From: an uncultured Bacteroidales bacterium | GTDB lineage: Bacteria; Bacteroidota; Bacteroidia; Bacteroidales; Bacteroidaceae | Assembly (NCBI GenBank): GCA_902799685.1 | Contig: CADCBO010000020.1 | Location: 55,693 to 119,692, forward strand | DNA: 64,000 nucleotides | Direction of reading: 5' to 3' | Shown here: one piece after another, positions 1-64,000 of the stretch | Position numbering within the stretch: the first letter of the stretch is position 1 | Layout: the number at the start of each line of letters is the position of its first letter | Translations under genes and position numbers: made by a program | Notes under the pieces: model-generated | Database searches by the model: none | Told to the model about the DNA's origin: nothing | Seen by the model: the letters and a program-made list of their open reading frames with translations, nothing else

Positions 1-2391
1 GGTAACGGCGGTGACAACTCAAACGGTTCATCGGGCACATTCTACGAGGGTGCAATGACCGCTCCGGGCACATTCCCCACAATTGAAACCAACCAGGCCG
101 TACAAGCCAATGTGGTTGCTGTCGGATACGATGTCCAAATGCTGCAGATAAGCGCATCAAACAAGATTGACAAGCCCAACCTGCTGCAGACATTCGCACC
201 CAAGACCACTCATAACGTAACTGTAGTGTTCCAGAACACCTCAAAGCAGACAATTGATGACCTGGAAATCAGCCTGAATACCCCAAGAGGTTGGAAAGCC
301 GTTGTAGCCGGTTCAAAAGAGAAGGTCAGCAAGATAGGCTATCCCGTTCAACCGGGCCAGACAGTAGCTGTAGAGTTCTCTGTAACATCATCTAAGAAAC
401 TGTTTAACGGTGATCTTGGAGCAAAGGCCAGCTGGGACGGCGGCAAAAACCTGTGGACAGCTGCACAGAAGGTCCGTAACGTAGAGCCTGTAAAGATCAA
501 CGAGTTCCGCATTGCCGACGGCAGCGGTAACCAGACCAACTCATTCATTGAGCTTTACAACGCAGGCGAGAAGGCTGTGAACCTGTCAGGCTGGACATTC
601 ACACACCACGCCGTCAACCTGCCCTACTTCTCATCAATCAACATCCCCAAGGGGACAAAACTTGCGCCCAAGTCATTCTATCTTATGGGTATAAGCAACT
701 CAGGTCTCTCTGTCGATGCAGCCAAGGGTGACAATATAATTTATGTACGCAGCGTAACCGGAATTGAAGCAGGCCACGAAATTACAATCGGCACCGGTAA
801 TGAGGCAGAGAAACGTATTGTAAAGAACGTAATCCAGCCGCAGGCACAGGCTCAGCAACAGCCACAGGGCGGCATGTTCGGTCGTGGAGGCATGGGCTTT
901 AACGGCAATCCTACCACACTGTGGCAGCCGCTGCCAGAAGGTCCGGTAATCACCATCCCGGCAGGCTCAACCAACATCCCCGTAACCAGCACAGCCGGAT
1001 TCCAGGTGGGCCAGAAGATGGCCATCGGTTACGGATCAACCTACCCCGCAGTCTCTAATTCACTTGAAAAGTATGAGGTTGTAACCGTAACAGAGGTAGG
1101 CAAACCCGGCACACAGGCATGGCTGGCAGTCGATGCCAAGAAGGGTGACACCAACATCAAGGTTACCAGCACCCAGAACATCACCGCCGGTGACAAGATC
1201 CGTCTTGACATTGACTCCGAGGGTCACGGAATTGAGTGGGTAACAGTCAAATCTGTAGGCACGCAGTCATCACGCGGCAGCAACGGCGGTCCCCTGGGTC
1301 CAAATGACAACCCCGGAACAGGTCTTGACCTTATGGAACCGCTCAAATTTGACCATTCTGCAAACATGCCTTTCGCAGTAAATGGAACCGGTATCACATT
1401 TGAGCCGGCAACCAAGTTTGACCACTCCAGCAACGAGCCCGTTCTGCCGCTGGTTTATGCAATTGAACTTGACAATGCGCTCTCTAAGAATCATGCCATC
1501 AACAGCGTAGTTCTGGATGTTAAGGTTGAGAACGCAGGCTTTACCGGAACAGCTGACCTTCTGTTTGGCGGTCCTACACTTGACGCATCGCGCGGCAACA
1601 TGACTCTGCGTAACAGCAAGGGTCTGATAGTGGATGCGCTCAACTACGGCGGTCTGGTTGACCCGTGGCTTGCCGAAGGTTATCATGCCGATGCAGGCGC
1701 AGGTGCCGAGGGCGCTTATGCTCCCGTTCCTCAGACCGGACGCGGACGTGGCGGATTCGGTGGATTCGGAGCCGCTCCTGCAGCAACTCCTGCAGCAGGT
1801 CCCGACCTGAGCACAGGCCGTTATCCCGACGGATTTGACACCGATGACAACAAGCTTGACTTCCACACAGGACAAGCATCAACCATTGCCGCACCTGCCA
1901 AGGCCGGAGAGGACAACATCAAGGTCGCATCAGTACAGGGTCTGACCATCGGACAGGTTATGTACATCGGCTCAGGAGCCAGCCAGGAGAAAGTCAGGAT
2001 TGCCACAATCGGTACAGCAGGTGTCACCACCCTTTCGGCCGATGCCAAGCAAGGTGACAAGACCGTTGCAGTAGCAGCTTCACAAGGTTTCCAGGTTGGT
2101 CAGATAATCAATATCGGAGACGAATCTTACACTATCGCATCAATCGAGGCAGTTCCACGCCGCGGATTCGGATTTGGAGGTTTTGGCGGATTCGGTGGCC
2201 GTGGCGGTCAACAGCAGCCTGTTGAGCCTGACAAGATCACCCTTACCGAGGGCCTCAAGACAAATGTGGCCAGCGGTGAGTATCTGTCTGGAACCGGTGT
2301 GACACTGGGCGCTCCACTTACCAAGGATCATGGCACAGGCGATGCATTCACCGCATCGGTAGCTACTCCCGGTAGGCCCAACATCAGATAA
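1..2391 (+). CDS. GH54-type alpha-L-arabinofuranosidase, 5' end outside window
   Basis: The reading frame is open from base 1, so the gene begins upstream; 796 codons are in view. The first codons carry the end of a GH54 (ArfB) catalytic domain, with the acid/base Asp in a GGDNSNG-x4-TFYEG motif at bases 13-15. It aligns closely with the complete paralogue at 3568. After the enzyme domain come a NEW3-like domain (about codons 70-145), a lamin-tail domain (INEFR, FIELYNAGEKAVNLSGW, about 165-240), several copies of a short beta repeat (AGxTNIPVTS, GDTNIKVTS, GQxxxIGxG) and three Gly/Phe-rich linkers. GH54 enzymes release arabinose from arabinoxylan or arabinan. The protein is probably exported, but its signal is outside the window. 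The end (PGRPNIR) resembles that of the paralogue (PGKPNNM). Confidence 0.85.
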   Translation, partial: GNGGDNSNGSSGTFYEGAMTAPGTFPTIETNQAVQANVVAVGYDVQMLQISASNKIDKPNLLQTFAPKTTHNVTVVFQNTSKQTIDDLEISLNTPRGWKAVVAGSKEKVSKIGYPVQPGQTVAVEFSVTSSKKLFNGDLGAKASWDGGKNLWTAAQKVRNVEPVKINEFRIADGSGNQTNSFIELYNAGEKAVNLSGWTFTHHAVNLPYFSSINIPKGTKLAPKSFYLMGISNSGLSVDAAKGDNIIYVRSVTGIEAGHEITIGTGNEAEKRIVKNVIQPQAQAQQQPQGGMFGRGGMGFNGNPTTLWQPLPEGPVITIPAGSTNIPVTSTAGFQVGQKMAIGYGSTYPAVSNSLEKYEVVTVTEVGKPGTQAWLAVDAKKGDTNIKVTSTQNITAGDKIRLDIDSEGHGIEWVTVKSVGTQSSRGSNGGPLGPNDNPGTGLDLMEPLKFDHSANMPFAVNGTGITFEPATKFDHSSNEPVLPLVYAIELDNALSKNHAINSVVLDVKVENAGFTGTADLLFGGPTLDASRGNMTLRNSKGLIVDALNYGGLVDPWLAEGYHADAGAGAEGAYAPVPQTGRGRGGFGGFGAAPAATPAAGPDLSTGRYPDGFDTDDNKLDFHTGQASTIAAPAKAGEDNIKVASVQGLTIGQVMYIGSGASQEKVRIATIGTAGVTTLSADAKQGDKTVAVAASQGFQVGQIINIGDESYTIASIEAVPRRGFGFGGFGGFGGRGGQQQPVEPDKITLTEGLKTNVASGEYLSGTGVTLGAPLTKDHGTGDAFTASVATPGRPNIR

Positions 2392-2397
2392 TCCACA

Positions 2398-3537
2398 ATG
2401 ACCAAGGATACCGGAACATTAAGAAAGACAATGGTGGTACTGACCGCCATTGTCCTTCTTTTATCTGTTATCCTGTGTATCCATTCTGTCTCCGGACACG
2501 GACTGATAGGCTGCAACCAAGGCACAAACTGCAACATAGTACTTGGTAGCCGCTGGTCATTCCTGTTTGGAATCATACCTGTAAGTGCTCTGGCTGCAGG
2601 AGCATATCTCACACTTCTGGCATGCATTCTGCTCACTGACAGCAAGTGGACTGGCCCCCAGGAGCAGGAATTCCTGTTCCATGCCATCCTTGTTCTTAGC
2701 GGCGCCATTACAGGTAGTGCCATTTGGTTCATCTGGTTACAGAGCCAAATGATCCGAGCCTTCTGCCCCTACTGCATGACAGCCCACATACTGGGCATAG
2801 TCATCTCCGTAATGTCAGTCATCTGGTGCATCAGGCAAAAGACCAACCATATTCTACTTAACATACTCATAGGTATTCTCATTGCCACCGCACTTGCTGT
2901 GGTCCAGTTCACCACCACCCCACGCACCCTCGCAGAACGCGGTTTCATAAACGAGCCCTTGCGATATCCGGATGCCAAGGAGATGCCCATAATTGGCAAT
3001 CCCGATGCCAAGCACAAGGTAACCATGCTGTTTGACTGGCAATGTTCCCACTGCCGCCGCACGCACATTATGTTGCCTGATGCCGTAAGCACGTTGGGTG
3101 ACAGCGTTGCAGTAGTCTGCTGCCCTGTATCCATGAGCCGCGAATGCAATCCCCACATATCGCCGGGCATAGACCGGTTTGCTGGCTCATGCACATTCAT
3201 GCGCATCGGACTGGCAATTTGGCGCAACAATCCGGATGCGTATCGGGAGTATGAGGAATGGTTCTTTGGAACAGACCTTGCCCAAGGCTGGAACCCGCCC
3301 ACTGTAGAACAGGCCACCGCAAAAGCCGAACAGCTCATAGGCAGAGACCGGCTCAATGACGCAATGCAGAGCCGATGGATGGATAACTTCATCAGAATAG
3401 TGAACGAACTATTTGGCCGCACTTCAAGAGGCACGACATCGGCTATTCCCCGCTTAATCTACGACGGCCACATTATGATTCCCGATGCCGACACGCCGAC
3501 CGATCTGGCAGAGCTTATAAGCGAAATAACGCAATAG
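2398..3537 (+). CDS. VKOR-thioredoxin fusion, disulfide-bond formation protein
   Basis: A 379-residue inner-membrane protein. The N-terminal part is a vitamin K epoxide reductase domain with several membrane segments, the loop cysteine pair C39/C45 (GCNQGTNC) and the quinone-side CPYC motif at 123-126. A C-terminal periplasmic thioredoxin or DsbA-like domain carries CSHC at 216-219 (FDWQCSHCRR). Such proteins pass electrons from substrate cysteines through the thioredoxin domain to quinone and so make disulfides. It starts 6 nt after the stop of the upstream GH54 gene and is followed after 30 nt by a second GH54 gene, so the three are probably cotranscribed. GH54 catalytic domains hold disulfides, including an adjacent Cys-Cys pair, so a dedicated oxidant is a reasonable inference. 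Confidence 0.85.
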   Translation: MTKDTGTLRKTMVVLTAIVLLLSVILCIHSVSGHGLIGCNQGTNCNIVLGSRWSFLFGIIPVSALAAGAYLTLLACILLTDSKWTGPQEQEFLFHAILVLSGAITGSAIWFIWLQSQMIRAFCPYCMTAHILGIVISVMSVIWCIRQKTNHILLNILIGILIATALAVVQFTTTPRTLAERGFINEPLRYPDAKEMPIIGNPDAKHKVTMLFDWQCSHCRRTHIMLPDAVSTLGDSVAVVCCPVSMSRECNPHISPGIDRFAGSCTFMRIGLAIWRNNPDAYREYEEWFFGTDLAQGWNPPTVEQATAKAEQLIGRDRLNDAMQSRWMDNFIRIVNELFGRTSRGTTSAIPRLIYDGHIMIPDADTPTDLAELISEITQ

Positions 3538-3567
3538 AGCCTTTAATGATAAATAAAATAACTAAAT

Positions 3568-5997
3568 ATGAAACATTGTATTTTTCTACTTACAGGCATG
3601 TTGCTGGCCAGCTGTACCGGTAACATCAATGGCCCGTGTGATATTTTTGAGAAGTACGGCGCTGAATGCGTGGCTGCGCACAGCACAACACGACAGTTGT
3701 ATTCCAAGTATGACGGACCGCTATATCAGGTGGTGCGTGAATCCGATGGCAAGACACTTGACATAGGCACCATTGAAGGCGGTTATGCAAATGCCTTATT
3801 GCAGGATGCTTTTTTGGAAGGAACCATAGGATATATCAGCATAATCTATGACCAGACCGGTCACGGGAATGACCTGATACAGGCATCGCCCGGCACATTC
3901 AAAGGCCCGGCCAAGGGTGAATTCAACACCCTGCCCATAGCCGATATGGCTCCGGCAACACTTGACGGTCACAAGGTATATGGCGCATATTTCATGCCCG
4001 GAATGGGACTGCGTAACAACAACGCCTCATATATGCCAATCAATGACGAACCTGAGGGCATCTATTATGTGGTGGATGGCACCCACTATGACAGCGGCTG
4101 CTGCTTTGACTACGGAAACTCATCAACTAACGGAAAGGCTGTAGGACGCGGCACAATGGAAACCACATACTTTGGCACATCCACCAACTGGGGCAGCGGA
4201 AACGGTGACGGCCCATGGATCATGGCCGATATGGAATCAGGGCTGTTCTCCGGTTTCAACGCCAAGAAGAATGACGTTCCCAGCATCAGTGACTGGGAGT
4301 TTGTGACAGCCTATGTGAACGGTGGCGGCGGTAACAGATGGGACCTGCGCGGCGGTGACGCCACAAAACCGGATGTGGTTACCTTCTATGAAGGCGAACG
4401 TCCTTCATCACCCGATCCCAATGACGTATATTATCCCATGAGCAAGAAAGGCGGCCTGCTGCTGGCCAACGGCGGTGATAACGGAAACGGATCGGCCGGA
4501 ACATTCTATGAGGGTGTGGTTACGGCAGGATATCCCTCATTTGATGCAGTCAAGGCTGTGCAGGCCAACATTGCTTCTGCAAAATATGCAGCACCTACTC
4601 TCAAGACCACACGTTTGCTCACTTTCCGCAAGGACCAGCCACAGGAGCTTGTCGTGACATTCCGCAATAACACTAAAGAACCCATAACAGATTTTGGAGT
4701 CTGGATGGAAGTTCCCAATGACTGGAACTCTGAATGTGTTTATATGGAAGAATTTGACCGGATCATGCCAGACCAGGAGATTTCGGCAAAGTTCAGGATT
4801 ACCGGTCCTGATGCAGACCAGACTCTGTTTGTTAAAGTCGGTGCCGATTTTAATAGCCAGACAGAAATCAAGCCAATCAGAGTTCGCAGCGCTGCAGCGG
4901 TAAGCATCAATGAGATAAGTCTGGGCAGCGAGCAATTCATTGAACTGTATAACGCATCAGACCAGCCGGTTGACCTGTCCGGTTGGGAGGTTGAGATAAC
5001 CCGCAGCGGATGGGCTCCAGTACGTGCGGCACGCCTGCCTCAAGGCACCATAATCAAGGCAAATGATTTCCTTGTGCTTCGTCCCAATACAGATGCATTG
5101 GCTTTTGATTCAGCACCGCTCACCAACATATTCATCCCCGTATCGACAGATCCAAAGCATCTGTTCAAGGCTGGAAGCACTAATCTGCCCGTAACATCGG
5201 TAGCAGGTCTTGAGGCCGGACAGAAGATTGGCATTGACCTAGGTGGCAAGTATGAGGAGGTAACAATTACAAAAGTTGGCACTCCCGGCACTCAAACCAC
5301 ACTTGTAGGTCCGGCCAAGGCTGGTGACAAGACTCTGAACCTGGAGGTTACGGCAAACCTTACAGAAGGTATGGAGATAACCATAGGAACCGGCCAGAGA
5401 AAGGAGGTACGTAAAGTAACTAAGATTGTCAAGGTTTCTAAGACACCTGCGCCCAGACGTTTCGGACAGCAGTCGCAACCCCATGAGCCAGGCGTTGTTG
5501 AGATTGACCAACCGCTTACAATAGACCAGATTGCAGGTATTGACGTCTGGGCATTCGGAACAGGTATTGAGTTCACCCCTGCACTCAAATATGACCACAT
5601 GAGCGGCGATGCAATATCGGGCCCGGCAAGCAGACTGGCACAGGACGGCAGTTACAGTTACACCTACTCTACCCGTGCAGGTGCAATTGCGCTATATCAC
5701 GGAGATGTACTGATTGATGCTGTAATCTACGGTTCCAAGCAGAGCAACTCAAGCGCCAACGGTACTATTACCCGTCCGGATCTGGCTGTACTTGAGGGAG
5801 AGCAGACACAAGGCGGTTGTCTGGCCGAAGTCCCGCAGATGCGCATGCCTCGCGGCATGAACCATGGCGCTACAACAGCCCCATCCTACTCGTTGGTTCG
5901 CCTGCCCGACGGCAACGACAATGATGCCCTGTGCGAGATTGCCTACACCAACACTCCCACACCGGGTAAACCCAATAATATGATTACCGGACAGTAA
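3568..5997 (+). CDS. GH54 alpha-L-arabinofuranosidase lipoprotein with NEW3 and lamin-tail domains
   Basis: An 809-residue lipoprotein (lipobox LLASC, Cys16). Residues 24-345 match GH54 ArfB along their length: CDIFEKYGAECVAAHSTTR at the start, the adjacent cysteines 178-179 (GCCFDYGN), the presumed nucleophile Glu223 (ADMESGLFSG) and the acid/base Asp304 (GGDNGNG). Then follow a NEW3-like domain (about 355-435), a lamin-tail domain (about 445-510) interrupted by the same beta repeat seen in the upstream paralogue, and a second lamin-tail half ending near GKPNNM. It probably removes arabinose side chains from arabinoxylan at the cell surface. The gene converges on the minus-strand GH115 remnant and overlaps its 3' end by 14 bp. 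Confidence 0.9.
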   Translation: MKHCIFLLTGMLLASCTGNINGPCDIFEKYGAECVAAHSTTRQLYSKYDGPLYQVVRESDGKTLDIGTIEGGYANALLQDAFLEGTIGYISIIYDQTGHGNDLIQASPGTFKGPAKGEFNTLPIADMAPATLDGHKVYGAYFMPGMGLRNNNASYMPINDEPEGIYYVVDGTHYDSGCCFDYGNSSTNGKAVGRGTMETTYFGTSTNWGSGNGDGPWIMADMESGLFSGFNAKKNDVPSISDWEFVTAYVNGGGGNRWDLRGGDATKPDVVTFYEGERPSSPDPNDVYYPMSKKGGLLLANGGDNGNGSAGTFYEGVVTAGYPSFDAVKAVQANIASAKYAAPTLKTTRLLTFRKDQPQELVVTFRNNTKEPITDFGVWMEVPNDWNSECVYMEEFDRIMPDQEISAKFRITGPDADQTLFVKVGADFNSQTEIKPIRVRSAAAVSINEISLGSEQFIELYNASDQPVDLSGWEVEITRSGWAPVRAARLPQGTIIKANDFLVLRPNTDALAFDSAPLTNIFIPVSTDPKHLFKAGSTNLPVTSVAGLEAGQKIGIDLGGKYEEVTITKVGTPGTQTTLVGPAKAGDKTLNLEVTANLTEGMEITIGTGQRKEVRKVTKIVKVSKTPAPRRFGQQSQPHEPGVVEIDQPLTIDQIAGIDVWAFGTGIEFTPALKYDHMSGDAISGPASRLAQDGSYSYTYSTRAGAIALYHGDVLIDAVIYGSKQSNSSANGTITRPDLAVLEGEQTQGGCLAEVPQMRMPRGMNHGATTAPSYSLVRLPDGNDNDALCEIAYTNTPTPGKPNNMITGQ

Positions 5998-7475
5998 TTT
6001 TCTGGACGATCTGGCCGGGATCTATTATGGAGAGTGTGATTTCATGCTCTCCTTTTTTCTTGTCAAGAGGCAGAGTTATTACGAATTCCTTGCGGTTCTC
6101 AAGCACCTGAATCTTCCACTCACGCCCCCACTCCTGGAACTTATTCTCACATACAACGGGATTACTTCCGTCCACACTTATGCCAAAGCGGTTGCTGCGG
6201 TCATAGGCCACAGGCCACAGAGGTACTACCGATACACAGATGGTAACAGTCTCTGCATTACTGTCTATGAACTCTGTGGGAATAGGAATGTTGATGGAAC
6301 CGCCGGTCTCAAAATCAAGCGGCTGACCCATCTGGAGCGCTTTCCAGTCTGTACCTATACCGTCCAGCAGGCGGAAAGGCTCTGTGAGCGCGAGTTTGGT
6401 CAGGTCTATCTTGTTGTTGAACTCCGGATGACGCTGGTTATCGGGCAGGCGGTATCTGGTGGTTGGAGCATCAACCAGAACAGGCATATTCTGATACAGA
6501 GCTTCGTATCCTGGAGTTATCTCAGATATCATCTGGTTCCATTTACCATCAAGCATAGTGTTATAGCGTACCAACAGGTTGTTCAACTCCTCATTGGCGT
6601 TACGGCACATATCGGCATACAACACATTACCGGTCTCATGGTTTGCCTGGGCATAGAGGAACTTACGATTCATCTGATATGCCGAATACACTGAATAGCC
6701 CAACATCTCAAACAGAGCCGGAGCAAGCTCTGCAGACACACCGCTCTCTATGGCATCATAAACAATACAGATGTTCTGATAATCTACCAGACGCTTCTGT
6801 GCACTGCCTGTCTCAAATGAGAAATCGGTGTCATACAGGCGGCTGTATTCACGTGAATCCCACTCCATCTCATAACCCATGAACTCAGGCTTACGGTCCC
6901 AAGCAAGACGATAGTAGTTATCAAGGATAAACTGGAACATAGACTCATATTCCTTTCCAAATATTCCAGCCAGCCACTTGGCCTGATACAGGTTCACATT
7001 GTCATAATTGAATGAACCAAAATCATAGGCCATATCCATGAACATGCTCATCTCTATCTCCATAGGCTTGATATCACCCACATTGAGCAGCCAGTAGCGG
7101 TCTGCCCCGGCGGTATATGCCTTGAGCAGCTCCTCATACATAAGCTGCGGGGCAGTGGTTGATATCCACAGGTTGTCATGCGGAACACCGCAGTAGCTCA
7201 GATGATAATAGACGCCACTACGGCCCGGACGTTTCTGCTCATCGGCATTGCTTACGCGTTTCATGTAGCCGTAGTTGTCATCGGGCCATACAAGGGTTAT
7301 ATCCTCCGGTACACGGAGTCCGGCATCATATATGTCAAGTGTCTCCTTATAAGGTACAAAGATCTGCTGAATCTTATCAGCTGATTTTTTCTTGTACTTC
7401 TTAAGTATTGAACGCTGCTCCTTGAACACTTTCTCAAGCGTGCGTGCACGGTCCTCGGGCTTATCGCTGCCGTGC
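5984..7475 (-). pseudogene. GH115 xylan alpha-glucuronidase, C-terminal remnant
   Basis: The C-terminal ~495 residues of a GH115 enzyme: WPDDNYGYMKR, GVYYHLSYCGVPHDNLW and WLLNVGDIKPMEIEMS are typical of the family, which cuts (methyl)glucuronic acid from xylan. GH115 proteins are usually over 800 residues, so the N-terminal part, including the signal and part of the catalytic domain, is missing. Upstream of the first candidate start (GTG at 7429) the frame continues with GSDKPEDRARTLEKVF, which still looks like GH115, up to about 7475. There it joins a different gene in another frame. It is almost certainly non-functional unless the junction is an assembly artefact. Its context (GH54, CE15) fits glucuronoarabinoxylan debranching. 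Confidence 0.8.
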
Positions 7476-7980
7476 CGGATTTACCCTTTGCGTTCACTGT
7501 CAGGTTTCCATCGCCGCAGAACACCAGTTGACCTTCACTGAATAGAGCTGCTTTCTCATCCTCTCCATCGGGAGTTCTGGAATATTTAGTCCCGTCTGTC
7601 AAGCTATTGTTGCCGTTAACCACTACAAAGCACTTTTTACGGCCTTGATTGTTTATGGCAGCACCTTTAGGATTGGTCAGTTCCACTCCATTAAGCACAA
7701 TCGCCTGCCTTTCAGAACTATACAATTTTAGAGAACCATCCTGTGAGGTGCCGCTCAACTCATATAAAACCTTCTGAGTGGTTGTATTCCTTACTGTCAC
7801 ATGATTTACCTCCACACTTACGGTGTTGTTGTCATCGCCGCTTACCTTCGCTCCGTTTGGAGTGAACATAACCTGCACGGTACGGTCAAATACGATTCCT
7901 TTAAAGCTGTCGTCATTTGCTTTACCCGGACTGCAATCCAGACACAACAACAGAGCTATCAACAAATAGATTATTCTCAT
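7476..7980 (-). pseudogene. Carbohydrate-binding (Cthe_2159/DUF4353-like) lipoprotein, N-terminal remnant
   Basis: From ATG at 7980 about 168 residues resemble the N-terminal part of Cthe_2159/DUF4353 carbohydrate-binding beta-helix proteins: lipoprotein signal (LLLCLDC), then VSVEVNHVTVRN, LYSSERQAIVLNGVELTN, GAAINNQGRKKCFVVVNG and GDGNLTVNAKGKSG. Family members are much longer. After KGKSG the frame runs on into sequence that belongs, in another frame, to the GH115 remnant, and stops at 7297 with a low-complexity tail that has no family character. This is the other side of the junction at about 7475. Confidence 0.65.
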
Positions 7981-8064
7981 GATTAGTCAAGCAAATTGCT
8001 CAGACTGTCCGAAAGCGGCATTGTCATTCCCATAGGAAAATAGATTCCTGTTGGAAGAACAGAA

Positions 8065-9291
8065 TTATTTAAAATCTACTTGTGCCCAGGGGATCCACTT
8101 CTGGACTTCCTTGTCTTCAAGTGTTTCATCAACGAACTGTATGATAGTATTGGCATCCTCTTTGCCCAGCAGGAACTTGTCAATGAATGCCTCAACCTCG
8201 GGATACTGGCTCTGGGGGAGCTGGCAGTGACCATGCTTACCCTGAACTGAGAATCCCATGCGGTCCTCAATGCCGAACTTCTTCCAAACCTCGCGGGCGG
8301 CTACGCATGATACGTAACCTGCCTCGTCGGCCAGCCACTCATAATCGGTGTTGCCCAGAACCAGAAGGGCACGCGGGCAAACCAGAGCGCAGAGTTCGTG
8401 ATGATCCATGGGCAGCTTTGATACGTTCTCATCCTTCCAGTCCCACATGGACTCCTTGAACCAGTGGGGATCTGTGTTGCCAAGAGTCTCTACATGTCCC
8501 AGGGTCTCTGATACGCGCCATGCAGCAGCACCGCCGCCACCGGGCTCCTGAGCGATTGTCAAGGCAATACGCTCATCGAAAGCACCAGACCAAAGAGCCA
8601 TCTTGCCGGCGTATGAGCAACCGGTCACGCCGATATGCTTCATATCAATCTTGCTGGCGGCACCAATAATCTCCAGACCGTCAATGATACGGCTTACGCC
8701 CCAAGGCCACATAGCATATGCACCATTCTCAACAAGCTCGGGATAAATCTTATTGATAGGCTCGCTTCCGCGTTTCTGCTGATGTGCCATAACCTGACTC
8801 ATATTGAAGTTCATAGTGGCTATTTTGCGGTCAGGACAGAAATTACGCGGCAGACTGATACCGGACATTCCTATCATGAGAGGGAACGGACCGTCGCCTT
8901 CGGGATAGGTAATCTTTGATGTTATGGTCAGGGTCTCACCGTTACGGTGTACAATTACTGTAAGGGTGTTGTCCTCAAGCTTAGCTTCGATATCCTTCTT
9001 ATCTACCATTGGCTTCTCACCTACCTCATAGTGATAGAGCTCATGGATAATCTCGGCACGACGTTTCTCCCAGTCCTTGAACTTCTTGACCTTCTTCTTG
9101 CCGTTTGAGAACTCAAACGGGTTGGGTAATGTCTCAACGCTCTTTGCATTGTCAACAGTTGGGAATGCAGGAGCAGGATACTTAGAGCCCGTAAACTCCT
9201 GGTCATAAACCAAAGGAATGTTCTTTTGTGCCATTGCCGGAACTACAACCAGAGCTATAGCGGCATAGAGTAATGATTTAATTGACTTCAT
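8065..9291 (-). CDS. CE15 4-O-methyl-glucuronoyl methylesterase (glucuronoyl esterase)
   Basis: A 408-residue secreted protein (signal peptide residues 1-21, ending PAMA). CE15 signatures are visible: AYAMWPWGVSRIIDGLE (192-207), the nucleophile Ser226 in GCSYAGK, Glu249 in AQEPGGGG, and the catalytic His in KHGHC (about 355). CE15 enzymes break the ester between xylan glucuronic acid and lignin alcohols. The residue after the nucleophile is Tyr, where fungal-type enzymes carry Arg (GCSRNGK), so the oxyanion site may differ. It lies 84 bp upstream (in its own direction) of the truncated binding-protein/GH115 pair, with which it presumably once formed a unit for glucuronoxylan side chains. Confidence 0.85.
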   Translation of the reverse strand: MKSIKSLLYAAIALVVVPAMAQKNIPLVYDQEFTGSKYPAPAFPTVDNAKSVETLPNPFEFSNGKKKVKKFKDWEKRRAEIIHELYHYEVGEKPMVDKKDIEAKLEDNTLTVIVHRNGETLTITSKITYPEGDGPFPLMIGMSGISLPRNFCPDRKIATMNFNMSQVMAHQQKRGSEPINKIYPELVENGAYAMWPWGVSRIIDGLEIIGAASKIDMKHIGVTGCSYAGKMALWSGAFDERIALTIAQEPGGGGAAAWRVSETLGHVETLGNTDPHWFKESMWDWKDENVSKLPMDHHELCALVCPRALLVLGNTDYEWLADEAGYVSCVAAREVWKKFGIEDRMGFSVQGKHGHCQLPQSQYPEVEAFIDKFLLGKEDANTIIQFVDETLEDKEVQKWIPWAQVDFK

Positions 9292-9380
9292 TATTGTAGC
9301 TTTTTAGATTAGTATTGCTATTTAACCGGTGTAAAAGTAATAATATTCTTTTATCCGCGCATGTTTATATCCACGCAGTT

Positions 9381-10145
9381 TTATCCCAGCACAACATCAA
9401 GAACCATCATAAGTGCAAAGCCAAGTGCAAAGCCAACGGTTCCTATGTTGGAATGATCACCTTTTGATGTTTCCGGAACAAGTTCTTCTATTACTACATA
9501 GAGCATTGCGCCTGCGGCAAATGCCAGCATGAACGGCATGATACCTATTATTGACGATGCCAGCAAAAGTACCAGCGCACCGCCTATGGGCTCAACTATT
9601 CCGCTCAATGCACCTATTCCGAATGCCTTCCAGCGGCTGTTACCTTCGGCTCTAAGCGGCATTGATATGATTGCACCCTCAGGGACATTCTGGATTGCTA
9701 TACCCAGTGACAGAGCCAACGCACCGGCCATATTGAAATCGGCAGTCAGAGCTCCGGCTATAGCAACACCCACAGCCATTCCCTCAGGGAAATTATGTAT
9801 GGTAACGGCAAGAGCAAGTTTTGCCGTGCGTGACAGATGGCTTTCAGGGCCTTCCGGGCCTCCTACAGGATGAATATGAGGTGTTATATAGTCAATTAAT
9901 AAAAGGAAAGCAAAACCGGCAAGCAATCCTATTGTAGGTGATACTACAGCCTGATTTCCTGTTCCCATCTCCATAGCCGGTATCAGCAGAGACCACACGG
10001 ATGCAGCCACCATTACGCCCGATGCAAATCCCAGCAAAACTTTCTGCAACAGATCGGGCATATCCTTTTTCATAAAGAACACAAAAGCCGATCCCAGTGC
10101 TGTGCCCAGGAACGGAATCATCAATGCTGTCAATACGGGATTCAT
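9381..10145 (-). CDS. ZIP family metal transporter
   Basis: A 254-residue membrane protein with the ZIP metal-site motifs HNFPEG (117-122) and QNVPEG (152-157) in neighbouring helices, and a His-rich loop (TPHIHPVGGPEGPESH, about 88-103) between earlier helices. ZIP proteins of this ZupT-like type import zinc and other divalent metals. It is monocistronic. A TACTTTTG promoter box and a perfect 7-bp-arm palindrome lie just upstream, which suggests metal- or stress-linked control. Confidence 0.85.
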   Translation of the reverse strand: MNPVLTALMIPFLGTALGSAFVFFMKKDMPDLLQKVLLGFASGVMVAASVWSLLIPAMEMGTGNQAVVSPTIGLLAGFAFLLLIDYITPHIHPVGGPEGPESHLSRTAKLALAVTIHNFPEGMAVGVAIAGALTADFNMAGALALSLGIAIQNVPEGAIISMPLRAEGNSRWKAFGIGALSGIVEPIGGALVLLLASSIIGIMPFMLAFAAGAMLYVVIEELVPETSKGDHSNIGTVGFALGFALMMVLDVVLG

Positions 10146-10168
10146 AGATTCATCTCTTTAATTCACAG

Positions 10169-10205
10169 CAAAAGTATGGCTTTTGATTTGCAATCCGGTT
10201 GCAAA
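10169..10205 (-). promoter_or_regulatory. Promoter and palindromic operator candidate of the ZIP gene
   Basis: On the minus strand a -7 box TACTTTTG lies at 10176-10169. Upstream, at 10187-10205, is a perfect palindrome TTTGCAA-N5-TTGCAAA in the region where the -33 box would sit. This is the expected place for a repressor site. The regulator is not identifiable. Confidence 0.5.
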
Positions 10206-10209
10206 AGCG

Positions 10210-10234
10210 CACAAAAGGTTCAGACCCCTTTGTG
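10210..10234. repeat. Palindromic intergenic element a (CACAAA type)
   Basis: CACAAAAGG, 6 nt, CCCCTTTGTG. It covers the stop codon of the DUF4491 gene, whose last residues (HKGV) are encoded by the element. Confidence 0.6.
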
Positions 10235-10537
10235 TCTTATTGATTCGTAGTATTCGTGACGTGCAGGATTCTCGGGGAACCAGCCTCTAAGCACACGCTT
10301 TTCCTGCTGGAACATCTCACCTATTCCCCAAAGGCAGGAGAACGCAAATCCGCCTATTATGGTTGATACGGTCTGGTTCTTGACCAAAAGTGACAGCACG
10401 CAGCAAGCCAAGCCGACGACAAGCCAAACCCACCAGATTCTCTTACCCCAATAATACTCCATCTTAATGACGGCAGGATGGCACAGACCGATGCTCAGAA
10501 ACACCGCTGCGCCCACAATAATTCCACTCCAATTCAT
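10220..10537 (-). CDS. DUF4491 family membrane protein
   Basis: A 105-residue protein with three predicted membrane helices. HPAVIKMEYYWGKRIWW and SCLWGIGEMFQQEKRVLRGWFPENP match the DUF4491 family, which is common in Bacteroidales and has no known function. The last codons (HKGV and the TGA) overlap a palindromic intergenic element, so the original C-terminus may have been replaced. It is divergent from the DUF4250 gene. Confidence 0.75.
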   Translation of the reverse strand: MNWSGIIVGAAVFLSIGLCHPAVIKMEYYWGKRIWWVWLVVGLACCVLSLLVKNQTVSTIIGGFAFSCLWGIGEMFQQEKRVLRGWFPENPARHEYYESIRHKGV

Positions 10538-10564
10538 GCCACAAAATTACAAAAAACCTCCACA

Positions 10565-10597
10565 GGGGCACAAAGGGGACGGTTCTTTTTGTGCCCC
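10565..10597. repeat. Palindromic intergenic element b (GGCACAAA type)
   Basis: GGGGCACAAA at 10565-10574 pairs with TTTGTGCCCC at 10588-10597; the inside reads GGGGACGGTTCTT. It lies in the divergent promoter region between DUF4491 and DUF4250. Confidence 0.7.
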
Positions 10598-10642
10598 TAC
10601 CTTTGGTCATTTTTGTACCTTTGCGGCATCAAAAAGAAAAAC

Positions 10643-10840
10643 ATGGAATACCTGCCTAAAGATCCGGGGATATTAGTATCGGCAGTAAATATGCTGCTAA
10701 GAGATGAGGAGTTTGACTCCCTGGAGTCATTATGCTTTCACTTTAATAAGGAAACGGAAGAGATAAAAAGCTATCTGCAGGAACAAGGTTTTGTTTATGA
10801 TGAGGAGCAGAAGCAGTTCCGTCCCATAGGATATAAATAA
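10643..10840 (+). CDS. DUF4250 family small protein
   Basis: 65 residues starting MEYLPKDPGILVSAVNMLLRDE, with a C-terminal YDEEQKQF motif; this matches the DUF4250 family of small acidic proteins of unknown function found in gut bacteria. A TACCTTTG box at 10616-10623 puts transcription start near 10629. That rules out longer in-frame starts and supports the ATG at 10643. Confidence 0.75.
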   Translation: MEYLPKDPGILVSAVNMLLRDEEFDSLESLCFHFNKETEEIKSYLQEQGFVYDEEQKQFRPIGYK

Positions 10841-10865
10841 ATGTTTGTTCTACAAAAAAGCTATT

Positions 10866-11300
10866 TTACAATTCCACAGAAGCAAGTTCCTCACTCATTT
10901 TGTGGATAGTTGCTTCAATAGTGTTTTTGGTACGTTCGCTTGCAAATGCCTTACCGGTTTTGTATTGACGCATTTTGCTTTCATTAATACCTGCTACTTG
11001 GGCAAACTTGCTGATATTAATCCAGTTGAAATAATTGAAAAACGACTGCAAGTCATATTTGAAATCAGCAATGACTTCATTTAAATCATCGGGTAAAAAA
11101 CCATGCTCTTTTTTGTAGTTTTCCTGAGCTTCCTTAACAATGGAATAGAAGTCAGCTTTGGCTTCTGCTACACTATTACCAAAACCTCCGAGACAGAAAT
11201 TACCTATTTTATAATCGCAGGCAATTGAGTAATACCCGTTTTCCGTCCTCTCTATTAACGCGCTTACTCTCATATTCTTATTATTTATTGTGCTATCCAT
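10866..11300 (-). CDS. hicB: HicB-type antitoxin with C-terminal HTH
   Basis: About 144 residues. The N-terminal part (SALIERTENGYYSIACDYKIG, GFGNSVAEAKADF) is the HicB RNase-H-like fold without catalytic residues. The C-terminal part (ISKFAQVAGINESKMRQYKTG) is a Cro/XRE-like helix-turn-helix for autorepression. Three Met codons lie close together; the ATG at 11300 has an AAAGGGG ribosome site at ideal spacing, so it is preferred to 11306. It follows hicA by 21 bp and neutralises it. Both genes are AT-richer than their neighbours, consistent with lateral transfer. Confidence 0.85.
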   Translation of the reverse strand: MDSTINNKNMRVSALIERTENGYYSIACDYKIGNFCLGGFGNSVAEAKADFYSIVKEAQENYKKEHGFLPDDLNEVIADFKYDLQSFFNYFNWINISKFAQVAGINESKMRQYKTGKAFASERTKNTIEATIHKMSEELASVEL

Positions 11301-11321
11301 AATCATCCCCTTTCAACATTA

Positions 11322-11504
11322 TTAAATGCCAGCTTGTCTTCTAATAGAAGCCAATGTGTTTGGTTTAACCTCTTCTGAATCATGTCGACCAACAGGAAAC
11401 ATGTTACCAGTAATTGGCGAATACCATATTTCATGATTACCGCCTTCATGATCCATTATACAACCATTCTTTCGCAGCAAACGTTTTAATTCGGAATACT
11501 TCAT
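11322..11504 (-). CDS. hicA: HicA-type mRNA interferase toxin
   Basis: 60 residues, the usual HicA length, with a double-stranded-RNA-binding-like fold: LKRLLRKNGC, then the catalytic-His region GGNHEIWYSPITG and VGRHDSEEVKPNTLASIRRQAGI. HicA cleaves mRNA when released from HicB. The toxin comes first in the operon, as is usual for hicAB. A promoter with two matching palindromes lies directly upstream. Confidence 0.85.
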   Translation of the reverse strand: MKYSELKRLLRKNGCIMDHEGGNHEIWYSPITGNMFPVGRHDSEEVKPNTLASIRRQAGI

Positions 11505-11523
11505 GGATAGAACTATTTGGATG

Positions 11524-11575
11524 CAAAAATAACATTTCTGTTACTGGAATCCAAATCTAGCAACAAAAATGTTAC
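11524..11575 (-). promoter_or_regulatory. hicAB promoter with two operator palindromes
   Basis: Reading the minus strand: TTTG at 11555-11552, 20 nt, then TATTTTTG at 11531-11524. One palindrome TAACA-N4-TGTTA (11530-11543) fills the spacer and touches the -7 box. A second, CAACA-N4-TGTTA (11561-11574), lies upstream of the -33 box. Their centres are 31 bp apart, about three helical turns. This is an arrangement expected for cooperative binding by HicB. Confidence 0.6.
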
Positions 11576-11608
11576 TTTAAATGAGAAAATCACTAGAAAA
11601 GTTTTGTG

Positions 11609-12082
11609 CTATTCTAAAGGTATGTCCGGGTGTTGTACAGCCAAAGGCATATCCTCTTGAGAGAGGTAGAACATGTAAAGTATTACGGGCTTGTCACCGC
11701 GGTTTTCACCATGATGGATGGTACCAACCATCTCAACTACTGCCTCACCTTCATGCACGGTCTTTTCCTTGCCGTCCAGACCGATGATTGTAAGCTCTCC
11801 CTGCATCAAGACTCCGTAGTTCATTACCGGATGGTGATGCCAGCCCAGTTTCTGGCCAACAGGAAATTCATATTTTACGGCCACAAGTTCCGGACGACCT
11901 TCAAGATAATCGGGAAGTTCAACACCGTCCCAACTCTGGGATGTACGGATAAGCTCTGTGGATACTACCTGCTGAGGTTGTTCTGTATTGTTGGCCTTAC
12001 CATTCTTGCAAGATGTAAGTAGAGCTGAGCCACAAATTAATGTAGCTGCCATAAAAAACAGTGTAACTCGTTTCATTTTCAT
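11609..12082 (-). CDS. Cupin-domain lipoprotein
   Basis: 157 residues with a lipoprotein signal (SALLTSC, Cys25) and a single cupin barrel: the first motif PVGQKLGWHHHPVMNYGVLMQGE gives the metal-binding histidines, and GTIHHGENRGDKP is the second. The protein is presumably periplasmic or surface-anchored; the substrate is unknown. ATG at 12076 is an alternative start two codons in. It lies 12 bp downstream of the APH-like kinase gene and may be read with it. Confidence 0.7.
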   Translation of the reverse strand: MKMKRVTLFFMAATLICGSALLTSCKNGKANNTEQPQQVVSTELIRTSQSWDGVELPDYLEGRPELVAVKYEFPVGQKLGWHHHPVMNYGVLMQGELTIIGLDGKEKTVHEGEAVVEMVGTIHHGENRGDKPVILYMFYLSQEDMPLAVQHPDIPLE

Positions 12083-12094
12083 TTATGTAATATT

Positions 12095-12937
12095 TTATGG
12101 TAACATATTGATTACCTTCTGGAAAGCAATTTCCGGAAGGGGAGCATGATATGACATGTCATAGATATACGGAAGCTTGACGGCATAGAACGGAAGTATC
12201 CGTTTGGTAAACTCACCTAATGCCTCACGGTCAGTGGTTCCCACATAAGCCGAAAGGAAGATATTCCAATGGGCTTTAAGGGTATCGGGCGTAAGGTGGA
12301 ACAGGTTGTCGGTCCTTTCCTTGTCCATATTGTTGCAGATGGTCCACATAAGGCCAAGATCCCACTCGGGAACTCCATAGCCGAATTCACCCACATCAAT
12401 CCAAAGGGTACGTTTGCCATCGGTGATGATATTGCCAATCTGAAGGTCTCCGTGAACGCATGTAGGCGTATCGGGAACGTGTTCAAGGAAAGCCAGGGCG
12501 CGACGCTTGTATTCATCGGGCACAAGATTCTTTTCCATATAGAACCGCTGCATCCTTTGCTTGTAGGAATTAATCTTTGTGGTATCGGCTTTAGTCTTAT
12601 GCAGTTGACGCGCCAAGCGGGCAAACTCACGTGATATCTCCTCAAGCCGATCAGGCTCTTGTGATATGATACGCGTAAATGAACGTTTGCCCGGGATAAG
12701 CTCGTACTCTGCACCGAACCGCTCGCCATCGGTTACAAGGCGGTAAGGTTCCGGCGTAGGGATCCCGATATCAAAGACTGAATGTGCAATCAGGAATTCC
12801 TCTTTTGCCCTGTCGGCCTCAAAGCCCGGGTTGTAGAGCTTGGCCAGAGAATTACGGGTCTTGTGTGTATATGAAACGGCCGTTCCGCCCTCTCCGGTGC
12901 GAACATACTCGTTCAAGTCAATCTTTTGGTATTCCAT
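12095..12937 (-). CDS. Aminoglycoside phosphotransferase-like kinase
   Basis: 280 residues of the APH/choline-kinase-like fold. The catalytic loop reads CVHGDLQIGNIITDG and the metal-binding segment WIDVGEFGYGVPEWDLGLMW. The substrate is unknown; a role in resistance is not implied. A TACATTTG box at 12971-12964 (minus strand) would place the transcript start downstream of the Met codons at 13075 and 12961, so the ATG at 12937, preceded by GAGGATAAT, is chosen. A paralogue lies at 55009. Both resemble the family named from Fibrobacter paralogues (TIGR02172-like), but this is from memory of motifs. Confidence 0.7.
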   Translation of the reverse strand: MEYQKIDLNEYVRTGEGGTAVSYTHKTRNSLAKLYNPGFEADRAKEEFLIAHSVFDIGIPTPEPYRLVTDGERFGAEYELIPGKRSFTRIISQEPDRLEEISREFARLARQLHKTKADTTKINSYKQRMQRFYMEKNLVPDEYKRRALAFLEHVPDTPTCVHGDLQIGNIITDGKRTLWIDVGEFGYGVPEWDLGLMWTICNNMDKERTDNLFHLTPDTLKAHWNIFLSAYVGTTDREALGEFTKRILPFYAVKLPYIYDMSYHAPLPEIAFQKVINMLP

Positions 12938-12979
12938 ATTATCCTCTTTTGAAATATCCATTGCAAATGTACAAAAAAG

Positions 12980-13044
12980 GGCACAAAAAGCGCTCGGCTC
13001 CGAAGGAGATGCTTGGCTTGTCCAAGAACCGTCCCCTTTGTGCC
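12980..13044. repeat. Palindromic intergenic element c, long form
   Basis: Outer arms GGCACAAA (12980-12987) and TTTGTGCC (13037-13044) enclose a longer inside with AGCGCTCGGC, AGGAGATGCTT and ACCGTCCCC. The same long inside occurs in element h at 45574. It lies between divergent genes. Confidence 0.65.
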
Positions 13045-13062
13045 AAATCCTCATTTTTAGTG

Positions 13063-13094
13063 ATTGTGCAGACATTTAAACTGGAATACTTTTG
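13063..13094 (+). promoter_or_regulatory. Promoter of the ECF-like membrane protein
   Basis: ATTG at 13063-13066, 20 nt, then TACTTTTG at 13087-13094, a good Bacteroidetes promoter 30 nt before the ATG at 13124. Confidence 0.6.
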
Positions 13095-13123
13095 CGGCAG
13101 TTAAACCATTAATTGATAAAAGT

Positions 13124-13690
13124 ATGAAACCTGTATTCAAAGTCTTGCTTATGGCATTTGCCTATCTTGCCACGTTTGTAATCGGTTCTTTAACAGGATT
13201 GATTCATCCTATGTGCTACGCCTATGTCGGTGCTCTGCTTCCACTTCTGTTTGCATTCATCTATCTCTACACATCAACCTTTGTCCGCAGTTTCGGCGTT
13301 GCAACCGCACTGAACGGAGTCCTGCTGCTCCTTCTCCTTATTGCTGGAGAGGCCGATTGGGCACTCGTTGTAGGTTTTATCATCCTCACTGCACTCTCTG
13401 AGATAATCAGATGCCGCCAAGGATATGACACCCTTAAGGGCATCCGTCTGAGTTTCCTGCCCTTCAGCTACTCCTTCTTTGCCTACACCGCCCACTGGTG
13501 GACCGATACCCAAGGCTCCCTTGCCGCAGCTGTAGAGGAGATGCCCGCAGGTTATGACCAGCTGATGATTCCGGTCATTGAGAACATTCCAGTACTGATC
13601 ATTGTACTGATTATCACCCTACCCGTTGCCATGCTGGCAATAAGGCTCGCAGAACGTACAATGAAGAAGCAGCTTGAATCATTCAAATAA
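13124..13690 (+). CDS. MptD/Trep_Strep family putative ECF transporter S component
   Basis: 188 residues, five or six membrane helices, with GSLTGLIHPMCYAYVGALLPLL near the N-terminus and a helix pair ending LAERTMKKQLESFK. The pattern and length fit the MptD-like (Trep_Strep) membrane family, proposed substrate-binding subunits of energy-coupling-factor importers. No ECF ATPase genes are nearby, so partner and substrate are unknown. The start at 13124 follows the promoter at 13087; a longer frame from 13064 would begin upstream of it. Confidence 0.6.
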   Translation: MKPVFKVLLMAFAYLATFVIGSLTGLIHPMCYAYVGALLPLLFAFIYLYTSTFVRSFGVATALNGVLLLLLLIAGEADWALVVGFIILTALSEIIRCRQGYDTLKGIRLSFLPFSYSFFAYTAHWWTDTQGSLAAAVEEMPAGYDQLMIPVIENIPVLIIVLIITLPVAMLAIRLAERTMKKQLESFK

Positions 13691-13728
13691 AAATGTGGAA
13701 AAGGGGACTGTCCCCTTTTTCACATTTT
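13690..13728. repeat. Palindromic element d, terminator-like
   Basis: AAAATGTG...CACATTTT outer arms and a GGGGACTGTCCCC centre; 39 bp, nearly perfect. It sits exactly between two converging genes (stops at 13690 and 13730) and could terminate both. The central 31 bp are identical to element i at 45665. Confidence 0.75.
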
Positions 13729-13729
13729 T

Positions 13730-15031
13730 CTAATAGTATCTGATGTTCTTGAATCTGCGCCAGGCAGGACCTACCTTTGCGGCCTTTCTCTGTTTCCAGC
13801 CTTTGGGAACAATCAGCACGGCGTTCTCATAGACAGACTCATCAAATGCATTCACGGGACAGGCTATCGGGTTCACTGAAGCTAATTTGACGGAATCCAA
13901 CTCGCAGTACCTGAATGCCAGTTCTCCTATCGATGTTATGCTACTCGGGATTGAGACCGATGTAACACTAGTGCAGTTATCCAACGCGCCAGCATCAATT
14001 GAAGTAACTGGCCAAACTTTACGCTCTACAGTGATGCTGGACTCTATGACCAAATCACCAGATGGCAGACTGCCGCTACGTTCCACAACAGCCTGATCGG
14101 TTTCCACATCATAACGATATCTCAATTTGTTTACGTATGATATCACTGCATGTCCGTCATCATAGAAACTGGGGTACGTAATATGCGTTCCGTCAGGATA
14201 ATCATAACTACCTATCCACTTACTTTCAACCTGCTTATACCCCAGATTCTTACCAAACTGATGATATAGTCTGTTCCAGACTCTGTCAGGTATCTCTTCA
14301 CGCCAAATGACGGCCGTCTTACCGGGCATGACGGCATATACATTACTCCCTTCGTGGAGATGAACAACCATGATACCATTATCCTCTTGGAACTGCTCGC
14401 TTGGAGCCCTGTCTATAGCCAGTTCAACTGATCCGGACAACCTTTCAGCCAATTTATCATCAATGCGTATGGTATCGGCACAACCTCCGCCGCAGTAATG
14501 AAGCACCACCATGTAGCCTTTGTCATCTTTATGCAGGAACACGCCATACCAACTCCTCTGTTCCGAGAAATTGATAGGTTGTACCGCATATCCGCAAATA
14601 AACTCTTTAGGAATAACAGGCTGACGCAACACGTAATTGTTGTCCGCTTTTATAAAATTACCGCCTGCACCTTCTATGGGAACCATTTTACCGGATTTTG
14701 GGCGAGCCAATTCCATTTTGATGTCCATATGGTCTTTTGAGGGGATTATTTCCAAATCCTCATACAATGTATAGCGCACCGAGAACTTGTGCTCCGGATT
14801 GTTAATCCGCATAGAAAACCTTCCAAGCGAATCTGCTATTTCAATGTTGAAATAATCATCATCGCCTATTTCCCTTATATTAGCACCTGCCAACGGCCCA
14901 AAACGGCCAGTAACAGTTCCGGTAAATATATCACCCGCCTTCAAGGCACTCTTGGATTGTTGTGCAAAGATTGGAATGCAGAGCGACATCATTATTGATG
15001 TCAATGCAAGCAATAGAACCTTATTTCTCAT
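13730..15031 (-). CDS. Secreted carboxypeptidase-regulatory-like protein with BspA-type LRR end
   Basis: 433 residues from the ATG at 15031 (ten residues shorter than the longest frame, giving a proper signal peptide ending PIFA). The N-terminal region (KAGDIFTGTVTGRFGPLAGANIRE, DSLGRFSMRIN) is a carboxypeptidase-regulatory-like beta domain. The C-terminal region (TSIDAGALDNCTSVTSVSIP, TSIGELAFRYC) holds BspA-type leucine-rich repeats. The middle has no family I recognise but is shared with the interrupted gene upstream (FICGY..., W-Y/G-VFL). Likely periplasmic or surface-located. It lies 60 bp downstream of that paralogue on the same strand, so the two probably share a promoter. Confidence 0.65.
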   Translation of the reverse strand: MRNKVLLLALTSIMMSLCIPIFAQQSKSALKAGDIFTGTVTGRFGPLAGANIREIGDDDYFNIEIADSLGRFSMRINNPEHKFSVRYTLYEDLEIIPSKDHMDIKMELARPKSGKMVPIEGAGGNFIKADNNYVLRQPVIPKEFICGYAVQPINFSEQRSWYGVFLHKDDKGYMVVLHYCGGGCADTIRIDDKLAERLSGSVELAIDRAPSEQFQEDNGIMVVHLHEGSNVYAVMPGKTAVIWREEIPDRVWNRLYHQFGKNLGYKQVESKWIGSYDYPDGTHITYPSFYDDGHAVISYVNKLRYRYDVETDQAVVERSGSLPSGDLVIESSITVERKVWPVTSIDAGALDNCTSVTSVSIPSSITSIGELAFRYCELDSVKLASVNPIACPVNAFDESVYENAVLIVPKGWKQRKAAKVGPAWRRFKNIRYY

Positions 15032-15091
15032 AATGCATTTGATTTGTCGGTTATCTGTCATCTAAACTGAAATATGTAATAAATACGTCTT

Positions 15092-15898
15092 TTATTCTTT
15101 CTCTTTCTTGAATTTATCAATTTCTTGCTGCCAGATATCGTCATTTATTCCCAAATACTTGAAACCCTCAGCCCAGAAATGAGCCGCCTTATCGGGAGTG
15201 ATGGCAAAGGCTATATCACCATCATAAAGGATATCCACTACAGGAAGTCCTCCGTCATAAACATCTACAATAACAGGATTGTTCACGGCATACTCAATAT
15301 CGGCTATCTTTTTGTTGACCGATACCTCCAATTCCTTGGCCAAATCAGACTTTATGTTTTTTGTCTCTGTCTTATCGGCCTCCTTATAAACAAGACTGTA
15401 CTTGCGGCCTTCCTTTACAAGGAATATACCCCATAGGTTCTTGTTCCATGCATTACGCATGATATAACCGCAAACAAATTCTTCGGGAGCATATTGCTTT
15501 AACTATTCCAGATAATCCGTCTTGTTTCCTACAATTCCACGGTCACGAGGATAAACCTCTTTTGTGCCAATCAGTTTACCCACATTTCCTTTCATCTTAA
15601 TATCAAAATGGAGTTTGTCAAATGGGATATCGACCGTTTCATAACCTACATAAGTGATATTGAGCCTGTCATCGGGATTGACCAGTTTAAAGGCGAATAC
15701 ACCATCCTTATCTGTAATAGCATGTGCAACAATACGGTCGTCCTGATCACGTTCTGTTACGTTCACCATCATCATAGGGCCTTCATTATCACAAACTACA
15801 CCGGTTATTATATCACCGGCCTTTTGAGCAAACACAGTTACTGCCGATGCCTGGATTGCCAGCATCAACACAAAAGAAAGGATTCTTGAAGTCTTCAT
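15092..15898 (-). pseudogene. Secreted carboxypeptidase-regulatory-like protein with in-frame TAG
   Basis: One reading frame from ATG 15898 to the stop at 15092, broken by a single TAG at 15505-15503. Before it are a signal peptide and a regulatory-like domain (KAGDIITGVVCDNEGPMMMV, DKDGVFAFKLVNPDDRLNI). After it the same frame continues LKQYAPEEFVCGYIM..LWGIFLVKEG, matching the paralogue at 13730 (FICGYAV..WYGVFL). It is either a recent nonsense mutation, a sequencing error or a recoded stop. An internal start at 15460 is possible but would lack a signal. The promoter upstream carries the conserved 11-bp-spaced repeats. Confidence 0.7.
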
Positions 15899-15916
15899 AT
15901 GCTTTTGTTTTTGCAA

Positions 15917-15974
15917 CAAAAGTAGATTACCGTCCTTCCGTATACAAGGAAATAGCGTTGCAAAAACGTTGCAT
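15917..15974 (-). promoter_or_regulatory. Conserved promoter element with 11-bp direct repeats (copy 1)
   Basis: On the minus strand: TGCAACG at 15973-15967 and TTGCAACG at 15963-15956, 11 bp apart; then after 7 nt CTTG (15948-15945), 20 nt, and TACTTTTG (15924-15917). The sequence between is also conserved (GGAAGGAC) with the copy at 59876-59933. The identical architecture in two places points to one shared activator. Confidence 0.65.
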
Positions 15975-16195
15975 TTTTACGAGTCAACTATTTACAGGGA
16001 TAGACAAAATGTTCTGCAGTTTCCATTTGCAGGAGCCGGACATCAGTTTTGGGGACCATCAGTGAAGCGACGTTAAGCGGAGGACCTTGGAGGATCCCGT
16101 TAAGAACGGCGCTTGTCCGCGCCCCGTTAGACACCGCAGGTGGCTAAAAGGAGACTTTTCACTATGTGCATTGCAGACCTGGAACAAGATGCCTG
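15975..16195. other. Unexplained non-coding stretch with hairpins
   Basis: No convincing coding content. It holds a GC-rich hairpin, GGCGC-TTGTCC-GCGCC (about 16109-16124), flanked by AACG/CGTT, and two GTTAAG words 21 bp apart (GTTAAGCGGAGG, then CCCGTTAAG). The base composition differs from the AT-rich spacers around it. It ends where the truncated barrel protein begins. I looked for a group II intron domain V and for terminal repeats and saw neither. Confidence 0.35.
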
Positions 16196-16731
16196 TGTTT
16201 ACCAGTGAGGTTCAAGCCGGAACAATATTTATGACCGGCCAGTACCGCCGCATGACGATGATAGGAGCCGATGTATCACTGCCTGTAGGACAATTTGTAT
16301 TACGTGGAGAGGGCGCACAATACTTTGATGAGGCTCAGTCTCCTGCCGCAGGAACCGACATTCCGCTATCAGGAACAGCCAATGCCCTGCTTGGAATAGA
16401 CTGGTATGCCGGCAATGACTGGAACCTCTCTGCCCAGTACAGTTATAAGTACATTGAGGATTTCGACGCCACAATGAGTGGCAAGCAGCACACCCACATG
16501 GGTACTTTCCGCATATCAAAGAGCCTGCTCAACAACACGCTCTCATTGCAGTCATTTGCATATATGGATCTGACTGACGGCGGTATTTACAACCGCTTCA
16601 GCGCCGATTACGCCTTGAATGACCAGATGCACCTGATGCTGGGTTATGACCTGTTCCATGCCGACAAAGGCATGTTCCAAATGTACGCCCACAACTCGGA
16701 ATACTGGCTCAAACTCAAGTACAACTTCTAA
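16196..16731 (+). pseudogene. Outer-membrane beta-barrel protein, C-terminal remnant
   Basis: About 175 residues of alternating amphipathic strands (FVLRGEGAQYFDE, WNLSAQYSYKYIEDF, MHLMLGYDLFHAD) ending YWLKLKYNF with the terminal Phe typical of outer-membrane barrels. There is no signal peptide; the N-terminal half is absent, and the frame upstream (16087-16195) is arginine/proline-rich and looks non-coding. It is therefore a 3' remnant. The barrel family cannot be named with confidence. Confidence 0.55.
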
Positions 16732-16759
16732 TAATTTATTATCTTAGCGGCAAAATACA

Positions 16760-17305
16760 ATGTATATGAGAAAGTTAATCGCAACCATCATGCTGTTTGC
16801 AGCCGTAACGGCTGTATCGGCACAGGACAACATCTATTCTTTCAAAGTTAAGAACGATAAAGGTGAAGAGGTAAGTTTGGAGCAGTACAAAGGCAAACTG
16901 CTGCTTGTTGTAAACACCGCCACCCGTTGCGGATTCACACCGCAGTACAAGGACCTGGAGGAGATATATGAGAAGTATAAAGAGCAGGGATTTGAGATAC
17001 TGGATTTCCCATGCAACCAGTTTGGCCAGCAGGCTCCCGGAACCATTGCTGAAATCAAGGAGTTCTGCACTACCAACTATCACGTCACATTCACTCAGTT
17101 TGACAAGATTGAGGTAAACGGCGATAACGAGATTCCGCTCTACACCTGGCTCAAGGCCAACGCCGAGAACAAGAACAACATCCGCTGGAACTTTACAAAG
17201 TTCCTGATTTCAACCGACGGCAAGGTTCTGAAGCGCTTTGAATCCGGCGACAAGATGACCGATGTCGAGGCCGCAGTTGCACAGGCTCTCCCTACTGCGA
17301 AATAG
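16760..17305 (+). CDS. Secreted glutathione peroxidase family protein
   Basis: 181 residues with a signal peptide (ATIMLFAAVTAVSA), so probably periplasmic. Peroxidase motifs: Cys57 in NTATRCGFTPQY, Gln87 in FPCNQFG and Trp143 in WNFTKFL, the usual catalytic triad with Cys rather than selenocysteine. It reduces hydroperoxides, probably with thioredoxin-like donors. A TATCTTAG box at 16740-16747 lies just upstream. ATG at 16766 is an equally good start. It converges with the DUF2156 gene, overlapping by 14 bp, next to a second, cytoplasmic glutathione peroxidase operon. Confidence 0.85.
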   Translation: MYMRKLIATIMLFAAVTAVSAQDNIYSFKVKNDKGEEVSLEQYKGKLLLVVNTATRCGFTPQYKDLEEIYEKYKEQGFEILDFPCNQFGQQAPGTIAEIKEFCTTNYHVTFTQFDKIEVNGDNEIPLYTWLKANAENKNNIRWNFTKFLISTDGKVLKRFESGDKMTDVEAAVAQALPTAK

Positions 17306-18680
17306 GCAAAAGGTAATAAACGCAGTCCGTATCCCGGTAGAACTCACGGGCGCCCCAGCGCTGCCAGTACCCGTGGGTTTTAAGGCGGTGCAGGACGGGA
17401 ATGAAAATGAAGTCATAGTTGGCCCTTAGCTCCGGCATGATATCCATCATCATGTCATAGTTTAGGCGTGTGCCGCGATAGTCTTCACGTACTATGAATG
17501 AGAACACCGCCGTATAACGCTGACTGTTCAATTTGGCCAGAAGGTCCGGATTATCCTTTTGTATTTGAGCGGTTTCCTCTTCAATGCGGTAGTCGCTCAT
17601 ATTTAGCAGCCCAATAACATCACCATTTTCATCTACAGCCTTGACACTGAGCAGCCAGTTGAAATGAAGGTCCCTGACCCAGCCTTCAACTTCATTACGG
17701 TCAAAGCCGTACTGCCGCGTAATCCAATCCACGGTTAACGGGGCATCAGACGGCTTCATTCTTTGCAACGTATAAGACGGATTCAAGGTTACTACATTAT
17801 ATGTAAGAAGTATCTCAGGATGATATGAGAGTTTTGCCTTACGCAGACCCTCAAGCCCCATATCCTCCTCGCGGTTAACATAGATGAACCGCTCCGGCAG
17901 ATGTGCACAAAACTGCTGGTTGATGACACTGAAAGCTCCTTCGACATTGCGGTCAGCTTTCTCTACGCAAACATCAAACGTGTCATTGGTTACGGCCGAT
18001 CCATACGTGAATGCCACCATCCTGCCATCCACATAGATGCTGCCGCCCAGCATACCCAGCTCATCCCAATGAGCAAATATGGTCTCCATCACATCATGCT
18101 CAGCCTGTATGGTATCACCCCATGACGGGTTCTCATGCTCCTTCTCATCCTGCCACAAAGCAACCACCCTGCGACATTCATCAAACATATCAGGCGTAAG
18201 GGGCCGATACACATAACCGGAATAAAGGGTATTGAAACGGTTCACATGGTTACGCTTGGCCTTGAGTTTACCTCCTTGTAACGATGCCAAATCAGAACGC
18301 TTATAAATGTAATCATATTGGTCACGTACAGATTCCACACTGATATTGATACCCTCATGGCATGCATTCTGTTGTAACTGCAGAGCCGCATCATCCTCCA
18401 TGCCTAACAGAATGAGCTTTTGGCTGCAGTCCTCACATAATGTCTGAAGCAGTTCACAAGACGGGACACCCTGCATGCAGAGCATGTACGCACGCTCTCC
18501 ATCCAGATTGAAACGCAACACGATAGCATCCTTCAGCACACAAACCTCAGTTCCAAACCACTTTTGCCAACCTACAAGATTTGCAAAGGTAAAGTTGCAG
18601 TTACGGCGTCCAGACTGCAGGCTTACAGACTGCACCGCTTCACGGTCAGCTATGGTAAGTTTATGGAAATCAATCCTCAT
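17292..18680 (-). CDS. DUF2156-type acyltransferase fold protein
   Basis: 462 residues from ATG 18680. The first ~290 residues match DUF2156 (MprF-like, tandem GNAT fold): FANLVGWQKWFG, KLKAKRNHVNRF, GGSIYVDGRMVAFTYGS and FIYVNREEDMGLEGLRKAKLSYHPE. The last ~150 residues look like a further GNAT domain (VIGLLNMSDYRIE, AVFSFIVREDYRGT). The DUF2156 part usually transfers aminoacyl groups to lipids or peptides; there is no membrane part here, so the substrate is open. It is the third gene of an operon, overlapping the MarR gene by 11 bp. Confidence 0.7.
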   Translation of the reverse strand: MRIDFHKLTIADREAVQSVSLQSGRRNCNFTFANLVGWQKWFGTEVCVLKDAIVLRFNLDGERAYMLCMQGVPSCELLQTLCEDCSQKLILLGMEDDAALQLQQNACHEGINISVESVRDQYDYIYKRSDLASLQGGKLKAKRNHVNRFNTLYSGYVYRPLTPDMFDECRRVVALWQDEKEHENPSWGDTIQAEHDVMETIFAHWDELGMLGGSIYVDGRMVAFTYGSAVTNDTFDVCVEKADRNVEGAFSVINQQFCAHLPERFIYVNREEDMGLEGLRKAKLSYHPEILLTYNVVTLNPSYTLQRMKPSDAPLTVDWITRQYGFDRNEVEGWVRDLHFNWLLSVKAVDENGDVIGLLNMSDYRIEEETAQIQKDNPDLLAKLNSQRYTAVFSFIVREDYRGTRLNYDMMMDIMPELRANYDFIFIPVLHRLKTHGYWQRWGAREFYRDTDCVYYLLPISQ

Positions 18681-19128
18681 TCTGGTTTTGCTGGTTATCA
18701 AGTTTTGCAATTATGTCATCCAGCATTCCGAACAATGCAGGAACAGTATCAGGGGTTACACTTTTACATATAACCGCACTGCCTACTTTCATGGGGACAT
18801 CGGACAGCAGGTTCTGAAGAATATGTCCTTTCTCTGTAAGGGTTACGATCACCTGACGCGCATCGGCAGAGCCTTTACTGCGAATCAGAATACCTTGTAA
18901 TTCCATTCGCTTAAGGAGAGGTGTTACGGTGTTCGTTTCCAGCATAAGCCGTTTGGCAATGTCATTTACCGGCTGCGCATCCTTCTCCCACAGAACCATC
19001 AGTACAAGATACTGCGGATAGGTCAATCCATGTTCCGAAAGTAACGGATGATAGGCCTGGGTAAGAAGGCGCGATGCGGTGTACAGCCTGAAACAGAGCT
19101 GGTTGTCAAGCTTGAACTGCTCTTTCAT
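18670..19128 (-). CDS. OhrR-like MarR family peroxide-sensing repressor
   Basis: 152 residues. The N-terminus LDNQLCFRLYTASRLLTQAY is that of OhrR, with the single reactive cysteine at position 12; GLTYPQYLVLMVLWE and NTVTPLLKRMELQGILIRSKGSADARQV are the winged helix. OhrR-type proteins release DNA when this Cys is oxidised by organic peroxides. It overlaps the glutathione peroxidase gene by 4 bp (ATGA), so sensor and detoxifying enzyme are coupled, and a strong palindromic operator lies before that operon. Confidence 0.8.
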   Translation of the reverse strand: MKEQFKLDNQLCFRLYTASRLLTQAYHPLLSEHGLTYPQYLVLMVLWEKDAQPVNDIAKRLMLETNTVTPLLKRMELQGILIRSKGSADARQVIVTLTEKGHILQNLLSDVPMKVGSAVICKSVTPDTVPALFGMLDDIIAKLDNQQNQNED

Positions 19129-19670
19129 TTAAGGAATTCAATTATGTCCTTCTCAATATCATTGGGAGTCATTACGGGCGCATAACGCTTTATCTGTGAA
19201 CAATCACGATTAATCAGGAATTTGGTAAAGTTCCATAGTATGTCACTCTCCTTTTCTACACTCTTGCTAAGAGTCTTGAGCATCTTTTGTGTTGCCTTGG
19301 CCTTGAGGCCTTTATACTCCTCTTTAGGAGCAACCTCTTTGAGGTATGTAAATACAGGGTGTTCTGCAGCACCGTTTACATCAATCTTTTTCATGAGCGG
19401 GAATGTCACTCCGTGATTGATGCGGCAGAACTCCTCAATCTCGGCATCACTTCCAGGCTCCTGATGTGCAAACTGGTCACACGGGAAACCTAATATTATC
19501 AATCCCTGATCCTTATACTTCTGATATAGAGCCTCAAGCCCATCGTATTGAGGAGTGAAACCGCATTTTGAAGCAGTGTTCACAATCATAATAACCTTGC
19601 CCTCATACTGGGCCAAATCTGTCTCTACACCCTTGTTGTTCAATGCTTTGAAATCATAAATCCTTTTCAT
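19125..19670 (-). CDS. Cytoplasmic glutathione peroxidase family protein
   Basis: 181 residues without a signal. Catalytic Cys36 in NTASKCGFTPQY, Gln67 in FPCDQF (Asp where Asn is usual) and Trp146 in WNFTKFL. An insertion of about 25 residues (EYKGLKAKATQKMLKTLSKS) precedes the Trp motif, as in some longer members. First gene of the operon with the OhrR-like repressor and the DUF2156 gene. Its promoter carries two copies of a palindrome, so it is probably induced by peroxides. Confidence 0.85.
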   Translation of the reverse strand: MKRIYDFKALNNKGVETDLAQYEGKVIMIVNTASKCGFTPQYDGLEALYQKYKDQGLIILGFPCDQFAHQEPGSDAEIEEFCRINHGVTFPLMKKIDVNGAAEHPVFTYLKEVAPKEEYKGLKAKATQKMLKTLSKSVEKESDILWNFTKFLINRDCSQIKRYAPVMTPNDIEKDIIEFLK

Positions 19671-19685
19671 ATCCTTTTTCTATTT

Positions 19686-19737
19686 ATATCGTTTGCGATA
19701 CAAAAGTATGACAAATAATTTATGTCGCAAACGATAT
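19686..19737 (-). promoter_or_regulatory. Promoter and double palindromic operator of the gpx-ohrR operon
   Basis: ATATCGTTTGCGA (19686-19698) and its exact reverse complement (19725-19737) form a 13-bp inverted repeat. Each arm is itself a palindromic site (TATCG-TTTG-CGATA at 19687-19700; a variant at 19723-19736), with centres 36 bp apart. On the minus strand TTTG (19731-19728), 19 nt, TACTTTTG (19708-19701) is the promoter, so one site covers the -33 box and the other follows the -7 box. This is what autorepression by the OhrR-like protein would need. Confidence 0.7.
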
Positions 19738-19789
19738 TTTGAATTATTAACAAACCATTTGACTAACTTAGCGGCTAAATCAACAAAAA

Positions 19790-20590
19790 ATGCCTAACCC
19801 TCCTCACTGGAAACCGGATTTAGACTATTCATCCTGCCGTTTCTTTATACGCAGAATGGATACATCAAGCCATATCAAGACCGATGAAGTTCCTATGGCA
19901 AGACTGCCGCTAACAGGTTTTATCTTTGTCACTGACGGCCAGGTTCTGGTAGAAGCCGACGGCAACTCATATCTATGCCAGCCCGGCCACGTACTGATAA
20001 TACCTGCTCAATGCCCTTTTGCTATCAGGTATTATCATGACGCTGCAGGTTATTCAGGGGCATTTGACACATCGACGCTTTCAGATTCCCAACCGCTAAG
20101 ATTCCTGACTTCGCCAGTTCATCAGGCTTTCTGGTTTGATGAGGCGGTCTTTATGGGCGAACTTTTCAAGATGATCCTGGCATCATTTGAAAAAGGTGAT
20201 AATCTATTTGTGGAAAAGGCACTTGACCTATTCCTTTCACGGATCAAATCCGGACAGTCACAAGTTATACCTCAGTCAGTGAATGTTTTTCTTGAGTCTT
20301 TATTTGACCCCCAACGCACCATTGGTAATATAACCGGATATGCTCAAGCCGCCGGAATAAGTGAAAACTACCTGAGCCGCCAGGTTAAGCAATCAACGGG
20401 TCGCAGTGTTGGGGCATGGATAGACATAGCCAGAGTGGTCAGAGCAAAAAGACTACTTGCCGGAACATCTATGCCCATCATTGACATAGCATCAGCTGTA
20501 GGACTGGATGACCAATCCTACTTTGCACGTTTCTTTAAACGAGAGACAGGCCAGACACCAACCGGGTTTCGCAAGGCCATGCAAGGATAA
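19790..20590 (+). CDS. AraC family transcriptional regulator
   Basis: 266 residues. The N-terminal half is a cupin-like sensor (GFIFVTDGQVLVEADGNSYLCQPGHVLIIPA). The C-terminal ~100 residues are the double helix-turn-helix (GYAQAAGISENYLSRQVKQSTG, DIASAVGLDDQSYFARFFKRETGQTPTGFR). It is 63 bp upstream of a TonB receptor gene in the same direction and very likely controls it. A TAACTTAG box at 19764-19771 lies before the start. Confidence 0.85.
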   Translation: MPNPPHWKPDLDYSSCRFFIRRMDTSSHIKTDEVPMARLPLTGFIFVTDGQVLVEADGNSYLCQPGHVLIIPAQCPFAIRYYHDAAGYSGAFDTSTLSDSQPLRFLTSPVHQAFWFDEAVFMGELFKMILASFEKGDNLFVEKALDLFLSRIKSGQSQVIPQSVNVFLESLFDPQRTIGNITGYAQAAGISENYLSRQVKQSTGRSVGAWIDIARVVRAKRLLAGTSMPIIDIASAVGLDDQSYFARFFKRETGQTPTGFRKAMQG

Positions 20591-20653
20591 TCCTAATATC
20601 CATCACTATCGTTCTAAAAGATACTGCTGTTTTTACGGACCTTTGCATCCGCA

Positions 20654-22846
20654 ATGACAGCACTAGTCCTTATATCCGTTTTGGCAACCGTATCGCCATT
20701 ATGCGATACTCTCAGCCAGTATCTTCCTGATGTCACAGTGACGGCCCTAAAAGAGTCTGTTGCCTTGGAAAGTATTGCGTCGGCCGTATCGGATATCTCA
20801 TACCCCACATTAAAAAGCAACGGCATATATCGTCCTAACTCTCTGTCATCAATTGTTCCCGGCTTGCATATTCCTGACTACGGGGCATCAATGACATCAA
20901 CCATTTATCTGCGTGGCATGGGTTCCAGAATGGAAAATCCCGTAATGGGGCTTTACATAGACGGCATTCCCATATTGGACAAGAACGCATATGATTTTGA
21001 TTGGCAAGGTATAAACCGTGCCACCATGCTCCGCGGCCCTCAAGGAACGCTTTACGGGCGCAACAGCATGAGCGGAGTACTATCACTGTCCACCCTCTCT
21101 CCCACTGATGGTGCAAGACCTGTTATCAGCCTGGAATACGGAAACGCAAATACTGTCAGAGCCGGAGCATCTTTCATAATAGGCAACAATGCACTGACTA
21201 CCACATACAGGCATACAGACGGCTTTTTCATCAACACATACAAGAATGCGCAGTGTGACCCGTACGACGGCCTTGCCCTGCGTTGGAAATGGCAGAACCA
21301 CTCCCATGAAAACATGTGTATATCCAATATCCTTTCCGTAAATGTATCTAAAGAAGGTGGATTTGCATACGGGCTATGGCAGAACGACACTCTGTATCCG
21401 GTATCTTATAATGATGAGGGAAGCTACCGCAGGCTATCGGTTATAGAAGGATTCAAGCTGCATTATTGCGGTCAGACAATAAAAACCGATATTATTACCT
21501 CTCTGCAACTGCTATCCGATGATATGCGCATGGATCAGGATTACACAGACCGCTCTGTTTTCACCCTGCAGCAGAAACAGTTGAGCGGAGCCGGAACGCT
21601 GGAACTCACATTCCGCCGTGCTGATGACAATGCCATCTGGAAGCCACAGACCGGATTATTCTCCTTTTATAAAAGAAACAGTCTTTACGCCCCTGTAGTG
21701 TTCAAACGCGATGGTATAGAAACTTTGATACTGAATAACGCCAACAGCCATATCCCCGCTGAAATAGGCCAACTAGCTATTTCCGATGTAACAATGCCCG
21801 TAAACTCAGACTTTTTGATAGACACATGGAACACTGCTCTTTTCCACGAATCTGTCTTTGACCTGGGCCGCTGGATCATTACAGCCGGCCTACGTCTGGA
21901 CTATGAAGGCGGCAATATGGATTATGACTGCATGGCACGTCTTCACTACCGTTTTGAGCCCGTCATGACTCAAGACAAAGAACTGGACGTTCCATACTTA
22001 GGAGCTGTAAGCCACCATCATTTAGAACTTATTCCCAAACTGTCGGCACTGTTTAAGGCAACCGATGCCGTTACACTCTACACTACCGTCTCAAAAGGAT
22101 ACCGCTCAGGAGGCTTTAACACGCAGATATTCTCTGACATACTCCAGAACCTTACCATGAACGCCGTGATGCAGGATCTTGGAGTATATCTTGACAAACA
22201 GTTCGTATCGGTTTCGGCCGATAACACGGAATATGATCCAGAATACGCGTGGAATCTGGAACTTGGAACCCGTCTGCGCAAAGGCACGTTCAGTGCCAAT
22301 GCATCTGCCTATTATATGGATGTACGTAATCAGCAGCTGACTGTATTCCCGCCCGGAATGTCAACCGGCCGCATGATGACAAATGCCGGCCGTAGCCGCA
22401 GTATAGGTGTGGAAACAGAACTGTGCTGGAATCCGGAGCAGTTCCGCTCACATATTTCATGGTCGTGGTGTGATGCCCGCTTTGTAAGCTACTACGACGG
22501 CAACTTAGACTATTCGGGCAATCTCCTGCCCTATGTTCCCAAACATACTTTAAATTTAGGCGCAGGATACAGCCTCAGGATCAACAACAACACGCTTGAC
22601 ATAGATGCCAGCCTTAACGGTGCCGGTCCGTTTAATTGGGATGAAACCGGTTCAAGACAGGAACCTTTCCGGCTCAAGGCCGGTTGTCGTATAGCATTTG
22701 TCTTTGGGGACTGGGAGATCTACGTTCGCGGTGATAATCTGACCGGCACACAGGGCCGCACTTTCTATTTCAAATCTGTGGGCAATGAGTTCTATGCCTC
22801 CTGTAAGCCAAGAATGATAATGATAGGAACAAACATTAATTTATAA
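20654..22846 (+). CDS. TonB-dependent outer-membrane receptor
   Basis: 730 residues with signal peptide (LVLISVLATVSPLC). The plug domain is clear: SIVPGLHIPDYGASMTSTIYLRG, GLYIDGIPILDK and RGPQGTLYGRNSMSGVLS. The barrel follows to a C-terminal segment ending MIGTNINL. There is no SusD partner and no N-terminal carboxypeptidase-like domain, so it is more like a siderophore or small-ligand receptor than a glycan receptor. The AraC gene precedes it and a small lipoprotein gene follows after 5 bp. Confidence 0.85.
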   Translation: MTALVLISVLATVSPLCDTLSQYLPDVTVTALKESVALESIASAVSDISYPTLKSNGIYRPNSLSSIVPGLHIPDYGASMTSTIYLRGMGSRMENPVMGLYIDGIPILDKNAYDFDWQGINRATMLRGPQGTLYGRNSMSGVLSLSTLSPTDGARPVISLEYGNANTVRAGASFIIGNNALTTTYRHTDGFFINTYKNAQCDPYDGLALRWKWQNHSHENMCISNILSVNVSKEGGFAYGLWQNDTLYPVSYNDEGSYRRLSVIEGFKLHYCGQTIKTDIITSLQLLSDDMRMDQDYTDRSVFTLQQKQLSGAGTLELTFRRADDNAIWKPQTGLFSFYKRNSLYAPVVFKRDGIETLILNNANSHIPAEIGQLAISDVTMPVNSDFLIDTWNTALFHESVFDLGRWIITAGLRLDYEGGNMDYDCMARLHYRFEPVMTQDKELDVPYLGAVSHHHLELIPKLSALFKATDAVTLYTTVSKGYRSGGFNTQIFSDILQNLTMNAVMQDLGVYLDKQFVSVSADNTEYDPEYAWNLELGTRLRKGTFSANASAYYMDVRNQQLTVFPPGMSTGRMMTNAGRSRSIGVETELCWNPEQFRSHISWSWCDARFVSYYDGNLDYSGNLLPYVPKHTLNLGAGYSLRINNNTLDIDASLNGAGPFNWDETGSRQEPFRLKAGCRIAFVFGDWEIYVRGDNLTGTQGRTFYFKSVGNEFYASCKPRMIMIGTNINL

Positions 22847-22851
22847 ATACA

Positions 22852-23310
22852 ATGAAGAAATCAATTTACATTATGCTTGCCATTGCGGCAGTCCTTGCCG
22901 GTTGTGACAAATTGGAAAAAGAGAATGAGGAGCCTGTTTCGGTCCTTAAAAGTACCGATTACTCAGGAACCCTTACCGTAAATGCCTCCAGCGGAGCATT
23001 TGACACCGATAGCATAAAAGTCAGCTTTAATGCAACAGAGAGAGCGGATTCTGCATCCATTATTCTATATAAGGTAAAATTCTCGCCCAGAATGCCTGTG
23101 TCACTGGATGTAACCATACCTGGAATAGTCGTTAAGAAGACAGAAAAAGGAGCCATCCTTTCCTGTGACAGTATCGTGCCGCTTGCCATGGGCGGTGAAT
23201 ACCCAAACTACACGGTGAAAGGATTTCAGGGTGAGATTATGGATGACCTGTTAACCTTCTCACTCAACTTTGGCTCAACCCCCACATCATACCAAGGCAA
23301 AGCACAATAA
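22852..23310 (+). CDS. Small lipoprotein, possible calycin-like beta-barrel
   Basis: 152 residues with a lipobox (AVLAGC, Cys18). The rest is beta-rich (YSGTLTVNASSGAFDTDSIKVS, VSLDVTIPGIVVKKTEKGAILS, YTVKGFQGEIMDDLLTFSLNFG), which recalls the Bacteroidales calycin-like lipoproteins, though that match is tentative. Being 5 bp downstream of the TonB receptor, it is probably its partner in ligand capture. A long terminator hairpin follows. Confidence 0.55.
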   Translation: MKKSIYIMLAIAAVLAGCDKLEKENEEPVSVLKSTDYSGTLTVNASSGAFDTDSIKVSFNATERADSASIILYKVKFSPRMPVSLDVTIPGIVVKKTEKGAILSCDSIVPLAMGGEYPNYTVKGFQGEIMDDLLTFSLNFGSTPTSYQGKAQ

Positions 23311-23328
23311 AGGAATCACCTTTAAAAG

Positions 23329-23366
23329 TGAACCCCAAAAGATTTTTGAATATCTTTTGGGGTTCA
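23329..23366. terminator. Bidirectional terminator hairpin
   Basis: Perfect 15-bp arms TGAACCCCAAAAGAT and ATCTTTTGGGGTTCA around an 8-nt loop, between the converging lipoprotein gene (ends 23310) and permease gene (ends 23389). A-rich and T-rich arm bases give the expected U-tract on either strand. Confidence 0.8.
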
Positions 23367-23388
23367 TCTTATTGTTAAACTATCAGAT

Positions 23389-24684
23389 TCAGTTCTTGAT
23401 GACTCCGAATAGGATTCCTGCAACCAGCAGCGTAAACAGAATATTGAATCCCTGGGCGGCAAGGAACGCCTTAAGTGACTGGTTGTTCTCCTTAGCGAAT
23501 ATCTGCTTGAAGTTAGTCTCAAGACCTATGCAGACAAAAGCGATTGAGAAGAATATGTTCTGGAAGTTCTTGGCCAGGCTCTTGTAGGCAATGCCGTCGG
23601 CACTCTTGCCTGCAAAGAATATGCTGAACACTATTGAAGCAATCACCATGCCAACCACAAACTTGGGGAAGCGCTCCCATATAACCTTGCCCGATGTCTT
23701 CTCAACGCCCTGTGTACCGCGGAAAGACCAATACAGCGAGATAAAGAATGCAGCCACACCAATCAGAACATTCTGTGAAGCCTTTACGATAACAGCAGTC
23801 TGCCCTGCCTCATCGCCCAGGATTCCACCCGATGCAGCTACGGCTGCGGTTGTATCGATGGTACCGCCAATCCAAGCACCAGCAACCTGTGCCTGAGCCA
23901 GTTCATTGCCAGGGAAGAACAGCGGCAGCAGCCAGTTGCAAAGCAACGGCATAAGGTAAAGCATAGGAATAGCAACCACCATCACAAGTGAAATCACGTA
24001 TGAGAGTTTCTTCTGGTCACCCTTGATTGTACCGCAGGTGGCAATGGCGGCCGATACACCGCAGATACTTACAGAACTGGCCAGCATGGTTGCCATCTCA
24101 TCGTCAACCTTGAACACCTTACGTGATATCCAGAAACCGAAATACCATACGCACAGAACCACTATCAGAGCCTGTGCAAGACCGTATGCACCACTTTTGA
24201 GAACCTCCTGATAAAGCACAGTTGCACCCAGGCATACAATACCGATCTTGATATAGAACTCACTCTGAATGGCAGGCTTAAGCCAATCGGGAATCTTGAA
24301 GAAATTGCTTATTATCAGGCCCAGTATAACCGCAAAAAGCACAGCCTCAAGACCGTATTTCTTGCAGAACGGGATTGTGGCAAGTGCCAATGAAACCACT
24401 GTGAGTAGACATATTACAAGGAAAGACAGAAATATACCCTTGAACGGCTTGCCTGTAAGTGCCGATGACAGATACAGCAGAGCCAGTACAAACACAAAGA
24501 TATATACTGCACCCAACCATCCCTGAAGACTGCCCAGCGCATTTGCCGACTGACCGACCAGAATACCCGGAATCTTGAAACTGTTCATCACATTAGGAAA
24601 CAGCACGCAGAGTGCCAGCACAATGAATCCCAGAACGACTACAATCCATTCATCGTTCACCAAAGCTTTTCTAACATTACCCAT
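23389..24684 (-). CDS. YeiH/UPF0324 family putative sulfate exporter
   Basis: 431 residues with about ten or more membrane helices. Typical segments: GLIISNFFKIPDWLKPAIQSEFYIKIGIVCLGATVLYQE, SVSICGVSAAIATCGTIKG and VAGAWIGGTIDTTAAVAASG. The YeiH family is annotated as putative sulfate or anion exporters; the substrate is unproven. The gene is divergent from a membrane-anchored AraC-type regulator starting 73 bp away, a possible controller. Confidence 0.75.
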   Translation of the reverse strand: MGNVRKALVNDEWIVVVLGFIVLALCVLFPNVMNSFKIPGILVGQSANALGSLQGWLGAVYIFVFVLALLYLSSALTGKPFKGIFLSFLVICLLTVVSLALATIPFCKKYGLEAVLFAVILGLIISNFFKIPDWLKPAIQSEFYIKIGIVCLGATVLYQEVLKSGAYGLAQALIVVLCVWYFGFWISRKVFKVDDEMATMLASSVSICGVSAAIATCGTIKGDQKKLSYVISLVMVVAIPMLYLMPLLCNWLLPLFFPGNELAQAQVAGAWIGGTIDTTAAVAASGGILGDEAGQTAVIVKASQNVLIGVAAFFISLYWSFRGTQGVEKTSGKVIWERFPKFVVGMVIASIVFSIFFAGKSADGIAYKSLAKNFQNIFFSIAFVCIGLETNFKQIFAKENNQSLKAFLAAQGFNILFTLLVAGILFGVIKN

Positions 24685-24757
24685 AACAGATTTTTTAAAT
24701 CAACTGCGAATATAATAAGAATCACATTATATTTGCTAAAAAATTAGCTTAGTCTCT

Positions 24758-25258
24758 ATGGGTAACAATAATTTGCTTATTCTACTAATCCTATTGGTCA
24801 TTCTGCTGGCAAGCGCACTCACAGTGTTTGTCGTGCTGTTTATCAGGCGCGACAAAGCACTACGCAAATACTTGTTTCCGGATCATCACATCAATGCCAA
24901 TGATAATCCCGACACCAGATTACTTCAGGATATCAAGACTAAAATGGAGGATGAACGTGTATTTACAGACTGCTCTCTCACTCTCGACAAGTTGGCCAAG
25001 CTGCTGGGGACAAACAGAAGCACCTTGTCAAAAGCAATCAATACAAATATGGGAGTCAATTTCTCGACCTTCCTTAACAGCTACAGGATTAAAGAAGCCA
25101 TACGTATTTTCAATAGTGATACCGCACATAAATCATACAAGATAGAATCAATAGGACAAATGTGCGGTTTCAATACAAGGCAGGCCTTCCACCGGGCATT
25201 CAAGCAAGAGACTGGAATGAACACACGCCAGTACCTGAAGAAGCAGAAAAAGGGATGA
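24758..25258 (+). CDS. Membrane-anchored AraC-type DNA-binding protein
   Basis: 166 residues: one N-terminal membrane helix (LLILLILLVILLASALTVFVVLFI, residues 5-28), a short linker, and an AraC double HTH (TLDKLAKLLGTNRSTLSKAINTNMGVNF, SIGQMCGFNTRQAFHRAFKQETGMN). There is no sensor domain. It resembles the very C-terminus of the long TPR/AraC proteins of Bacteroidales, here as an independent gene. The promoter region is intact, so it is probably a real short protein. It is divergent from the YeiH gene and 65 bp upstream of a TonB receptor. Confidence 0.7.
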   Translation: MGNNNLLILLILLVILLASALTVFVVLFIRRDKALRKYLFPDHHINANDNPDTRLLQDIKTKMEDERVFTDCSLTLDKLAKLLGTNRSTLSKAINTNMGVNFSTFLNSYRIKEAIRIFNSDTAHKSYKIESIGQMCGFNTRQAFHRAFKQETGMNTRQYLKKQKKG

Positions 25259-25323
25259 CAAAATTTGTTTACAAGGAATCTTTCCGATATCTTCGCGGCC
25301 TGATTGGTTGACCGCAAAAACAT

Positions 25324-27291
25324 ATGACGAATATATGCCGTAAATTGATCGCTGCCGTGTTGCTGTTGCAAACTGCCGGCAGCGTTTCATTATATGCCGA
25401 AAGCACTGACTCTCTGTTTTACAGAATGGACGAGATTGAGGTAACTGCATCAAGAATAAAGACCGCCCTACCCGATGCTGTCCGTATTACCAATGTCATG
25501 ACGGCCGATGAGATAGCTGCTTACCCCGTCCTATCTGTCAATGATATACTCAAATATGCCGTAGGTGTAGATGTACGGCAGCGAGGACCGATGGGCGCAC
25601 AGACCGATGTAGGCGTTCGTGGCGGTAATTTTGAACAGGTTGCCATACTGCTTGACGGAATAAATATCTGTGATCCGCAGACCGGCCACAACTCTTTTGA
25701 TTTCCCCGTTGATATGAACGACATTGACCATATCGAGGTTCTGGAGGGACCTGCTGGGCGTGCATACGGGTCATCATCGCTGATGGGTGCAATCAATATC
25801 GTAACCAAGACTGCAGCAAGGACATCGGCACAGGCCCATGCTGAAGGCGGTAGTTACGGATATGCCGCTGGCGGAGTGAGTGCATCAGCCGTAAGTAAGA
25901 GTTGGAACAATATGCTCTCCGTGGGTTACGGACGCTCCGACGGTTACAGCCGCAATAAAAACGGAGGTCTTAATGCGGACTTTGAATATAAGAAATCTTT
26001 TTACAAAGGAAGCTACACAGGTGATAATCTGCGCATTAACTGGCATGCAGGCGTGAGCGTCAAGGATTGGGGCAGCAACACCTTCTACTCAGCCAAATAC
26101 GATGACCAGTTTGAGCATACCTTAAAGACATATACCGCACTGCAGGCGGAAGCCAAAGTGGGTATTGTAAATATACATCCAAGCATCTGGTGGAACCACA
26201 ACCAGGACCGTTTTGAACTGATTCGCGGCAGCGAAACTGCGGTCCCTTTCAATTATCATCGCTCTGATGTAACCGGAGCAGCCCTTAACAGCTGGTTTGA
26301 CTGGAAACTGGGACGTACGGCTATCGGTCTGGAACTTAAAAATGAGAATCTTGTGAGCGGCAATCTTGGTGAGCCGTTAGACAACCCCATACACATAAAA
26401 GGAACTGAACGTGACTATATTTACGGACTTAACCGCACGAACCTGAGCGTCATTCTGGAGCACAACGTAACCATCGGAAAATTTGCCGTGAGTACAGGAG
26501 CCGTAGGCGTTCGCAACACCTGGAACGGACGTGATTTCAGCATTTATCCAGGCGTTGATATGAGTTACAGGCTCACAAACCGGTTGAAGGCATTCGCCAC
26601 ATACAACACCTCACTGCGCCTGCCGTCAGTTACAGAACTCTATTACAGCGTAGGCGGATACAAGGCCGACAAGCATCTGAAGCCCGAGAAACTGACATCA
26701 TATGACATTGGACTCCGATACACAGACTATGACGGCATTCAGGCATCGGCATCACTGTTCTACAATCACGGAACCGACATGATTGACTGGATAATGGATA
26801 TAACCCTACCCCAGGAGCAACGCCATTGGGAGTCAGTCAATTTCACTCAGGTCAACTCTTGGGGAACTGAGTTCAAGGCATCATTTGACTTTGAGACACT
26901 CATACCGTCACAGCATCTGCTGCGTTCAGCAGACATAGCATACAGTTACATCAGCCTGGAGAAAGTTGATGTACAGGGTATCCAGAGCCGTTCCACTCTG
27001 GAATATCTCAAGCACAAGGCTGTAGCCGGAGTGCGTTTCGGAATACTCCCCAACCTTGTTTTAGGCATTAACTGCCGCTATCAGGACCGCGCAGGTTCAT
27101 ATACCGGTACTGACGGACTGGTCTATAATTACGAGCCCTATTTCCTGACCGATGCTCGTCTGCAATGGGAAAAGCGAAACCTTACAATATTCATCGAAGG
27201 TAACAACCTCACAAACAAGAGCTACATAGATTACGGCTGTGTCCCCCAGCCCGGCATTTGGGCCATTGCCGGCTTCTCCGTATCTTTGTAG
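25324..27291 (+). CDS. TonB-dependent receptor, BtuB-like size
   Basis: 655 residues with a signal peptide ending LYA. Plug: VNDILKYAVGVDVRQRGPMGAQTDVGVRGG, LLDGINICDPQTGHNS and EVLEGPAGRAYGSSSLMGAINIVTK; then a barrel with the typical C-terminal LQWEKRNLTIFIEGNNLTNKSYIDYG. No SusD follows; a MATE exporter starts 3 bp after the stop. I found no cobalamin riboswitch in the 65-bp upstream gap, so the substrate is open. Confidence 0.85.
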   Translation: MTNICRKLIAAVLLLQTAGSVSLYAESTDSLFYRMDEIEVTASRIKTALPDAVRITNVMTADEIAAYPVLSVNDILKYAVGVDVRQRGPMGAQTDVGVRGGNFEQVAILLDGINICDPQTGHNSFDFPVDMNDIDHIEVLEGPAGRAYGSSSLMGAINIVTKTAARTSAQAHAEGGSYGYAAGGVSASAVSKSWNNMLSVGYGRSDGYSRNKNGGLNADFEYKKSFYKGSYTGDNLRINWHAGVSVKDWGSNTFYSAKYDDQFEHTLKTYTALQAEAKVGIVNIHPSIWWNHNQDRFELIRGSETAVPFNYHRSDVTGAALNSWFDWKLGRTAIGLELKNENLVSGNLGEPLDNPIHIKGTERDYIYGLNRTNLSVILEHNVTIGKFAVSTGAVGVRNTWNGRDFSIYPGVDMSYRLTNRLKAFATYNTSLRLPSVTELYYSVGGYKADKHLKPEKLTSYDIGLRYTDYDGIQASASLFYNHGTDMIDWIMDITLPQEQRHWESVNFTQVNSWGTEFKASFDFETLIPSQHLLRSADIAYSYISLEKVDVQGIQSRSTLEYLKHKAVAGVRFGILPNLVLGINCRYQDRAGSYTGTDGLVYNYEPYFLTDARLQWEKRNLTIFIEGNNLTNKSYIDYGCVPQPGIWAIAGFSVSL

Positions 27292-27294
27292 GCT

Positions 27295-28629
27295 ATGAAG
27301 ATTGAACTTGCCGGAACCTGGGGATATCGGAGGATGATACGCTCATCGCTCCCGTCCATACTAATGATGCTGACCATATCGGCCTACAGCATCGCCGACG
27401 GGCTTTTCGTATCAAACTTTACCGGAACAACGCCTTTTGCAGCTCTCAATCTTATCTGGCCGGCCATAATGATGACAGGAGCAATTGGCCTCATGTTCGG
27501 AACAGGCGGCAGTGCACTGGTAGCCATGATTCTGGGCCAGGGTGACAATGAACGCGCCTGCCGTACATTCTCCATGATTGTAAAGACGCTGTTCATCATA
27601 GGAATTATACTGACCATCCTTTTCATGATATTCATTAGGCCAATAAGCCTGATGCTGGGTGCCGATGAACAGATGATCGGATATTGCGTCACATATGGCC
27701 GTATTGTACTGATTGTCATGCCGCTATATATGATCCAGATGGCTTTCCAGTCATTATACATGACAGCCGAGGTTCCTCAGATAGGTACCCAACTCTCCAT
27801 AATAAGCGGGCTGATAAACATTGCGCTCGATGCTCTTTTCATAGTGGTATTTGGCTGGGGGCTGGTAGGAGCCGCCATCGCAACCGCCGTAGGAATGGCC
27901 GTAGGAGGGCTCTATCCGCTTTACTATTTCAGTTCAAAGAAACGCAACAAGACTCATCTTAGATTTGTACGGACCAAAACCTCAGGGAGTGTCATCGGCC
28001 GCGTATGTACCAATGGTCTGTCTGAATATGTAGGCAATATAGCGTTAAGCATAGTCAGCATGTGCTATAACCTGCAGCTCATGTGCCTTATAGGTCAGGA
28101 TGGCGTAGCTGTGTACGCCATACTCATGTATATAGGATTTATCTATGCATCGGCGTTCATAGGGTTCAACCTCGCCGTATCGCCCGTAATCAGTTACAAC
28201 TACGGGTCACAGAACCATGCTGAGCTCAAGAATCTGCTGCACAATAGCTTGATACTGCTCTTTGTAATAGGTACGCTGCTCACTATTGTGTCCGAGGTCT
28301 TAAGCAACCCCATGGCAGGCTTATTCGTCAGCTATGATCCGCAACTAAAGTCACTTACTGCGCACGCCATACGTCTTTACATGCTCAGCTTCATGATATG
28401 CGGTCTGAACATGTTCGTATCGGCATTCTTTACAGCCCTGAACAACGGCTTGGTATCAGCTGCGGCGGCATTCACCCGCACTCTCGTTTTTGAGCTGGGC
28501 GCCATATTCGTACTGCCTGTATTCCTGGGCCTGGACGGAGTCTGGCTGGCCGTTGACCTGGCCGATCTCCTGGCTCTCATAATGTCCGTCATCCTTCTGA
28601 CAGCTTTCCGCCGCCGCTACAACTACTAA
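27295..28629 (+). CDS. MATE family efflux transporter
   Basis: 444 residues, twelve predicted helices. MATE features: SLPSILMMLTISAYSIADGLFVSNFTG, GLMFGTGGSALVAMILGQGD, QIGTQLSIISGLINIALDALFI and a repeat of the fold in the second half (GFNLAVSPVISYNYGSQN). Exports drugs or metabolites in exchange for Na+ or H+. It is 3 bp downstream of the TonB receptor and so cotranscribed with it. Confidence 0.85.
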   Translation: MKIELAGTWGYRRMIRSSLPSILMMLTISAYSIADGLFVSNFTGTTPFAALNLIWPAIMMTGAIGLMFGTGGSALVAMILGQGDNERACRTFSMIVKTLFIIGIILTILFMIFIRPISLMLGADEQMIGYCVTYGRIVLIVMPLYMIQMAFQSLYMTAEVPQIGTQLSIISGLINIALDALFIVVFGWGLVGAAIATAVGMAVGGLYPLYYFSSKKRNKTHLRFVRTKTSGSVIGRVCTNGLSEYVGNIALSIVSMCYNLQLMCLIGQDGVAVYAILMYIGFIYASAFIGFNLAVSPVISYNYGSQNHAELKNLLHNSLILLFVIGTLLTIVSEVLSNPMAGLFVSYDPQLKSLTAHAIRLYMLSFMICGLNMFVSAFFTALNNGLVSAAAAFTRTLVFELGAIFVLPVFLGLDGVWLAVDLADLLALIMSVILLTAFRRRYNY

Positions 28630-28741
28630 AATAGTACCACCCGTGCCATTTTTCCGCCAGAGGCTAATATCAGCGTTTTAATGGAATGATATTCTGCACA
28701 ATTACGCATATATAGTAATATTTCCTCTAAATTTAAATCTG

Positions 28742-28773
28742 ATTGGAATCAGAATACTTTGTTTCTACCTTAG
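28742..28773 (+). promoter_or_regulatory. Promoter of the acyltransferase pair
   Basis: ATTG at 28742-28745, 20 nt, TACCTTAG at 28766-28773, 21 nt before the ATG at 28795. The -7 box carries TTAG rather than TTTG, a variant also seen before 16760 and 19790. The rest of the 28630-28794 spacer is AT-rich with nothing else recognisable. Confidence 0.55.
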
Positions 28774-28794
28774 CATCGGCATAAACTTTCATAG

Positions 28795-29571
28795 ATGAAA
28801 CTTGATATTAAGCAGATGCTTGAGAAACGCTCCCGTAGCGGAAAGGTACCTAAGTTGTTGCTGTGGTATCTGAGACGTCTGTTCCACGAGGATTTCCTGA
28901 ACCGTTTCTTTGAAAAGGACTACTACGGACTGGAGTTCTGCGACAAGGCATTGGAATATCTGAATATCACGCTACATGTAAAGGGAACAATTCCCAATGG
29001 TGGCCCTTACACATTTGTATCCAACCATCCTCTTGGAGGAGCCGATGGTCTGGCATTACTCTCGGTAATCGGTCAAAAAGGCGATATCAAGCTATTAGGC
29101 AATGATTTCCTGACAAACATTGACGGACTGAAACCAATGATTGTTCCCGTAAACAAGATAGGAATGCAGAGCCGACAGCTCAAGCAGGGCATTGACAGCG
29201 TTTACAGCGGCAGCACTCACATTCTTGACTTTCCTGCCGGACAAGTATCACGCCGCAATCACGGTATTATTATGGACCGCCGTTGGAGCAAGACATTCCT
29301 GGTCAAGAGTATAGAGAATCACAGGGATATTGTCCCCATTCATTTTTACGGCACAAATTCCCGGCATTTTTACCGTATGGGACGCATCCAGCAACTCCTT
29401 AAACTCAAATTCCCGCTGGCAATGATTTATCTGCCTGATGAGCTGTACCGATCGCAAGGCAAGACATACCGCATTGTAATAGGAAAACCCATACCATGGA
29501 GTTCATTTGACAAACACGGCAATATACAGGAGCAGGTTGAAAAGATAAAGCAAACAACATACGCCCTATGA
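28795..29571 (+). CDS. glsA: GlsA-like O-acyltransferase (glycine lipid synthesis)
   Basis: 258 residues of the PlsC/acylglycerophosphate acyltransferase fold, with SNHPLGGADGLALL at the HX4-5D position and HILDFPAGQVSRR as the substrate motif. Together with the overlapping N-acyltransferase gene it matches the pair that makes glycine lipids in Bacteroides: GlsB acylates glycine, GlsA adds the second acyl chain. The ATG of the partner overlaps its stop by 4 bp. Confidence 0.7.
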   Translation: MKLDIKQMLEKRSRSGKVPKLLLWYLRRLFHEDFLNRFFEKDYYGLEFCDKALEYLNITLHVKGTIPNGGPYTFVSNHPLGGADGLALLSVIGQKGDIKLLGNDFLTNIDGLKPMIVPVNKIGMQSRQLKQGIDSVYSGSTHILDFPAGQVSRRNHGIIMDRRWSKTFLVKSIENHRDIVPIHFYGTNSRHFYRMGRIQQLLKLKFPLAMIYLPDELYRSQGKTYRIVIGKPIPWSSFDKHGNIQEQVEKIKQTTYAL

Positions 29572-30542
29572 AAAAGATAATAGACCCCGTCAGTAAAGAG
29601 ATTCTCAAGTCACAACTGACACAGGACAAGTTGTTGCGCACCACAAACCATGGTGGCAACGAAATCTATGTGGTTGATAATGAAAATGCTCCCGATGTCA
29701 TTCGCGAGATAGGACGTCTGCGTGAGGAAGCTTTCCGTGCCGGAGGCGGCGGCACGGGCCTTGAACTTGACATAGATAAGTTCGATACCGATGCCGCATA
29801 CGGCTATAAGCAATTGGTGCTGTGGGACCCGGAAGCCGAGCGTATCATAGGCGGATACCGTTATGTACTTTGTGATGATATAGTCTATGACAAACACGGA
29901 CAGCCCATATTAACTTCATCTCACATGTTCCGTTTCTCAAAGAAATTCATCAAAGACTATCTGGCACATACCATTGAACTGGGCCGATCATTCGTAACCA
30001 TAGACTACCAGAGTTCCAAAGGTGGCGCCAAGAGCATATTTGCTCTAGACAACCTATTTGACGGACTGGGAGCACTAATGGTTATGTATAAGGGCCGTAT
30101 GAAGTATTTCTTTGGCAAGATGACCATTTACCGCCAATACCCTACTCCTGCCCGTGAGATGATCCAGGTTTTCCTGAACAAATGGTTCGGCGCAGCAAAA
30201 ATGCGCAGAGTCAAGTTGGCCAAACCGGCAGGGGTAAAACACCCGCTAAAATATATAAAGGTCCTCAAGGGGCTTACTTTCAAGGAGGATTACCGTATTC
30301 TCAAGGCATACGTGTCAAATTATGGAGTAAGCATTCCGCCGCTAGTAAACTCCTATATGAACCTGTCTCCGCACATGCAGTATTTCGGCACAGGAATCAA
30401 TGACGAATTCGGCGATATCTATGACTCCGGAATCCTGATTCCTTTCAAGGATATGGCCGAAGACAAGATAAACCGCCACGTCAAGACTATAAAGACCAAG
30501 CCACTGATACGTTTGCGCAACCTGCTGCGTCGCAAACGATAA
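29568..30542 (+). CDS. glsB: GlsB-like N-acyltransferase (GNAT, OlsB/hemolysin type)
   Basis: 324 residues. GNAT core of the OlsB type: IGRLREEAFRAGGGGTGLELDIDKFD, KQLVLWDPEAERIIGGYRYV, HMFRFSKKFIKDYLAHTIELGRSFV and GGAKSIFALDNLFDGLGALM. Such enzymes transfer a 3-hydroxy-acyl chain from ACP to an amino acid head group; in Bacteroides this is glycine, giving an N-acyl glycine precursor. Translationally coupled to the GlsA-like gene. These lipids help Bacteroides survive stress. Confidence 0.7.
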   Translation: MKKIIDPVSKEILKSQLTQDKLLRTTNHGGNEIYVVDNENAPDVIREIGRLREEAFRAGGGGTGLELDIDKFDTDAAYGYKQLVLWDPEAERIIGGYRYVLCDDIVYDKHGQPILTSSHMFRFSKKFIKDYLAHTIELGRSFVTIDYQSSKGGAKSIFALDNLFDGLGALMVMYKGRMKYFFGKMTIYRQYPTPAREMIQVFLNKWFGAAKMRRVKLAKPAGVKHPLKYIKVLKGLTFKEDYRILKAYVSNYGVSIPPLVNSYMNLSPHMQYFGTGINDEFGDIYDSGILIPFKDMAEDKINRHVKTIKTKPLIRLRNLLRRKR

Positions 30543-30674
30543 AATTTTGTATATTCGCCAATACATTTGAATTTTATAACTACAGATAGGAAAAAGATCA
30601 GTATTGTATTGGCCATTATGGTCACAGTTATCATCGCCGGAAATGCAGACATTTATTAAATAGCACAGCCGTTT

Positions 30675-32288
30675 TTAATACTCATAGAGTTTAATGTGCA
30701 GTATCTTCCAGTCATCGGTTCCTATGCGGGCGTGGCGGCCCTGATGGCTCTGATCGCCGTTGTGACGGCGTTGATAGACAAACTCCCCTTCCGGGGTTAT
30801 CTCTATCTCATCGACAGACAGCAAGCCCAGGCGTTTACCTTTGAATTTGTCTGACGGTTTTGATTCTACCCCTTCTCCGGATTCGGTAAAACCGTCTTCG
30901 CCCAGCGTCTTTTGCTGCTCCTGCTCTTTCTCTGTGCGGGTCTTGAAATCAACCACTACGCCACATCCGGCCATAATGTAGTCATATTTGCCAAGTTTGA
31001 TAAGGATGGCACCGCCCTCTGGCCATACAGAGCCATCGGTGGCTCGCGCATCCCAGGGCAGAGTGTAGAAATGACGGCAAGTCATTACTGTGCCATCATC
31101 ATCTATAATGCGCTCGCTATCCTCCTGGTCAAACAATAATCCCCAGTTGTTCTTTTTGCTTTTGGGCTCTATGCTTGAGACTTGATTTATCAGGTTATAG
31201 GCCTTTGTTATATTGGCTGTCTCACTAGGGCTTGCCTGGTCTATGGCAAAAGGTGAGAATCCCAGAGCGTCATGCTCGCCGAAAGCATACAAGGCGCGTA
31301 CTCCGCAGTTCCCGCTGCAACGGGTCTCAGGGATAAACAGACGGTTCTTTACCTTGCCGCCATCCTGTGGGCGGGCAGGAATGGCATACTGCGATGCCCA
31401 GGACTTGAATCCTGTGTCATATATATCAGGAGCCAGGAAATCGATGCTTGGGGCTCCTGTGTTCCAGAAATCAATAAGATGAGCCAACGGTCCGGCCGAC
31501 GGGTAATCGCCAGGCTTGCGCCCACGGCTGTTCATGGCCGCATTCACAAATAGAGGCATATCATGTATGGAGCGGGCTGCCTGAGCCAGCTGTTCCACAT
31601 AGCAGGCATAGTGATATGCCATGAATTTTTCATCGGCATAATCGTCGGTGCCGAAGACATCGGACCATGTGCCGCCTTTCTTTATACCCAGAGCCTTGAG
31701 CAGATTTGCCGGGACAGGACCATTGTATGCTTTCTCTGCAAGTGCGGTATGGTCACGTGCCGACTCAAGCATTCCTATCTCATTCTCTATCTGAATCATG
31801 GTGACAACCTGGTGCTGGGGGTCTTTCTGCGCAATCCTGCTAATAAGGGCCTTGAATGCCTTAAGGTCGGCCTGCAGCACATTATCGCTGAAACAGCTTG
31901 CTATCTCCATTGGTTTGCCGCTGGCGGTCTGGGCCCTTGGGAATCTCTTGGTGTCCTGTTTGAACCATCCGGGTGCGTAGCAGGACATGGAATTCTTCCA
32001 CGCACCAAACCACAGGAATACAATATTGAGATTTTCACTCCTGGCTACATCAATTGTCCGGTCAATGAGCGTAAAGTCAAACATGCCCTCCTCTGGTTCC
32101 ATCAGCTCCCAGTATGCCGGAACTAGTACAGTGTTGAGTCCGATTTCTTTCATGCGCGGCAACACCTCATCAATATCGGCTACCGAGGTGGCTGCAGAGT
32201 TACTGAGCTCACCACCCAGAAGCGGAGTCTGAGATACCGCCGGTACGGTCATCATAAGCGTCAACAAAAGTAAGGTTGTTATTTTCAT
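30675..32288 (-). CDS. GH35-like glycosidase (beta-galactosidase type)
   Basis: 537 residues, signal peptide ending PAVS. A (beta/alpha)8 glycosidase: LVPAYWELMEPEEGMFDF, the acid/base in IQIENEIG, and the nucleophile Glu in RLFIPETRCSGN. The layout, with a C-terminal beta region (MAGCGVVVDFKTRTEKE), fits GH35/DUF5597-type proteins that act on galactosides or similar plant glycans. Monocistronic, facing away from the flavodoxin remnant. Confidence 0.75.
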   Translation of the reverse strand: MKITTLLLLTLMMTVPAVSQTPLLGGELSNSAATSVADIDEVLPRMKEIGLNTVLVPAYWELMEPEEGMFDFTLIDRTIDVARSENLNIVFLWFGAWKNSMSCYAPGWFKQDTKRFPRAQTASGKPMEIASCFSDNVLQADLKAFKALISRIAQKDPQHQVVTMIQIENEIGMLESARDHTALAEKAYNGPVPANLLKALGIKKGGTWSDVFGTDDYADEKFMAYHYACYVEQLAQAARSIHDMPLFVNAAMNSRGRKPGDYPSAGPLAHLIDFWNTGAPSIDFLAPDIYDTGFKSWASQYAIPARPQDGGKVKNRLFIPETRCSGNCGVRALYAFGEHDALGFSPFAIDQASPSETANITKAYNLINQVSSIEPKSKKNNWGLLFDQEDSERIIDDDGTVMTCRHFYTLPWDARATDGSVWPEGGAILIKLGKYDYIMAGCGVVVDFKTRTEKEQEQQKTLGEDGFTESGEGVESKPSDKFKGKRLGLLSVDEIEITPEGEFVYQRRHNGDQSHQGRHARIGTDDWKILHIKLYEY

Positions 32289-32609
32289 ACACTTGATTCT
32301 TATTATCTGCGAATATAATCATTTTTATTCAACCGTTTCTTGAAGACATAGGGAATCAATCTTATTGGAGACAGCTCATCTGAAAGCGTGCGATTTTGGA
32401 CAAAATCAGTCGATATCAGCTTTTTCTATTTGTATTGTATCCGAACCACATATTGTAACATTATTGTAACATAGTTGAAACAATTTCTTAATAAGTTCAG
32501 GATACCTTTGTACACTGTGATACTATACCCTGGTATAGGTCACTTCCTCATATAAGCAATTAGGGTTAAATTGCAGGACTGCCGGTGGCCGTGATGATGG
32601 TTGCCGGCA
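32289..32609. promoter_or_regulatory. Long spacer with orphan promoter and tandem 11-bp repeat
   Basis: No gene. TATTGTAACAT is repeated exactly in tandem at 32451-32461 and 32462-32472, followed by a TACCTTTG box at 32503-32510 on the plus strand. The promoter points at the flavodoxin remnant, whose 5' part is gone. The remainder is AT-rich with nothing else recognisable. Confidence 0.5.
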
Positions 32610-32854
32610 GTTATGACATCATCTACATAGGATTCCCAGTATGGTGGTACACTGCCCCCACCATCATCAACACCTTTATCGAGGCCTATGGCTTTGAAGG
32701 CAAGACTGTAAGGTTCTTTGCTACATCCGGCGGCAGTGACGTATCCGGTGCCGATAAGCAGTTCCAGGCACAATATCCCGCCATAAACTGGAAACCGGGC
32801 AAACTCCTTAACGGCGCCTCAAAGAAGACAATAGAGGACTGGATTAAAGATTAA
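32610..32854 (+). pseudogene. Flavodoxin, C-terminal remnant
   Basis: About 80 residues: SYDIIYIGFPVWWYTAPTIINTF, EGKTVRFFATSGGSD and GKLLNGASKKTIEDWIKD are the C-terminal half of a flavodoxin (Flavodoxin_4 type). The N-terminal phosphate-binding loop needed for FMN binding is missing; the bases before 32610 do not continue the fold. Related full-length proteins lie at 40094 and 43306. Confidence 0.75.
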
Positions 32855-32954
32855 GTATCACAAGACGATTCTGCATTAATTTTTGTGCATTTTTCTAGAT
32901 TTTCTGCACTATTTTTAGTGCAAAGTATTATATTTGCAAGAAAAATGACCGATT

Positions 32955-34133
32955 ATGGAGAATCTGTACAACACTTTCCGCATCAAGCTATCGCTCACCC
33001 CGATGAGCTATTTCCGCAGTTTCCATGATATAATCAACTGGAACAGCCGCCTCATCTGTATCATGGGTCAAAAGGGTGTTGGAAAATCCACCCTAATGCT
33101 TCAGCACATCAAACAGTATGATAATCTGGATGAGACCCTCTATGTGTCGGCCGATAACATGTACTTTGCTGGCCATACACTTTATGAATTGGCCGGTACT
33201 TTCTTTTCTCATGGAGGAAAGCGTCTTTATATAGACGAAATCCATAAATACAAAGGTTGGTCCACCGAGATCAAGAACATTTATGATGACTATCCTTCTC
33301 TACAAGTTGTATATTCCGGCAGCAGCCTCCTGGCTCTCAAGCAAGACAACAAAGCTGACCTGAGTCGCCGCAGTATCCCTTATGAGATGCCAGGTCTGTC
33401 ATTCCGCGAGTTTCTGAACATCCGTAACGGATGGAACCTCAAGACCTCTACACTTGAAGAGATTCTTCAAGGTAAAGTGGATTTCCCATACGGTGAGCAT
33501 CGGCCAATAAAATACTACAAGGAGTACTGCCGCATTGGGTTCTATCCATTTTTCAAGGAAGGCGATGCTGAAATCCGTCTCCAGAACGCAATCCTGGCCA
33601 ACATTGAGGACGATATTCCCAAATACGCAGAGATGACAGTGGCCGCTGCCGCAAAACTCAAGAAACTGATGTATATACTAGCCAAAAGCGTCCCCTTCAA
33701 ACCCAGCAATGAAACGTTAGGCCGGGATTTGTCACTTAGCCGCAACGTCGTTCCGGATTACATAGGTTATCTGGAAACGTCCGGATTGTTCAATGCACTA
33801 AGGGATCCAGGCTATAGCGACACCATACTAGGCAAAATAGAAAAACTGTATCTGGGCAATAGTAACATTGCTTATTCGCTTTCAGAAGACGGAATAATAA
33901 ACGGCGGAAATATGCGGGAGACCAACTTCCTGGCCTGGACCAGGCAAGTTTGCAAGCCAACATCATCAAAGATATCCGATTTTGAGATTAACGGAATCAC
34001 TTTCGAGGTTGGTGGCAAAAACAAGAAAGGCCAGCAGATTAAGGAGGCTCAATCAGGTTACCTAGTGAAAGATAATCTGGAATACGCATCGGGACATTCC
34101 ATACCAATATGGATGTTCGGGTTCCTGTATTAA
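32955..34133 (+). CDS. AAA ATPase (DUF4143-type ATP-binding protein)
   Basis: 392 residues. Walker A GQKGVGKST (38-46), Walker B RLYIDEIHK and the sensor-like VVYSGSS; the C-terminal half (FEINGITFEVGGKNKKGQQI) is the nuclease-like DUF4143 region. Typical of a large family of standalone prokaryotic ATPases of unknown role. A TATATTTG box at 32929-32936 lies just upstream of the ATG. Confidence 0.8.
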   Translation: MENLYNTFRIKLSLTPMSYFRSFHDIINWNSRLICIMGQKGVGKSTLMLQHIKQYDNLDETLYVSADNMYFAGHTLYELAGTFFSHGGKRLYIDEIHKYKGWSTEIKNIYDDYPSLQVVYSGSSLLALKQDNKADLSRRSIPYEMPGLSFREFLNIRNGWNLKTSTLEEILQGKVDFPYGEHRPIKYYKEYCRIGFYPFFKEGDAEIRLQNAILANIEDDIPKYAEMTVAAAAKLKKLMYILAKSVPFKPSNETLGRDLSLSRNVVPDYIGYLETSGLFNALRDPGYSDTILGKIEKLYLGNSNIAYSLSEDGIINGGNMRETNFLAWTRQVCKPTSSKISDFEINGITFEVGGKNKKGQQIKEAQSGYLVKDNLEYASGHSIPIWMFGFLY

Positions 34134-34173
34134 AAGATAATAATTTCAAATCAGACATATGCAATAAAAGGAT

Positions 34174-35277
34174 ATGGATAGAAGCAAACAGATAATAAGG
34201 ACTAGCTGGATTGGTATTGGGGCCAATGTGCTGCTGGCTGGTTTCAAGGCTGCGGTTGGCGTGTTGGCCAGTAGCGTGGCTATTGTGATGGATGCGGTTA
34301 ACAACCTGAGCGATGCGCTGTCAAGCGTTATTACTATAGTTGGTACAAAACTGTCACAACGCCCTGCTGACCGCAAGCATCCGTTTGGGTTTGGCCGGAT
34401 TGAGTATTTCAGCGCCATCATCATTGCGGTGATTGTGCTATCGGCAGGTATTACGTCACTGATAGAATCCGTAAAGAAGATTATCGAGCCCACAAAGCCC
34501 AGTTACACAACAGTTACGCTTATCGTGATCATCGTAGCTATTGCTGTAAAGATTGTGCTGGGACTGTATGTAAAGCGCAAAGGTGAGCAACTAAAGAGCG
34601 ATGCCCTGACCGCCTCCGGGGCCGATGCCCTATTCGACGCTATCATCACATTGGCCACACTTGTATCGGCTGGAGTTATGTTGCTGTGGAATGTATCTCT
34701 TGACGGTATTCTGGGCGCATTGATATCGGTAGTTATCATCAAGGCTGGTATTGAGATGCTTGCAGGGCCAGTGAATGACCTGCTGGGCACAAGCATACCG
34801 GCAGAGCTTGCCAGCCAGATAAAGAAAGAGGTTTCTGAATTTGAAGGCGTTCATGGAGTGTATGACCTGATTCTCCACAACTACGGTCCCGATGTAAAGA
34901 TAGGCTCACTGCATATCAGCGTATATGACACAATGAACGCACATGATATTCATGGTCTTACACGCAGGATATCAACTATAATGTTTGAGCGGCACGGAAT
35001 CATAATGACGGTTGGAGTTTATGCCGCAGCCACCGGCGATAATAAACGCACAGAACTGCAGAACAAGGTTATTCAGACGCTGGCTGCAAATAAGGAGATT
35101 GTGCAAGTACATGGTTTCTACTACTCAGAAAAAGACAATATGCTTACTGTAGATGTAGTGCCCGATGATACAACACACGATGATGCAGCACTAGTAAGCA
35201 AACTGACAGCACAGATTGAACCCTTGACACCTGGATTACAGGTAACAATCGTAGTTGACCACAACTACTGCGAATAA
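34174..35277 (+). CDS. Cation diffusion facilitator (CDF) metal exporter
   Basis: 367 residues: six membrane helices with the metal-site segments MDAVNNLSDALSSV and SGADALFDAIITLA, the KHPFGFGRIEYFSA loop, and a cytoplasmic ferredoxin-like domain (LILHNYGPDVKIGSLHISVYDTMNAHDIH). Exports Zn2+, Mn2+ or Fe2+ against protons. It is longer than minimal CDF proteins, with an extra ~75-residue C-terminal region (QVHGFYYSEKDNMLTVDVV). Overlaps the HAD gene by 1 bp (TAATG). Confidence 0.85.
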   Translation: MDRSKQIIRTSWIGIGANVLLAGFKAAVGVLASSVAIVMDAVNNLSDALSSVITIVGTKLSQRPADRKHPFGFGRIEYFSAIIIAVIVLSAGITSLIESVKKIIEPTKPSYTTVTLIVIIVAIAVKIVLGLYVKRKGEQLKSDALTASGADALFDAIITLATLVSAGVMLLWNVSLDGILGALISVVIIKAGIEMLAGPVNDLLGTSIPAELASQIKKEVSEFEGVHGVYDLILHNYGPDVKIGSLHISVYDTMNAHDIHGLTRRISTIMFERHGIIMTVGVYAAATGDNKRTELQNKVIQTLAANKEIVQVHGFYYSEKDNMLTVDVVPDDTTHDDAALVSKLTAQIEPLTPGLQVTIVVDHNYCE

Positions 35278-36080
35278 TGACCGATAAGTACGCATTGTTT
35301 TTTGATATTGACGGAACGCTGGTGAGTTTCAATACCCACCAGATTCCGCAATCTACCATCCGTGCATTGACCGATGCCAAAGCAAACGGAGCACAAATAT
35401 ATATCGCCACCGGACGTCCGCCCATGATTATCTCCAATCTGGGCGCAATTGAGCATCTTATTGACGGATACATAACCATAAACGGCGCACTGTGTTATAT
35501 TGGCAAGGAACTTGTGTGCTATCATCCCATACCTCATCAGGATGTGATTACCTGTGTCCAGGACTCACAGGAAAAGGGATATGGTCTGATTGTAGTGGGA
35601 CGTGACAAGGCAGCAGTACTTGACCCTACCGGCAGTGTGGATCGCGTATTCCGTCAGTATCTCAACGTAAAGGAGTTTGACCATACATCACCCCTTGAGG
35701 AACTGCTAAATCAGGATGTCCTGCAACTGACCGCCTTCTTTGATGCCGATTATGAAAAGCAGATGCTTCAACGGATGCCTAATTGCGTGTCCGGCCGATG
35801 GCATCCCGAGTTTACTGACATAACCGCCCGTGAGGCCGATAAAGGCAAAGGCATTCAGGCAATTGCCCGATATAAGGATTTTGACCCCAGCCACACCATC
35901 GCCTTTGGCGACGGCGGCAATGACCTCTCAATGATTCTGCAGGCAGGAATAGGCGTAGCAATGGGCAATGCCACTCCTGAGCTTAAACAGCATGCCGATT
36001 ACATAACTGACCCTGTAGATGAAGACGGCATCCTCAACGCCATAAATCATTTACTTTTGCACAACGGTAAGAGTATATGA
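35277..36080 (+). CDS. Cof-type HAD-IIB phosphatase
   Basis: 267 residues: FFDIDGTLVSF (catalytic aspartates), ATGRPP (motif II) and FGDGGNDLSMI (motif IV), with a C2-type cap. Dephosphorylates sugar phosphates or cofactors. Translationally coupled at both ends (1 bp with the CDF gene, 4 bp with the BASS transporter gene). Confidence 0.85.
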   Translation: MTDKYALFFDIDGTLVSFNTHQIPQSTIRALTDAKANGAQIYIATGRPPMIISNLGAIEHLIDGYITINGALCYIGKELVCYHPIPHQDVITCVQDSQEKGYGLIVVGRDKAAVLDPTGSVDRVFRQYLNVKEFDHTSPLEELLNQDVLQLTAFFDADYEKQMLQRMPNCVSGRWHPEFTDITAREADKGKGIQAIARYKDFDPSHTIAFGDGGNDLSMILQAGIGVAMGNATPELKQHADYITDPVDEDGILNAINHLLLHNGKSI

Positions 36081-36994
36081 AAAAAATCTGTCAGTTCATC
36101 TCCAAGTACATGGGCGTGCTGGTATTTGCAGCTGCAGTGCTGGCATTTGTATTTCCCGATACACTCTCCAAAATACGCCCCACGGTCATAAACTATCTGC
36201 TGGGCGTTGTCATGTTCGGTATGGGTCTTACGCTCAACCTGCAGGATTTCAAGATCGTATTCAGCCGTCCCAAGGATATCATCATAGGCTGTCTGGCCCA
36301 GTTCACCATCATGCCCCTTCTGGCATGGGTGCTGGCACGTGTGTTCAGGCTCGATGATGCACTGGCATTGGGCGTGGTACTGGTGGGTTGCTGCCCCGGC
36401 GGTACCGCATCGAACGTAATAACCTATCTGGCCAAAGGAGATCTGGCACTGTCAGTGGGCATGACTGGAGTATCCACTATTCTGGCCCCGTTCCTCACTC
36501 CGCTGCTCACATGGGCGCTTGCCGGCGAGAGTATCAACGTGGATGTGCTTGGAATGCTGCTGAGCATACTCTGGGTGGTAATTCTACCCATTGTAGTAGG
36601 TCTTATCATAAAGAGTCTTTGGCCCAAGTTTACCGATAAGGCCGTCGATTATCTGCCCGCATTCTCATCGGTGGCTATTGCATTTATCGTAGCTATCGTA
36701 ATTGCGGCCAATGCAAACAAGTTGCTGGCAGGTGGTCTGATTATCGTGCTTGTAGTGATGCTCCACAACATATGCGGACTGGGACTGGGTTACGTTATAG
36801 GATGCTTGCTCAGACTATCTGAGCCCAAGAAACGTGCCATATCAATAGAAGTAGGTATGCAGAACTCCGGTCTGGCATCATCACTGGCCACCCTGCACTT
36901 TGCCGCCTACCCTTTAGCTACCATACCCGGCGCCATATTCAGCGTCTGGCACAACATCAGCGGCGCCATCGTAGCATATCTGTTCCGGAAATAA
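36077..36994 (+). CDS. Bile acid:sodium symporter family (BASS) transporter
   Basis: 305 residues, nine or ten helices. Family features: MFGMGLTLNLQDFKIVFSRPK, LVGCCPGGTASNVITYLAKGDLALSVGMT and EVGMQNSGLASSLATLHF. BASS proteins carry organic anions with Na+; bile salts, pantoate and keto acids are known substrates in the family. Third gene of the CDF-HAD-BASS operon. Confidence 0.85.
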   Translation: MKKICQFISKYMGVLVFAAAVLAFVFPDTLSKIRPTVINYLLGVVMFGMGLTLNLQDFKIVFSRPKDIIIGCLAQFTIMPLLAWVLARVFRLDDALALGVVLVGCCPGGTASNVITYLAKGDLALSVGMTGVSTILAPFLTPLLTWALAGESINVDVLGMLLSILWVVILPIVVGLIIKSLWPKFTDKAVDYLPAFSSVAIAFIVAIVIAANANKLLAGGLIIVLVVMLHNICGLGLGYVIGCLLRLSEPKKRAISIEVGMQNSGLASSLATLHFAAYPLATIPGAIFSVWHNISGAIVAYLFRK

Positions 36995-37032
36995 ACGATA
37001 TTAAGATTATGTTACAATCAATCTGAGGTCTT

Positions 37033-37061
37033 TTTGAAACGAGAGAATTGCCTTATATTTG
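37033..37061 (+). promoter_or_regulatory. Promoter of the Na/Pi-PhoU-winged-helix gene
   Basis: TTTG at 37033-37036 and TATATTTG at 37054-37061, 17 nt apart (slightly short). The box excludes the Met codon at 37048 as a start. An ATG at 37064 opens an eight-codon frame (MKTKRKRC, stop TAG). Confidence 0.5.
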
Positions 37062-37083
37062 CCATGAAAACAAAAAGAAAAAG

Positions 37084-39006
37084 ATGTTAGTTGTGAAGGT
37101 CATGAGCGAGGCGTTGCAGAAGATGGCAGGCCCGCAACTGCGTCACCTGTTGGGCGCAATGACCACCAACCGTTTCTCAGGGGTAGCAACAGGAGCACTT
37201 GTAACAGTAGCCGTGCAGTCATCGGCAGCAACCACCGTAATGACTGTGTCATTCGTAAACGCGGCACTTCTTACACTGAGCCAGGCAATATCGGTCATAA
37301 TGGGTGCCAACATAGGTACCACGCTGAGCGCCTGGATCATGTCGGCAGGATTCTCATTCAACATTGCAAATCTGGTCTGGCCGGCATTCCTGATAGGAAT
37401 CATCCTTATTCAATTAGGTAAGCACCGTTATATAGGCGATTTCCTTTTCGGAATCAGTTTTCTGCTGTTTGCCTTAGGCATGCTCAACCAGACCGGCCGC
37501 GACATGGACCTGGCGCACAATCCTGCAGTCGTAAACTTCTTTGCATCATTTGACTCAGGCAGTTACTGGACCATTCTGCTGTTCCTTCTTATAGGCACCA
37601 TACTTACCTGTATTGCGCAGTCATCGGCCGCACTTATGGCTATCACCATGGTGCTTTGCTCAACCGGAGTGATAACCATATTCCAAGGTATTGCGCTGGT
37701 TATGGGTGAGAATATAGGTACCACCCTGACAGCAAACCTGGCCGCGATGTCGGCCAACACACAGGCACGCCGCGCTGCTATGGCCCATCTGGTGTTCAAT
37801 GTGATAGGCGTAGTTTGGGTGCTGATACTCTTCTTCCCGTTTGTAAGGATGGTATGCCGCGTAGTAGGCATTGATGTCACGGCCGATGCAGTTGACCCGG
37901 CACGACTCACATTTGCGCTTGCCACGTTCCATACGGCGTTCAACGTGATAAACACATCACTTCTGATAGGTTTTATACCTCAACTTGAGAAACTGGTATG
38001 CAATATCATCAAGCCCCGCAAGACAGATGAGGAGGACGAGTTCCGTCTGCAGTTCATACGCGGCGGTATCATGAAGACTCCGGAAATATCGGTCCTGCAG
38101 GCACAGAAGGAGATTGTTATATTCGGCGAGAAGATGCAGCACATGTTCCAGATGGTTAAGGAACTCTATGCCACCACGCAGGATGAGGAGTTCAAGAAAC
38201 TGTTTGAACGCATCCAGAAGACCGAGGACATTAGCGACCGCATGGAACAGGAGATTGGCAAGTACCTGGGTGATGTGGGTGATGCACATTTGTCAGACGA
38301 CACCAAAGAGAAGATACGCGCCATGCTCCGTCAGATAGGTGAACTGGAGTCAATAGGTGACAGTTGCTTCGGACTGGCACGAATCATGCGCCGCAAGAGG
38401 GAGAACAGCATTGTATTCAACGATGAGCAGGAAGCCGGAGTTCAGCAGATGTTCGGACTCCTGGATCAGGCCCTGACCCGTATGAACGAACTTCTGGCCG
38501 GACGTCGTGAGGAGTATGACATAACCCTGTCCGAGGAGCTTGAGAACAGCATAAACGGTTGCCGCAACCGACTCAAGCAATGGAACATCAGCAATCTTGA
38601 CCAGCACATTTACGACTACGATAACGGAACCGTATTCGCTGATCTTATCATAGAGTGCGAAAAGAACGGAGACTACATCATCAACGTAGTTGAATCCCGT
38701 CTGCGCGCCACACGTAACGGCATACGTTACAAAGGCATACAGTTGGATACGGACAGCAAGACCGTAACCATTGACGGACAGCAGGTCCCATTCACCAAGA
38801 CTGAGTATGAGATGCTCAAACTGTTCCTCATGAACCGTGGCACGGTCTATTCACGTGAGCAGTTGCTCCAGTCAGTCTGGCCCGATGACGTCGTTGTCAA
38901 TGCCCGCACGGTTGATGTCAACATCACCCGCATCCGCAAGAAAATCGAGCCTTACGCAGATCATCTCATCACCCGCGCCGGTTACGGTTACTCCTTCCAG
39001 GAATAA
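37084..39006 (+). CDS. Na/Pi cotransporter-PhoU protein fused to an OmpR-type winged helix
   Basis: 640 residues in one uninterrupted frame. Residues ~6-330 are a Na/Pi cotransporter with both QSS repeats (VAVQSSAATTVMTVSFVN, CIAQSSAALMAITMVL). About 345-540 is a PhoU-like helical domain (MVKELYATTQDEEFKKLFERI, RQIGELESIGDSCFGLARIM). From ~546 to the end is a response-regulator DNA-binding domain (DGQQVPFTKTEYEMLKLF, NRGTVYSREQLLQSVW, ARTVDVNITRIRKKI, RAGYGYSF). There is no receiver domain. The usual first transmembrane segment before MSEALQ is absent: the frame starts MLVVKVMSEALQ. The start is uncertain; ATG 37084 is the first after the promoter. Such a fusion would be a membrane-bound transcription factor coupled to phosphate transport. 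Confidence 0.8.
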   Translation: MLVVKVMSEALQKMAGPQLRHLLGAMTTNRFSGVATGALVTVAVQSSAATTVMTVSFVNAALLTLSQAISVIMGANIGTTLSAWIMSAGFSFNIANLVWPAFLIGIILIQLGKHRYIGDFLFGISFLLFALGMLNQTGRDMDLAHNPAVVNFFASFDSGSYWTILLFLLIGTILTCIAQSSAALMAITMVLCSTGVITIFQGIALVMGENIGTTLTANLAAMSANTQARRAAMAHLVFNVIGVVWVLILFFPFVRMVCRVVGIDVTADAVDPARLTFALATFHTAFNVINTSLLIGFIPQLEKLVCNIIKPRKTDEEDEFRLQFIRGGIMKTPEISVLQAQKEIVIFGEKMQHMFQMVKELYATTQDEEFKKLFERIQKTEDISDRMEQEIGKYLGDVGDAHLSDDTKEKIRAMLRQIGELESIGDSCFGLARIMRRKRENSIVFNDEQEAGVQQMFGLLDQALTRMNELLAGRREEYDITLSEELENSINGCRNRLKQWNISNLDQHIYDYDNGTVFADLIIECEKNGDYIINVVESRLRATRNGIRYKGIQLDTDSKTVTIDGQQVPFTKTEYEMLKLFLMNRGTVYSREQLLQSVWPDDVVVNARTVDVNITRIRKKIEPYADHLITRAGYGYSFQE

Positions 39007-39041
39007 CAAGTGCAAGAGTTGCTCTTTCGGAGTTATTTCGC

Positions 39042-39070
39042 GACGCAAAGGGGTCGTTTCCCTTTGCGTC
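39042..39070. repeat. Palindromic element e (GACGCAAAG type)
   Basis: GACGCAAAGGG (39042-39052), 7 nt, CCCTTTGCGTC (39060-39070), perfect 11-bp arms. It lies between the converging Na/Pi fusion gene and AraC gene and overlaps the AraC stop codon. Confidence 0.75.
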
Positions 39071-39959
39071 ACTTTGTGAATTGGCGGGGTGTGATGCCGG
39101 TAATTTTCTTGAACAGACGTGTAAAATGGTGGGGATAGTCAAAACCCAGCAGGTGTGCGGTCTCATTGATGTTATGGCCGTTCATCAGAAGGTTCTTGCC
39201 CTGCTCAATTACGAATGAATGTATGTAGCCGATGGCCGTGCCGCCGGTAGCCTTATGCACCACATCGCCCAGGTATCGGGCCGAATACGCCAGCTGGTCG
39301 GCACAATATTGTACCGTTGGCACTCCCAGATCCAATTGACGCTGCTGAAAGTAGTAATCACGTAACAAGCTGTTGAACCTTTTAAGCAGGTCCGATGAGC
39401 TCTTGTCCTCCTTGGAAAGCTGACGCAGATATATCCTGTTGCAGTATTCCAATATCAAGCGGATATATCCGAGTATCACTGTTCGAAGCGCAGGTGAATC
39501 CGTATTCTCCTGCAACTCATGCCTTAATTGTGTGAGCAGCTGGGTTATCCTGCCCCACTCCGACGTCTCCATCACCAGCGTCTCGGTGGCAAAATAGGAG
39601 AAGAAACGGTAATCCTTCATCCTGGGCTCCAGGTCCGTACTGTGAATGAGTTGGGGCGAGAACAGCAATGCCCACCCGCTCAGGTAGAGTTCCTCACCGT
39701 TATCCTCACGGCCGCCTATCTGACCCGGCTCCACGGCAATGATTGAGCCGTCGGGGGCATCGAACATCTTCATTCCGTAGGTAAGGTTCTTGGGGAAACT
39801 GCGCTGGATAAAGAGGCCGTAAACGCCGTAACGGTTCAGGCTGGAGTGTATGGGCGACACCTCGTCATAATGTACGATACTTACCAACGGATGCAATACG
39901 GGAGCGTTCACGTATCGGCCGTAAACATTAGGATCTGATACCTGAAGGATATTCTTCAT
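39069..39959 (-). CDS. AraC family transcriptional regulator
   Basis: 296 residues from ATG 39959; an N-terminal cupin-like sensor (IIAVEPGQIGGREDNGEELYLSGWALLFSP) and a C-terminal AraC HTH pair (VQYCADQLAYSARYLGDVVHKATGG, NINETAHLLGFDYPHHFTRLFKKITGITPRQF). The ATG at 40028 would lie inside the divergent promoter region, so the shorter start is chosen. It faces away from the flavodoxin cluster beginning at 40094 and is its likely regulator. Its stop codon lies at the edge of a palindromic element. Confidence 0.8.
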   Translation of the reverse strand: MKNILQVSDPNVYGRYVNAPVLHPLVSIVHYDEVSPIHSSLNRYGVYGLFIQRSFPKNLTYGMKMFDAPDGSIIAVEPGQIGGREDNGEELYLSGWALLFSPQLIHSTDLEPRMKDYRFFSYFATETLVMETSEWGRITQLLTQLRHELQENTDSPALRTVILGYIRLILEYCNRIYLRQLSKEDKSSSDLLKRFNSLLRDYYFQQRQLDLGVPTVQYCADQLAYSARYLGDVVHKATGGTAIGYIHSFVIEQGKNLLMNGHNINETAHLLGFDYPHHFTRLFKKITGITPRQFTK

Positions 39960-39971
39960 AATGCCCGTAAA

Positions 39972-40067
39972 GGTAGAAAATTTGTACAAAATACGCAATA
40001 ATATGCGAAATTGGTAGAAATCGGGCAAAAATCGGTAAATTACTCTCTTTCTTGTCCGTTACCTTTG
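39972..40067 (+). promoter_or_regulatory. Divergent control region of the flavodoxin cluster
   Basis: A TACCTTTG box at 40060-40067 precedes the ATG at 40094. Upstream, GGTAGAAA(A)T occurs at 39972-39981 and 40013-40022, 41 bp apart, about four helical turns on the same face. These are candidate half-sites for the divergent AraC protein. Confidence 0.45.
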
Positions 40068-40093
40068 CATCGGTAATAAAAACTGACAATCGT

Positions 40094-41197
40094 ATGAGAC
40101 AGATCCTTATTATTATGACCGCAATGCTTATGGCATGCTGCTCCAAAGAGAGCGCGATATCGGCCCAGGACAATATTGAGGCCGGCAAGACGCTGGTGGT
40201 ATATTACAGTTACACCGGTGACTCCAAGAAGATTGCAGAGACTCTCACATCACAGATTGAGGCCGATGTAATGCGTATCCAGCCCAAGGACAAGACCCAG
40301 AAATATGAGGCAAACGGATATGCAATAGGCACACAGCTGCTCAACGCCATCAAGGCCAAACCTTCCGATGCAAACAGTTATCCCGCAATAGATGACGTAA
40401 GCATCACAGACCTTAGCACCTATAAGAATATTATCATAGTCACACCGCTCTGGTGGAGCCAGATGGCAGCAATTATGCAGACCTACCTGTTCAATTACGG
40501 CCCTCAGATGGCCGGCAAGCATGTAGCCATGATAGTTTCAAGCGCCAGCAGCGGCATAAGCGGAGTCGTGGCCGATGCCAAGCGCCTGGTTCCCGATGCC
40601 GTCTGGATGGGCGATGCGCTCTCCATCAAAGACTCCAACCGCGGCAATGCCATCACATTGATACAGAACTGGCTGGGGACTCTAAACTTTGATAAGGAAC
40701 AAACTATGGATAAGATGTATATAACAATTGACGGCACCACAAAGGCTGTCACTCTTGCTGATAATGAAGCGGTCAAGACGCTGGTTGAGAAACTGCAGGA
40801 GGGCCCTGTAACCGTGACCTTGAACAGCAGCGGCGGTTTTGAAATCTGGGGCGCACTGGGATTCTCATTACCCACCAGCAACCAGCAGATAACGGCCCAG
40901 CCCGGCGATGTAATACTCTACAACGGCAGCAACATCTGCATATTCTACGGCTCAAACTCATGGAGTTACACCCGTCTGGGCAAGATTGACGGTCTGACAG
41001 GGAATGAGCTGAGCACGTTCCTCAAGGCAGGCCAGAGCAATATCAGCGTTACGCTCTCGCTTACATCGGGTGTGACGGCAGTCAATGACGTTTCAGGTGT
41101 AAAAGAAAATAGTGAATACTATTCACTCAATGGCCAGAAAGTGACCATGCCATCAAACGGTATATTCATTAAAAACGGTAAAAAAGTAGCATTATGA
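40094..41197 (+). CDS. Lipoprotein flavodoxin fused to cyclophilin-like domain
   Basis: 367 residues from ATG 40094. Lipoprotein signal (ILIIMTAMLMACC), then a flavodoxin domain (TLVVYYSYTGDSKKIAETL, IIIVTPLWWSQMAAIMQTYL), then a cyclophilin-like domain (MYITIDGTTKAVTLADNEAVKTLV, GGFEIWGALGFSLPTSNQQI, PGDVILYNGSNICIFYG), and an end YYSLNGQKVTMPSNGIFIKNGKKVAL like many exported Bacteroidales proteins. Flavodoxins are normally cytoplasmic; here the export signal is clear. It starts the AraC-linked operon and overlaps the next gene by 4 bp. Confidence 0.8.
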   Translation: MRQILIIMTAMLMACCSKESAISAQDNIEAGKTLVVYYSYTGDSKKIAETLTSQIEADVMRIQPKDKTQKYEANGYAIGTQLLNAIKAKPSDANSYPAIDDVSITDLSTYKNIIIVTPLWWSQMAAIMQTYLFNYGPQMAGKHVAMIVSSASSGISGVVADAKRLVPDAVWMGDALSIKDSNRGNAITLIQNWLGTLNFDKEQTMDKMYITIDGTTKAVTLADNEAVKTLVEKLQEGPVTVTLNSSGGFEIWGALGFSLPTSNQQITAQPGDVILYNGSNICIFYGSNSWSYTRLGKIDGLTGNELSTFLKAGQSNISVTLSLTSGVTAVNDVSGVKENSEYYSLNGQKVTMPSNGIFIKNGKKVAL

Positions 41198-41730
41198 AAA
41201 AGGTAATAGTAATCTCCACGAGCCTGCGTGGCGGCTCCAACAGCGACATGCTGGCCGACAGGTTTATTGACGGCGCCAAGTCCGCCGGAAACGATGTTGA
41301 GAAGATCTCTCTGGTAGGCAAGAACATCCAGTTCTGCAAAGGTTGTTTCGGCTGCCAGAAGTTGGGCCGATGCGTGATCAAGGACGATGTGAACGACATC
41401 ATGGCCAAGGTTCTCAAGGCCGATGTCATCTGCTGGGCCACCCCTATCTACTATTATGAGATGAGCGGCCAGATGAAGACCCTCATAGATCGTATGAACG
41501 CCATGTATCCGCTGGACTATCAGTTCCGTGACGTCTATCTGCTAACAACAGCAGCCGAGAATGAGGAGCAGACTCCCAAGCGGGCCGAATCTGGCCTGAT
41601 GGGCTGGATAGAGTGCTTCCCCAAGAGCCGTCTGGCCGGAACGCTTTTCTGCGGCGATGTCAACGACGCCCGCGATATTGAGGGCAACCCCAAACTTGAC
41701 GAGGCTTTTGAATTAGGTAAGAAGGTATGA
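41194..41730 (+). CDS. Flavodoxin family NADPH-dependent FMN reductase
   Basis: 178 residues: VIVISTSLRGGSNSDMLADRF (phosphate-binding loop), CKGCFGCQKLGRCVIKDD (four Cys, as in iron-sulfur flavoproteins), ICWATPIYYYEMSGQMKTLIDR. Cytoplasmic. Overlaps its neighbours by 4 bp on both sides, so it is coupled to the lipoprotein flavodoxin and the hydrolase. It probably supplies reduced flavin or acts on the same substrate. Confidence 0.8.
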   Translation: MKKVIVISTSLRGGSNSDMLADRFIDGAKSAGNDVEKISLVGKNIQFCKGCFGCQKLGRCVIKDDVNDIMAKVLKADVICWATPIYYYEMSGQMKTLIDRMNAMYPLDYQFRDVYLLTTAAENEEQTPKRAESGLMGWIECFPKSRLAGTLFCGDVNDARDIEGNPKLDEAFELGKKV

Positions 41731-42818
41731 AAAAGATTATTCTATCCGCAGTGCTGTTGGGCGGGATGCTCACGGGTTGCACAGGTAACGGACAAACAAA
41801 AACAGACAATAATATGACTACACTGCAATTGACACAGGAGTGGGACAAGACGTTCCCTAAGAGTGATAAGGTTGACCACAGGAAGGTTACTTTCCGCAAC
41901 CGTTACGGCATTGAGCTGGCGGCCGATATGTACACGCCCAAGAATGCCAAGGGTAAGCTTGCTGCTATTGCCGTAACCGGCCCGTTCGGCGCCGTTAAGG
42001 AGCAGTCAAGCGGTCTGTACGCACAGCACATGGCCGAGCGCGGATTCCTGACTATTGCCTTTGACCCCTCGTTTACCGGTGAGAGCGGCGGCGAGCCCCG
42101 CCGTATGGCATCGCCCGATATCAACACCGAGGATTTCCTGGCAGCGGTTGATTTCCTGTCCGTTCAGGATAACGTTGACCCCGAGCGAATCGGCATAATC
42201 GGCATATGCGGATTTGGAGGTATGGGCGTGAATGCGGCAGCACTTGATCCGCGCATCAAGGCTACCGTGGCATCCACCATGTATGATATGAGCAAGGTGA
42301 ACGTGGAGGGTTATTTTGCCAGTGAGGATACCCCGGCTCAGCGTATGGAAAAGCGCAAGGCCATTGCGGCACAGCGCACAGAGGATTACAAATCAGGTAC
42401 TTACAAGCGCGCAGGCGGTGTTATTGACCCCCTACCCGACGATGCGCCCTGGTTTGTAAAGGATTACCACGCATACTACAAGACTCCGCGCGGTTACCAC
42501 AAGCGCAGCGGCAATTCAAATGACGGCTGGAACGTAATTGGATGCCAGAGTTTCATGAACCAGCCTCTGCTGGCATGGGCTCAGGAGATTGAGAATCCGG
42601 TGCTGCTCATCCACGGTGAGAAGGCCCACTCACGTTACTTCTCGGAGTATGCCTTTGAGCGCATGACCGGAAGGCACGTGGAGGGTGTATCGGCCGTAGA
42701 GGGAAACAAGGAGCTCATGATCATCCCAGGCGCATCGCACGTGGACCTTTACGATGACGTAGCCGGAGTAATCCCCTATGACAAGATTGAATCATTCTTT
42801 AAAGCCAATCTGAAATGA
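41727..42818 (+). CDS. Alpha/beta hydrolase lipoprotein, dienelactone hydrolase-like
   Basis: 363 residues with lipobox (LTGC, about Cys17). Alpha/beta-hydrolase core: AAIAVTGPFGAVKEQ, then the nucleophile elbow GIIGICGFGGMGVNAA, where Cys stands in the position of Ser, as in dienelactone hydrolases; acid PVLLIHGEKAHS and His GASHVDLYDD. Exported by its signal. Coupled by 4 bp to the FMN reductase gene. Confidence 0.75.
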   Translation: MKKIILSAVLLGGMLTGCTGNGQTKTDNNMTTLQLTQEWDKTFPKSDKVDHRKVTFRNRYGIELAADMYTPKNAKGKLAAIAVTGPFGAVKEQSSGLYAQHMAERGFLTIAFDPSFTGESGGEPRRMASPDINTEDFLAAVDFLSVQDNVDPERIGIIGICGFGGMGVNAAALDPRIKATVASTMYDMSKVNVEGYFASEDTPAQRMEKRKAIAAQRTEDYKSGTYKRAGGVIDPLPDDAPWFVKDYHAYYKTPRGYHKRSGNSNDGWNVIGCQSFMNQPLLAWAQEIENPVLLIHGEKAHSRYFSEYAFERMTGRHVEGVSAVEGNKELMIIPGASHVDLYDDVAGVIPYDKIESFFKANLK

Positions 42819-42854
42819 GAGTCAAATTATTGAATATCGGACTATTAGCATTCA

Positions 42855-43256
42855 ATGACAGTGAAAACAGTTGATTTTTCGGTTTGGCCCAAGGGAGAGC
42901 CCAATACCGCATACGCTCAGTATTTTACCGGCAACAGCTATCTGGCTCCGATGGAAGGCGGTGTCAACAATGTGACTTTTGAGCCCCGATGCCGCAACAA
43001 CTGGCATATCCACCACAAGCAGGTGCAGGTGCTTATCTGTGTTGCAGGACGCGGCTGGTATCAGGAATGGGGCAAGGAGGCTGTGCCCATGACTCCCGGC
43101 ACCGTAATTGCCATACCCGCCGAGGTCAAGCACTGGCACGGTGCGGCAAAGGACTCATGGTTCCAGCATCTCACCTACCACAAGGACGTACAGCCCGGCG
43201 CCTCAAACGAGTGGCTTGAACCCGTCACTGACCAAATCTACGACAAAATAAAATGA
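42855..43256 (+). CDS. Cupin domain protein
   Basis: 133 residues, single cupin: NVTFEPRCRNNWHIHHKQVQVLICVAGRGWYQEWG (metal histidines) and VIAIPAEVKHWHGAAKD. No signal peptide. This type often accompanies flavodoxins, reductases and decarboxylases in Bacteroidales operons; substrate unknown. Followed directly by a palindromic element and the second lipoprotein flavodoxin. Confidence 0.8.
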   Translation: MTVKTVDFSVWPKGEPNTAYAQYFTGNSYLAPMEGGVNNVTFEPRCRNNWHIHHKQVQVLICVAGRGWYQEWGKEAVPMTPGTVIAIPAEVKHWHGAAKDSWFQHLTYHKDVQPGASNEWLEPVTDQIYDKIK

Positions 43257-43283
43257 TACAAAAGGGGTCAGGCCCCAATTGTA
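43257..43283. repeat. Palindromic element f (TACAAAAG type)
   Basis: TACAAAAGGGG, TCAGG, CCCCAATTGTA; 24 of 27 bases identical to element n at 58099. It lies inside the flavodoxin operon, between the cupin and the second flavodoxin gene, touching the cupin stop. Confidence 0.65.
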
Positions 43284-43305
43284 CTATTTTAAAAGAACAA
43301 AAGGC

Positions 43306-43899
43306 ATGAGATTCAGGAACATTATTGCAACAGTGCTGGCCATTTGCGTGGCATCGGGCTGCAAAGGACAGACAAACAATCAAAAAACAGATAAGATGAG
43401 TAAGTCAATTGTAATATTCTTTTCACACGCCGGTGATAACTACAGCGTGGGAAACGTAGAGGTTGGCAATACAAAGATCGTGGCCGATTACATTACCGAT
43501 ATTATCGGCGCCGACCAGTTTGAGATAGTAACCCACAAGTATGACGGCATGGCATACACTCCGCTGATAGAACTGGCCAAGAAGGAGGCGGCCGATGGCG
43601 AACTCCCCCCGTACGAGGGCAAGGCTCCTGACCTGACTGCATACGATACGGTATTCATAGGCGGTCCCGTATGGTGGGGCACCTACCCTCAGGTTATGTT
43701 CACACTGTTCAAGGACATCAATCTGGACGGTAAAACCATAATCCCGTTCACCACCCACGAGGGCAGCGGCCTGGCATCATGCGCAAGTGATGTAAAGAAA
43801 AATTTCCCCAAGGCCAAAGTAACCCAGGGATTCAGCATCTACGGCCACGAGGTCCGCTCCGGCAAAGCCAAAGTCGAGAAGTGGTTAAAATCTCTTTAA
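43306..43899 (+). CDS. Lipoprotein flavodoxin
   Basis: 197 residues from ATG 43306, with a lipoprotein signal (AICVASGCKG). Flavodoxin_4-type domain: SIVIFFSHAGDNYSVGNVEVGNTKIVADYI, YDTVFIGGPVWWGTYPQVMFTLF, GKTIIPFTTHEGSGL and VEKWLKSL. The longer start at 43279 falls in sequence contributed by a palindromic element. Second exported flavodoxin in the cluster. Confidence 0.8.
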   Translation: MRFRNIIATVLAICVASGCKGQTNNQKTDKMSKSIVIFFSHAGDNYSVGNVEVGNTKIVADYITDIIGADQFEIVTHKYDGMAYTPLIELAKKEAADGELPPYEGKAPDLTAYDTVFIGGPVWWGTYPQVMFTLFKDINLDGKTIIPFTTHEGSGLASCASDVKKNFPKAKVTQGFSIYGHEVRSGKAKVEKWLKSL

Positions 43900-43903
43900 A
43901 AGT

Positions 43904-43932
43904 GACGCAAAGGGAAACGACCCCTTTGCGGC
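43904..43932. repeat. Palindromic element g (GACGCAAAG type)
   Basis: CGCAAAGGG (43906-43914) and CCCTTTGCG (43922-43930) around AAACGAC, between the converging flavodoxin and FMN reductase genes; likely a terminator for both. Confidence 0.7.
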
Positions 43933-43935
43933 GTT

Positions 43936-44553
43936 TTATCTGACAAAGTGCATGGGAGTCCAGGGTTCATCGCCGCGTCCGGGCGCAGGTTTGCCGCCGG
44001 TGGCCTTAAGCAGCCAGGCCATGTTGTGCGCCAAGGCACGCATGGTCTGCAGCCCCTCCTGATCCTGAGCGGCCTGACCGGGTTCGCGGCCATAGACTAT
44101 ATTCCAGTACTGCGATGTTACCACAGGCATATTGAGCATCTGGAACGGCATATTCAGGGTCTCGAATACGGCCGATGCCCCTCCCCTGCGACACACGGCA
44201 ACCACGGCCGCGGGCTTGCCGGCGATGGCGATGCTGTTCGAATAGAATGCTCTCTGCAAGACAGCCAGCAAAGCGCCGTTGGGCTGTCCGTAATAGACCG
44301 GTGATCCCACGATGAGGGCATCGGCCTCACTGAACTTGGCGCCGATGACATTGCATATATCATCGTTGAATGCGCAGGCACCAGACAACTCCCGGCATTT
44401 GCCACAGGCGATACAGCCTCTTACCGGTTTGTTTCCAATCCAGACAATCTCACTTTCAATGCCATCGGACTCAAGAGTACGCGCAATCTCCGTAAGCGCC
44501 ACGTTCGTATTGCCCTTTTGACGGGGGCTGCCGTTTATCATCAGTACTTTCAT
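43936..44553 (-). CDS. NAD(P)H-dependent FMN reductase, iron-sulfur flavoprotein type
   Basis: 205 residues from ATG 44553 (MKVLMINGSPRQKGNTNVAL). CIACGKCRELSGACAFNDD gives the cysteine cluster, ALIVGSPVYYGQPNGALLAVLQRAF the flavin region. The first 19 residues of the longest frame lie in the spacer and are discarded. It converges with the lipoprotein flavodoxin gene. Confidence 0.8.
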   Translation of the reverse strand: MKVLMINGSPRQKGNTNVALTEIARTLESDGIESEIVWIGNKPVRGCIACGKCRELSGACAFNDDICNVIGAKFSEADALIVGSPVYYGQPNGALLAVLQRAFYSNSIAIAGKPAAVVAVCRRGGASAVFETLNMPFQMLNMPVVTSQYWNIVYGREPGQAAQDQEGLQTMRALAHNMAWLLKATGGKPAPGRGDEPWTPMHFVR

Positions 44554-44590
44554 GTTAGAACAATATTTCAGTATGCTGCAAAGGTAAGGT

Positions 44591-44740
44591 TTTTCGCCAA
44601 AGTGTCCCACACCTACCCGCGTTAGAGCGTATTCTCGCTGCGGTGAGTGTGGGACATAGCCCCGAAATGAGGGTGTGTAACACAGTGAGCGGCCCCACGA
44701 GCGCTGTGAGCGGGGATGTTGTGTGACACTTTGGCAAAAA
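44591..44740. repeat. Cloverleaf-like inverted-repeat element, about 150 bp
   Basis: Outer arms GCCAAAGTGTC (44596-44606) and GACACTTTGGC (44725-44735) are perfect 11-bp complements flanked by T-run and A-run. Inside are two further hairpins: GTGTCCCACAC with GTGTGGGACA (44602-44655), and GTGTGTAACACA with TGTTGTGTGACAC (44670-44729). No coding content. It sits in the spacer before the thioesterase gene and looks like a small non-autonomous mobile element or structured RNA. Confidence 0.55.
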
Positions 44741-44781
44741 AATTTATAAATTCGCGCATCGTTTCAGATTGTTTGAGACAA

Positions 44782-45576
44782 ATGAAATACAGCACGACAT
44801 ATCAGATTACATCGGCCCAGATGGATGGCCGATACCGCCTTACTGTTGACGGAATCCTTACATTCCATGAGAATACCATAGCCCGATATCTCACCACTCT
44901 GGGGCTGGCGGCTTTTGACCTGCAGAAACAGGACCGCACGTGGGTGATATCGGAAATAAACCTTGAAATGCCCGCGCCACCCACCATGTGGACCGAGGAC
45001 ATTGAGGTCCAGGTATGGGTAAGCGAGATGTCATCACTCCGCATCTGGATGGAATTTACCATGAAAGAAGTGCATTCCGGCGTTCTGGCGGCACGCGGCA
45101 ACAGCTGCTGGTCAGTCATTTCCATGTCCGAAAGGAAACTGCTGTCATGTGAAGGCCTTATTCCCAATACCGAACTCATCCCTGAGCTTGCAGCCGGGCC
45201 ACACAAGAAACGCGCTGTCATGAAATTTCAGAATGGGCCGATAAACACACTGCAGCATTCGGTAAACCTTATCGACCAGGATTTCAACGGACACACCACC
45301 AATCGCAGATATGTCCAGCTAGCTCTGGCCTGCTTTGAGCCGTCATTCCTTGAGGCTTACAGGCCCGACTCGCTTAACATCCGCTTTATCCATGAGTCCC
45401 GTATGGGCGATGAACTTGTTTGCCAGACACATCCTGCCGATACCCCACAAACATTCGTAGGTAGAATCATCAATGGTTGCGGTCAAGAGATTTGCAAGGT
45501 AAGCAGCCAGTGGGTAAAAAGGGAACCCCTCCCAGACATCGCATCAGTCAACCTTATCCGCCATCCCCAAAAGTGA
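44782..45576 (+). CDS. Acyl-ACP thioesterase
   Basis: 264 residues from ATG 44782; two hotdog domains: YQITSAQMDGRYRLTVDGILTFHENTIARYLTTLGL, TEDIEVQVWVSEMSSLRIWMEF and NRRYVQLALACFEPSFLEAYRPDSLNIRFIHESRMGDEL. Releases fatty acids from acyl carrier protein. The longer start at 44716 lies inside the inverted-repeat element. The last codon is followed by a TGA that belongs to a palindromic element. Confidence 0.85.
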   Translation: MKYSTTYQITSAQMDGRYRLTVDGILTFHENTIARYLTTLGLAAFDLQKQDRTWVISEINLEMPAPPTMWTEDIEVQVWVSEMSSLRIWMEFTMKEVHSGVLAARGNSCWSVISMSERKLLSCEGLIPNTELIPELAAGPHKKRAVMKFQNGPINTLQHSVNLIDQDFNGHTTNRRYVQLALACFEPSFLEAYRPDSLNIRFIHESRMGDELVCQTHPADTPQTFVGRIINGCGQEICKVSSQWVKREPLPDIASVNLIRHPQK

Positions 45577-45649
45577 CGCAAAGAGCGCTCGGCCCAAAGG
45601 GACGCTTTTACCAAGCGAAGCGACTAAAAGAAACGACCCCTTTGCGTCA
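45574..45649. repeat. Palindromic element h, long form
   Basis: TGACGCAAAG (45574-45583) and CTTTGCGTCA (45640-45649), perfect arms, around AGCGCTCGGC and a small hairpin CGCTT-TTACC-AAGCG. The TGA at its left edge is the stop codon of the thioesterase gene. Related to element c. Confidence 0.7.
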
Positions 45650-45664
45650 TGAAGAAGATCTTCA

Positions 45665-45695
45665 TGTGGAAAAGGGGACTGTCCCCTTTTTCACA
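45665..45695. repeat. Palindromic element i
   Basis: 31 bp identical to the centre of element d at 13694-13724: TGTGGAAAAGGGG, ACT, then GTCCCCTTTTTCACA. Lies with elements h and j between converging genes. Confidence 0.75.
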
Positions 45696-45700
45696 AAAAT

Positions 45701-45732
45701 GGCACAGGGGGACAGTCCCCAATGGGTCACTT
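45701..45732. repeat. Palindromic element j
   Basis: GGGGGACAGTCCCC core at 45707-45720; left flank GGCACA, right flank AATGGGTCAC. The TGA of the phosphoesterase gene (minus strand) lies at its right edge. Confidence 0.6.
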
Positions 45733-46806
45733 TGTGATGTGCAGGACTAGGTACTCGGAGCGGGTACCAATGCGAATTTTGGGGCCCCAGATGCCCAGGC
45801 CTGAGCTGATGTAGTAGCGGGTGTTGCCGCGTTTGTGGTGTCCCCATGATTTCTCGTACATGGCATCGGTAATCCATGATAATGGCCAGAACTGACCTCT
45901 GTGAGTGTGTCCGCTGAACTGGAAATCTATGCCTGCGTTTTCTGCCTCCTCAAGGTGATACGGCTGGTGATCCAGCAGGATGGTGAATGCATCCGTATCC
46001 TTAACCAATGCGCCCAGAGGTTTGCGCCTGTGGTTTGTACGGTCATCGCGCCCTATTATCTGTAAACTACCAAATTCTGCAACGCTGTCACGGAGCAGAG
46101 TGATTCCGGCATCGCTCAGGAACCTACGTGAGCCATCAACATCGCTGTAATACTCATGATTACCCAGAATGGTAAAAACAGGTGCCTTGAGCCGTTTGAA
46201 TTCATCGGCAAAACCACATTCCAGGACAGTCCTTACGCTACGATCCACAATATCGCCACCTATCAGAACCAGGTCCGGATTCTCAGCGTTCATAAGGTCT
46301 ATCCATCGGCCCAGTTCCGCCTTACGGTTATGATATCCTATATGCAGGTCGCTGGCCAGGACTATGGTCATGGGCTTGTCCAGTGGTTTGTCTGTATGAA
46401 TGGTCAGCTCCTCACGGTATTTGTGATGGTAGTGTATGCATCCGGCTGTCATAAGAACAGTTATCACCCCCACTATACTTAGAAATCCTGTTACACTGTC
46501 ATGCAGATAAGATTTTGGAAGGATCTTGCAGACCGATGCAATATCGGCCAAAAGGAAGATGATAAGCAGATACACAAATGCCACCAACCACGGATTACCC
46601 ACCTCATATAGGAATGTGGCAAACCAGACTGAGAACCGCTCCGTGTAAAGGAATCCCGCCATCATGATGCCAAACCACAGCACAAACAGGCCCGTAACCG
46701 CAAGTTTCATGGGCCATCCGGCCGGAGTAAGCCGCCACAGGTGCCAGACCTCATAAGCAAGCCCGGCCACAATAATTGCAAAGAGTATCAGGAATGTTGT
46801 TTTCAT
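45727..46806 (-). CDS. Membrane-anchored metallophosphoesterase (YaeI-like)
   Basis: 359 residues from ATG 46806. Four N-terminal membrane helices (about 1-140), then a calcineurin-like phosphoesterase: ASDLHIGYHNRK, VLIGGDIVDRS, TILGNHEYYSD, FTILLDHQP and QFSGHTHRGQFWP. The family acts on lipid A-type or UDP-sugar lipids and other phosphoesters; the substrate is not known here. The longer frame to 46893 crosses a palindromic element and is rejected. Confidence 0.8.
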   Translation of the reverse strand: MKTTFLILFAIIVAGLAYEVWHLWRLTPAGWPMKLAVTGLFVLWFGIMMAGFLYTERFSVWFATFLYEVGNPWLVAFVYLLIIFLLADIASVCKILPKSYLHDSVTGFLSIVGVITVLMTAGCIHYHHKYREELTIHTDKPLDKPMTIVLASDLHIGYHNRKAELGRWIDLMNAENPDLVLIGGDIVDRSVRTVLECGFADEFKRLKAPVFTILGNHEYYSDVDGSRRFLSDAGITLLRDSVAEFGSLQIIGRDDRTNHRRKPLGALVKDTDAFTILLDHQPYHLEEAENAGIDFQFSGHTHRGQFWPLSWITDAMYEKSWGHHKRGNTRYYISSGLGIWGPKIRIGTRSEYLVLHITK

Positions 46807-46824
46807 ACACCGCGAAAATACTAA

Positions 46825-46865
46825 AAAAATGGCACAATGGGGACTGTCCCTTCTGTGCCATTTTT
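46825..46865. repeat. Palindromic element k
   Basis: AAAAATGGCACA (46825-46836) and TGTGCCATTTTT (46854-46865), perfect 12-bp arms, inside ATGGGGACTGTCCCTTC. In the divergent promoter region; the TATATTCG box of the DUF1593 gene begins 2 nt after it. Confidence 0.75.
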
Positions 46866-46880
46866 GTATATTCGCGGAAA

Positions 46881-48302
46881 ATGAAGAAAGCAATGAACCG
46901 TTTTACGTGCATCGTACTTGCATTATGCGCAATATTTGCATCCTGCGCTGACAAGATTTCAGGACCATCCAATGTCCTGAAACCTAGGATCGTGATAATG
47001 ACCGATATCGGGCCTGCCGAGGTTGAGCCCGATGACAATGAATCGGCCGTAAGACTTATGGCTTATGCCGACCGTTTTGAGATAGAGGGAATCATTACCA
47101 CAATTGGCTGGAACTGTGACCCCTACCCGGCAGACTGGGCTATCTATCTGACTCGCGTTATAGATGCATACAAGATTGATGTGCAGAACCTTATGAAGCG
47201 CTCCAATCAGAGCGGATTCCAAAGCATAGAACAGGAAAACGGCAAGCAGGAGCTTGGCTACTGGCCCAGCTATGAATATATTAGCAGTCGTGCCATGATG
47301 GGCAGCACCCGTGCCGGCATAGGAGTGATTGGCCCCGATAATGACTCACCCGGCAGCAATCTGCTTATACGCCTGGCCGATGAGGATGATGACCGCCCAA
47401 TATGGCTCTGCTCATGGGGAGGCGCCAACACATTTGCCCAGGCCGTATGGCGCATCAAGCAGGAGCGCAGCCCCGAGGAGTTGAAGAAGTTCCTGAACAA
47501 ATTCCGTCTTTACACCATCACAGACCAGGATATGCAATGGAGCATGCGCATGAACCGCGCATACAGCTCACACCAATGGCTCAGGCGTGATTACTCACAG
47601 GATCTGATGTTAGTCTGGGATGAGAGCGCCTGGCTCAACCAGAATGATCTGGGTAAGGCAAACTGGGATAAGTATGAAAGCCAGATTCAAGGCAAGGGCG
47701 CTATGGGAAAGGTCTATCCCAAATTCCTGTGGGGTGTTGAGGGCGATACCCCCAGCATGCTTCACGTAATGCCCAATGGCCTTAACGATCCCGATGACCC
47801 CACCCAGATTGGTTGGGGTGGCTGTCATCAGTTTGGCATATCCCCTGACCGTGAGACATACGCCTGGACCAACTGGGAGCAACCGCTCAAGGATATATCA
47901 AACCGTTATGAGCACAAGTTCTATCCCGATGAGTTCAATGACTTTGCAGCCCGTATGCAATGGGCCGATACCGGCACAGGCAACCATAATCCTGTTGCCG
48001 TAATAAACGGCACGCAAGACCTCAAACATATGGATATTACGGCCAAGCCCGGCCAGATACTCAAGTTTGATGCATCAGCATCTTTTGACACGGATAGTGA
48101 TAAACTAACCTTCAACTGGTGGTTCCAGGAGTTCCCGGATGAAGCCGCTTATCCAGCAATAGACAATCAGGAGACAGCAAAAGTATCAGTCACAGTACCC
48201 GATAATTCCCAAGGCAAGACTTACCACCTGATATGCGAGATACACGATGATGGTCCATTCAACCTTACCGCGTATCGCCGCATAATAATCAGTTGCAAGT
48301 AA
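46881..48302 (+). CDS. DUF1593 secreted protein (nucleoside hydrolase-like)
   Basis: 473 residues from ATG 46881 with lipoprotein signal (AIFASC). PRIVIMTDIGPAEVEPDDNESAVRLM resembles the Asp-rich calcium site of nucleoside hydrolases, as in DUF1593; then IWLCSWGGANTFAQAVW and WGGCHQFGISPDRETYAWTNWEQP. The C-terminal ~90 residues are an Ig-like domain (PGQILKFDASASFDTDSDKLTFNWWFQ). DUF1593 proteins often sit with polysaccharide enzymes; their activity is unproven. A TATATTCG box ends 6 nt before the ATG. Confidence 0.8.
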   Translation: MKKAMNRFTCIVLALCAIFASCADKISGPSNVLKPRIVIMTDIGPAEVEPDDNESAVRLMAYADRFEIEGIITTIGWNCDPYPADWAIYLTRVIDAYKIDVQNLMKRSNQSGFQSIEQENGKQELGYWPSYEYISSRAMMGSTRAGIGVIGPDNDSPGSNLLIRLADEDDDRPIWLCSWGGANTFAQAVWRIKQERSPEELKKFLNKFRLYTITDQDMQWSMRMNRAYSSHQWLRRDYSQDLMLVWDESAWLNQNDLGKANWDKYESQIQGKGAMGKVYPKFLWGVEGDTPSMLHVMPNGLNDPDDPTQIGWGGCHQFGISPDRETYAWTNWEQPLKDISNRYEHKFYPDEFNDFAARMQWADTGTGNHNPVAVINGTQDLKHMDITAKPGQILKFDASASFDTDSDKLTFNWWFQEFPDEAAYPAIDNQETAKVSVTVPDNSQGKTYHLICEIHDDGPFNLTAYRRIIISCK

Positions 48303-48321
48303 AACCAATTCATTCAGGTTC

Positions 48322-48912
48322 CTATTGAGAAACAGGAATCCACTCCACCTCACCACCCCAAAGTTCCAGGAAGCGCATAAAGCCGGCGTTATCGATTACA
48401 ACACTGGCTGTGTTTTCACATGGATGGAAAGATACTTTGGGCGCAGTGCGCAGGTCGGCATCCAGAAAGTATTTTACGCGATGGCCGTTGTCAAACAGTT
48501 CCTTTGGGTTCACGTCACCTTTTATCCAGCCAAAATCACGTGTTCCGTCTGGTTTTATAATGGCCGGGTGTTCAACAAGATTCATATCGTGAATCAGTCC
48601 GAAAGCGCACACTGATCCTGGAGTAACGCCTATGCATCTGTCCATACGCTCAGGGCTGGCAAAACTGAGCTTGCCCTGACGCACAATGTGCTCCAGCCCA
48701 TGAATGTCCAGGTTCTTGTGGCACTCAAAGCTGGCCATATAATGGCGGTTGCCCTTGTGGTTGCGGAAAAACAGGTTCTTGCAGTGCGTGGAATCAATGT
48801 TTTTCCAATAAGCCAACGCATCCTCAATGGTGGGCAACGGCGGGTGGTAGTGCACCTGATACTCTATCCCGTGCTCCTCCAGCCAATTCAATACAAACTC
48901 TGTCTTACTCAT
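48322..48912 (-). CDS. YbaK/ProX-type aminoacyl-tRNA deacylase
   Basis: 196 residues from ATG 48912. YbaK/EbsC fold: [56 protein letters not shown] and [22 protein letters not shown], closest to ProX/PrdX, which removes wrongly charged Ala from tRNA-Pro. It overlaps queF by 8 bp on the same strand, forming a small tRNA-quality and tRNA-modification operon. Confidence 0.8.
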
Positions 48913-49366
48913 GAGTTTCCATTCTCTGCTCGGCAAGCTTCTCATACTTTGTGCCGGGACGGCCGTAGTTCACGTAAGGATAGATCGATATGCCGCCGCG
49001 GGGTACAAAGAAACCTGTCACCTCGATGTACTTGGGATCCATCAGCCTGATAAGGTCCTTCATTATGCGGTTCACGCAATCCTCATGGAATCCGCCGTGA
49101 TTACGGAAACTGTGCAGATAGAGCTTAAGTGACTTGCTCTCAACCATCTTGACATCAGGGATATAGCTGATGCGTATCTCGGCAAAGTCCGGCTGGCCGG
49201 TTATGGGACAGAGGGTAGTGAACTCCGGGCAGTTGAAACGTACCCAGTAATCATTCTCCTTGTTCAGGTTCTCAAAAGCCTCCAGAAGGTCTGGATTGTA
49301 TTCATTTGAATATGTGGTCTTTCCACCAAGGGCTACCAGGCCCTCCTCTTTACGGTTCTCAGACAT
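48905..49366 (-). CDS. queF: NADPH-dependent preQ0 reductase
   Basis: 153 residues. The catalytic Cys53 in [11 protein letters not shown] with Asp60, and the NADPH motif [21 protein letters not shown], identify type I QueF, which converts preQ0 to preQ1 for queuosine in tRNA. Starts 3 bp after the queuosine-precursor transporter gene. Confidence 0.92.
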
Positions 49367-49369
49367 ATC

Positions 49370-50092
49370 TTATTCTTCTATTTTAATCTTAAAAGGATTG
49401 TACTTGATGTCATAGTCAAAGGTGTCAATACCCTCTTTTGCCTTGAGCTTACGTGAGATAAGCGCAGTAACAGGCAGGATAACCACCTCATACAGAGTCT
49501 TCACAGTCACCTGAGTCACTATTATTGACAGGATTGTCCTGAAAGGCATAGCTCCGATGAACGCGAGCGGATAAAAAATGATGGAGTCCGACAATTCACC
49601 TACAATACTTGATACAACCGCTCTCCAGCCAAAACCCTTGCCCTTGGTTGCAATCTTCATTCTGGACAGAACCCACGCATTCATGTGTGATCCAAGTATG
49701 AATGCCACAAGCGATGCGGCCGTGGTGCGCGGAATAAGTCCGAACAAATGGTTGAAACTATTGGCCACAGCCTGGTTCTCAGGATCTATCGGAGCCGGCA
49801 GAATACTTACCAGACCCGCAGCCAATGCCACGAATGCACTCATGGCAAAACCCATCCAGATAACCTTCATGGCCTTGCGGTAACCATAAACTTCGGTCAT
49901 CAGGTCATTGATAATATACGATATAGGGAATATGACCACAGCCCCGGATAGTTGCATCCATGTGTTTCCTACCCGCCAAAGCCTTGGCACAAAAAGATTT
50001 GATGTAATAAGGCAGACGCAGAACGTCACTGCCAACACCACGAACGTGACGGACAGCCCGCGCTGCCCCGCAGAATTAGTTTTTTCTGACAT
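49370..50092 (-). CDS. Queuosine precursor transporter (YhhQ family)
   Basis: 240 residues from ATG 50092, six helices: VVIFPISYIINDLMTEVYGYRKAMKVIWMGF, SHMNAWVLSRMKIATKGKG and RAVVSSIVGELSDSIIFYPLAFIGAMP, characteristic of YhhQ, which imports preQ0/preQ1. Operon with queF and the deacylase. A TATATTTG box on the minus strand at 50162-50155 drives it. I saw no preQ1 riboswitch in the leader. Confidence 0.88.
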   Translation of the reverse strand: MSEKTNSAGQRGLSVTFVVLAVTFCVCLITSNLFVPRLWRVGNTWMQLSGAVVIFPISYIINDLMTEVYGYRKAMKVIWMGFAMSAFVALAAGLVSILPAPIDPENQAVANSFNHLFGLIPRTTAASLVAFILGSHMNAWVLSRMKIATKGKGFGWRAVVSSIVGELSDSIIFYPLAFIGAMPFRTILSIIVTQVTVKTLYEVVILPVTALISRKLKAKEGIDTFDYDIKYNPFKIKIEE

Positions 50093-50162
50093 TTTACTTG
50101 TTTTTATAGTGGTTCCAAGCACACTTGCTACGGCACACTCTGCCGTAACTCGCTGCAAATAT

Positions 50163-50250
50163 AGCAAAATAGTGCCAAAGGGGACGGTTCTTTTTGGCCC
50201 TTTTTCAAAACGGTGCCAAAAAGAACCGTCCCCTTTGGCACTATTTTGCT
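50163..50250. repeat. Palindromic element l, perfect 36-bp inverted repeat
   Basis: 50163-50198 and 50215-50250 are perfect reverse complements (AGCAAAATAGTGCC, AAAGGGGACGG, TTCTTTTTGGC) around a 16-nt loop. It looks like two copies of element b-type units tail to tail. Both divergent -7 boxes (TAACTTTG at 50250-50257; TATATTTG on the minus strand at 50162-50155) begin at its ends. Confidence 0.85.
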
Positions 50251-50262
50251 AACTTTGTACAC

Positions 50263-52365
50263 ATGAAAAGATTTTTTATACCCTCAATCATTATGGCATC
50301 AATAGTATTTGACGCCTGTGCGCCCAAGACTCCCGTGACGCGTAAAGACAACACAGTTGACAACTATTTTGGCACAGAAGTAGCTGACCCCTACCGCTGG
50401 CTTGAGGATGACGCGTCCGATGAAACAGCCCAGTGGGTCATAGCCCAGAACAAGGTCACTGACCATTACCTCAGTAAACTGCCGGAACGCAAGAAACTGT
50501 TGGAACGCCTCAAAGAGGTTGCCAATTATGAGAAGGTAGGCCTGCCTTCAAGAAAGAATAACGGCAAGTGGTACTATTTCCGCAATGACGGTCTGCAGAA
50601 CCAGAGCGTGCTGTATGAGATGGATACGCCGGAATCTGAGCCACATGTATTCCTGGACCCCAACACCCTGAGTGAGGACGGCACGGTTGCACTCAAAGGC
50701 ACCTATTTCTCTCACGACGGCAAATATATGGCCTACACCATATCCCGCAGCGGCAGTGACTGGGAGGAGATCTACCTTATGGACGTAGCCAACCACAAAC
50801 TGCTCAATGACCACATAGAATGGGCCAAATTCACCACCGCGGCATGGTACAAGGATGGTTTTTATTACAGCGCATATGATAAGCCCACCGATGAGCACGC
50901 ATACAGCGGCAAGAACGAGGGTCACAAGATATATTATCACAAAGTCGGCACACCACAATCTGAGGACAAACTGTTCTATCAGAACGAGAAAGAGCCGCTG
51001 CGCTTTTATCAGGCATCGGTAAATGAACAGGAGACAATGCTGTTCCTCTATGAGGACGGAGCCGACATAGGCAACAACCTGTACGTGATGGACCTGCGCG
51101 ACGGAGCAAAGAACAAGGGGTTTGTGCAGATAACCAAGGATATGAAAAACACCTGCTATCAGGTTGAGACCGATGGAGAGAAGATATACCTGTACACCAA
51201 TGTTGATGCTCCTCTGAACAAGCTGGTTGTCACTGACATAAATAATCCTACCGTCTGGAAGGACCTTATCCCTGAAGGAGAGAGCGTTCTGGACGATGTC
51301 AATTTCATAACTGACGGCTTCATCATAGCACTTTACTCGGAGGATGCTTCCACACATGCATACCTGTATGACCGCAATGACGGCCGCAAAGTTGAGGAAC
51401 TGCATCTTCCCGGTGTGGGCAGCGCCAGCTTCTCTTCAAAGATTCATGAACCCTGGTGCTACTACTCATACTCCAGTTTCACTACTCCCGGAACAATCTA
51501 TTTCTGGAATATTGAAACCGGCAACAGTGAGGTCTATAAGCAGCCCAAAACAAACTTTGATCTTTCAGATTATGAGTCTAAGCAGGTGTTCTTCAACTCC
51601 AAGGACGGCACAAAGATTCCCATGTTCCTGACTTACAGGAAGGGCATAAAGCTGGACGGCAGCAATCCTGTCTATCTGTACGGTTACGGCGGGTTCAACA
51701 TATCCCTGCCCCCGTCATTCTCTTCAAGCCGCATACCGTATCTGGAGGCTGGCGGCATCTACGCCCAGGTTAACCTGCGCGGTGGCAGTGAGTATGGTGA
51801 ATCCTGGCACCTGGCTGGCACCAAGATGCAGAAACAGAATGTGTTCGATGACTTCATTGCTGCTGCTGAATGGCTTATTGCCCAAGGCTATACATCAAGT
51901 TCCAGGCTTGCAATCGTAGGCGGTTCAAACGGAGGCCTTCTTGTGGGTGCCTGCATGACCCAACGCCCTGAACTCTTTGCAGTGGCAATACCACAAGTTG
52001 GAGTAATGGATATGCTGCGCTATCACAAATTCACCATAGGCTGGAACTGGGCCCCAGACTACGGCACATCCGAGGACTCGGAAGAGATGTTCCGTTACCT
52101 GTACGGTTACTCCCCACTCCACAACCTGAAGCCCGGAACATCCTACCCTGCCACTTTGGTCACTACCGCCGACCACGATGACCGCGTGGTTCCCGCCCAC
52201 TCGTTCAAGTTCGCGGCAACCCTGCAGGAATGCAACTCAGGCCCCAACCCGCAGCTTATCCGCATAGATTCCAAGGCCGGTCACGGAGGCGGCAAACCCC
52301 TTGAGAAGGTTCTTGAGGAACAGGCCGACATCTATGCATTCATCATGCACAACACCGGGATGTAA
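50263..52365 (+). CDS. Prolyl oligopeptidase, S9A family lipoprotein
   Basis: 700 residues from ATG 50263 with a lipoprotein-like signal (MASIVFDAC). N-terminal beta-propeller (YRWLEDDASDETAQWVIAQN, SRSGSDWEEIYLMD) and C-terminal alpha/beta hydrolase with Ser555 in GGSNGGLLVG, the DHDDRVVPAHSFKF acid loop and GHGGGKP for His. Cuts proline-containing peptides in the periplasm. The -7 box ends only 5 nt before the ATG, so the transcript may be leaderless. Confidence 0.88.
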   Translation: MKRFFIPSIIMASIVFDACAPKTPVTRKDNTVDNYFGTEVADPYRWLEDDASDETAQWVIAQNKVTDHYLSKLPERKKLLERLKEVANYEKVGLPSRKNNGKWYYFRNDGLQNQSVLYEMDTPESEPHVFLDPNTLSEDGTVALKGTYFSHDGKYMAYTISRSGSDWEEIYLMDVANHKLLNDHIEWAKFTTAAWYKDGFYYSAYDKPTDEHAYSGKNEGHKIYYHKVGTPQSEDKLFYQNEKEPLRFYQASVNEQETMLFLYEDGADIGNNLYVMDLRDGAKNKGFVQITKDMKNTCYQVETDGEKIYLYTNVDAPLNKLVVTDINNPTVWKDLIPEGESVLDDVNFITDGFIIALYSEDASTHAYLYDRNDGRKVEELHLPGVGSASFSSKIHEPWCYYSYSSFTTPGTIYFWNIETGNSEVYKQPKTNFDLSDYESKQVFFNSKDGTKIPMFLTYRKGIKLDGSNPVYLYGYGGFNISLPPSFSSSRIPYLEAGGIYAQVNLRGGSEYGESWHLAGTKMQKQNVFDDFIAAAEWLIAQGYTSSSRLAIVGGSNGGLLVGACMTQRPELFAVAIPQVGVMDMLRYHKFTIGWNWAPDYGTSEDSEEMFRYLYGYSPLHNLKPGTSYPATLVTTADHDDRVVPAHSFKFAATLQECNSGPNPQLIRIDSKAGHGGGKPLEKVLEEQADIYAFIMHNTGM

Positions 52366-52392
52366 AAAAGGGGAAAGTCCCCAATTTCACAT
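52366..52392. repeat. Palindromic element m
   Basis: AAAAGGGGAAAGTCCCC followed by AATTTCACA; between the converging peptidase and lyase genes. The TGA of the lyase gene (minus strand) is inside its TTCACA flank. Confidence 0.55.
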
Positions 52393-53634
52393 TGCGGCAT
52401 AGAGGTGCTCCAAAGCGGTGCGGAGGACTGAACGGGGACAGCCCACGTTCAGACGCATGAATCCGCGGCCTTCGGGGCCCGGAGTTCCGTCGGGCAGGAC
52501 GCTGCTGAATATGGTGCCGCTGTTCAGTGCCAACCCAGCCTTATTTACAAACAGCTCCAGCAGGCGGTTCTGGGGCAGTCCTAATGAACGGCAGTCAAGC
52601 CAAACCAGGAATGATGCCTGGGGTTTCAGGCATCGGATTGCGGGGATATGTTCTTTCAGCCAGCCGTCCACAAACTCTATGTTCTGATTCACGTAACTGA
52701 GCATCTCGCTGCGCCACTGTGCCCCCTGCTTGTAAGCGGCCATTGTGGCTATGGCCGAGAATATGTTGGGGCTGTCATGTTCGCCTGTCTCCAGGAAATG
52801 GAAGAACCTGCGGCGCAGGCTGTCGTTGGGCACGATTGCGTATGACGTCACCACACCCGCTATATTAAAGGTCTTGGATGGTGCCATAAACGTTATGGAG
52901 CATGATGCAGCAGTTTCCGATACCGATGCAAACGGCGTATGGCGGTGTCCCGGGAGCGCCATTTCGGCGTGAATCTCATCGGACACCACAATGACGTTGT
53001 GTTTGACGGCAAGCATTGCCACGCAGTCAAGAGTCTCACGGTCCCAGCAGATGCCTGACGGATTCTGCGGATTACATAACACCATCATGCGGACCTTAGG
53101 GTCAGAGAACTGCTCTTCAAGCAGGTCCAGGTCCATCTTATAACCCGTAAGCCGGCGGTCAGTATCCAGCGTGTGCATATAGTCAATATGCCCCAGACCA
53201 TCCTCATAAACAGGAATGAGCGGATTGTAAAGCACCTTATGCCCCATTCCTGTGGGTACAAGACGGAACGGATGATAGACCGGAGTCTGAATGACAACCT
53301 TCTCATCAGGCTTTAGGAAACAGTCCATTGCCAGCCAGATTCCCTTCACTATCCCGGGGATGTATCGTATATGGTCCGGATTGACTTTCCATCCGTGAAG
53401 TGACTCCACCCATCCCGATATGGTGCTGAAATAATCGGCCGGGATCATGGTGTAGCCCAGCACCGGATGCTCCAGACGCTGACGTAGAGCATCGATTATG
53501 AAATCCGGAGTGCGGAAATCCATATCGGCCACCCATAGCGGCATCAGGTTATCCTGCCCAAAGAATTCCTTAAGATTATCATACTTGAAGCTGCCGGTCC
53601 CCCTGCGCTCCACTATCTCATCAAAGTCATACAT
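52387..53634 (-). CDS. MalY/PatB-type C-S lyase, class I aminotransferase fold
   Basis: 415 residues. MPLWVADMDFRTPDFIIDAL, LCNPQNPSGICW, VVSDEIHAEMALPGHRHTPF and the PLP lysine in FMAPSKTFNIAGV fit the MalY/PatB branch, which cleaves cystathionine to homocysteine or acts on related C-S bonds. It is longer by about 20 residues than usual but without extra domains. Divergent from the M28 peptidase gene. Confidence 0.88.
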   Translation of the reverse strand: MYDFDEIVERRGTGSFKYDNLKEFFGQDNLMPLWVADMDFRTPDFIIDALRQRLEHPVLGYTMIPADYFSTISGWVESLHGWKVNPDHIRYIPGIVKGIWLAMDCFLKPDEKVVIQTPVYHPFRLVPTGMGHKVLYNPLIPVYEDGLGHIDYMHTLDTDRRLTGYKMDLDLLEEQFSDPKVRMMVLCNPQNPSGICWDRETLDCVAMLAVKHNVIVVSDEIHAEMALPGHRHTPFASVSETAASCSITFMAPSKTFNIAGVVTSYAIVPNDSLRRRFFHFLETGEHDSPNIFSAIATMAAYKQGAQWRSEMLSYVNQNIEFVDGWLKEHIPAIRCLKPQASFLVWLDCRSLGLPQNRLLELFVNKAGLALNSGTIFSSVLPDGTPGPEGRGFMRLNVGCPRSVLRTALEHLYAAM

Positions 53635-53703
53635 ACCGCGAAGTTAGGAAATAAATTGATTATTTTTGCACTGATGAACTTCTATAAAAGGAATCTGGAA
53701 AAA

Positions 53704-54966
53704 ATGAAGAAAACGCTGTTGATCATTATAATGGCGCTTGCCGCCGTACAGTTGAATGCCCAAGACCTGCCATATTTCAAGCGGGTAGTGAAAGAACTGA
53801 GTTCGTCCAAATATCAGGGACGCGGCTATGCCAAGGGCGGTGCCAATAAGGCCGGCAGGTATCTGGAAAAGGAGTTCCGGAAAGCCGGAGTGGATGAAGT
53901 GACCGTCCAGCCTTTCACTATAGACATCAACACCTTTTGCGGCACCATGAAGATGCAGGCCGACGGAAAGAAACTTCGTGCAGGAGTTGACTTCTCGATG
54001 CGTGAATATTCTCCCGGCGTTAAAGGAGAATTCCCGGTATATCACGTGGATACATTGAATTTTGACGGAGAAAGACTGATGGCCGATCTGGCCAAACCGG
54101 AGAATGCAGGTTGCCTGGTATGCTGTGAGTTCTGGTTCACCTACAGACATCGCGATGTCTTTTCACGCTTGCAGAAAGCCGGAGAATGCGCCAATGCAGG
54201 TCTTCTCTACACATGGGAGGCACCCATCAAGTTCTTCAAGGCATACGGTGAAAAGGTGGTTGACAAACCCATCATCTGGGTTACCCCCGAGGCTATTGAA
54301 GGCGTGAAAAGCGTTAAAGTAGATGTTGACAATGAGTTCCTTACGGATTATGAGCTGTTTAACGTGATTGCCAAGGTTGATGGAAACAGACATGACAGTT
54401 GTTACATCTTTACTGCACATTACGACCACCTGGGTAACCTTGGCAAGAAAGTCTATTATCCAGGAGCCAATGACAACGCTTCGGGTACGGCAACCATAGT
54501 TACGCTTGCAGCCCATTACGCCAAGAACAAGCCGCAGTACGATATGTATTTTGTGGCATTCTCGGGCGAGGATGCAAATCTTCGCGGTTCCACCTTCTTT
54601 GCAGAACATCCCGTAGTTCCTCTGGAGCAGATAAAGTATCTGTTCAACATTGATATGATTGGCGATGACAACCCGGAGCAATACTGTGAGGTAAGTGATG
54701 CGGGAATGAACCAGATCAATAAGTTTCAGACGGTCAACGCCAAACAACATCTTTTCAAAGCGTTGAACCGGGGAGATTTGGCAGCCAACAGCGACCATTA
54801 TCCCTTTGCCGTCCGCGGTGTACCCTGCATTTTCCTTGAGAACCAGGAAGGCAGCGCTTTCCCACATTACCATACCCCAGCAGACAATATAAAGACTGTG
54901 CGCTTTGACAGCTATGAACCCGTATTCAAGTTAGTAACCGGCTTTATTGATATAAAAGATGACTGA
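53704..54966 (+). CDS. M28 family zinc aminopeptidase, secreted
   Basis: 420 residues from ATG 53704 (signal peptide ending LNA). Zinc ligands in order: HYDHLG, GANDNASGTA, FSGEDANLRG (general base Glu and ligand), NIDMIGDD and PHYHTPADN; all present. A TATTTTTG box at 53661-53668 puts transcription start near the earlier Met codon at 53674, so 53704, with AAGGAATCTGG upstream, is preferred. Removes N-terminal residues from peptides in the periplasm. Confidence 0.88.
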   Translation: MKKTLLIIIMALAAVQLNAQDLPYFKRVVKELSSSKYQGRGYAKGGANKAGRYLEKEFRKAGVDEVTVQPFTIDINTFCGTMKMQADGKKLRAGVDFSMREYSPGVKGEFPVYHVDTLNFDGERLMADLAKPENAGCLVCCEFWFTYRHRDVFSRLQKAGECANAGLLYTWEAPIKFFKAYGEKVVDKPIIWVTPEAIEGVKSVKVDVDNEFLTDYELFNVIAKVDGNRHDSCYIFTAHYDHLGNLGKKVYYPGANDNASGTATIVTLAAHYAKNKPQYDMYFVAFSGEDANLRGSTFFAEHPVVPLEQIKYLFNIDMIGDDNPEQYCEVSDAGMNQINKFQTVNAKQHLFKALNRGDLAANSDHYPFAVRGVPCIFLENQEGSAFPHYHTPADNIKTVRFDSYEPVFKLVTGFIDIKDD

Positions 54967-55008
54967 ATACTGAACGCCACATTTTTCAGTTTTTGCTATA
55001 TTTGTGGA

Positions 55009-55854
55009 ATGAAACCTATAATTATTGACCTAAAGGACTATGAGCTCTCCGGAGGCGGAAAGCTCGGTGAGAGTTATATCAAGAAGGATGATCCAGATAT
55101 CCTGCTCAAGCTCTACTCCACACAGTTGGAGAAAATGGGGCTTGACGAGTATGAACGTGCATGCAAGGTCCGTCAGATTGGGCTGCCCTGCCCCGAACCC
55201 GGTCAGGTTGTACGCACCACCGACGGCCGGCTGGGCATCCAGTATAAGCGCATTCACGGCAAGCTGTCATACGCCCGTGCTCTCAGTTACCATCCGGAGC
55301 TTATGGAGCAGTATGCAGTAGAGTTTGCGGAACTCTGCAAGAAACTGCACTCAACCGTACCCCCTACCGGGCTCTTTCCAACCATCAAGGACCAGTACAC
55401 CGACTATATAAAGGAGAATCCCTTCCTGACCGATGATGAGCGCAGCGGCATAATCCAGTTTATCAGCACCCTGCCCGATGCAAATACTGCTCTTCACGGT
55501 GACCTGCACATCGGCAACGTGATATTTGACGAGAGCGGCCGTCAGTACCTCATCGACCTGAGCGAGTTCAGCACCGGCAGCCCCATGTTTGACATGGGCA
55601 TAATCTATCTGCAGTGCTGTTTCATTCCAGAAGAGGTGGAAATGGAACTCTACCACATAACCAAAGACGTATCGACCAAATTCTGGGACCTCTTTGTAAA
55701 GGCCTATTACGGGGCCGATGTAAACGTCGAGGAATTCAACAAGCAGATTCTCCCGTACTCTATTTTACGAATACTCTGCGTAGAAAAGATGATGGGCGAG
55801 CCTGTCCCACCCATCCGTCCTGTCTTCCATTCCTTACTGTTAAACGAACATTGA
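55009..55854 (+). CDS. Aminoglycoside phosphotransferase-like kinase
   Basis: 281 residues, paralogue of the protein at 12095. Catalytic loop TALHGDLHIGNVIFDESGR and metal loop YLIDLSEFSTGSPMFDMGIIYL; N-terminal GGGKLGESYIKKDDPDILLKLY is the nucleotide loop. Substrate unknown. A TATATTTG box at 54997-55004 ends only 4 nt before the ATG. First gene of an operon with the Dcu transporter (10 bp gap). Confidence 0.7.
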   Translation: MKPIIIDLKDYELSGGGKLGESYIKKDDPDILLKLYSTQLEKMGLDEYERACKVRQIGLPCPEPGQVVRTTDGRLGIQYKRIHGKLSYARALSYHPELMEQYAVEFAELCKKLHSTVPPTGLFPTIKDQYTDYIKENPFLTDDERSGIIQFISTLPDANTALHGDLHIGNVIFDESGRQYLIDLSEFSTGSPMFDMGIIYLQCCFIPEEVEMELYHITKDVSTKFWDLFVKAYYGADVNVEEFNKQILPYSILRILCVEKMMGEPVPPIRPVFHSLLLNEH

Positions 55855-55864
55855 TTTTCTGCAT

Positions 55865-57208
55865 ATGAGTTTTGTAATGATTCTCCAGCTGCTTATTGTA
55901 TTGGCAGCGCTTTATGTGGGTTCACGCTATGGAAGTCTTGCACTTGGTGCCATATCGGGAATAGGTCTGGCCATTCTGGTCCTGGGTTTCGGCATGAAAC
56001 CTGGAAATCCGCCCACCGATGTAATCTACATCATAATTGCCGCCGTCACATGCGCCGGAATCATGCAAGCTGCAGGAGGTATGGATTGGCTAATACAACT
56101 GGCCGAGAAACTGCTACGCAAGCACCCCGAGCATATCACATTCCTGGCTCCCTTATGCACATTCTTCCTTACCGTTCTGGTAGGAACCGGTCACGTGGTA
56201 TATACGCTTATGCCTATCATCTGTGATATCTCTTTGAAAAAAGGAATACGTCCGGAGCGTCCCTGCGGTGTGGCATCGGTCGCATCACAGGTGGGTATTA
56301 CCTGCTCGCCTATTGCTGCAGCTGTGGCATCGTTCGTAATAATAAGCAACGACAATGGATTTGACATAAACAACCTTCAGGTAATAGCTGTAACCATTCC
56401 GGCATGTCTGTGCGGACTGATGGCAGCTGCGCTCTGCTCTTACAAGCGGGGCAAGGACCTGGACAAGGATCCCGTATTCCAGGAGCGCAAGGCCAACCCC
56501 AAGATGTACAAGTACATGTACGGCGAGACCGCATCCCTGCTTGACAAGGAGGTCACCAAGAGCGCCAAGATGTCAGTCTACATCTTTCTGGGCGCACTTC
56601 TGGTCATCACTCTTTACTCTTTCTTCCAGATAATAGGCCACGATATCCGTCCTGTGGTAGGCACCAAGCCCATCGGCATGAACATCATCATCCAGATTGT
56701 GATGATTACAGCTGCTGCATTGATGATCATATTTGCCAAGGCCAATCCGCGCCAGGCAATCATTGGCAATGTATGGCAGTCTGGTATGGTTGCCGTAATA
56801 GCCATTTACGGAATAGCATGGTTGGCCGATACCTATTTCAGCAACTACCTGCCTATGATGCAATCAAGTCTGGAAGGCATCGTAAGCAAATATCCGTGGG
56901 CAATTGCGCTGGTGTTCTTTGCGGTATCAGTATTGGTCAACAGCCAAGGCGCCGTAGTTGTGGCCATGTTGCCTCTGGCCTACTCGCTGGGCATTCCCGG
57001 TCCTGTGCTTCTGGGTGTTTTGCCATCGGTTTACGGATACTTCTTTATACCAAACTATCCGTCCGATATTGCAACGGTCACCTTTGACCGCTCCGGCACC
57101 ACCAGGATAGGTAAATATCTGCTCAACCACTCGTTCATGATGCCCGGTCTTGTGAGCGTAATAACCAGCACGATAGTAGCAACCCTGATTACCAAACTCA
57201 TCTATTGA
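55865..57208 (+). CDS. Anaerobic C4-dicarboxylate transporter (Dcu family)
   Basis: 447 residues, about eleven helices: GIGLAILVLGFGMKPGNPPTDVIYIIIAAVTCAGIMQAAGGMDWL, LVGTGHVVYTLMPIICDISLKKGIRPERPCGVASVASQVGIT, and PNYPSDIATVTFDRSGTTRIGKYLLNHSF near the end. DcuA/DcuB proteins exchange fumarate for succinate, fitting a succinate-producing anaerobe; closest to DcuB in the features I recognise. The stop overlaps the next start (TGATG). Confidence 0.88.
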   Translation: MSFVMILQLLIVLAALYVGSRYGSLALGAISGIGLAILVLGFGMKPGNPPTDVIYIIIAAVTCAGIMQAAGGMDWLIQLAEKLLRKHPEHITFLAPLCTFFLTVLVGTGHVVYTLMPIICDISLKKGIRPERPCGVASVASQVGITCSPIAAAVASFVIISNDNGFDINNLQVIAVTIPACLCGLMAAALCSYKRGKDLDKDPVFQERKANPKMYKYMYGETASLLDKEVTKSAKMSVYIFLGALLVITLYSFFQIIGHDIRPVVGTKPIGMNIIIQIVMITAAALMIIFAKANPRQAIIGNVWQSGMVAVIAIYGIAWLADTYFSNYLPMMQSSLEGIVSKYPWAIALVFFAVSVLVNSQGAVVVAMLPLAYSLGIPGPVLLGVLPSVYGYFFIPNYPSDIATVTFDRSGTTRIGKYLLNHSFMMPGLVSVITSTIVATLITKLIY

Positions 57209-58092
57209 TGTTTACATTAGGTGACTACCTGAGCGGGGTGTTTCCCGGGCGGGTAATCAAGATTGCGGTTAATGCGGGACTGGGGTGCCCTAACCGCGAC
57301 GGAACTTTGGGACGTGACGGATGCATATACTGCAACAACTTGTCGTTCAATCCCTCATACGCAGCCAATGATTTGTCCGGCAGCATTACCGCACAGTTGG
57401 AGAAAGGTATAAAGTTCAACAGCCGCAAGGGAGAATGCTGGGGTTATCTGGCATATTTCCAATCATATACCAATACCTACGGCCCCACAGATAAACTAAT
57501 AGGATTGTATGAGGAAGCGCTGCAATATCCAGGAGTTAAAGGCTTGGTAATTGCCACACGCCCGGACAGCATAAAGCCAGATCTGGCCGATTGGTTTGAA
57601 CAAAGGTTCGGGCGCAAGGCACCGCAGGACCACCCTCACCTATTAGTTGAAATAGGCGTTGAATCCACACTTGACCGCACACTCCAACTAATAAACCGCC
57701 ATCACACCTATCAATGTGCGGTGGATTGCATCAATGACCTTAATGAGCGTGGCATAGATACAGGAGCCCACCTTATTCTGGGGCTTCCCGGCGAGACAGA
57801 GCAGGACTTTATGACTAATGCAGAGCGCATATCGGCCCTACCCATTAAGACAATAAAGCTGCATCAGCTTCAGGTGGTAAAAGGCACTGCACTGGCACGG
57901 ATGTATGCACAAGACCCATCTGGCATCAAACTGTTCAACACCCCGCAGGAGTACGCCGCCGTTATAAAGGAATTCATAAACAGAGCCAGAAAGGACCTTT
58001 ACTATGACCGTTTTGTATCAGAAACGCCCCAAGCCTTACTCATAGCCCCCGCCTGGGGCATCAAACCCCAAGCCTTCAATAAAATGATCTAA
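57208..58092 (+). CDS. TIGR01212/YhcC family radical SAM protein
   Basis: 294 residues. Atypical cluster motif C27-x11-C39-x2-C42 (GCPNRDGTLGRDGCIYCNN), AYFQSYTNTYGP, ATRPDSIKPDL, LVEIGVESTLDRTLQLINRHHT and LILGLPGETEQDF, characteristic of YhcC, whose biochemical role is not settled. Coupled to the Dcu gene by a 1-bp overlap. Confidence 0.85.
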   Translation: MFTLGDYLSGVFPGRVIKIAVNAGLGCPNRDGTLGRDGCIYCNNLSFNPSYAANDLSGSITAQLEKGIKFNSRKGECWGYLAYFQSYTNTYGPTDKLIGLYEEALQYPGVKGLVIATRPDSIKPDLADWFEQRFGRKAPQDHPHLLVEIGVESTLDRTLQLINRHHTYQCAVDCINDLNERGIDTGAHLILGLPGETEQDFMTNAERISALPIKTIKLHQLQVVKGTALARMYAQDPSGIKLFNTPQEYAAVIKEFINRARKDLYYDRFVSETPQALLIAPAWGIKPQAFNKMI

Positions 58093-58098
58093 AAACAG

Positions 58099-58125
58099 TA
58101 CAAAAGGGGACAGACCCCAATTGTA
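58099..58125. repeat. Palindromic element n (TACAAAAG type)
   Basis: TACAAAAGGGG, ACAGA, CCCCAATTGTA between converging genes (stops at 58092 and 58133); near-identical to element f. Confidence 0.7.
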
Positions 58126-58132
58126 TCAAATG

Positions 58133-58438
58133 TCAGAATTTGATTGTCTTTTTTAAAGAACGGACATGGCGCTTAATTTTGCGGTATTTTTTCATCAATG
58201 CCCTTTTTTCTTTCTTGAGAGCCTTCTTCAGGTCTTTATCGTTGATAGTTGCAAGCTGTTTTCTTACTTCACGATTTATATCACGCTCAATGGAGCGCAG
58301 GCTTTTCCCGTTAAGTTCAGAAAGATCATAATTCAGATTGATGCTCAGACTCTCAGGAGCAACCGTTTCAGTCTGCGTCTGCGCAAACACGGTCGTGCTT
58401 AAAGGACATAAAAGCAATGTAAAGAGTAGTTTTCTCAT
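58133..58438 (-). CDS. Small secreted basic helical protein
   Basis: 101 residues from ATG 58438, with a signal peptide (LLFTLLLCPLSTTVFA). The mature part ends in a very basic helix (KDLKKALKKEKRALMKKYRKIKRHVRSLKK). No family recognised. It faces the radical SAM gene across a palindromic element and is divergent from the propeller lipoprotein. Could be a periplasmic nucleic-acid- or envelope-binding protein, but this is only suggested by charge. Confidence 0.55.
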   Translation of the reverse strand: MRKLLFTLLLCPLSTTVFAQTQTETVAPESLSINLNYDLSELNGKSLRSIERDINREVRKQLATINDKDLKKALKKEKRALMKKYRKIKRHVRSLKKTIKF

Positions 58439-58541
58439 AAACATAAAACAATTGGTTTTGCAAAAGAAGGAATAAAAATTCAAGAAACAATAAGAAAGGT
58501 TTTTTCTTTTTTGTATGTTTGCAGATACAACAAATAGCCTT

Positions 58542-59765
58542 ATGAGTCATAACATTTCCTTTTCCGCAGCCATACTATCGGCCCTATTGCTTTGCTCCTG
58601 CAAGAGTAATGTCTCTACAGACAGTTCCCTACAGATTACAAAAGATGACGTGATTCACCTGGAAGGTTCTTTCGATGACAACTTTCTGGAGAATTGGGAC
58701 TACATCCTGCTTGAGGATGAGAATTTTGATGCCATAATTCCAGGAACCGTAATCAAGCTGATGTATGATGACGGGCTCTTTTTCATATCAAGCAATCATA
58801 ACTATCAATCCACGATCAAGGTATTTGACAGCACAGGGCATTATCATAACAACATAAGCCGCATAGGGCGTGCACGTAATGAATATCTGTTTCTTGAGGA
58901 ATGGACTCTTGACCCGTATAACAATCAGGTCCTGTTACTGAACAGTAACGGATACGGTGGACCTATCACCATTAAACGTTTTGATTATCAGGGCAACTAT
59001 TTAGGACAAATGGAGACAGACTCATTGGGTGATACATATAACATGAATCAAGTCGTAAAATGTATGTCCGATGGCAGCCTGCTGATTGGAAACGGCTTGA
59101 ATCTAATGCCCGTGCACGACTACTTCTATATCCATCCTGATGGATCACTCAGTTCACCATTGGATATGTGTGAATATCATTTCCAATGTGATGGTGACCC
59201 ACAAGAAGTGATTCGTGAAAATGTCAGATTGGCTGGCGGTTGGGGCGCCTTATATGTACTCCCCTCTCACTTTACCCCACAATCCGATACGACATTCCTT
59301 ATGCGAATGTTTGACAATCATATTTATAGCATAGACGCAAACAATTCTGAGTGTCATGCAAATCTTAGCTGTCTGCCCGATTTGCCCGAAAATAAGAAAT
59401 ACCATATAACATGGCCGGATATTGAGTCTGCGACAATCCCTAACTACTTTCTTGACCTGAAAGACTATCTGCTAGTCTGGTATTATTACGGCAAAGAGTA
59501 TCTGTATGAGAAATCAACCTCAAAACTATACCGCATGAACGCCGACAGCCTGAAAATAACCGTCCCCGATTATCGGGTACCATCAGTTTACGGAAATGAC
59601 ATATTAGCCTGGATTGACGTTGAGGAGATTCCAAGAGTTCTCAAACAGATTGACAGCCCAAATTATGACCATCGTTACAGTCCACAGGTTGAGGCTTTCT
59701 TCCGCAAGGCAAAGGACTGTGAGAATCCGCCCATCATAATAGCCCACTACAAAAAGCCTGAATAA
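58542..59765 (+). CDS. 6-bladed beta-propeller lipoprotein
   Basis: 407 residues from ATG 58542, lipobox LLCSC. DDGLFFISSNHNYQSTIKVFDSTGHYHNNISRIGRARNEY and LLLNSNGYGGPITIKRFDYQGNYLG are blades of the Bacteroidales 6-bladed propeller lipoproteins of unknown function. A TATGTTTG box at 58514-58521 covers the earlier Met codon at 58515, so the shorter start is certain. Confidence 0.8.
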   Translation: MSHNISFSAAILSALLLCSCKSNVSTDSSLQITKDDVIHLEGSFDDNFLENWDYILLEDENFDAIIPGTVIKLMYDDGLFFISSNHNYQSTIKVFDSTGHYHNNISRIGRARNEYLFLEEWTLDPYNNQVLLLNSNGYGGPITIKRFDYQGNYLGQMETDSLGDTYNMNQVVKCMSDGSLLIGNGLNLMPVHDYFYIHPDGSLSSPLDMCEYHFQCDGDPQEVIRENVRLAGGWGALYVLPSHFTPQSDTTFLMRMFDNHIYSIDANNSECHANLSCLPDLPENKKYHITWPDIESATIPNYFLDLKDYLLVWYYYGKEYLYEKSTSKLYRMNADSLKITVPDYRVPSVYGNDILAWIDVEEIPRVLKQIDSPNYDHRYSPQVEAFFRKAKDCENPPIIIAHYKKPE

Positions 59766-60035
59766 GACAATCCGAGTCAACCTTTTTTAGGGAAACGCAA
59801 ATTGCAACGTTTGCGTTAAGCCAAACGACCAGAGAAAGCCTGCTTTATCTGGCGTGGCGAGCAAAGGTCGCAGAATTGCAACGTTTTTGCAACGCCTAAT
59901 CCTTGCATCCGGAAGGACAGCAATATACTTTTGTCGTCAAGCAAGAGCATATCCTTTGTGAAATTTTAGTTTCTACAGAGGACGTATTTTGGCAGTCTTG
60001 CAGTTTAGATAGTACAATTAACTGATAAATGCAGT
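59766..60035 (+). promoter_or_regulatory. Regulatory spacer with conserved promoter element (copy 2)
   Basis: TTGCAACG at 59876-59883 and again at 59887-59894 (11-bp period), then CTTG (59902-59905), 20 nt, TACTTTTG (59926-59933): the same layout and largely the same bases as the minus-strand copy at 15974-15917. Further upstream AACGCAAA-TTGCAACG-TTTGCGTT (59794-59817) is an 8-bp-arm palindrome with the repeat word in its centre. The leader from about 59940 to 60035 has no coding content. Confidence 0.65.
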
Positions 60036-60758
60036 ATGAAAAAATTATTCTTGGTTTTAAGTAGCGCTGTTTTAAGCATGTTTGCTGTTGTGTGTTCAAC
60101 ATCCGCTCAGGAGCTGGATCCTGACCAGGCAAAGATACTGGAGCAGATGGAGCAGATGAACCTGCAGTTTGGGTTGAATAATCTGCAGAATGATCCCAGA
60201 ATCAAGCAGATGAATGAAGAGAGGCGGCAGCCCATCGAGGCCGTCCCGACCACTGGAAGCAGGGTGAACGGTTTCATTCTGGATATGGACGGCACCCCTA
60301 TCCAGTACCGTGACGTAAAGGCTTGCGAGCGTGATATCGTGGGTCGCGCGGTTATGGAATGGTATGCTGGCGGCGACGGATTCTTTGACCTGCTTAAGAT
60401 AAGTGACATAAACAATCACATATCATTTGAGGCCGAAGGTTATGAGACCCAGACATTACCCTTTGACCGCGGAACCTATCAGATAAGGCTCAAACCCGCC
60501 GCCTGCACACTTAAGCCCGGTGATGTTATCAGCGGCCGTGTATCGTTGGGTAACTGGGGCAATCCCGGAGGAGTACCGGTAGAGGAGATTGACCAGGACG
60601 GGAAGGTTGTGGCCAGCACCAAAACGGAGAATGGCCAGTTCAAGCTGACAATAGTAAAGCCGGGAAACACGCTGAAGGTTTCACTTAATGGCTATACAAC
60701 TTTCACCGCGCCAATTGAGATTTCCAATTATGCAATTGGACTGCAAAAAATAAAATGA
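60036..60758 (+). CDS. Secreted carboxypeptidase-regulatory-like protein
   Basis: 240 residues with signal peptide (VLSMFAVVCSTSA). Contains two regulatory-like beta domains: VNGFILDMDGTPIQYRDVKACE..GGDGFFDL and LKPGDVISGRVSLGNWGNPGGVPVEE..TENGQFKLTI, the second like the domain of the 15.9-kb paralogue (KAGDIITGVV). Both genes have the same conserved upstream element, so they are probably co-regulated. Overlaps the next gene by 4 bp. Function unknown. Confidence 0.7.
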   Translation: MKKLFLVLSSAVLSMFAVVCSTSAQELDPDQAKILEQMEQMNLQFGLNNLQNDPRIKQMNEERRQPIEAVPTTGSRVNGFILDMDGTPIQYRDVKACERDIVGRAVMEWYAGGDGFFDLLKISDINNHISFEAEGYETQTLPFDRGTYQIRLKPAACTLKPGDVISGRVSLGNWGNPGGVPVEEIDQDGKVVASTKTENGQFKLTIVKPGNTLKVSLNGYTTFTAPIEISNYAIGLQKIK

Positions 60759-61435
60759 CTATGAATAAGAATTTCAAACCGGCTGTGTTGGGGGCGATAC
60801 TGACTCTTTCACTCCCTATAGTGGCCCAGGGCACAACTGAGTTCCTTAAGCCATGTGACTATAAGGGACAGTTCTCACGTGATAATCTTGTATGCTGGGG
60901 CACAAAGACGGTGCCTTCATTCTCGGAGAGTTATGAGATACTCTGCAAGCGTAACAGCCAAACAGAGACTTACCGTCTGGAGCTGATGATACAGAACCAG
61001 AAGGAACCGCATGTACTGGATATAGACGAGAATCTGGCCTACCATATAAGGACGCTGATTGATGCTGCGGTGTATTCGGCCAGCAACCTGCCGGACAAGA
61101 ACTGGATGCAGCAAACTCTTGACATATTCAAATCCGGAAACGGATCGAATATAATTGCAATGGGGCTTGACGGTGAGAACCATTATTTCTGCAACAGGAG
61201 TTATGGCGCATACTGCTGGTCGCCCAGCGGTGGCAACAACGCTACGCTTGTAAGCATAGAGCAGGCAATATACAATGCAATAGCGTACAAGGATCCGGAC
61301 AGAATCAAGTCCAGACTAAACGACATCAGGAGCCTGACAAGGAATTACGCGCTACTGCTACAGGAACCCTACCAGGAGTATTTCCTGTTAAGAATAGACA
61401 AGAAGCCCGAAAACTGGTGGTGGTCAGAATATTGA
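60755..61435 (+). CDS. Secreted protein of unknown function
   Basis: 226 residues with a signal peptide ending PIVA. Cysteines at PCDYKG, VCWGTK, LCKR, FCNRSYGAYCW suggest disulfides. No family recognised. Coupled by 4 bp to the regulatory-like protein gene (ATG 60761 is an alternative start), so the two probably work together. It ends next to a strong hairpin that faces the LytTR regulator gene. Confidence 0.6.
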   Translation: MTMNKNFKPAVLGAILTLSLPIVAQGTTEFLKPCDYKGQFSRDNLVCWGTKTVPSFSESYEILCKRNSQTETYRLELMIQNQKEPHVLDIDENLAYHIRTLIDAAVYSASNLPDKNWMQQTLDIFKSGNGSNIIAMGLDGENHYFCNRSYGAYCWSPSGGNNATLVSIEQAIYNAIAYKDPDRIKSRLNDIRSLTRNYALLLQEPYQEYFLLRIDKKPENWWWSEY

Positions 61436-61449
61436 CAGAACGTGCAATC

Positions 61450-61494
61450 GGGGTCTGTCCTAGAGTGTTAAGTTAACTCTCTAGGACAGACCCC
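61450..61494. repeat. Palindromic element o, long terminator-like hairpin
   Basis: GGGGTCTGTCCTAGAG (61450-61465) and CTCTAGGACAGACCCC (61479-61494), perfect 16-bp arms; the loop holds GTTAA-G-TTAAC. Between the converging secreted-protein and LytTR genes; followed by CTTTTGTACTG as in element n. Confidence 0.8.
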
Positions 61495-61512
61495 TTTTGT
61501 ACTGTTTTTGGG

Positions 61513-62250
61513 TCAGCAAAGGATTTCTTTCAGGCCTTTCTGGTATTTGCGGGAGACGGGCAGTGACTCCTCTCCCACCTTGACGGTGTCCTGGCTGTAT
61601 GATTCCACGTGGTTGCAGTTGACCAGGAAGGCCCGATGAATACGCACAAACGGATATCCCAAGACCGATTCCCACTGGGAGATTCCGGTCTTGTTGCGCA
61701 GTTTGCGGCCATCGGAAGCATGGACGAACACCTCTGTGTCACACGATTCCACATATAATATCTCACTGGGAAGCAGAGATACCCTCTTTCGGTCAGAGCA
61801 GAACGTGATGGGACTCTCCATCTCCGGATGGTTCCTACTTAGCCATCGGTCTATCAGTGCCCCTCCTATTGCCAATACCGATACAAGAACAGATATAAAC
61901 AACGGATTGAATACTCCAGTGTCTTTAGGGAAATCAAATGGAACATTATACGAAACACCTTGAATCAACTTATAATTACCTGAAGGCTGAAAGCACAATG
62001 TCCATACCAGCAGCAGGTATTCCAGGATAATAATAGCCAAAACAAGATAAATGGAATCACGAATACCCTGAGCCCTCTTTTTAAAAGATATCTTAGGTAT
62101 CATATATTGTGCGGCAAGTGCTCCTGGCAGGAACATAGTAGCCACAAACAATGCTCTTGAAACAGACAGGTTCTCCACAAGCTTCATAATTATCAGTGAT
62201 ACTATAATCACAGAAAACACCCAATAGGCAATAATAACGGCTCTTTTCAT
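61513..62250 (-). CDS. Membrane-bound LytTR family transcriptional regulator
   Basis: 245 residues from ATG 62250. Four membrane helices (about 5-130) followed by a LytTR DNA-binding domain (about 145-245): RVSLLPSEILYVESCDTEVFVHASDGRKLRNKTGI, FVRIHRAFLVNCNHVESYS and LPVSRKYQKGLKEIL. No receiver domain. LytTR proteins bind direct repeats spaced by about a helical turn or two. It converges with the 60036-61435 operon, whose promoter carries such repeats, so it is the prime candidate for their activator. Confidence 0.8.
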   Translation of the reverse strand: MKRAVIIAYWVFSVIIVSLIIMKLVENLSVSRALFVATMFLPGALAAQYMIPKISFKKRAQGIRDSIYLVLAIIILEYLLLVWTLCFQPSGNYKLIQGVSYNVPFDFPKDTGVFNPLFISVLVSVLAIGGALIDRWLSRNHPEMESPITFCSDRKRVSLLPSEILYVESCDTEVFVHASDGRKLRNKTGISQWESVLGYPFVRIHRAFLVNCNHVESYSQDTVKVGEESLPVSRKYQKGLKEILC

Positions 62251-62402
62251 ATACAAAAGATTTATGCTGACGAAGATAGTGAATACCTGAACACTCTGCT
62301 AAAAAAAACGCTGTCAAATCCCCCTCAAAAAGGTTATTAAGCCTTTCAGCAGGATTTGACAACTGACAAATACTCTAACAGGGGGATATGACACCTTATA
62401 AA

Positions 62403-62435
62403 ATTGTATGTTCCTATTCAAACACAATATCTTTG
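62403..62435 (+). promoter_or_regulatory. Promoter of the small membrane protein pair
   Basis: ATTG at 62403-62406, 21 nt, TATCTTTG at 62428-62435, 24 nt before the ATG at 62460. Confidence 0.6.
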
Positions 62436-62459
62436 CATCAAACCAAAAACAAATGCGAT

Positions 62460-62825
62460 ATGGAAGAAGAATTAATTGAAGAAGTAATGGATGAGTTTAC
62501 AGGTCCGGGGCCGTTAACCGTATTGTTCCAGATTGTACCGCCATGGATACTGAGTGTATTCACCATTCTGTTGATAGCAATACTGTTCTGCGGATGGAAA
62601 GCTCCAAAATGGGTAAGGCCGATAGGATCGATAGCGTTGGCCTTCTCTTTCATTCCATGGACTTGGAGAATAATGACCGCCCTGAGCGACGTAAAAAACT
62701 TCGGTGGCGTATCACCTATGGTATGGATGAATGGCTTCAAAATCTCTTTATTCATAATTACATTGGGAATGATGGTATTCCTTATTTCAAGAATAGTCAT
62801 TGCTATACAAAACAGTAGAAACTAA
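62460..62825 (+). CDS. Small membrane protein of unknown function
   Basis: 121 residues from ATG 62460, three predicted helices after an acidic N-terminus (MEEELIEEVMDEF). ILFCGWKAPKWVRPIGSIALAF resembles IAAAWKATDKIRPVGKLIEAI in the next gene, so the two are divergent paralogues. The promoter at 62428 excludes the longer start at 62388. Divergent from the LytTR gene. Confidence 0.6.
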   Translation: MEEELIEEVMDEFTGPGPLTVLFQIVPPWILSVFTILLIAILFCGWKAPKWVRPIGSIALAFSFIPWTWRIMTALSDVKNFGGVSPMVWMNGFKISLFIITLGMMVFLISRIVIAIQNSRN

Positions 62826-62845
62826 GAATCTAAAAGACCTGCCTT

Positions 62846-63172
62846 ATGATAAAGTTTTTCTTATCCTCAATATCCACATTCGATGCTATTGCGTTTGTGG
62901 TTCTTTTACTGGCGACAATAGCTGCGGCATGGAAGGCCACAGATAAAATCAGACCTGTAGGCAAACTGATAGAGGCCATTTTCATGACATCAATATCAGT
63001 GCAATGCCTGATTCTGTTCATAAGAATTTATGATAGGATAACATGGGGAAACGTATCGGTTCAAGTAGAGTTCTGCGATGATTTCAGGGCACTGGCATCA
63101 GTTGTAATACTGGCTGCCCTGGCCTACATAATCAATAACATTCTCTTCATAATCCGCATTCCCCGCCTCTAA
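62846..63172 (+). CDS. Small membrane protein of unknown function, paralogue of preceding
   Basis: 108 residues, three predicted helices, WKATDKIRPVGK motif in common with the upstream protein; 20 bp downstream of it and so cotranscribed. No family recognised. A hairpin terminator follows. Confidence 0.6.
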   Translation: MIKFFLSSISTFDAIAFVVLLLATIAAAWKATDKIRPVGKLIEAIFMTSISVQCLILFIRIYDRITWGNVSVQVEFCDDFRALASVVILAALAYIINNILFIIRIPRL

Positions 63173-63179
63173 AAAAAGT

Positions 63180-63213
63180 GAGGCCGACTAAAAAGCATTT
63201 TTTAGCCGGTCTC
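63180..63213 (+). terminator. Terminator hairpin
   Basis: GAGGCCGACTAAAAA, GCAT, TTTTTAGCCGGTCTC, with one or two mismatches in the outer stem, directly after the stop at 63172. Confidence 0.7.
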
Positions 63214-63305
63214 TTCCTGTTATCGTTCAATCTCACTTTCGGGAGCGGAGTTGACCCCCTTTCCTCTTCCACACAAACCAAAACATATTCCAATTATCAT
63301 CGCTA

Positions 63306-63413
63306 TCATAACCATTGCGCATCGTTCTTGAGGCGGTCAAGCTCTGATTCTACTACTCCGTAACGGTTCACTTCAGAGTAATGCTTCTTTAGGCCCTCAG
63401 AGAGACTAATGGC
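63306..63413 (-). pseudogene. Unidentified gene, 3' remnant
   Basis: On the minus strand 35 codons read AISLSEGLKKHYSEVNRYGV then VESELDRLKNDAQWL and stop at 63306. The composition (heptad-like, charged) is that of a real protein C-terminus, but its upstream part is antisense to the metallo-hydrolase remnant, so the gene is cut at about 63405-63415. I do not recognise the family. Confidence 0.4.
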
Positions 63414-63668
63414 CATACGGCCGACCATATTGCGATGATGATGGACGGCATCCTGTTTTGCGGTGACGCGGCCATGAACGATTTCCCAAGCATTAAGCGT
63501 ACTATCATCTGGATTGAGAATCTGGAGGAGTACAAGGAATCATGGAAGAAGATGATTGCCTTGAACCCACGGATGGTGTATCCTGCCCACGGTAAACCTT
63601 TTGCTGCTGAAGACTTGAAGAGGTTTGAGGGACATCTGGATAAGATTCGCCTGTATCCTGGTCTTTAA
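63405..63668 (+). pseudogene. Metallo-beta-lactamase-fold hydrolase, 3' remnant
   Basis: GHTADHIAMMMDGILFCGDAAMND and MVYPAHGKPFAAEDLKRF are the third and later metal-binding motifs of an MBL-fold hydrolase. The HxHxDH motif and about 150 N-terminal residues are missing, and a stop at 63390 closes the frame upstream. Non-functional remnant. Confidence 0.7.
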
Positions 63669-63762
63669 TCGCCTTTCTCTGCTGCCATTTGCAGAAAGGT
63701 TGATGATACAGACTGACCAGCCCGCGGGACGGGGATATCGGCATTATATGCGATCTGTTTGT

Positions 63763-63770
63763 TATATTTG
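63763..63770 (+). promoter_or_regulatory. Promoter box of the partial esterase gene
   Basis: TATATTTG 7 nt before the ATG at 63778, so the leader must be extremely short. A weak hairpin (CCTTTCT/AGAAAGG, 63672-63699) after the preceding remnant could be its terminator. Confidence 0.45.
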
Positions 63771-63777
63771 CAGGGAT

Positions 63778-64000
63778 ATGAAACTGGAGGAGTTTGAGAC
63801 TAATGGACGGCATTGTCTGTATTATGCCGATGAGCAGCCGGAGGTGCTTCTGGTGGAGCCGCTTGATGAGCGGGAGCTGGAGGCACTGGATGAGGAATTA
63901 ACGGCCATTAAGGCGGGATGCAAGCGGAGGTTTGCATATGTGGCCCTGATTGTAAAGGACTGGAACCAGGAGTTGGCCCCTTGGGTGGCTCCGACGGTGT
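63778..64000 (+). CDS. Putative alpha/beta-hydrolase esterase, 3' end outside window
   Basis: 74 codons in view. After MKLEEFETNGRHCLYYADEQ the segment FAYVALIVKDWNQELAPWVAP matches the N-terminal lead-in of a Bacteroidales alpha/beta-hydrolase esterase family (valxvkDWNxxLSPW). The catalytic residues lie beyond the window. Confidence 0.5.
   Translation, partial: MKLEEFETNGRHCLYYADEQPEVLLVEPLDERELEALDEELTAIKAGCKRRFAYVALIVKDWNQELAPWVAPTV

Follow-up and report, generated by a model that had tools for sequence, protein, structure and literature searches.

A putative Na/Pi symporter joined to a PhoU region and a PhoB-type DNA-binding domain in gut Bacteroidales, and its possible autoregulation

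The window (the whole stretch of DNA analysed, 64,000 nucleotides from an uncultured Bacteroidales bacterium) contains on its forward strand a single open frame, 37048-39006, encoding a Na/Pi symporter, a PhoU-like region and an OmpR/PhoB-type winged helix. The first in-frame ATG, at 37084, lies 22 nt beyond a Bacteroides-type -7 box, and the next is found at 37102. The start was set at the former because the -7 box is just ahead of it, and because the aligned frames of relatives place their ATG at the same point. The preceding stretch, 37033-37083, is probably promoter and leader rather than coding sequence. An earlier, sequence-only reading had given the feature as 37033-39006; the end of this interval stands, but its beginning is to be moved to the likely start at 37084. 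The promoter elements were placed with the Bacteroides consensus, which I take to be TTTG at -33 and TAnnTTTG at -7. All features are listed in Table 1.

Table 1. Location of the fused gene, its domains and the associated candidate sites in the window.
Feature	Position	Strand	Basis
Fused gene, likely coding region, 640 aa	37084..39006	+	-7 box and starts of relatives
Na/Pi symporter, two repeats, motifs QSSAAT and QSSAAL, frame residues 16-324	37093..38019	+	Profile matches
Junction lacking 14 codons (first membrane helix) of relatives	37094..37095	+	Alignment, hydropathy
PhoU domain, residues 360-446	38125..38385	+	PF01895
PhoB-type DNA-binding domain, residues 554-651	38707..39000	+	NF053854 positions 128-225, 121.4 bits, 3.4e-35
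Recognition helix RTVDVNITRIRKKI, residues 620-633	38905..38946	+	Lies within the PhoB-type domain
Candidate Pho-box-like site, two 11-bp direct repeats ATTAAGATTAT / GTTACAATCAA	37000..37021	+	Repeat pattern, matrix
-33-like TTTG	37033..37036	+	Resemblance to assumed Bacteroides consensus
-7-like TATATTTG	37054..37061	+	Resemblance to assumed consensus TAnnTTTG
Second candidate Pho-box-like array, about four 11-bp units	32452..32491	-	Pattern scan

The frame had been described as a two-repeat Na/Pi cotransporter followed by a PhoU-like domain and a complete winged helix, with no receiver, and Pfam matches bear this out. Na_Pi_cotrans (PF02690) matches two stretches (8.4e-50), PhoU (PF01895) is found at 3.3e-06 (27.8 bits, for a cut-off of 23.5), and Trans_reg_C (PF00486) matches at 1.3e-20 over positions 1-77 of 77, and is therefore complete. 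Domain profile searches gave no match to a receiver domain in the frame, and none to histidine kinase domains in the fused protein. The symporter part scores 173.1 with NF037997, above the cut-off of 50, and 196.2 with TIGR00704, below the cut-off of 210.1; the only solved relatives found for it are SLC34A2 chains (best 9z60, 7.9e-14). In a model of the sister record L035, renumbered, the helical region continues to about residue 552. Judged by these matches, the fused protein is a putative NptA-type Na/Pi symporter with a PhoU region, and phosphate transport is predicted. Its membrane part is polytopic, by hydropathy and in the model, and the winged helix is C-terminal, where it would lie on the cytoplasmic side if the NptA family is taken as a guide.

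The usual first membrane helix had been reported missing, which is true of the window sequence: the N-terminus of relatives is 14 residues longer, the extra residues forming a hydrophobic helix, and the corresponding 42 nt are absent, in frame, from the window copy. The full membrane-helix set of NptA-type symporters is thus found in the relatives and not in the window copy, which may be without transport. L035, 99% identical to the window copy over the transporter-PhoU columns, has the helix. Window and L006/L035 agree at every position of the 99 bp before the junction, and by eye the microhomology at the 42-nt junction is at most 1 nt. As far as seen, the N-terminal loss is confined to this assembly, as a real variant or an assembly error, and is not part of the family's design. 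The idea that this loss and the fusion arose as one event finds no support: the fusion is shared and old, and the helix loss was seen in this assembly only.

The sequence-only reading had proposed a search for the same domain order in further genomes, and had named the lack of any second genome with it as an argument against itself; the fusion is present in dozens. It was found in 21 of the 37 genomes of the genus, the window's own included (in G009 as a split record), and in 38 of the best 80 named loci, at 61-98% identity (L061 being split), the remaining 42 being unfused, at 67-77% identity. These two sets overlap, eight fused named loci matching contigs of the genus set in length. By their titles, most named records are ruminant-gut metagenome bins, from several projects. 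An assembly chimera was rejected, as dozens of bins, produced by several projects, have the same junction; the fusion is no assembly accident. No further match spanning PhoU and winged helix was seen among the matches listed for 295 genomes of the order and 395 of the phylum, in a survey that scored only the best five to seven candidates per genome.

Two fused copies are present in each of G338, G342 and G343, and a fused and an unfused copy occur together in G366 and G379 and, going by the titles of L051 and L087, in RUG13332. The fused copy of L025/L061 is broken into two frames; an ambiguous residue lies close to the break, which may be due to an assembly gap. A 73-aa frame elsewhere (G364:C106:24854-25069) matches the PhoB winged helix only, and is perhaps a detached remnant.

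In a quick tree of the transporter-PhoU part (99 rows, 48 fused and 51 unfused, with 12 near-copies or broken rows dropped), fused and unfused rows are intermixed, and 13 changes are needed, at least seven of them on starred branches. The tree of the DNA-binding domain (97 columns, including ten PhoB-like regulators and two RprY, two further regulators being left out) places the fused domains in two groups, of 38 (support 92/84) and of 10 (100/99). All 48 fused domains form one clade in 4% of bootstrap trees, yet this arrangement is not rejected (p-AU 0.278). One or two fusions with repeated losses fit best, the direction of change being what I infer from these trees. The abundance of unfused relatives suggests that the transporter can do without the tail.

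Among 16 core copies, the winged helix has a median dN of 0.082 and dS of 1.005, similar to the PhoU part (0.088 and 1.060), with the transporter part tighter (0.028 and 0.872). For the winged helix, pooled pN/pS amounts to 0.13 in the core and 0.14 in eight mid-distance copies, and is higher farther out (0.47 in 14 copies and 0.38 in 10), where large distances are near saturation. Going by these substitution rates, the winged helix is under purifying selection in the core clade.

By NCBIfam, fold and sequence, the winged helix can be assigned specifically to the DNA-binding domain of Bacteroidales PhoB. Bacteroidales PhoB (NF053854) is the top regulator family with 121.4 bits, followed by TIGR02154 PhoB (81.5) and RprY (44.1), and RprY was rejected as the donor of the tail on this difference (44 vs 121 bits). 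The full-length NF053854 cut-off of 270 is not reached, the receiver being absent. The AlphaFold2 model of L035 (72 rows, mean pLDDT 83, pTM 0.52) shows an OmpR-type winged helix, for which the best solved matches by Foldseek are 1gxq and 1gxp, structures of the PhoB effector domain by itself and in complex with pho box DNA (TM 0.84 of target), and the best phmmer match of the winged helix is E. coli PhoB (6.2e-15).

Fusion by deletion between neighbouring genes finds no support in the four PhoB loci listed: in three of them PhoB is divergent to phosphate-transport genes, and the fourth is short and begins just before PhoB. In each of the three, a PhoB gene over the cut-off is followed by a kinase gene, and is divergent to a Na/Pi-PhoU gene (G013), a PHO4-family gene (G018) or, by eye, a porin-Pst-Na/Pi cluster (G035). 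The kinase of G018 is PhoR-like, yet scores under the PhoR family cut-off. Another unusual phosphate-transport fusion was encountered in the genus, where L155 (2979-4925, minus strand) and five other genomes encode a PstS-type binding protein and a PstC permease in one frame of about 650-700 aa (domains checked in L155).

No gene family neighbours the fused gene in more than seven of the loci laid out. When L006/L035 are compared with window positions 34013-37094, they have no match to the window's HAD gene (about 35278-36077) or to most of its SBF transporter gene (about 36224-36996).

Many fused genes are preceded by two 11-bp direct repeats, approximately GTTAaAATtnTGTTAcAATt. Counted from the transcript start that the -7 box would give, this Pho-box-like site of the window occupies about -68 to -47, ahead of the -33 element, a position that would suit activation. 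A pattern drawn by eye, which like the recognition-helix classes was fixed after the promoters had been seen, is matched at 12 or more of 14 letters in 26 of 48 fused promoters and in none of 42 unfused ones (nine outgroup rows are without promoter, and for L105 just about 20 nt is available). Only the matrix scores are held out. Trained on 16 core promoters (six different sites) and used at a 99% shuffle threshold, the matrix passes in 11 of the 13 remaining fused genes with a canonical PhoB-like recognition helix, in none of 19 fused genes with an altered helix, and in none of 42 unfused genes; its matches sit 73-83 nt before the start codon. The two canonical-helix misses are L024, which has a weaker site at the same distance, and L042. 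The mean repeat signal likewise has its maximum at lag 11 in the 28 scored canonical promoters, and has no such peak as a group in 19 altered-helix and 41 unfused promoters.

An altered recognition helix and no site go together in 19 of the 48 fused copies. Two altered-helix genes of the second group (L108, L113) have TTGATAAA repeats at about 11-bp spacing, perhaps reflecting a changed specificity. Over independent tree pairs, helix and site go in the same direction in two to three of four (mean 2.7) and never in the opposite one, which is not significant, four pairs being too few to reach significance; for fused state and site, the corresponding figure is one to three of seven.

Sites of the same kind precede phoB itself. 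Scored for GTTNCAA repeats with 11-bp spacing, ten phoB upstream regions average 10.3 of 12, and six of them reach 11 or 12; the mean is 7.76, with none above 9, in 25 rprY loci, assigned by score with one (L185 = L154) confirmed by family. Since the rprY upstream regions are largely coding, shuffles served as a second control: seven of the ten phoB regions reach p 0.03 or less, and in those of L190, L191 and L210 the repeats do not exceed what shuffles give. Directly before phoB of G003 stands an array of three units with one mismatch. The repeats ahead of the canonical fused genes resemble those ahead of phoB, and in that sense may be called Pho-box-like.

In each of nine fused genomes, the best genome-wide match lies in front of the fused gene; it is exact in eight of them and has a single mismatch in G006. 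In this genome, the array at 32452-32491 is the only three-unit match with zero mismatches. It lies between a GH42/DUF5597-type gene (30675-32288, minus strand) and an AAA_14 gene (32955-34133, plus strand), and is a possible further target of the fused protein. The three-unit scan of this genome gave 19 matches and its control 7; many of the 19 are GTTGCAA repeats resembling another element. A wider regulon was rejected, as scans allowing two mismatches or fewer barely exceed the reversed-pattern control; most other hits inspected are inside genes.

This genome has two Trans_reg_C domains over the cut-off, in the fusion and in RprY. Within the genus, a separate PhoB over the cut-off was found in none of the 21 fused genomes and in five of the 16 non-fused ones, being missing from 11 (Fisher p 0.010), and PhoR at E 1e-60 or better occurs in four of 37 genomes, none of them fused. 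In a second set (50 further genomes, of 70 first listed), PhoB exceeds the cut-off in two of 28 fused genomes (G340, G344) and in one of 22 unfused-locus genomes, being missing from 21. A PhoB-like protein in a further fused genome, G351, reaches 263.6 bits, just under the cut-off of 270. With G351 included, the counts are 3/28 vs 1/22 (p 0.62), at least two genomes (G366, G379) being treated as unfused though a fused copy is also present. This weakens the idea of strict exclusion between fusion and PhoB. The second set lacks the contrast between fused and unfused genomes, and PhoB scarcity is therefore common to the whole group. Over both sets, a separate PhoB was not found in 46 of 49 fused genomes, a count taken from incomplete drafts (G000, 85.83%) in which weaker or partial regulators of G338, G342 and G343 are unclassified. 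In the order at large, PhoB is present in 29 of 119.

On balance, I think it probable that the transporter is a membrane-tethered one-component regulator that autoregulates its own gene. In this view, an NptA-type Na/Pi symporter acquired the DNA-binding half of PhoB at the end of its PhoU region, once or twice among the ancestors of these lineages, and the added half was probably lost many times afterwards. Where the PhoB-like recognition helix was kept, the protein would probably bind the two 11-bp repeats before its own gene, acting from the cytoplasmic side of the membrane; binding just upstream of the -33/-7 promoter would tune the expression of the fused gene. With the PhoB half joined to the PhoU region, the kinase step would be removed, and the switch would be the state of either the transporter or the PhoU region in place of phosphorylation, with phosphate as the presumed signal. 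The computed basis of this proposal comprises the architecture, the origin of the domain, the selection on it, the site with its helix association, and the scarcity of separate PhoB. A more tentative version, which I consider possible rather than probable, is that the transport or PhoU state directly switches the PhoB domain of the same chain at its own Pho box and replaces the whole PhoR-PhoB pair, altered-helix variants having moved to other sites or losing function. As to the sign of regulation, a study of PhoRB in B. fragilis reports a 101-fold drop of the putative Na-dependent phosphate transporter BF4351 when the wild type is in low phosphate, and for the phoB mutant lists this transporter as unchanged (PMC3547664). 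Because this transporter drops in low phosphate in a PhoB-dependent manner, repression would be as possible as activation.

It is also conceivable, although in my view unlikely, that the winged helix of the fusion does not work as a DNA binder and is instead a passenger or a module for protein contacts, the site being served by a separate PhoB. Many relatives lack the domain or have it in altered form, PhoB occurs alongside the fusion in G340 and G344 and comes near the cut-off in G351, the drafts have gaps, and G338, G342 and G343 contain weaker or partial regulators of unassigned class; however, the site persists while PhoB exceeds the cut-off in none of 21 and two of 28 fused genomes, it tracks both fusion and helix, and the core domain is under purifying selection. 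Some membrane-bound regulators are released by proteolysis, and the tail could likewise be a soluble regulator that is active only once it has been cleaved off the membrane part or made from an internal start; this I regard as improbable.

There is a slim chance that the site is a relic of a PhoB-controlled transporter gene, and that the fusion regulates other targets or none. Similar repeats do lie between the divergent phoB and phosphate-transport genes in G013 and G018, and weaker ones in G035, and the array at 32452-32491 fits this reading as well, but none of the 42 unfused relatives has the site, which is the only exact match in eight of nine fused genomes. An assembly chimera or recent pseudogene is extremely improbable, and for the fusion already refuted: most named records are metagenome bins and the window copy is without its first helix, but the junction is common to dozens of bins from several projects and dN is well below dS.

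Four known systems come closest to the fusion. With Bacteroidales PhoB (NF053854) it shares the DNA-binding domain, the recognition helix and the 11-bp repeat sites, but it has no receiver and no kinase, and the domain is carried by a transporter. S. aureus NptA also combines transporter and PhoU domain, and this C-terminal PhoU domain is reported to affect PhoPR activity; NptA signals through a separate two-component system, whereas here the DNA-binding domain is attached, and the main text on NptA mentions neither fusion nor DNA-binding (PMC13170248). ToxR and CadC likewise have a membrane-tethered winged helix without a phosphorylation domain, but they are bitopic, with an N-terminal winged helix and a periplasmic sensor (PMC5936718), whereas the fusion has a C-terminal winged helix on a polytopic transporter; LysP with CadC is its two-protein analogue. 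Like ToxR and CadC, the fused protein has winged helix and membrane part in one chain with no receiver, and DNA binding from the membrane as in these proteins is predicted via the association of site and helix. The CbrA transceptor also unites transporter and signalling output in one chain, its output being a histidine kinase and that of the fusion a DNA-binding domain (PMC13022988). Among the matches listed in the open-access literature, none describes a transporter with its own DNA-binding domain.

How the flux of phosphate through its transporter is relayed to PhoB is still debated as a question, and transporter, PhoU, PhoR and PhoB are usually separate or almost separate proteins. In these bacteria the path seems to have been shortened by evolution to one chain, and the coupling is therefore directly testable, with one protein, one site and one promoter. 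In this group of gut bacteria, a phosphate importer with a PhoB tail may thus directly control its own gene.
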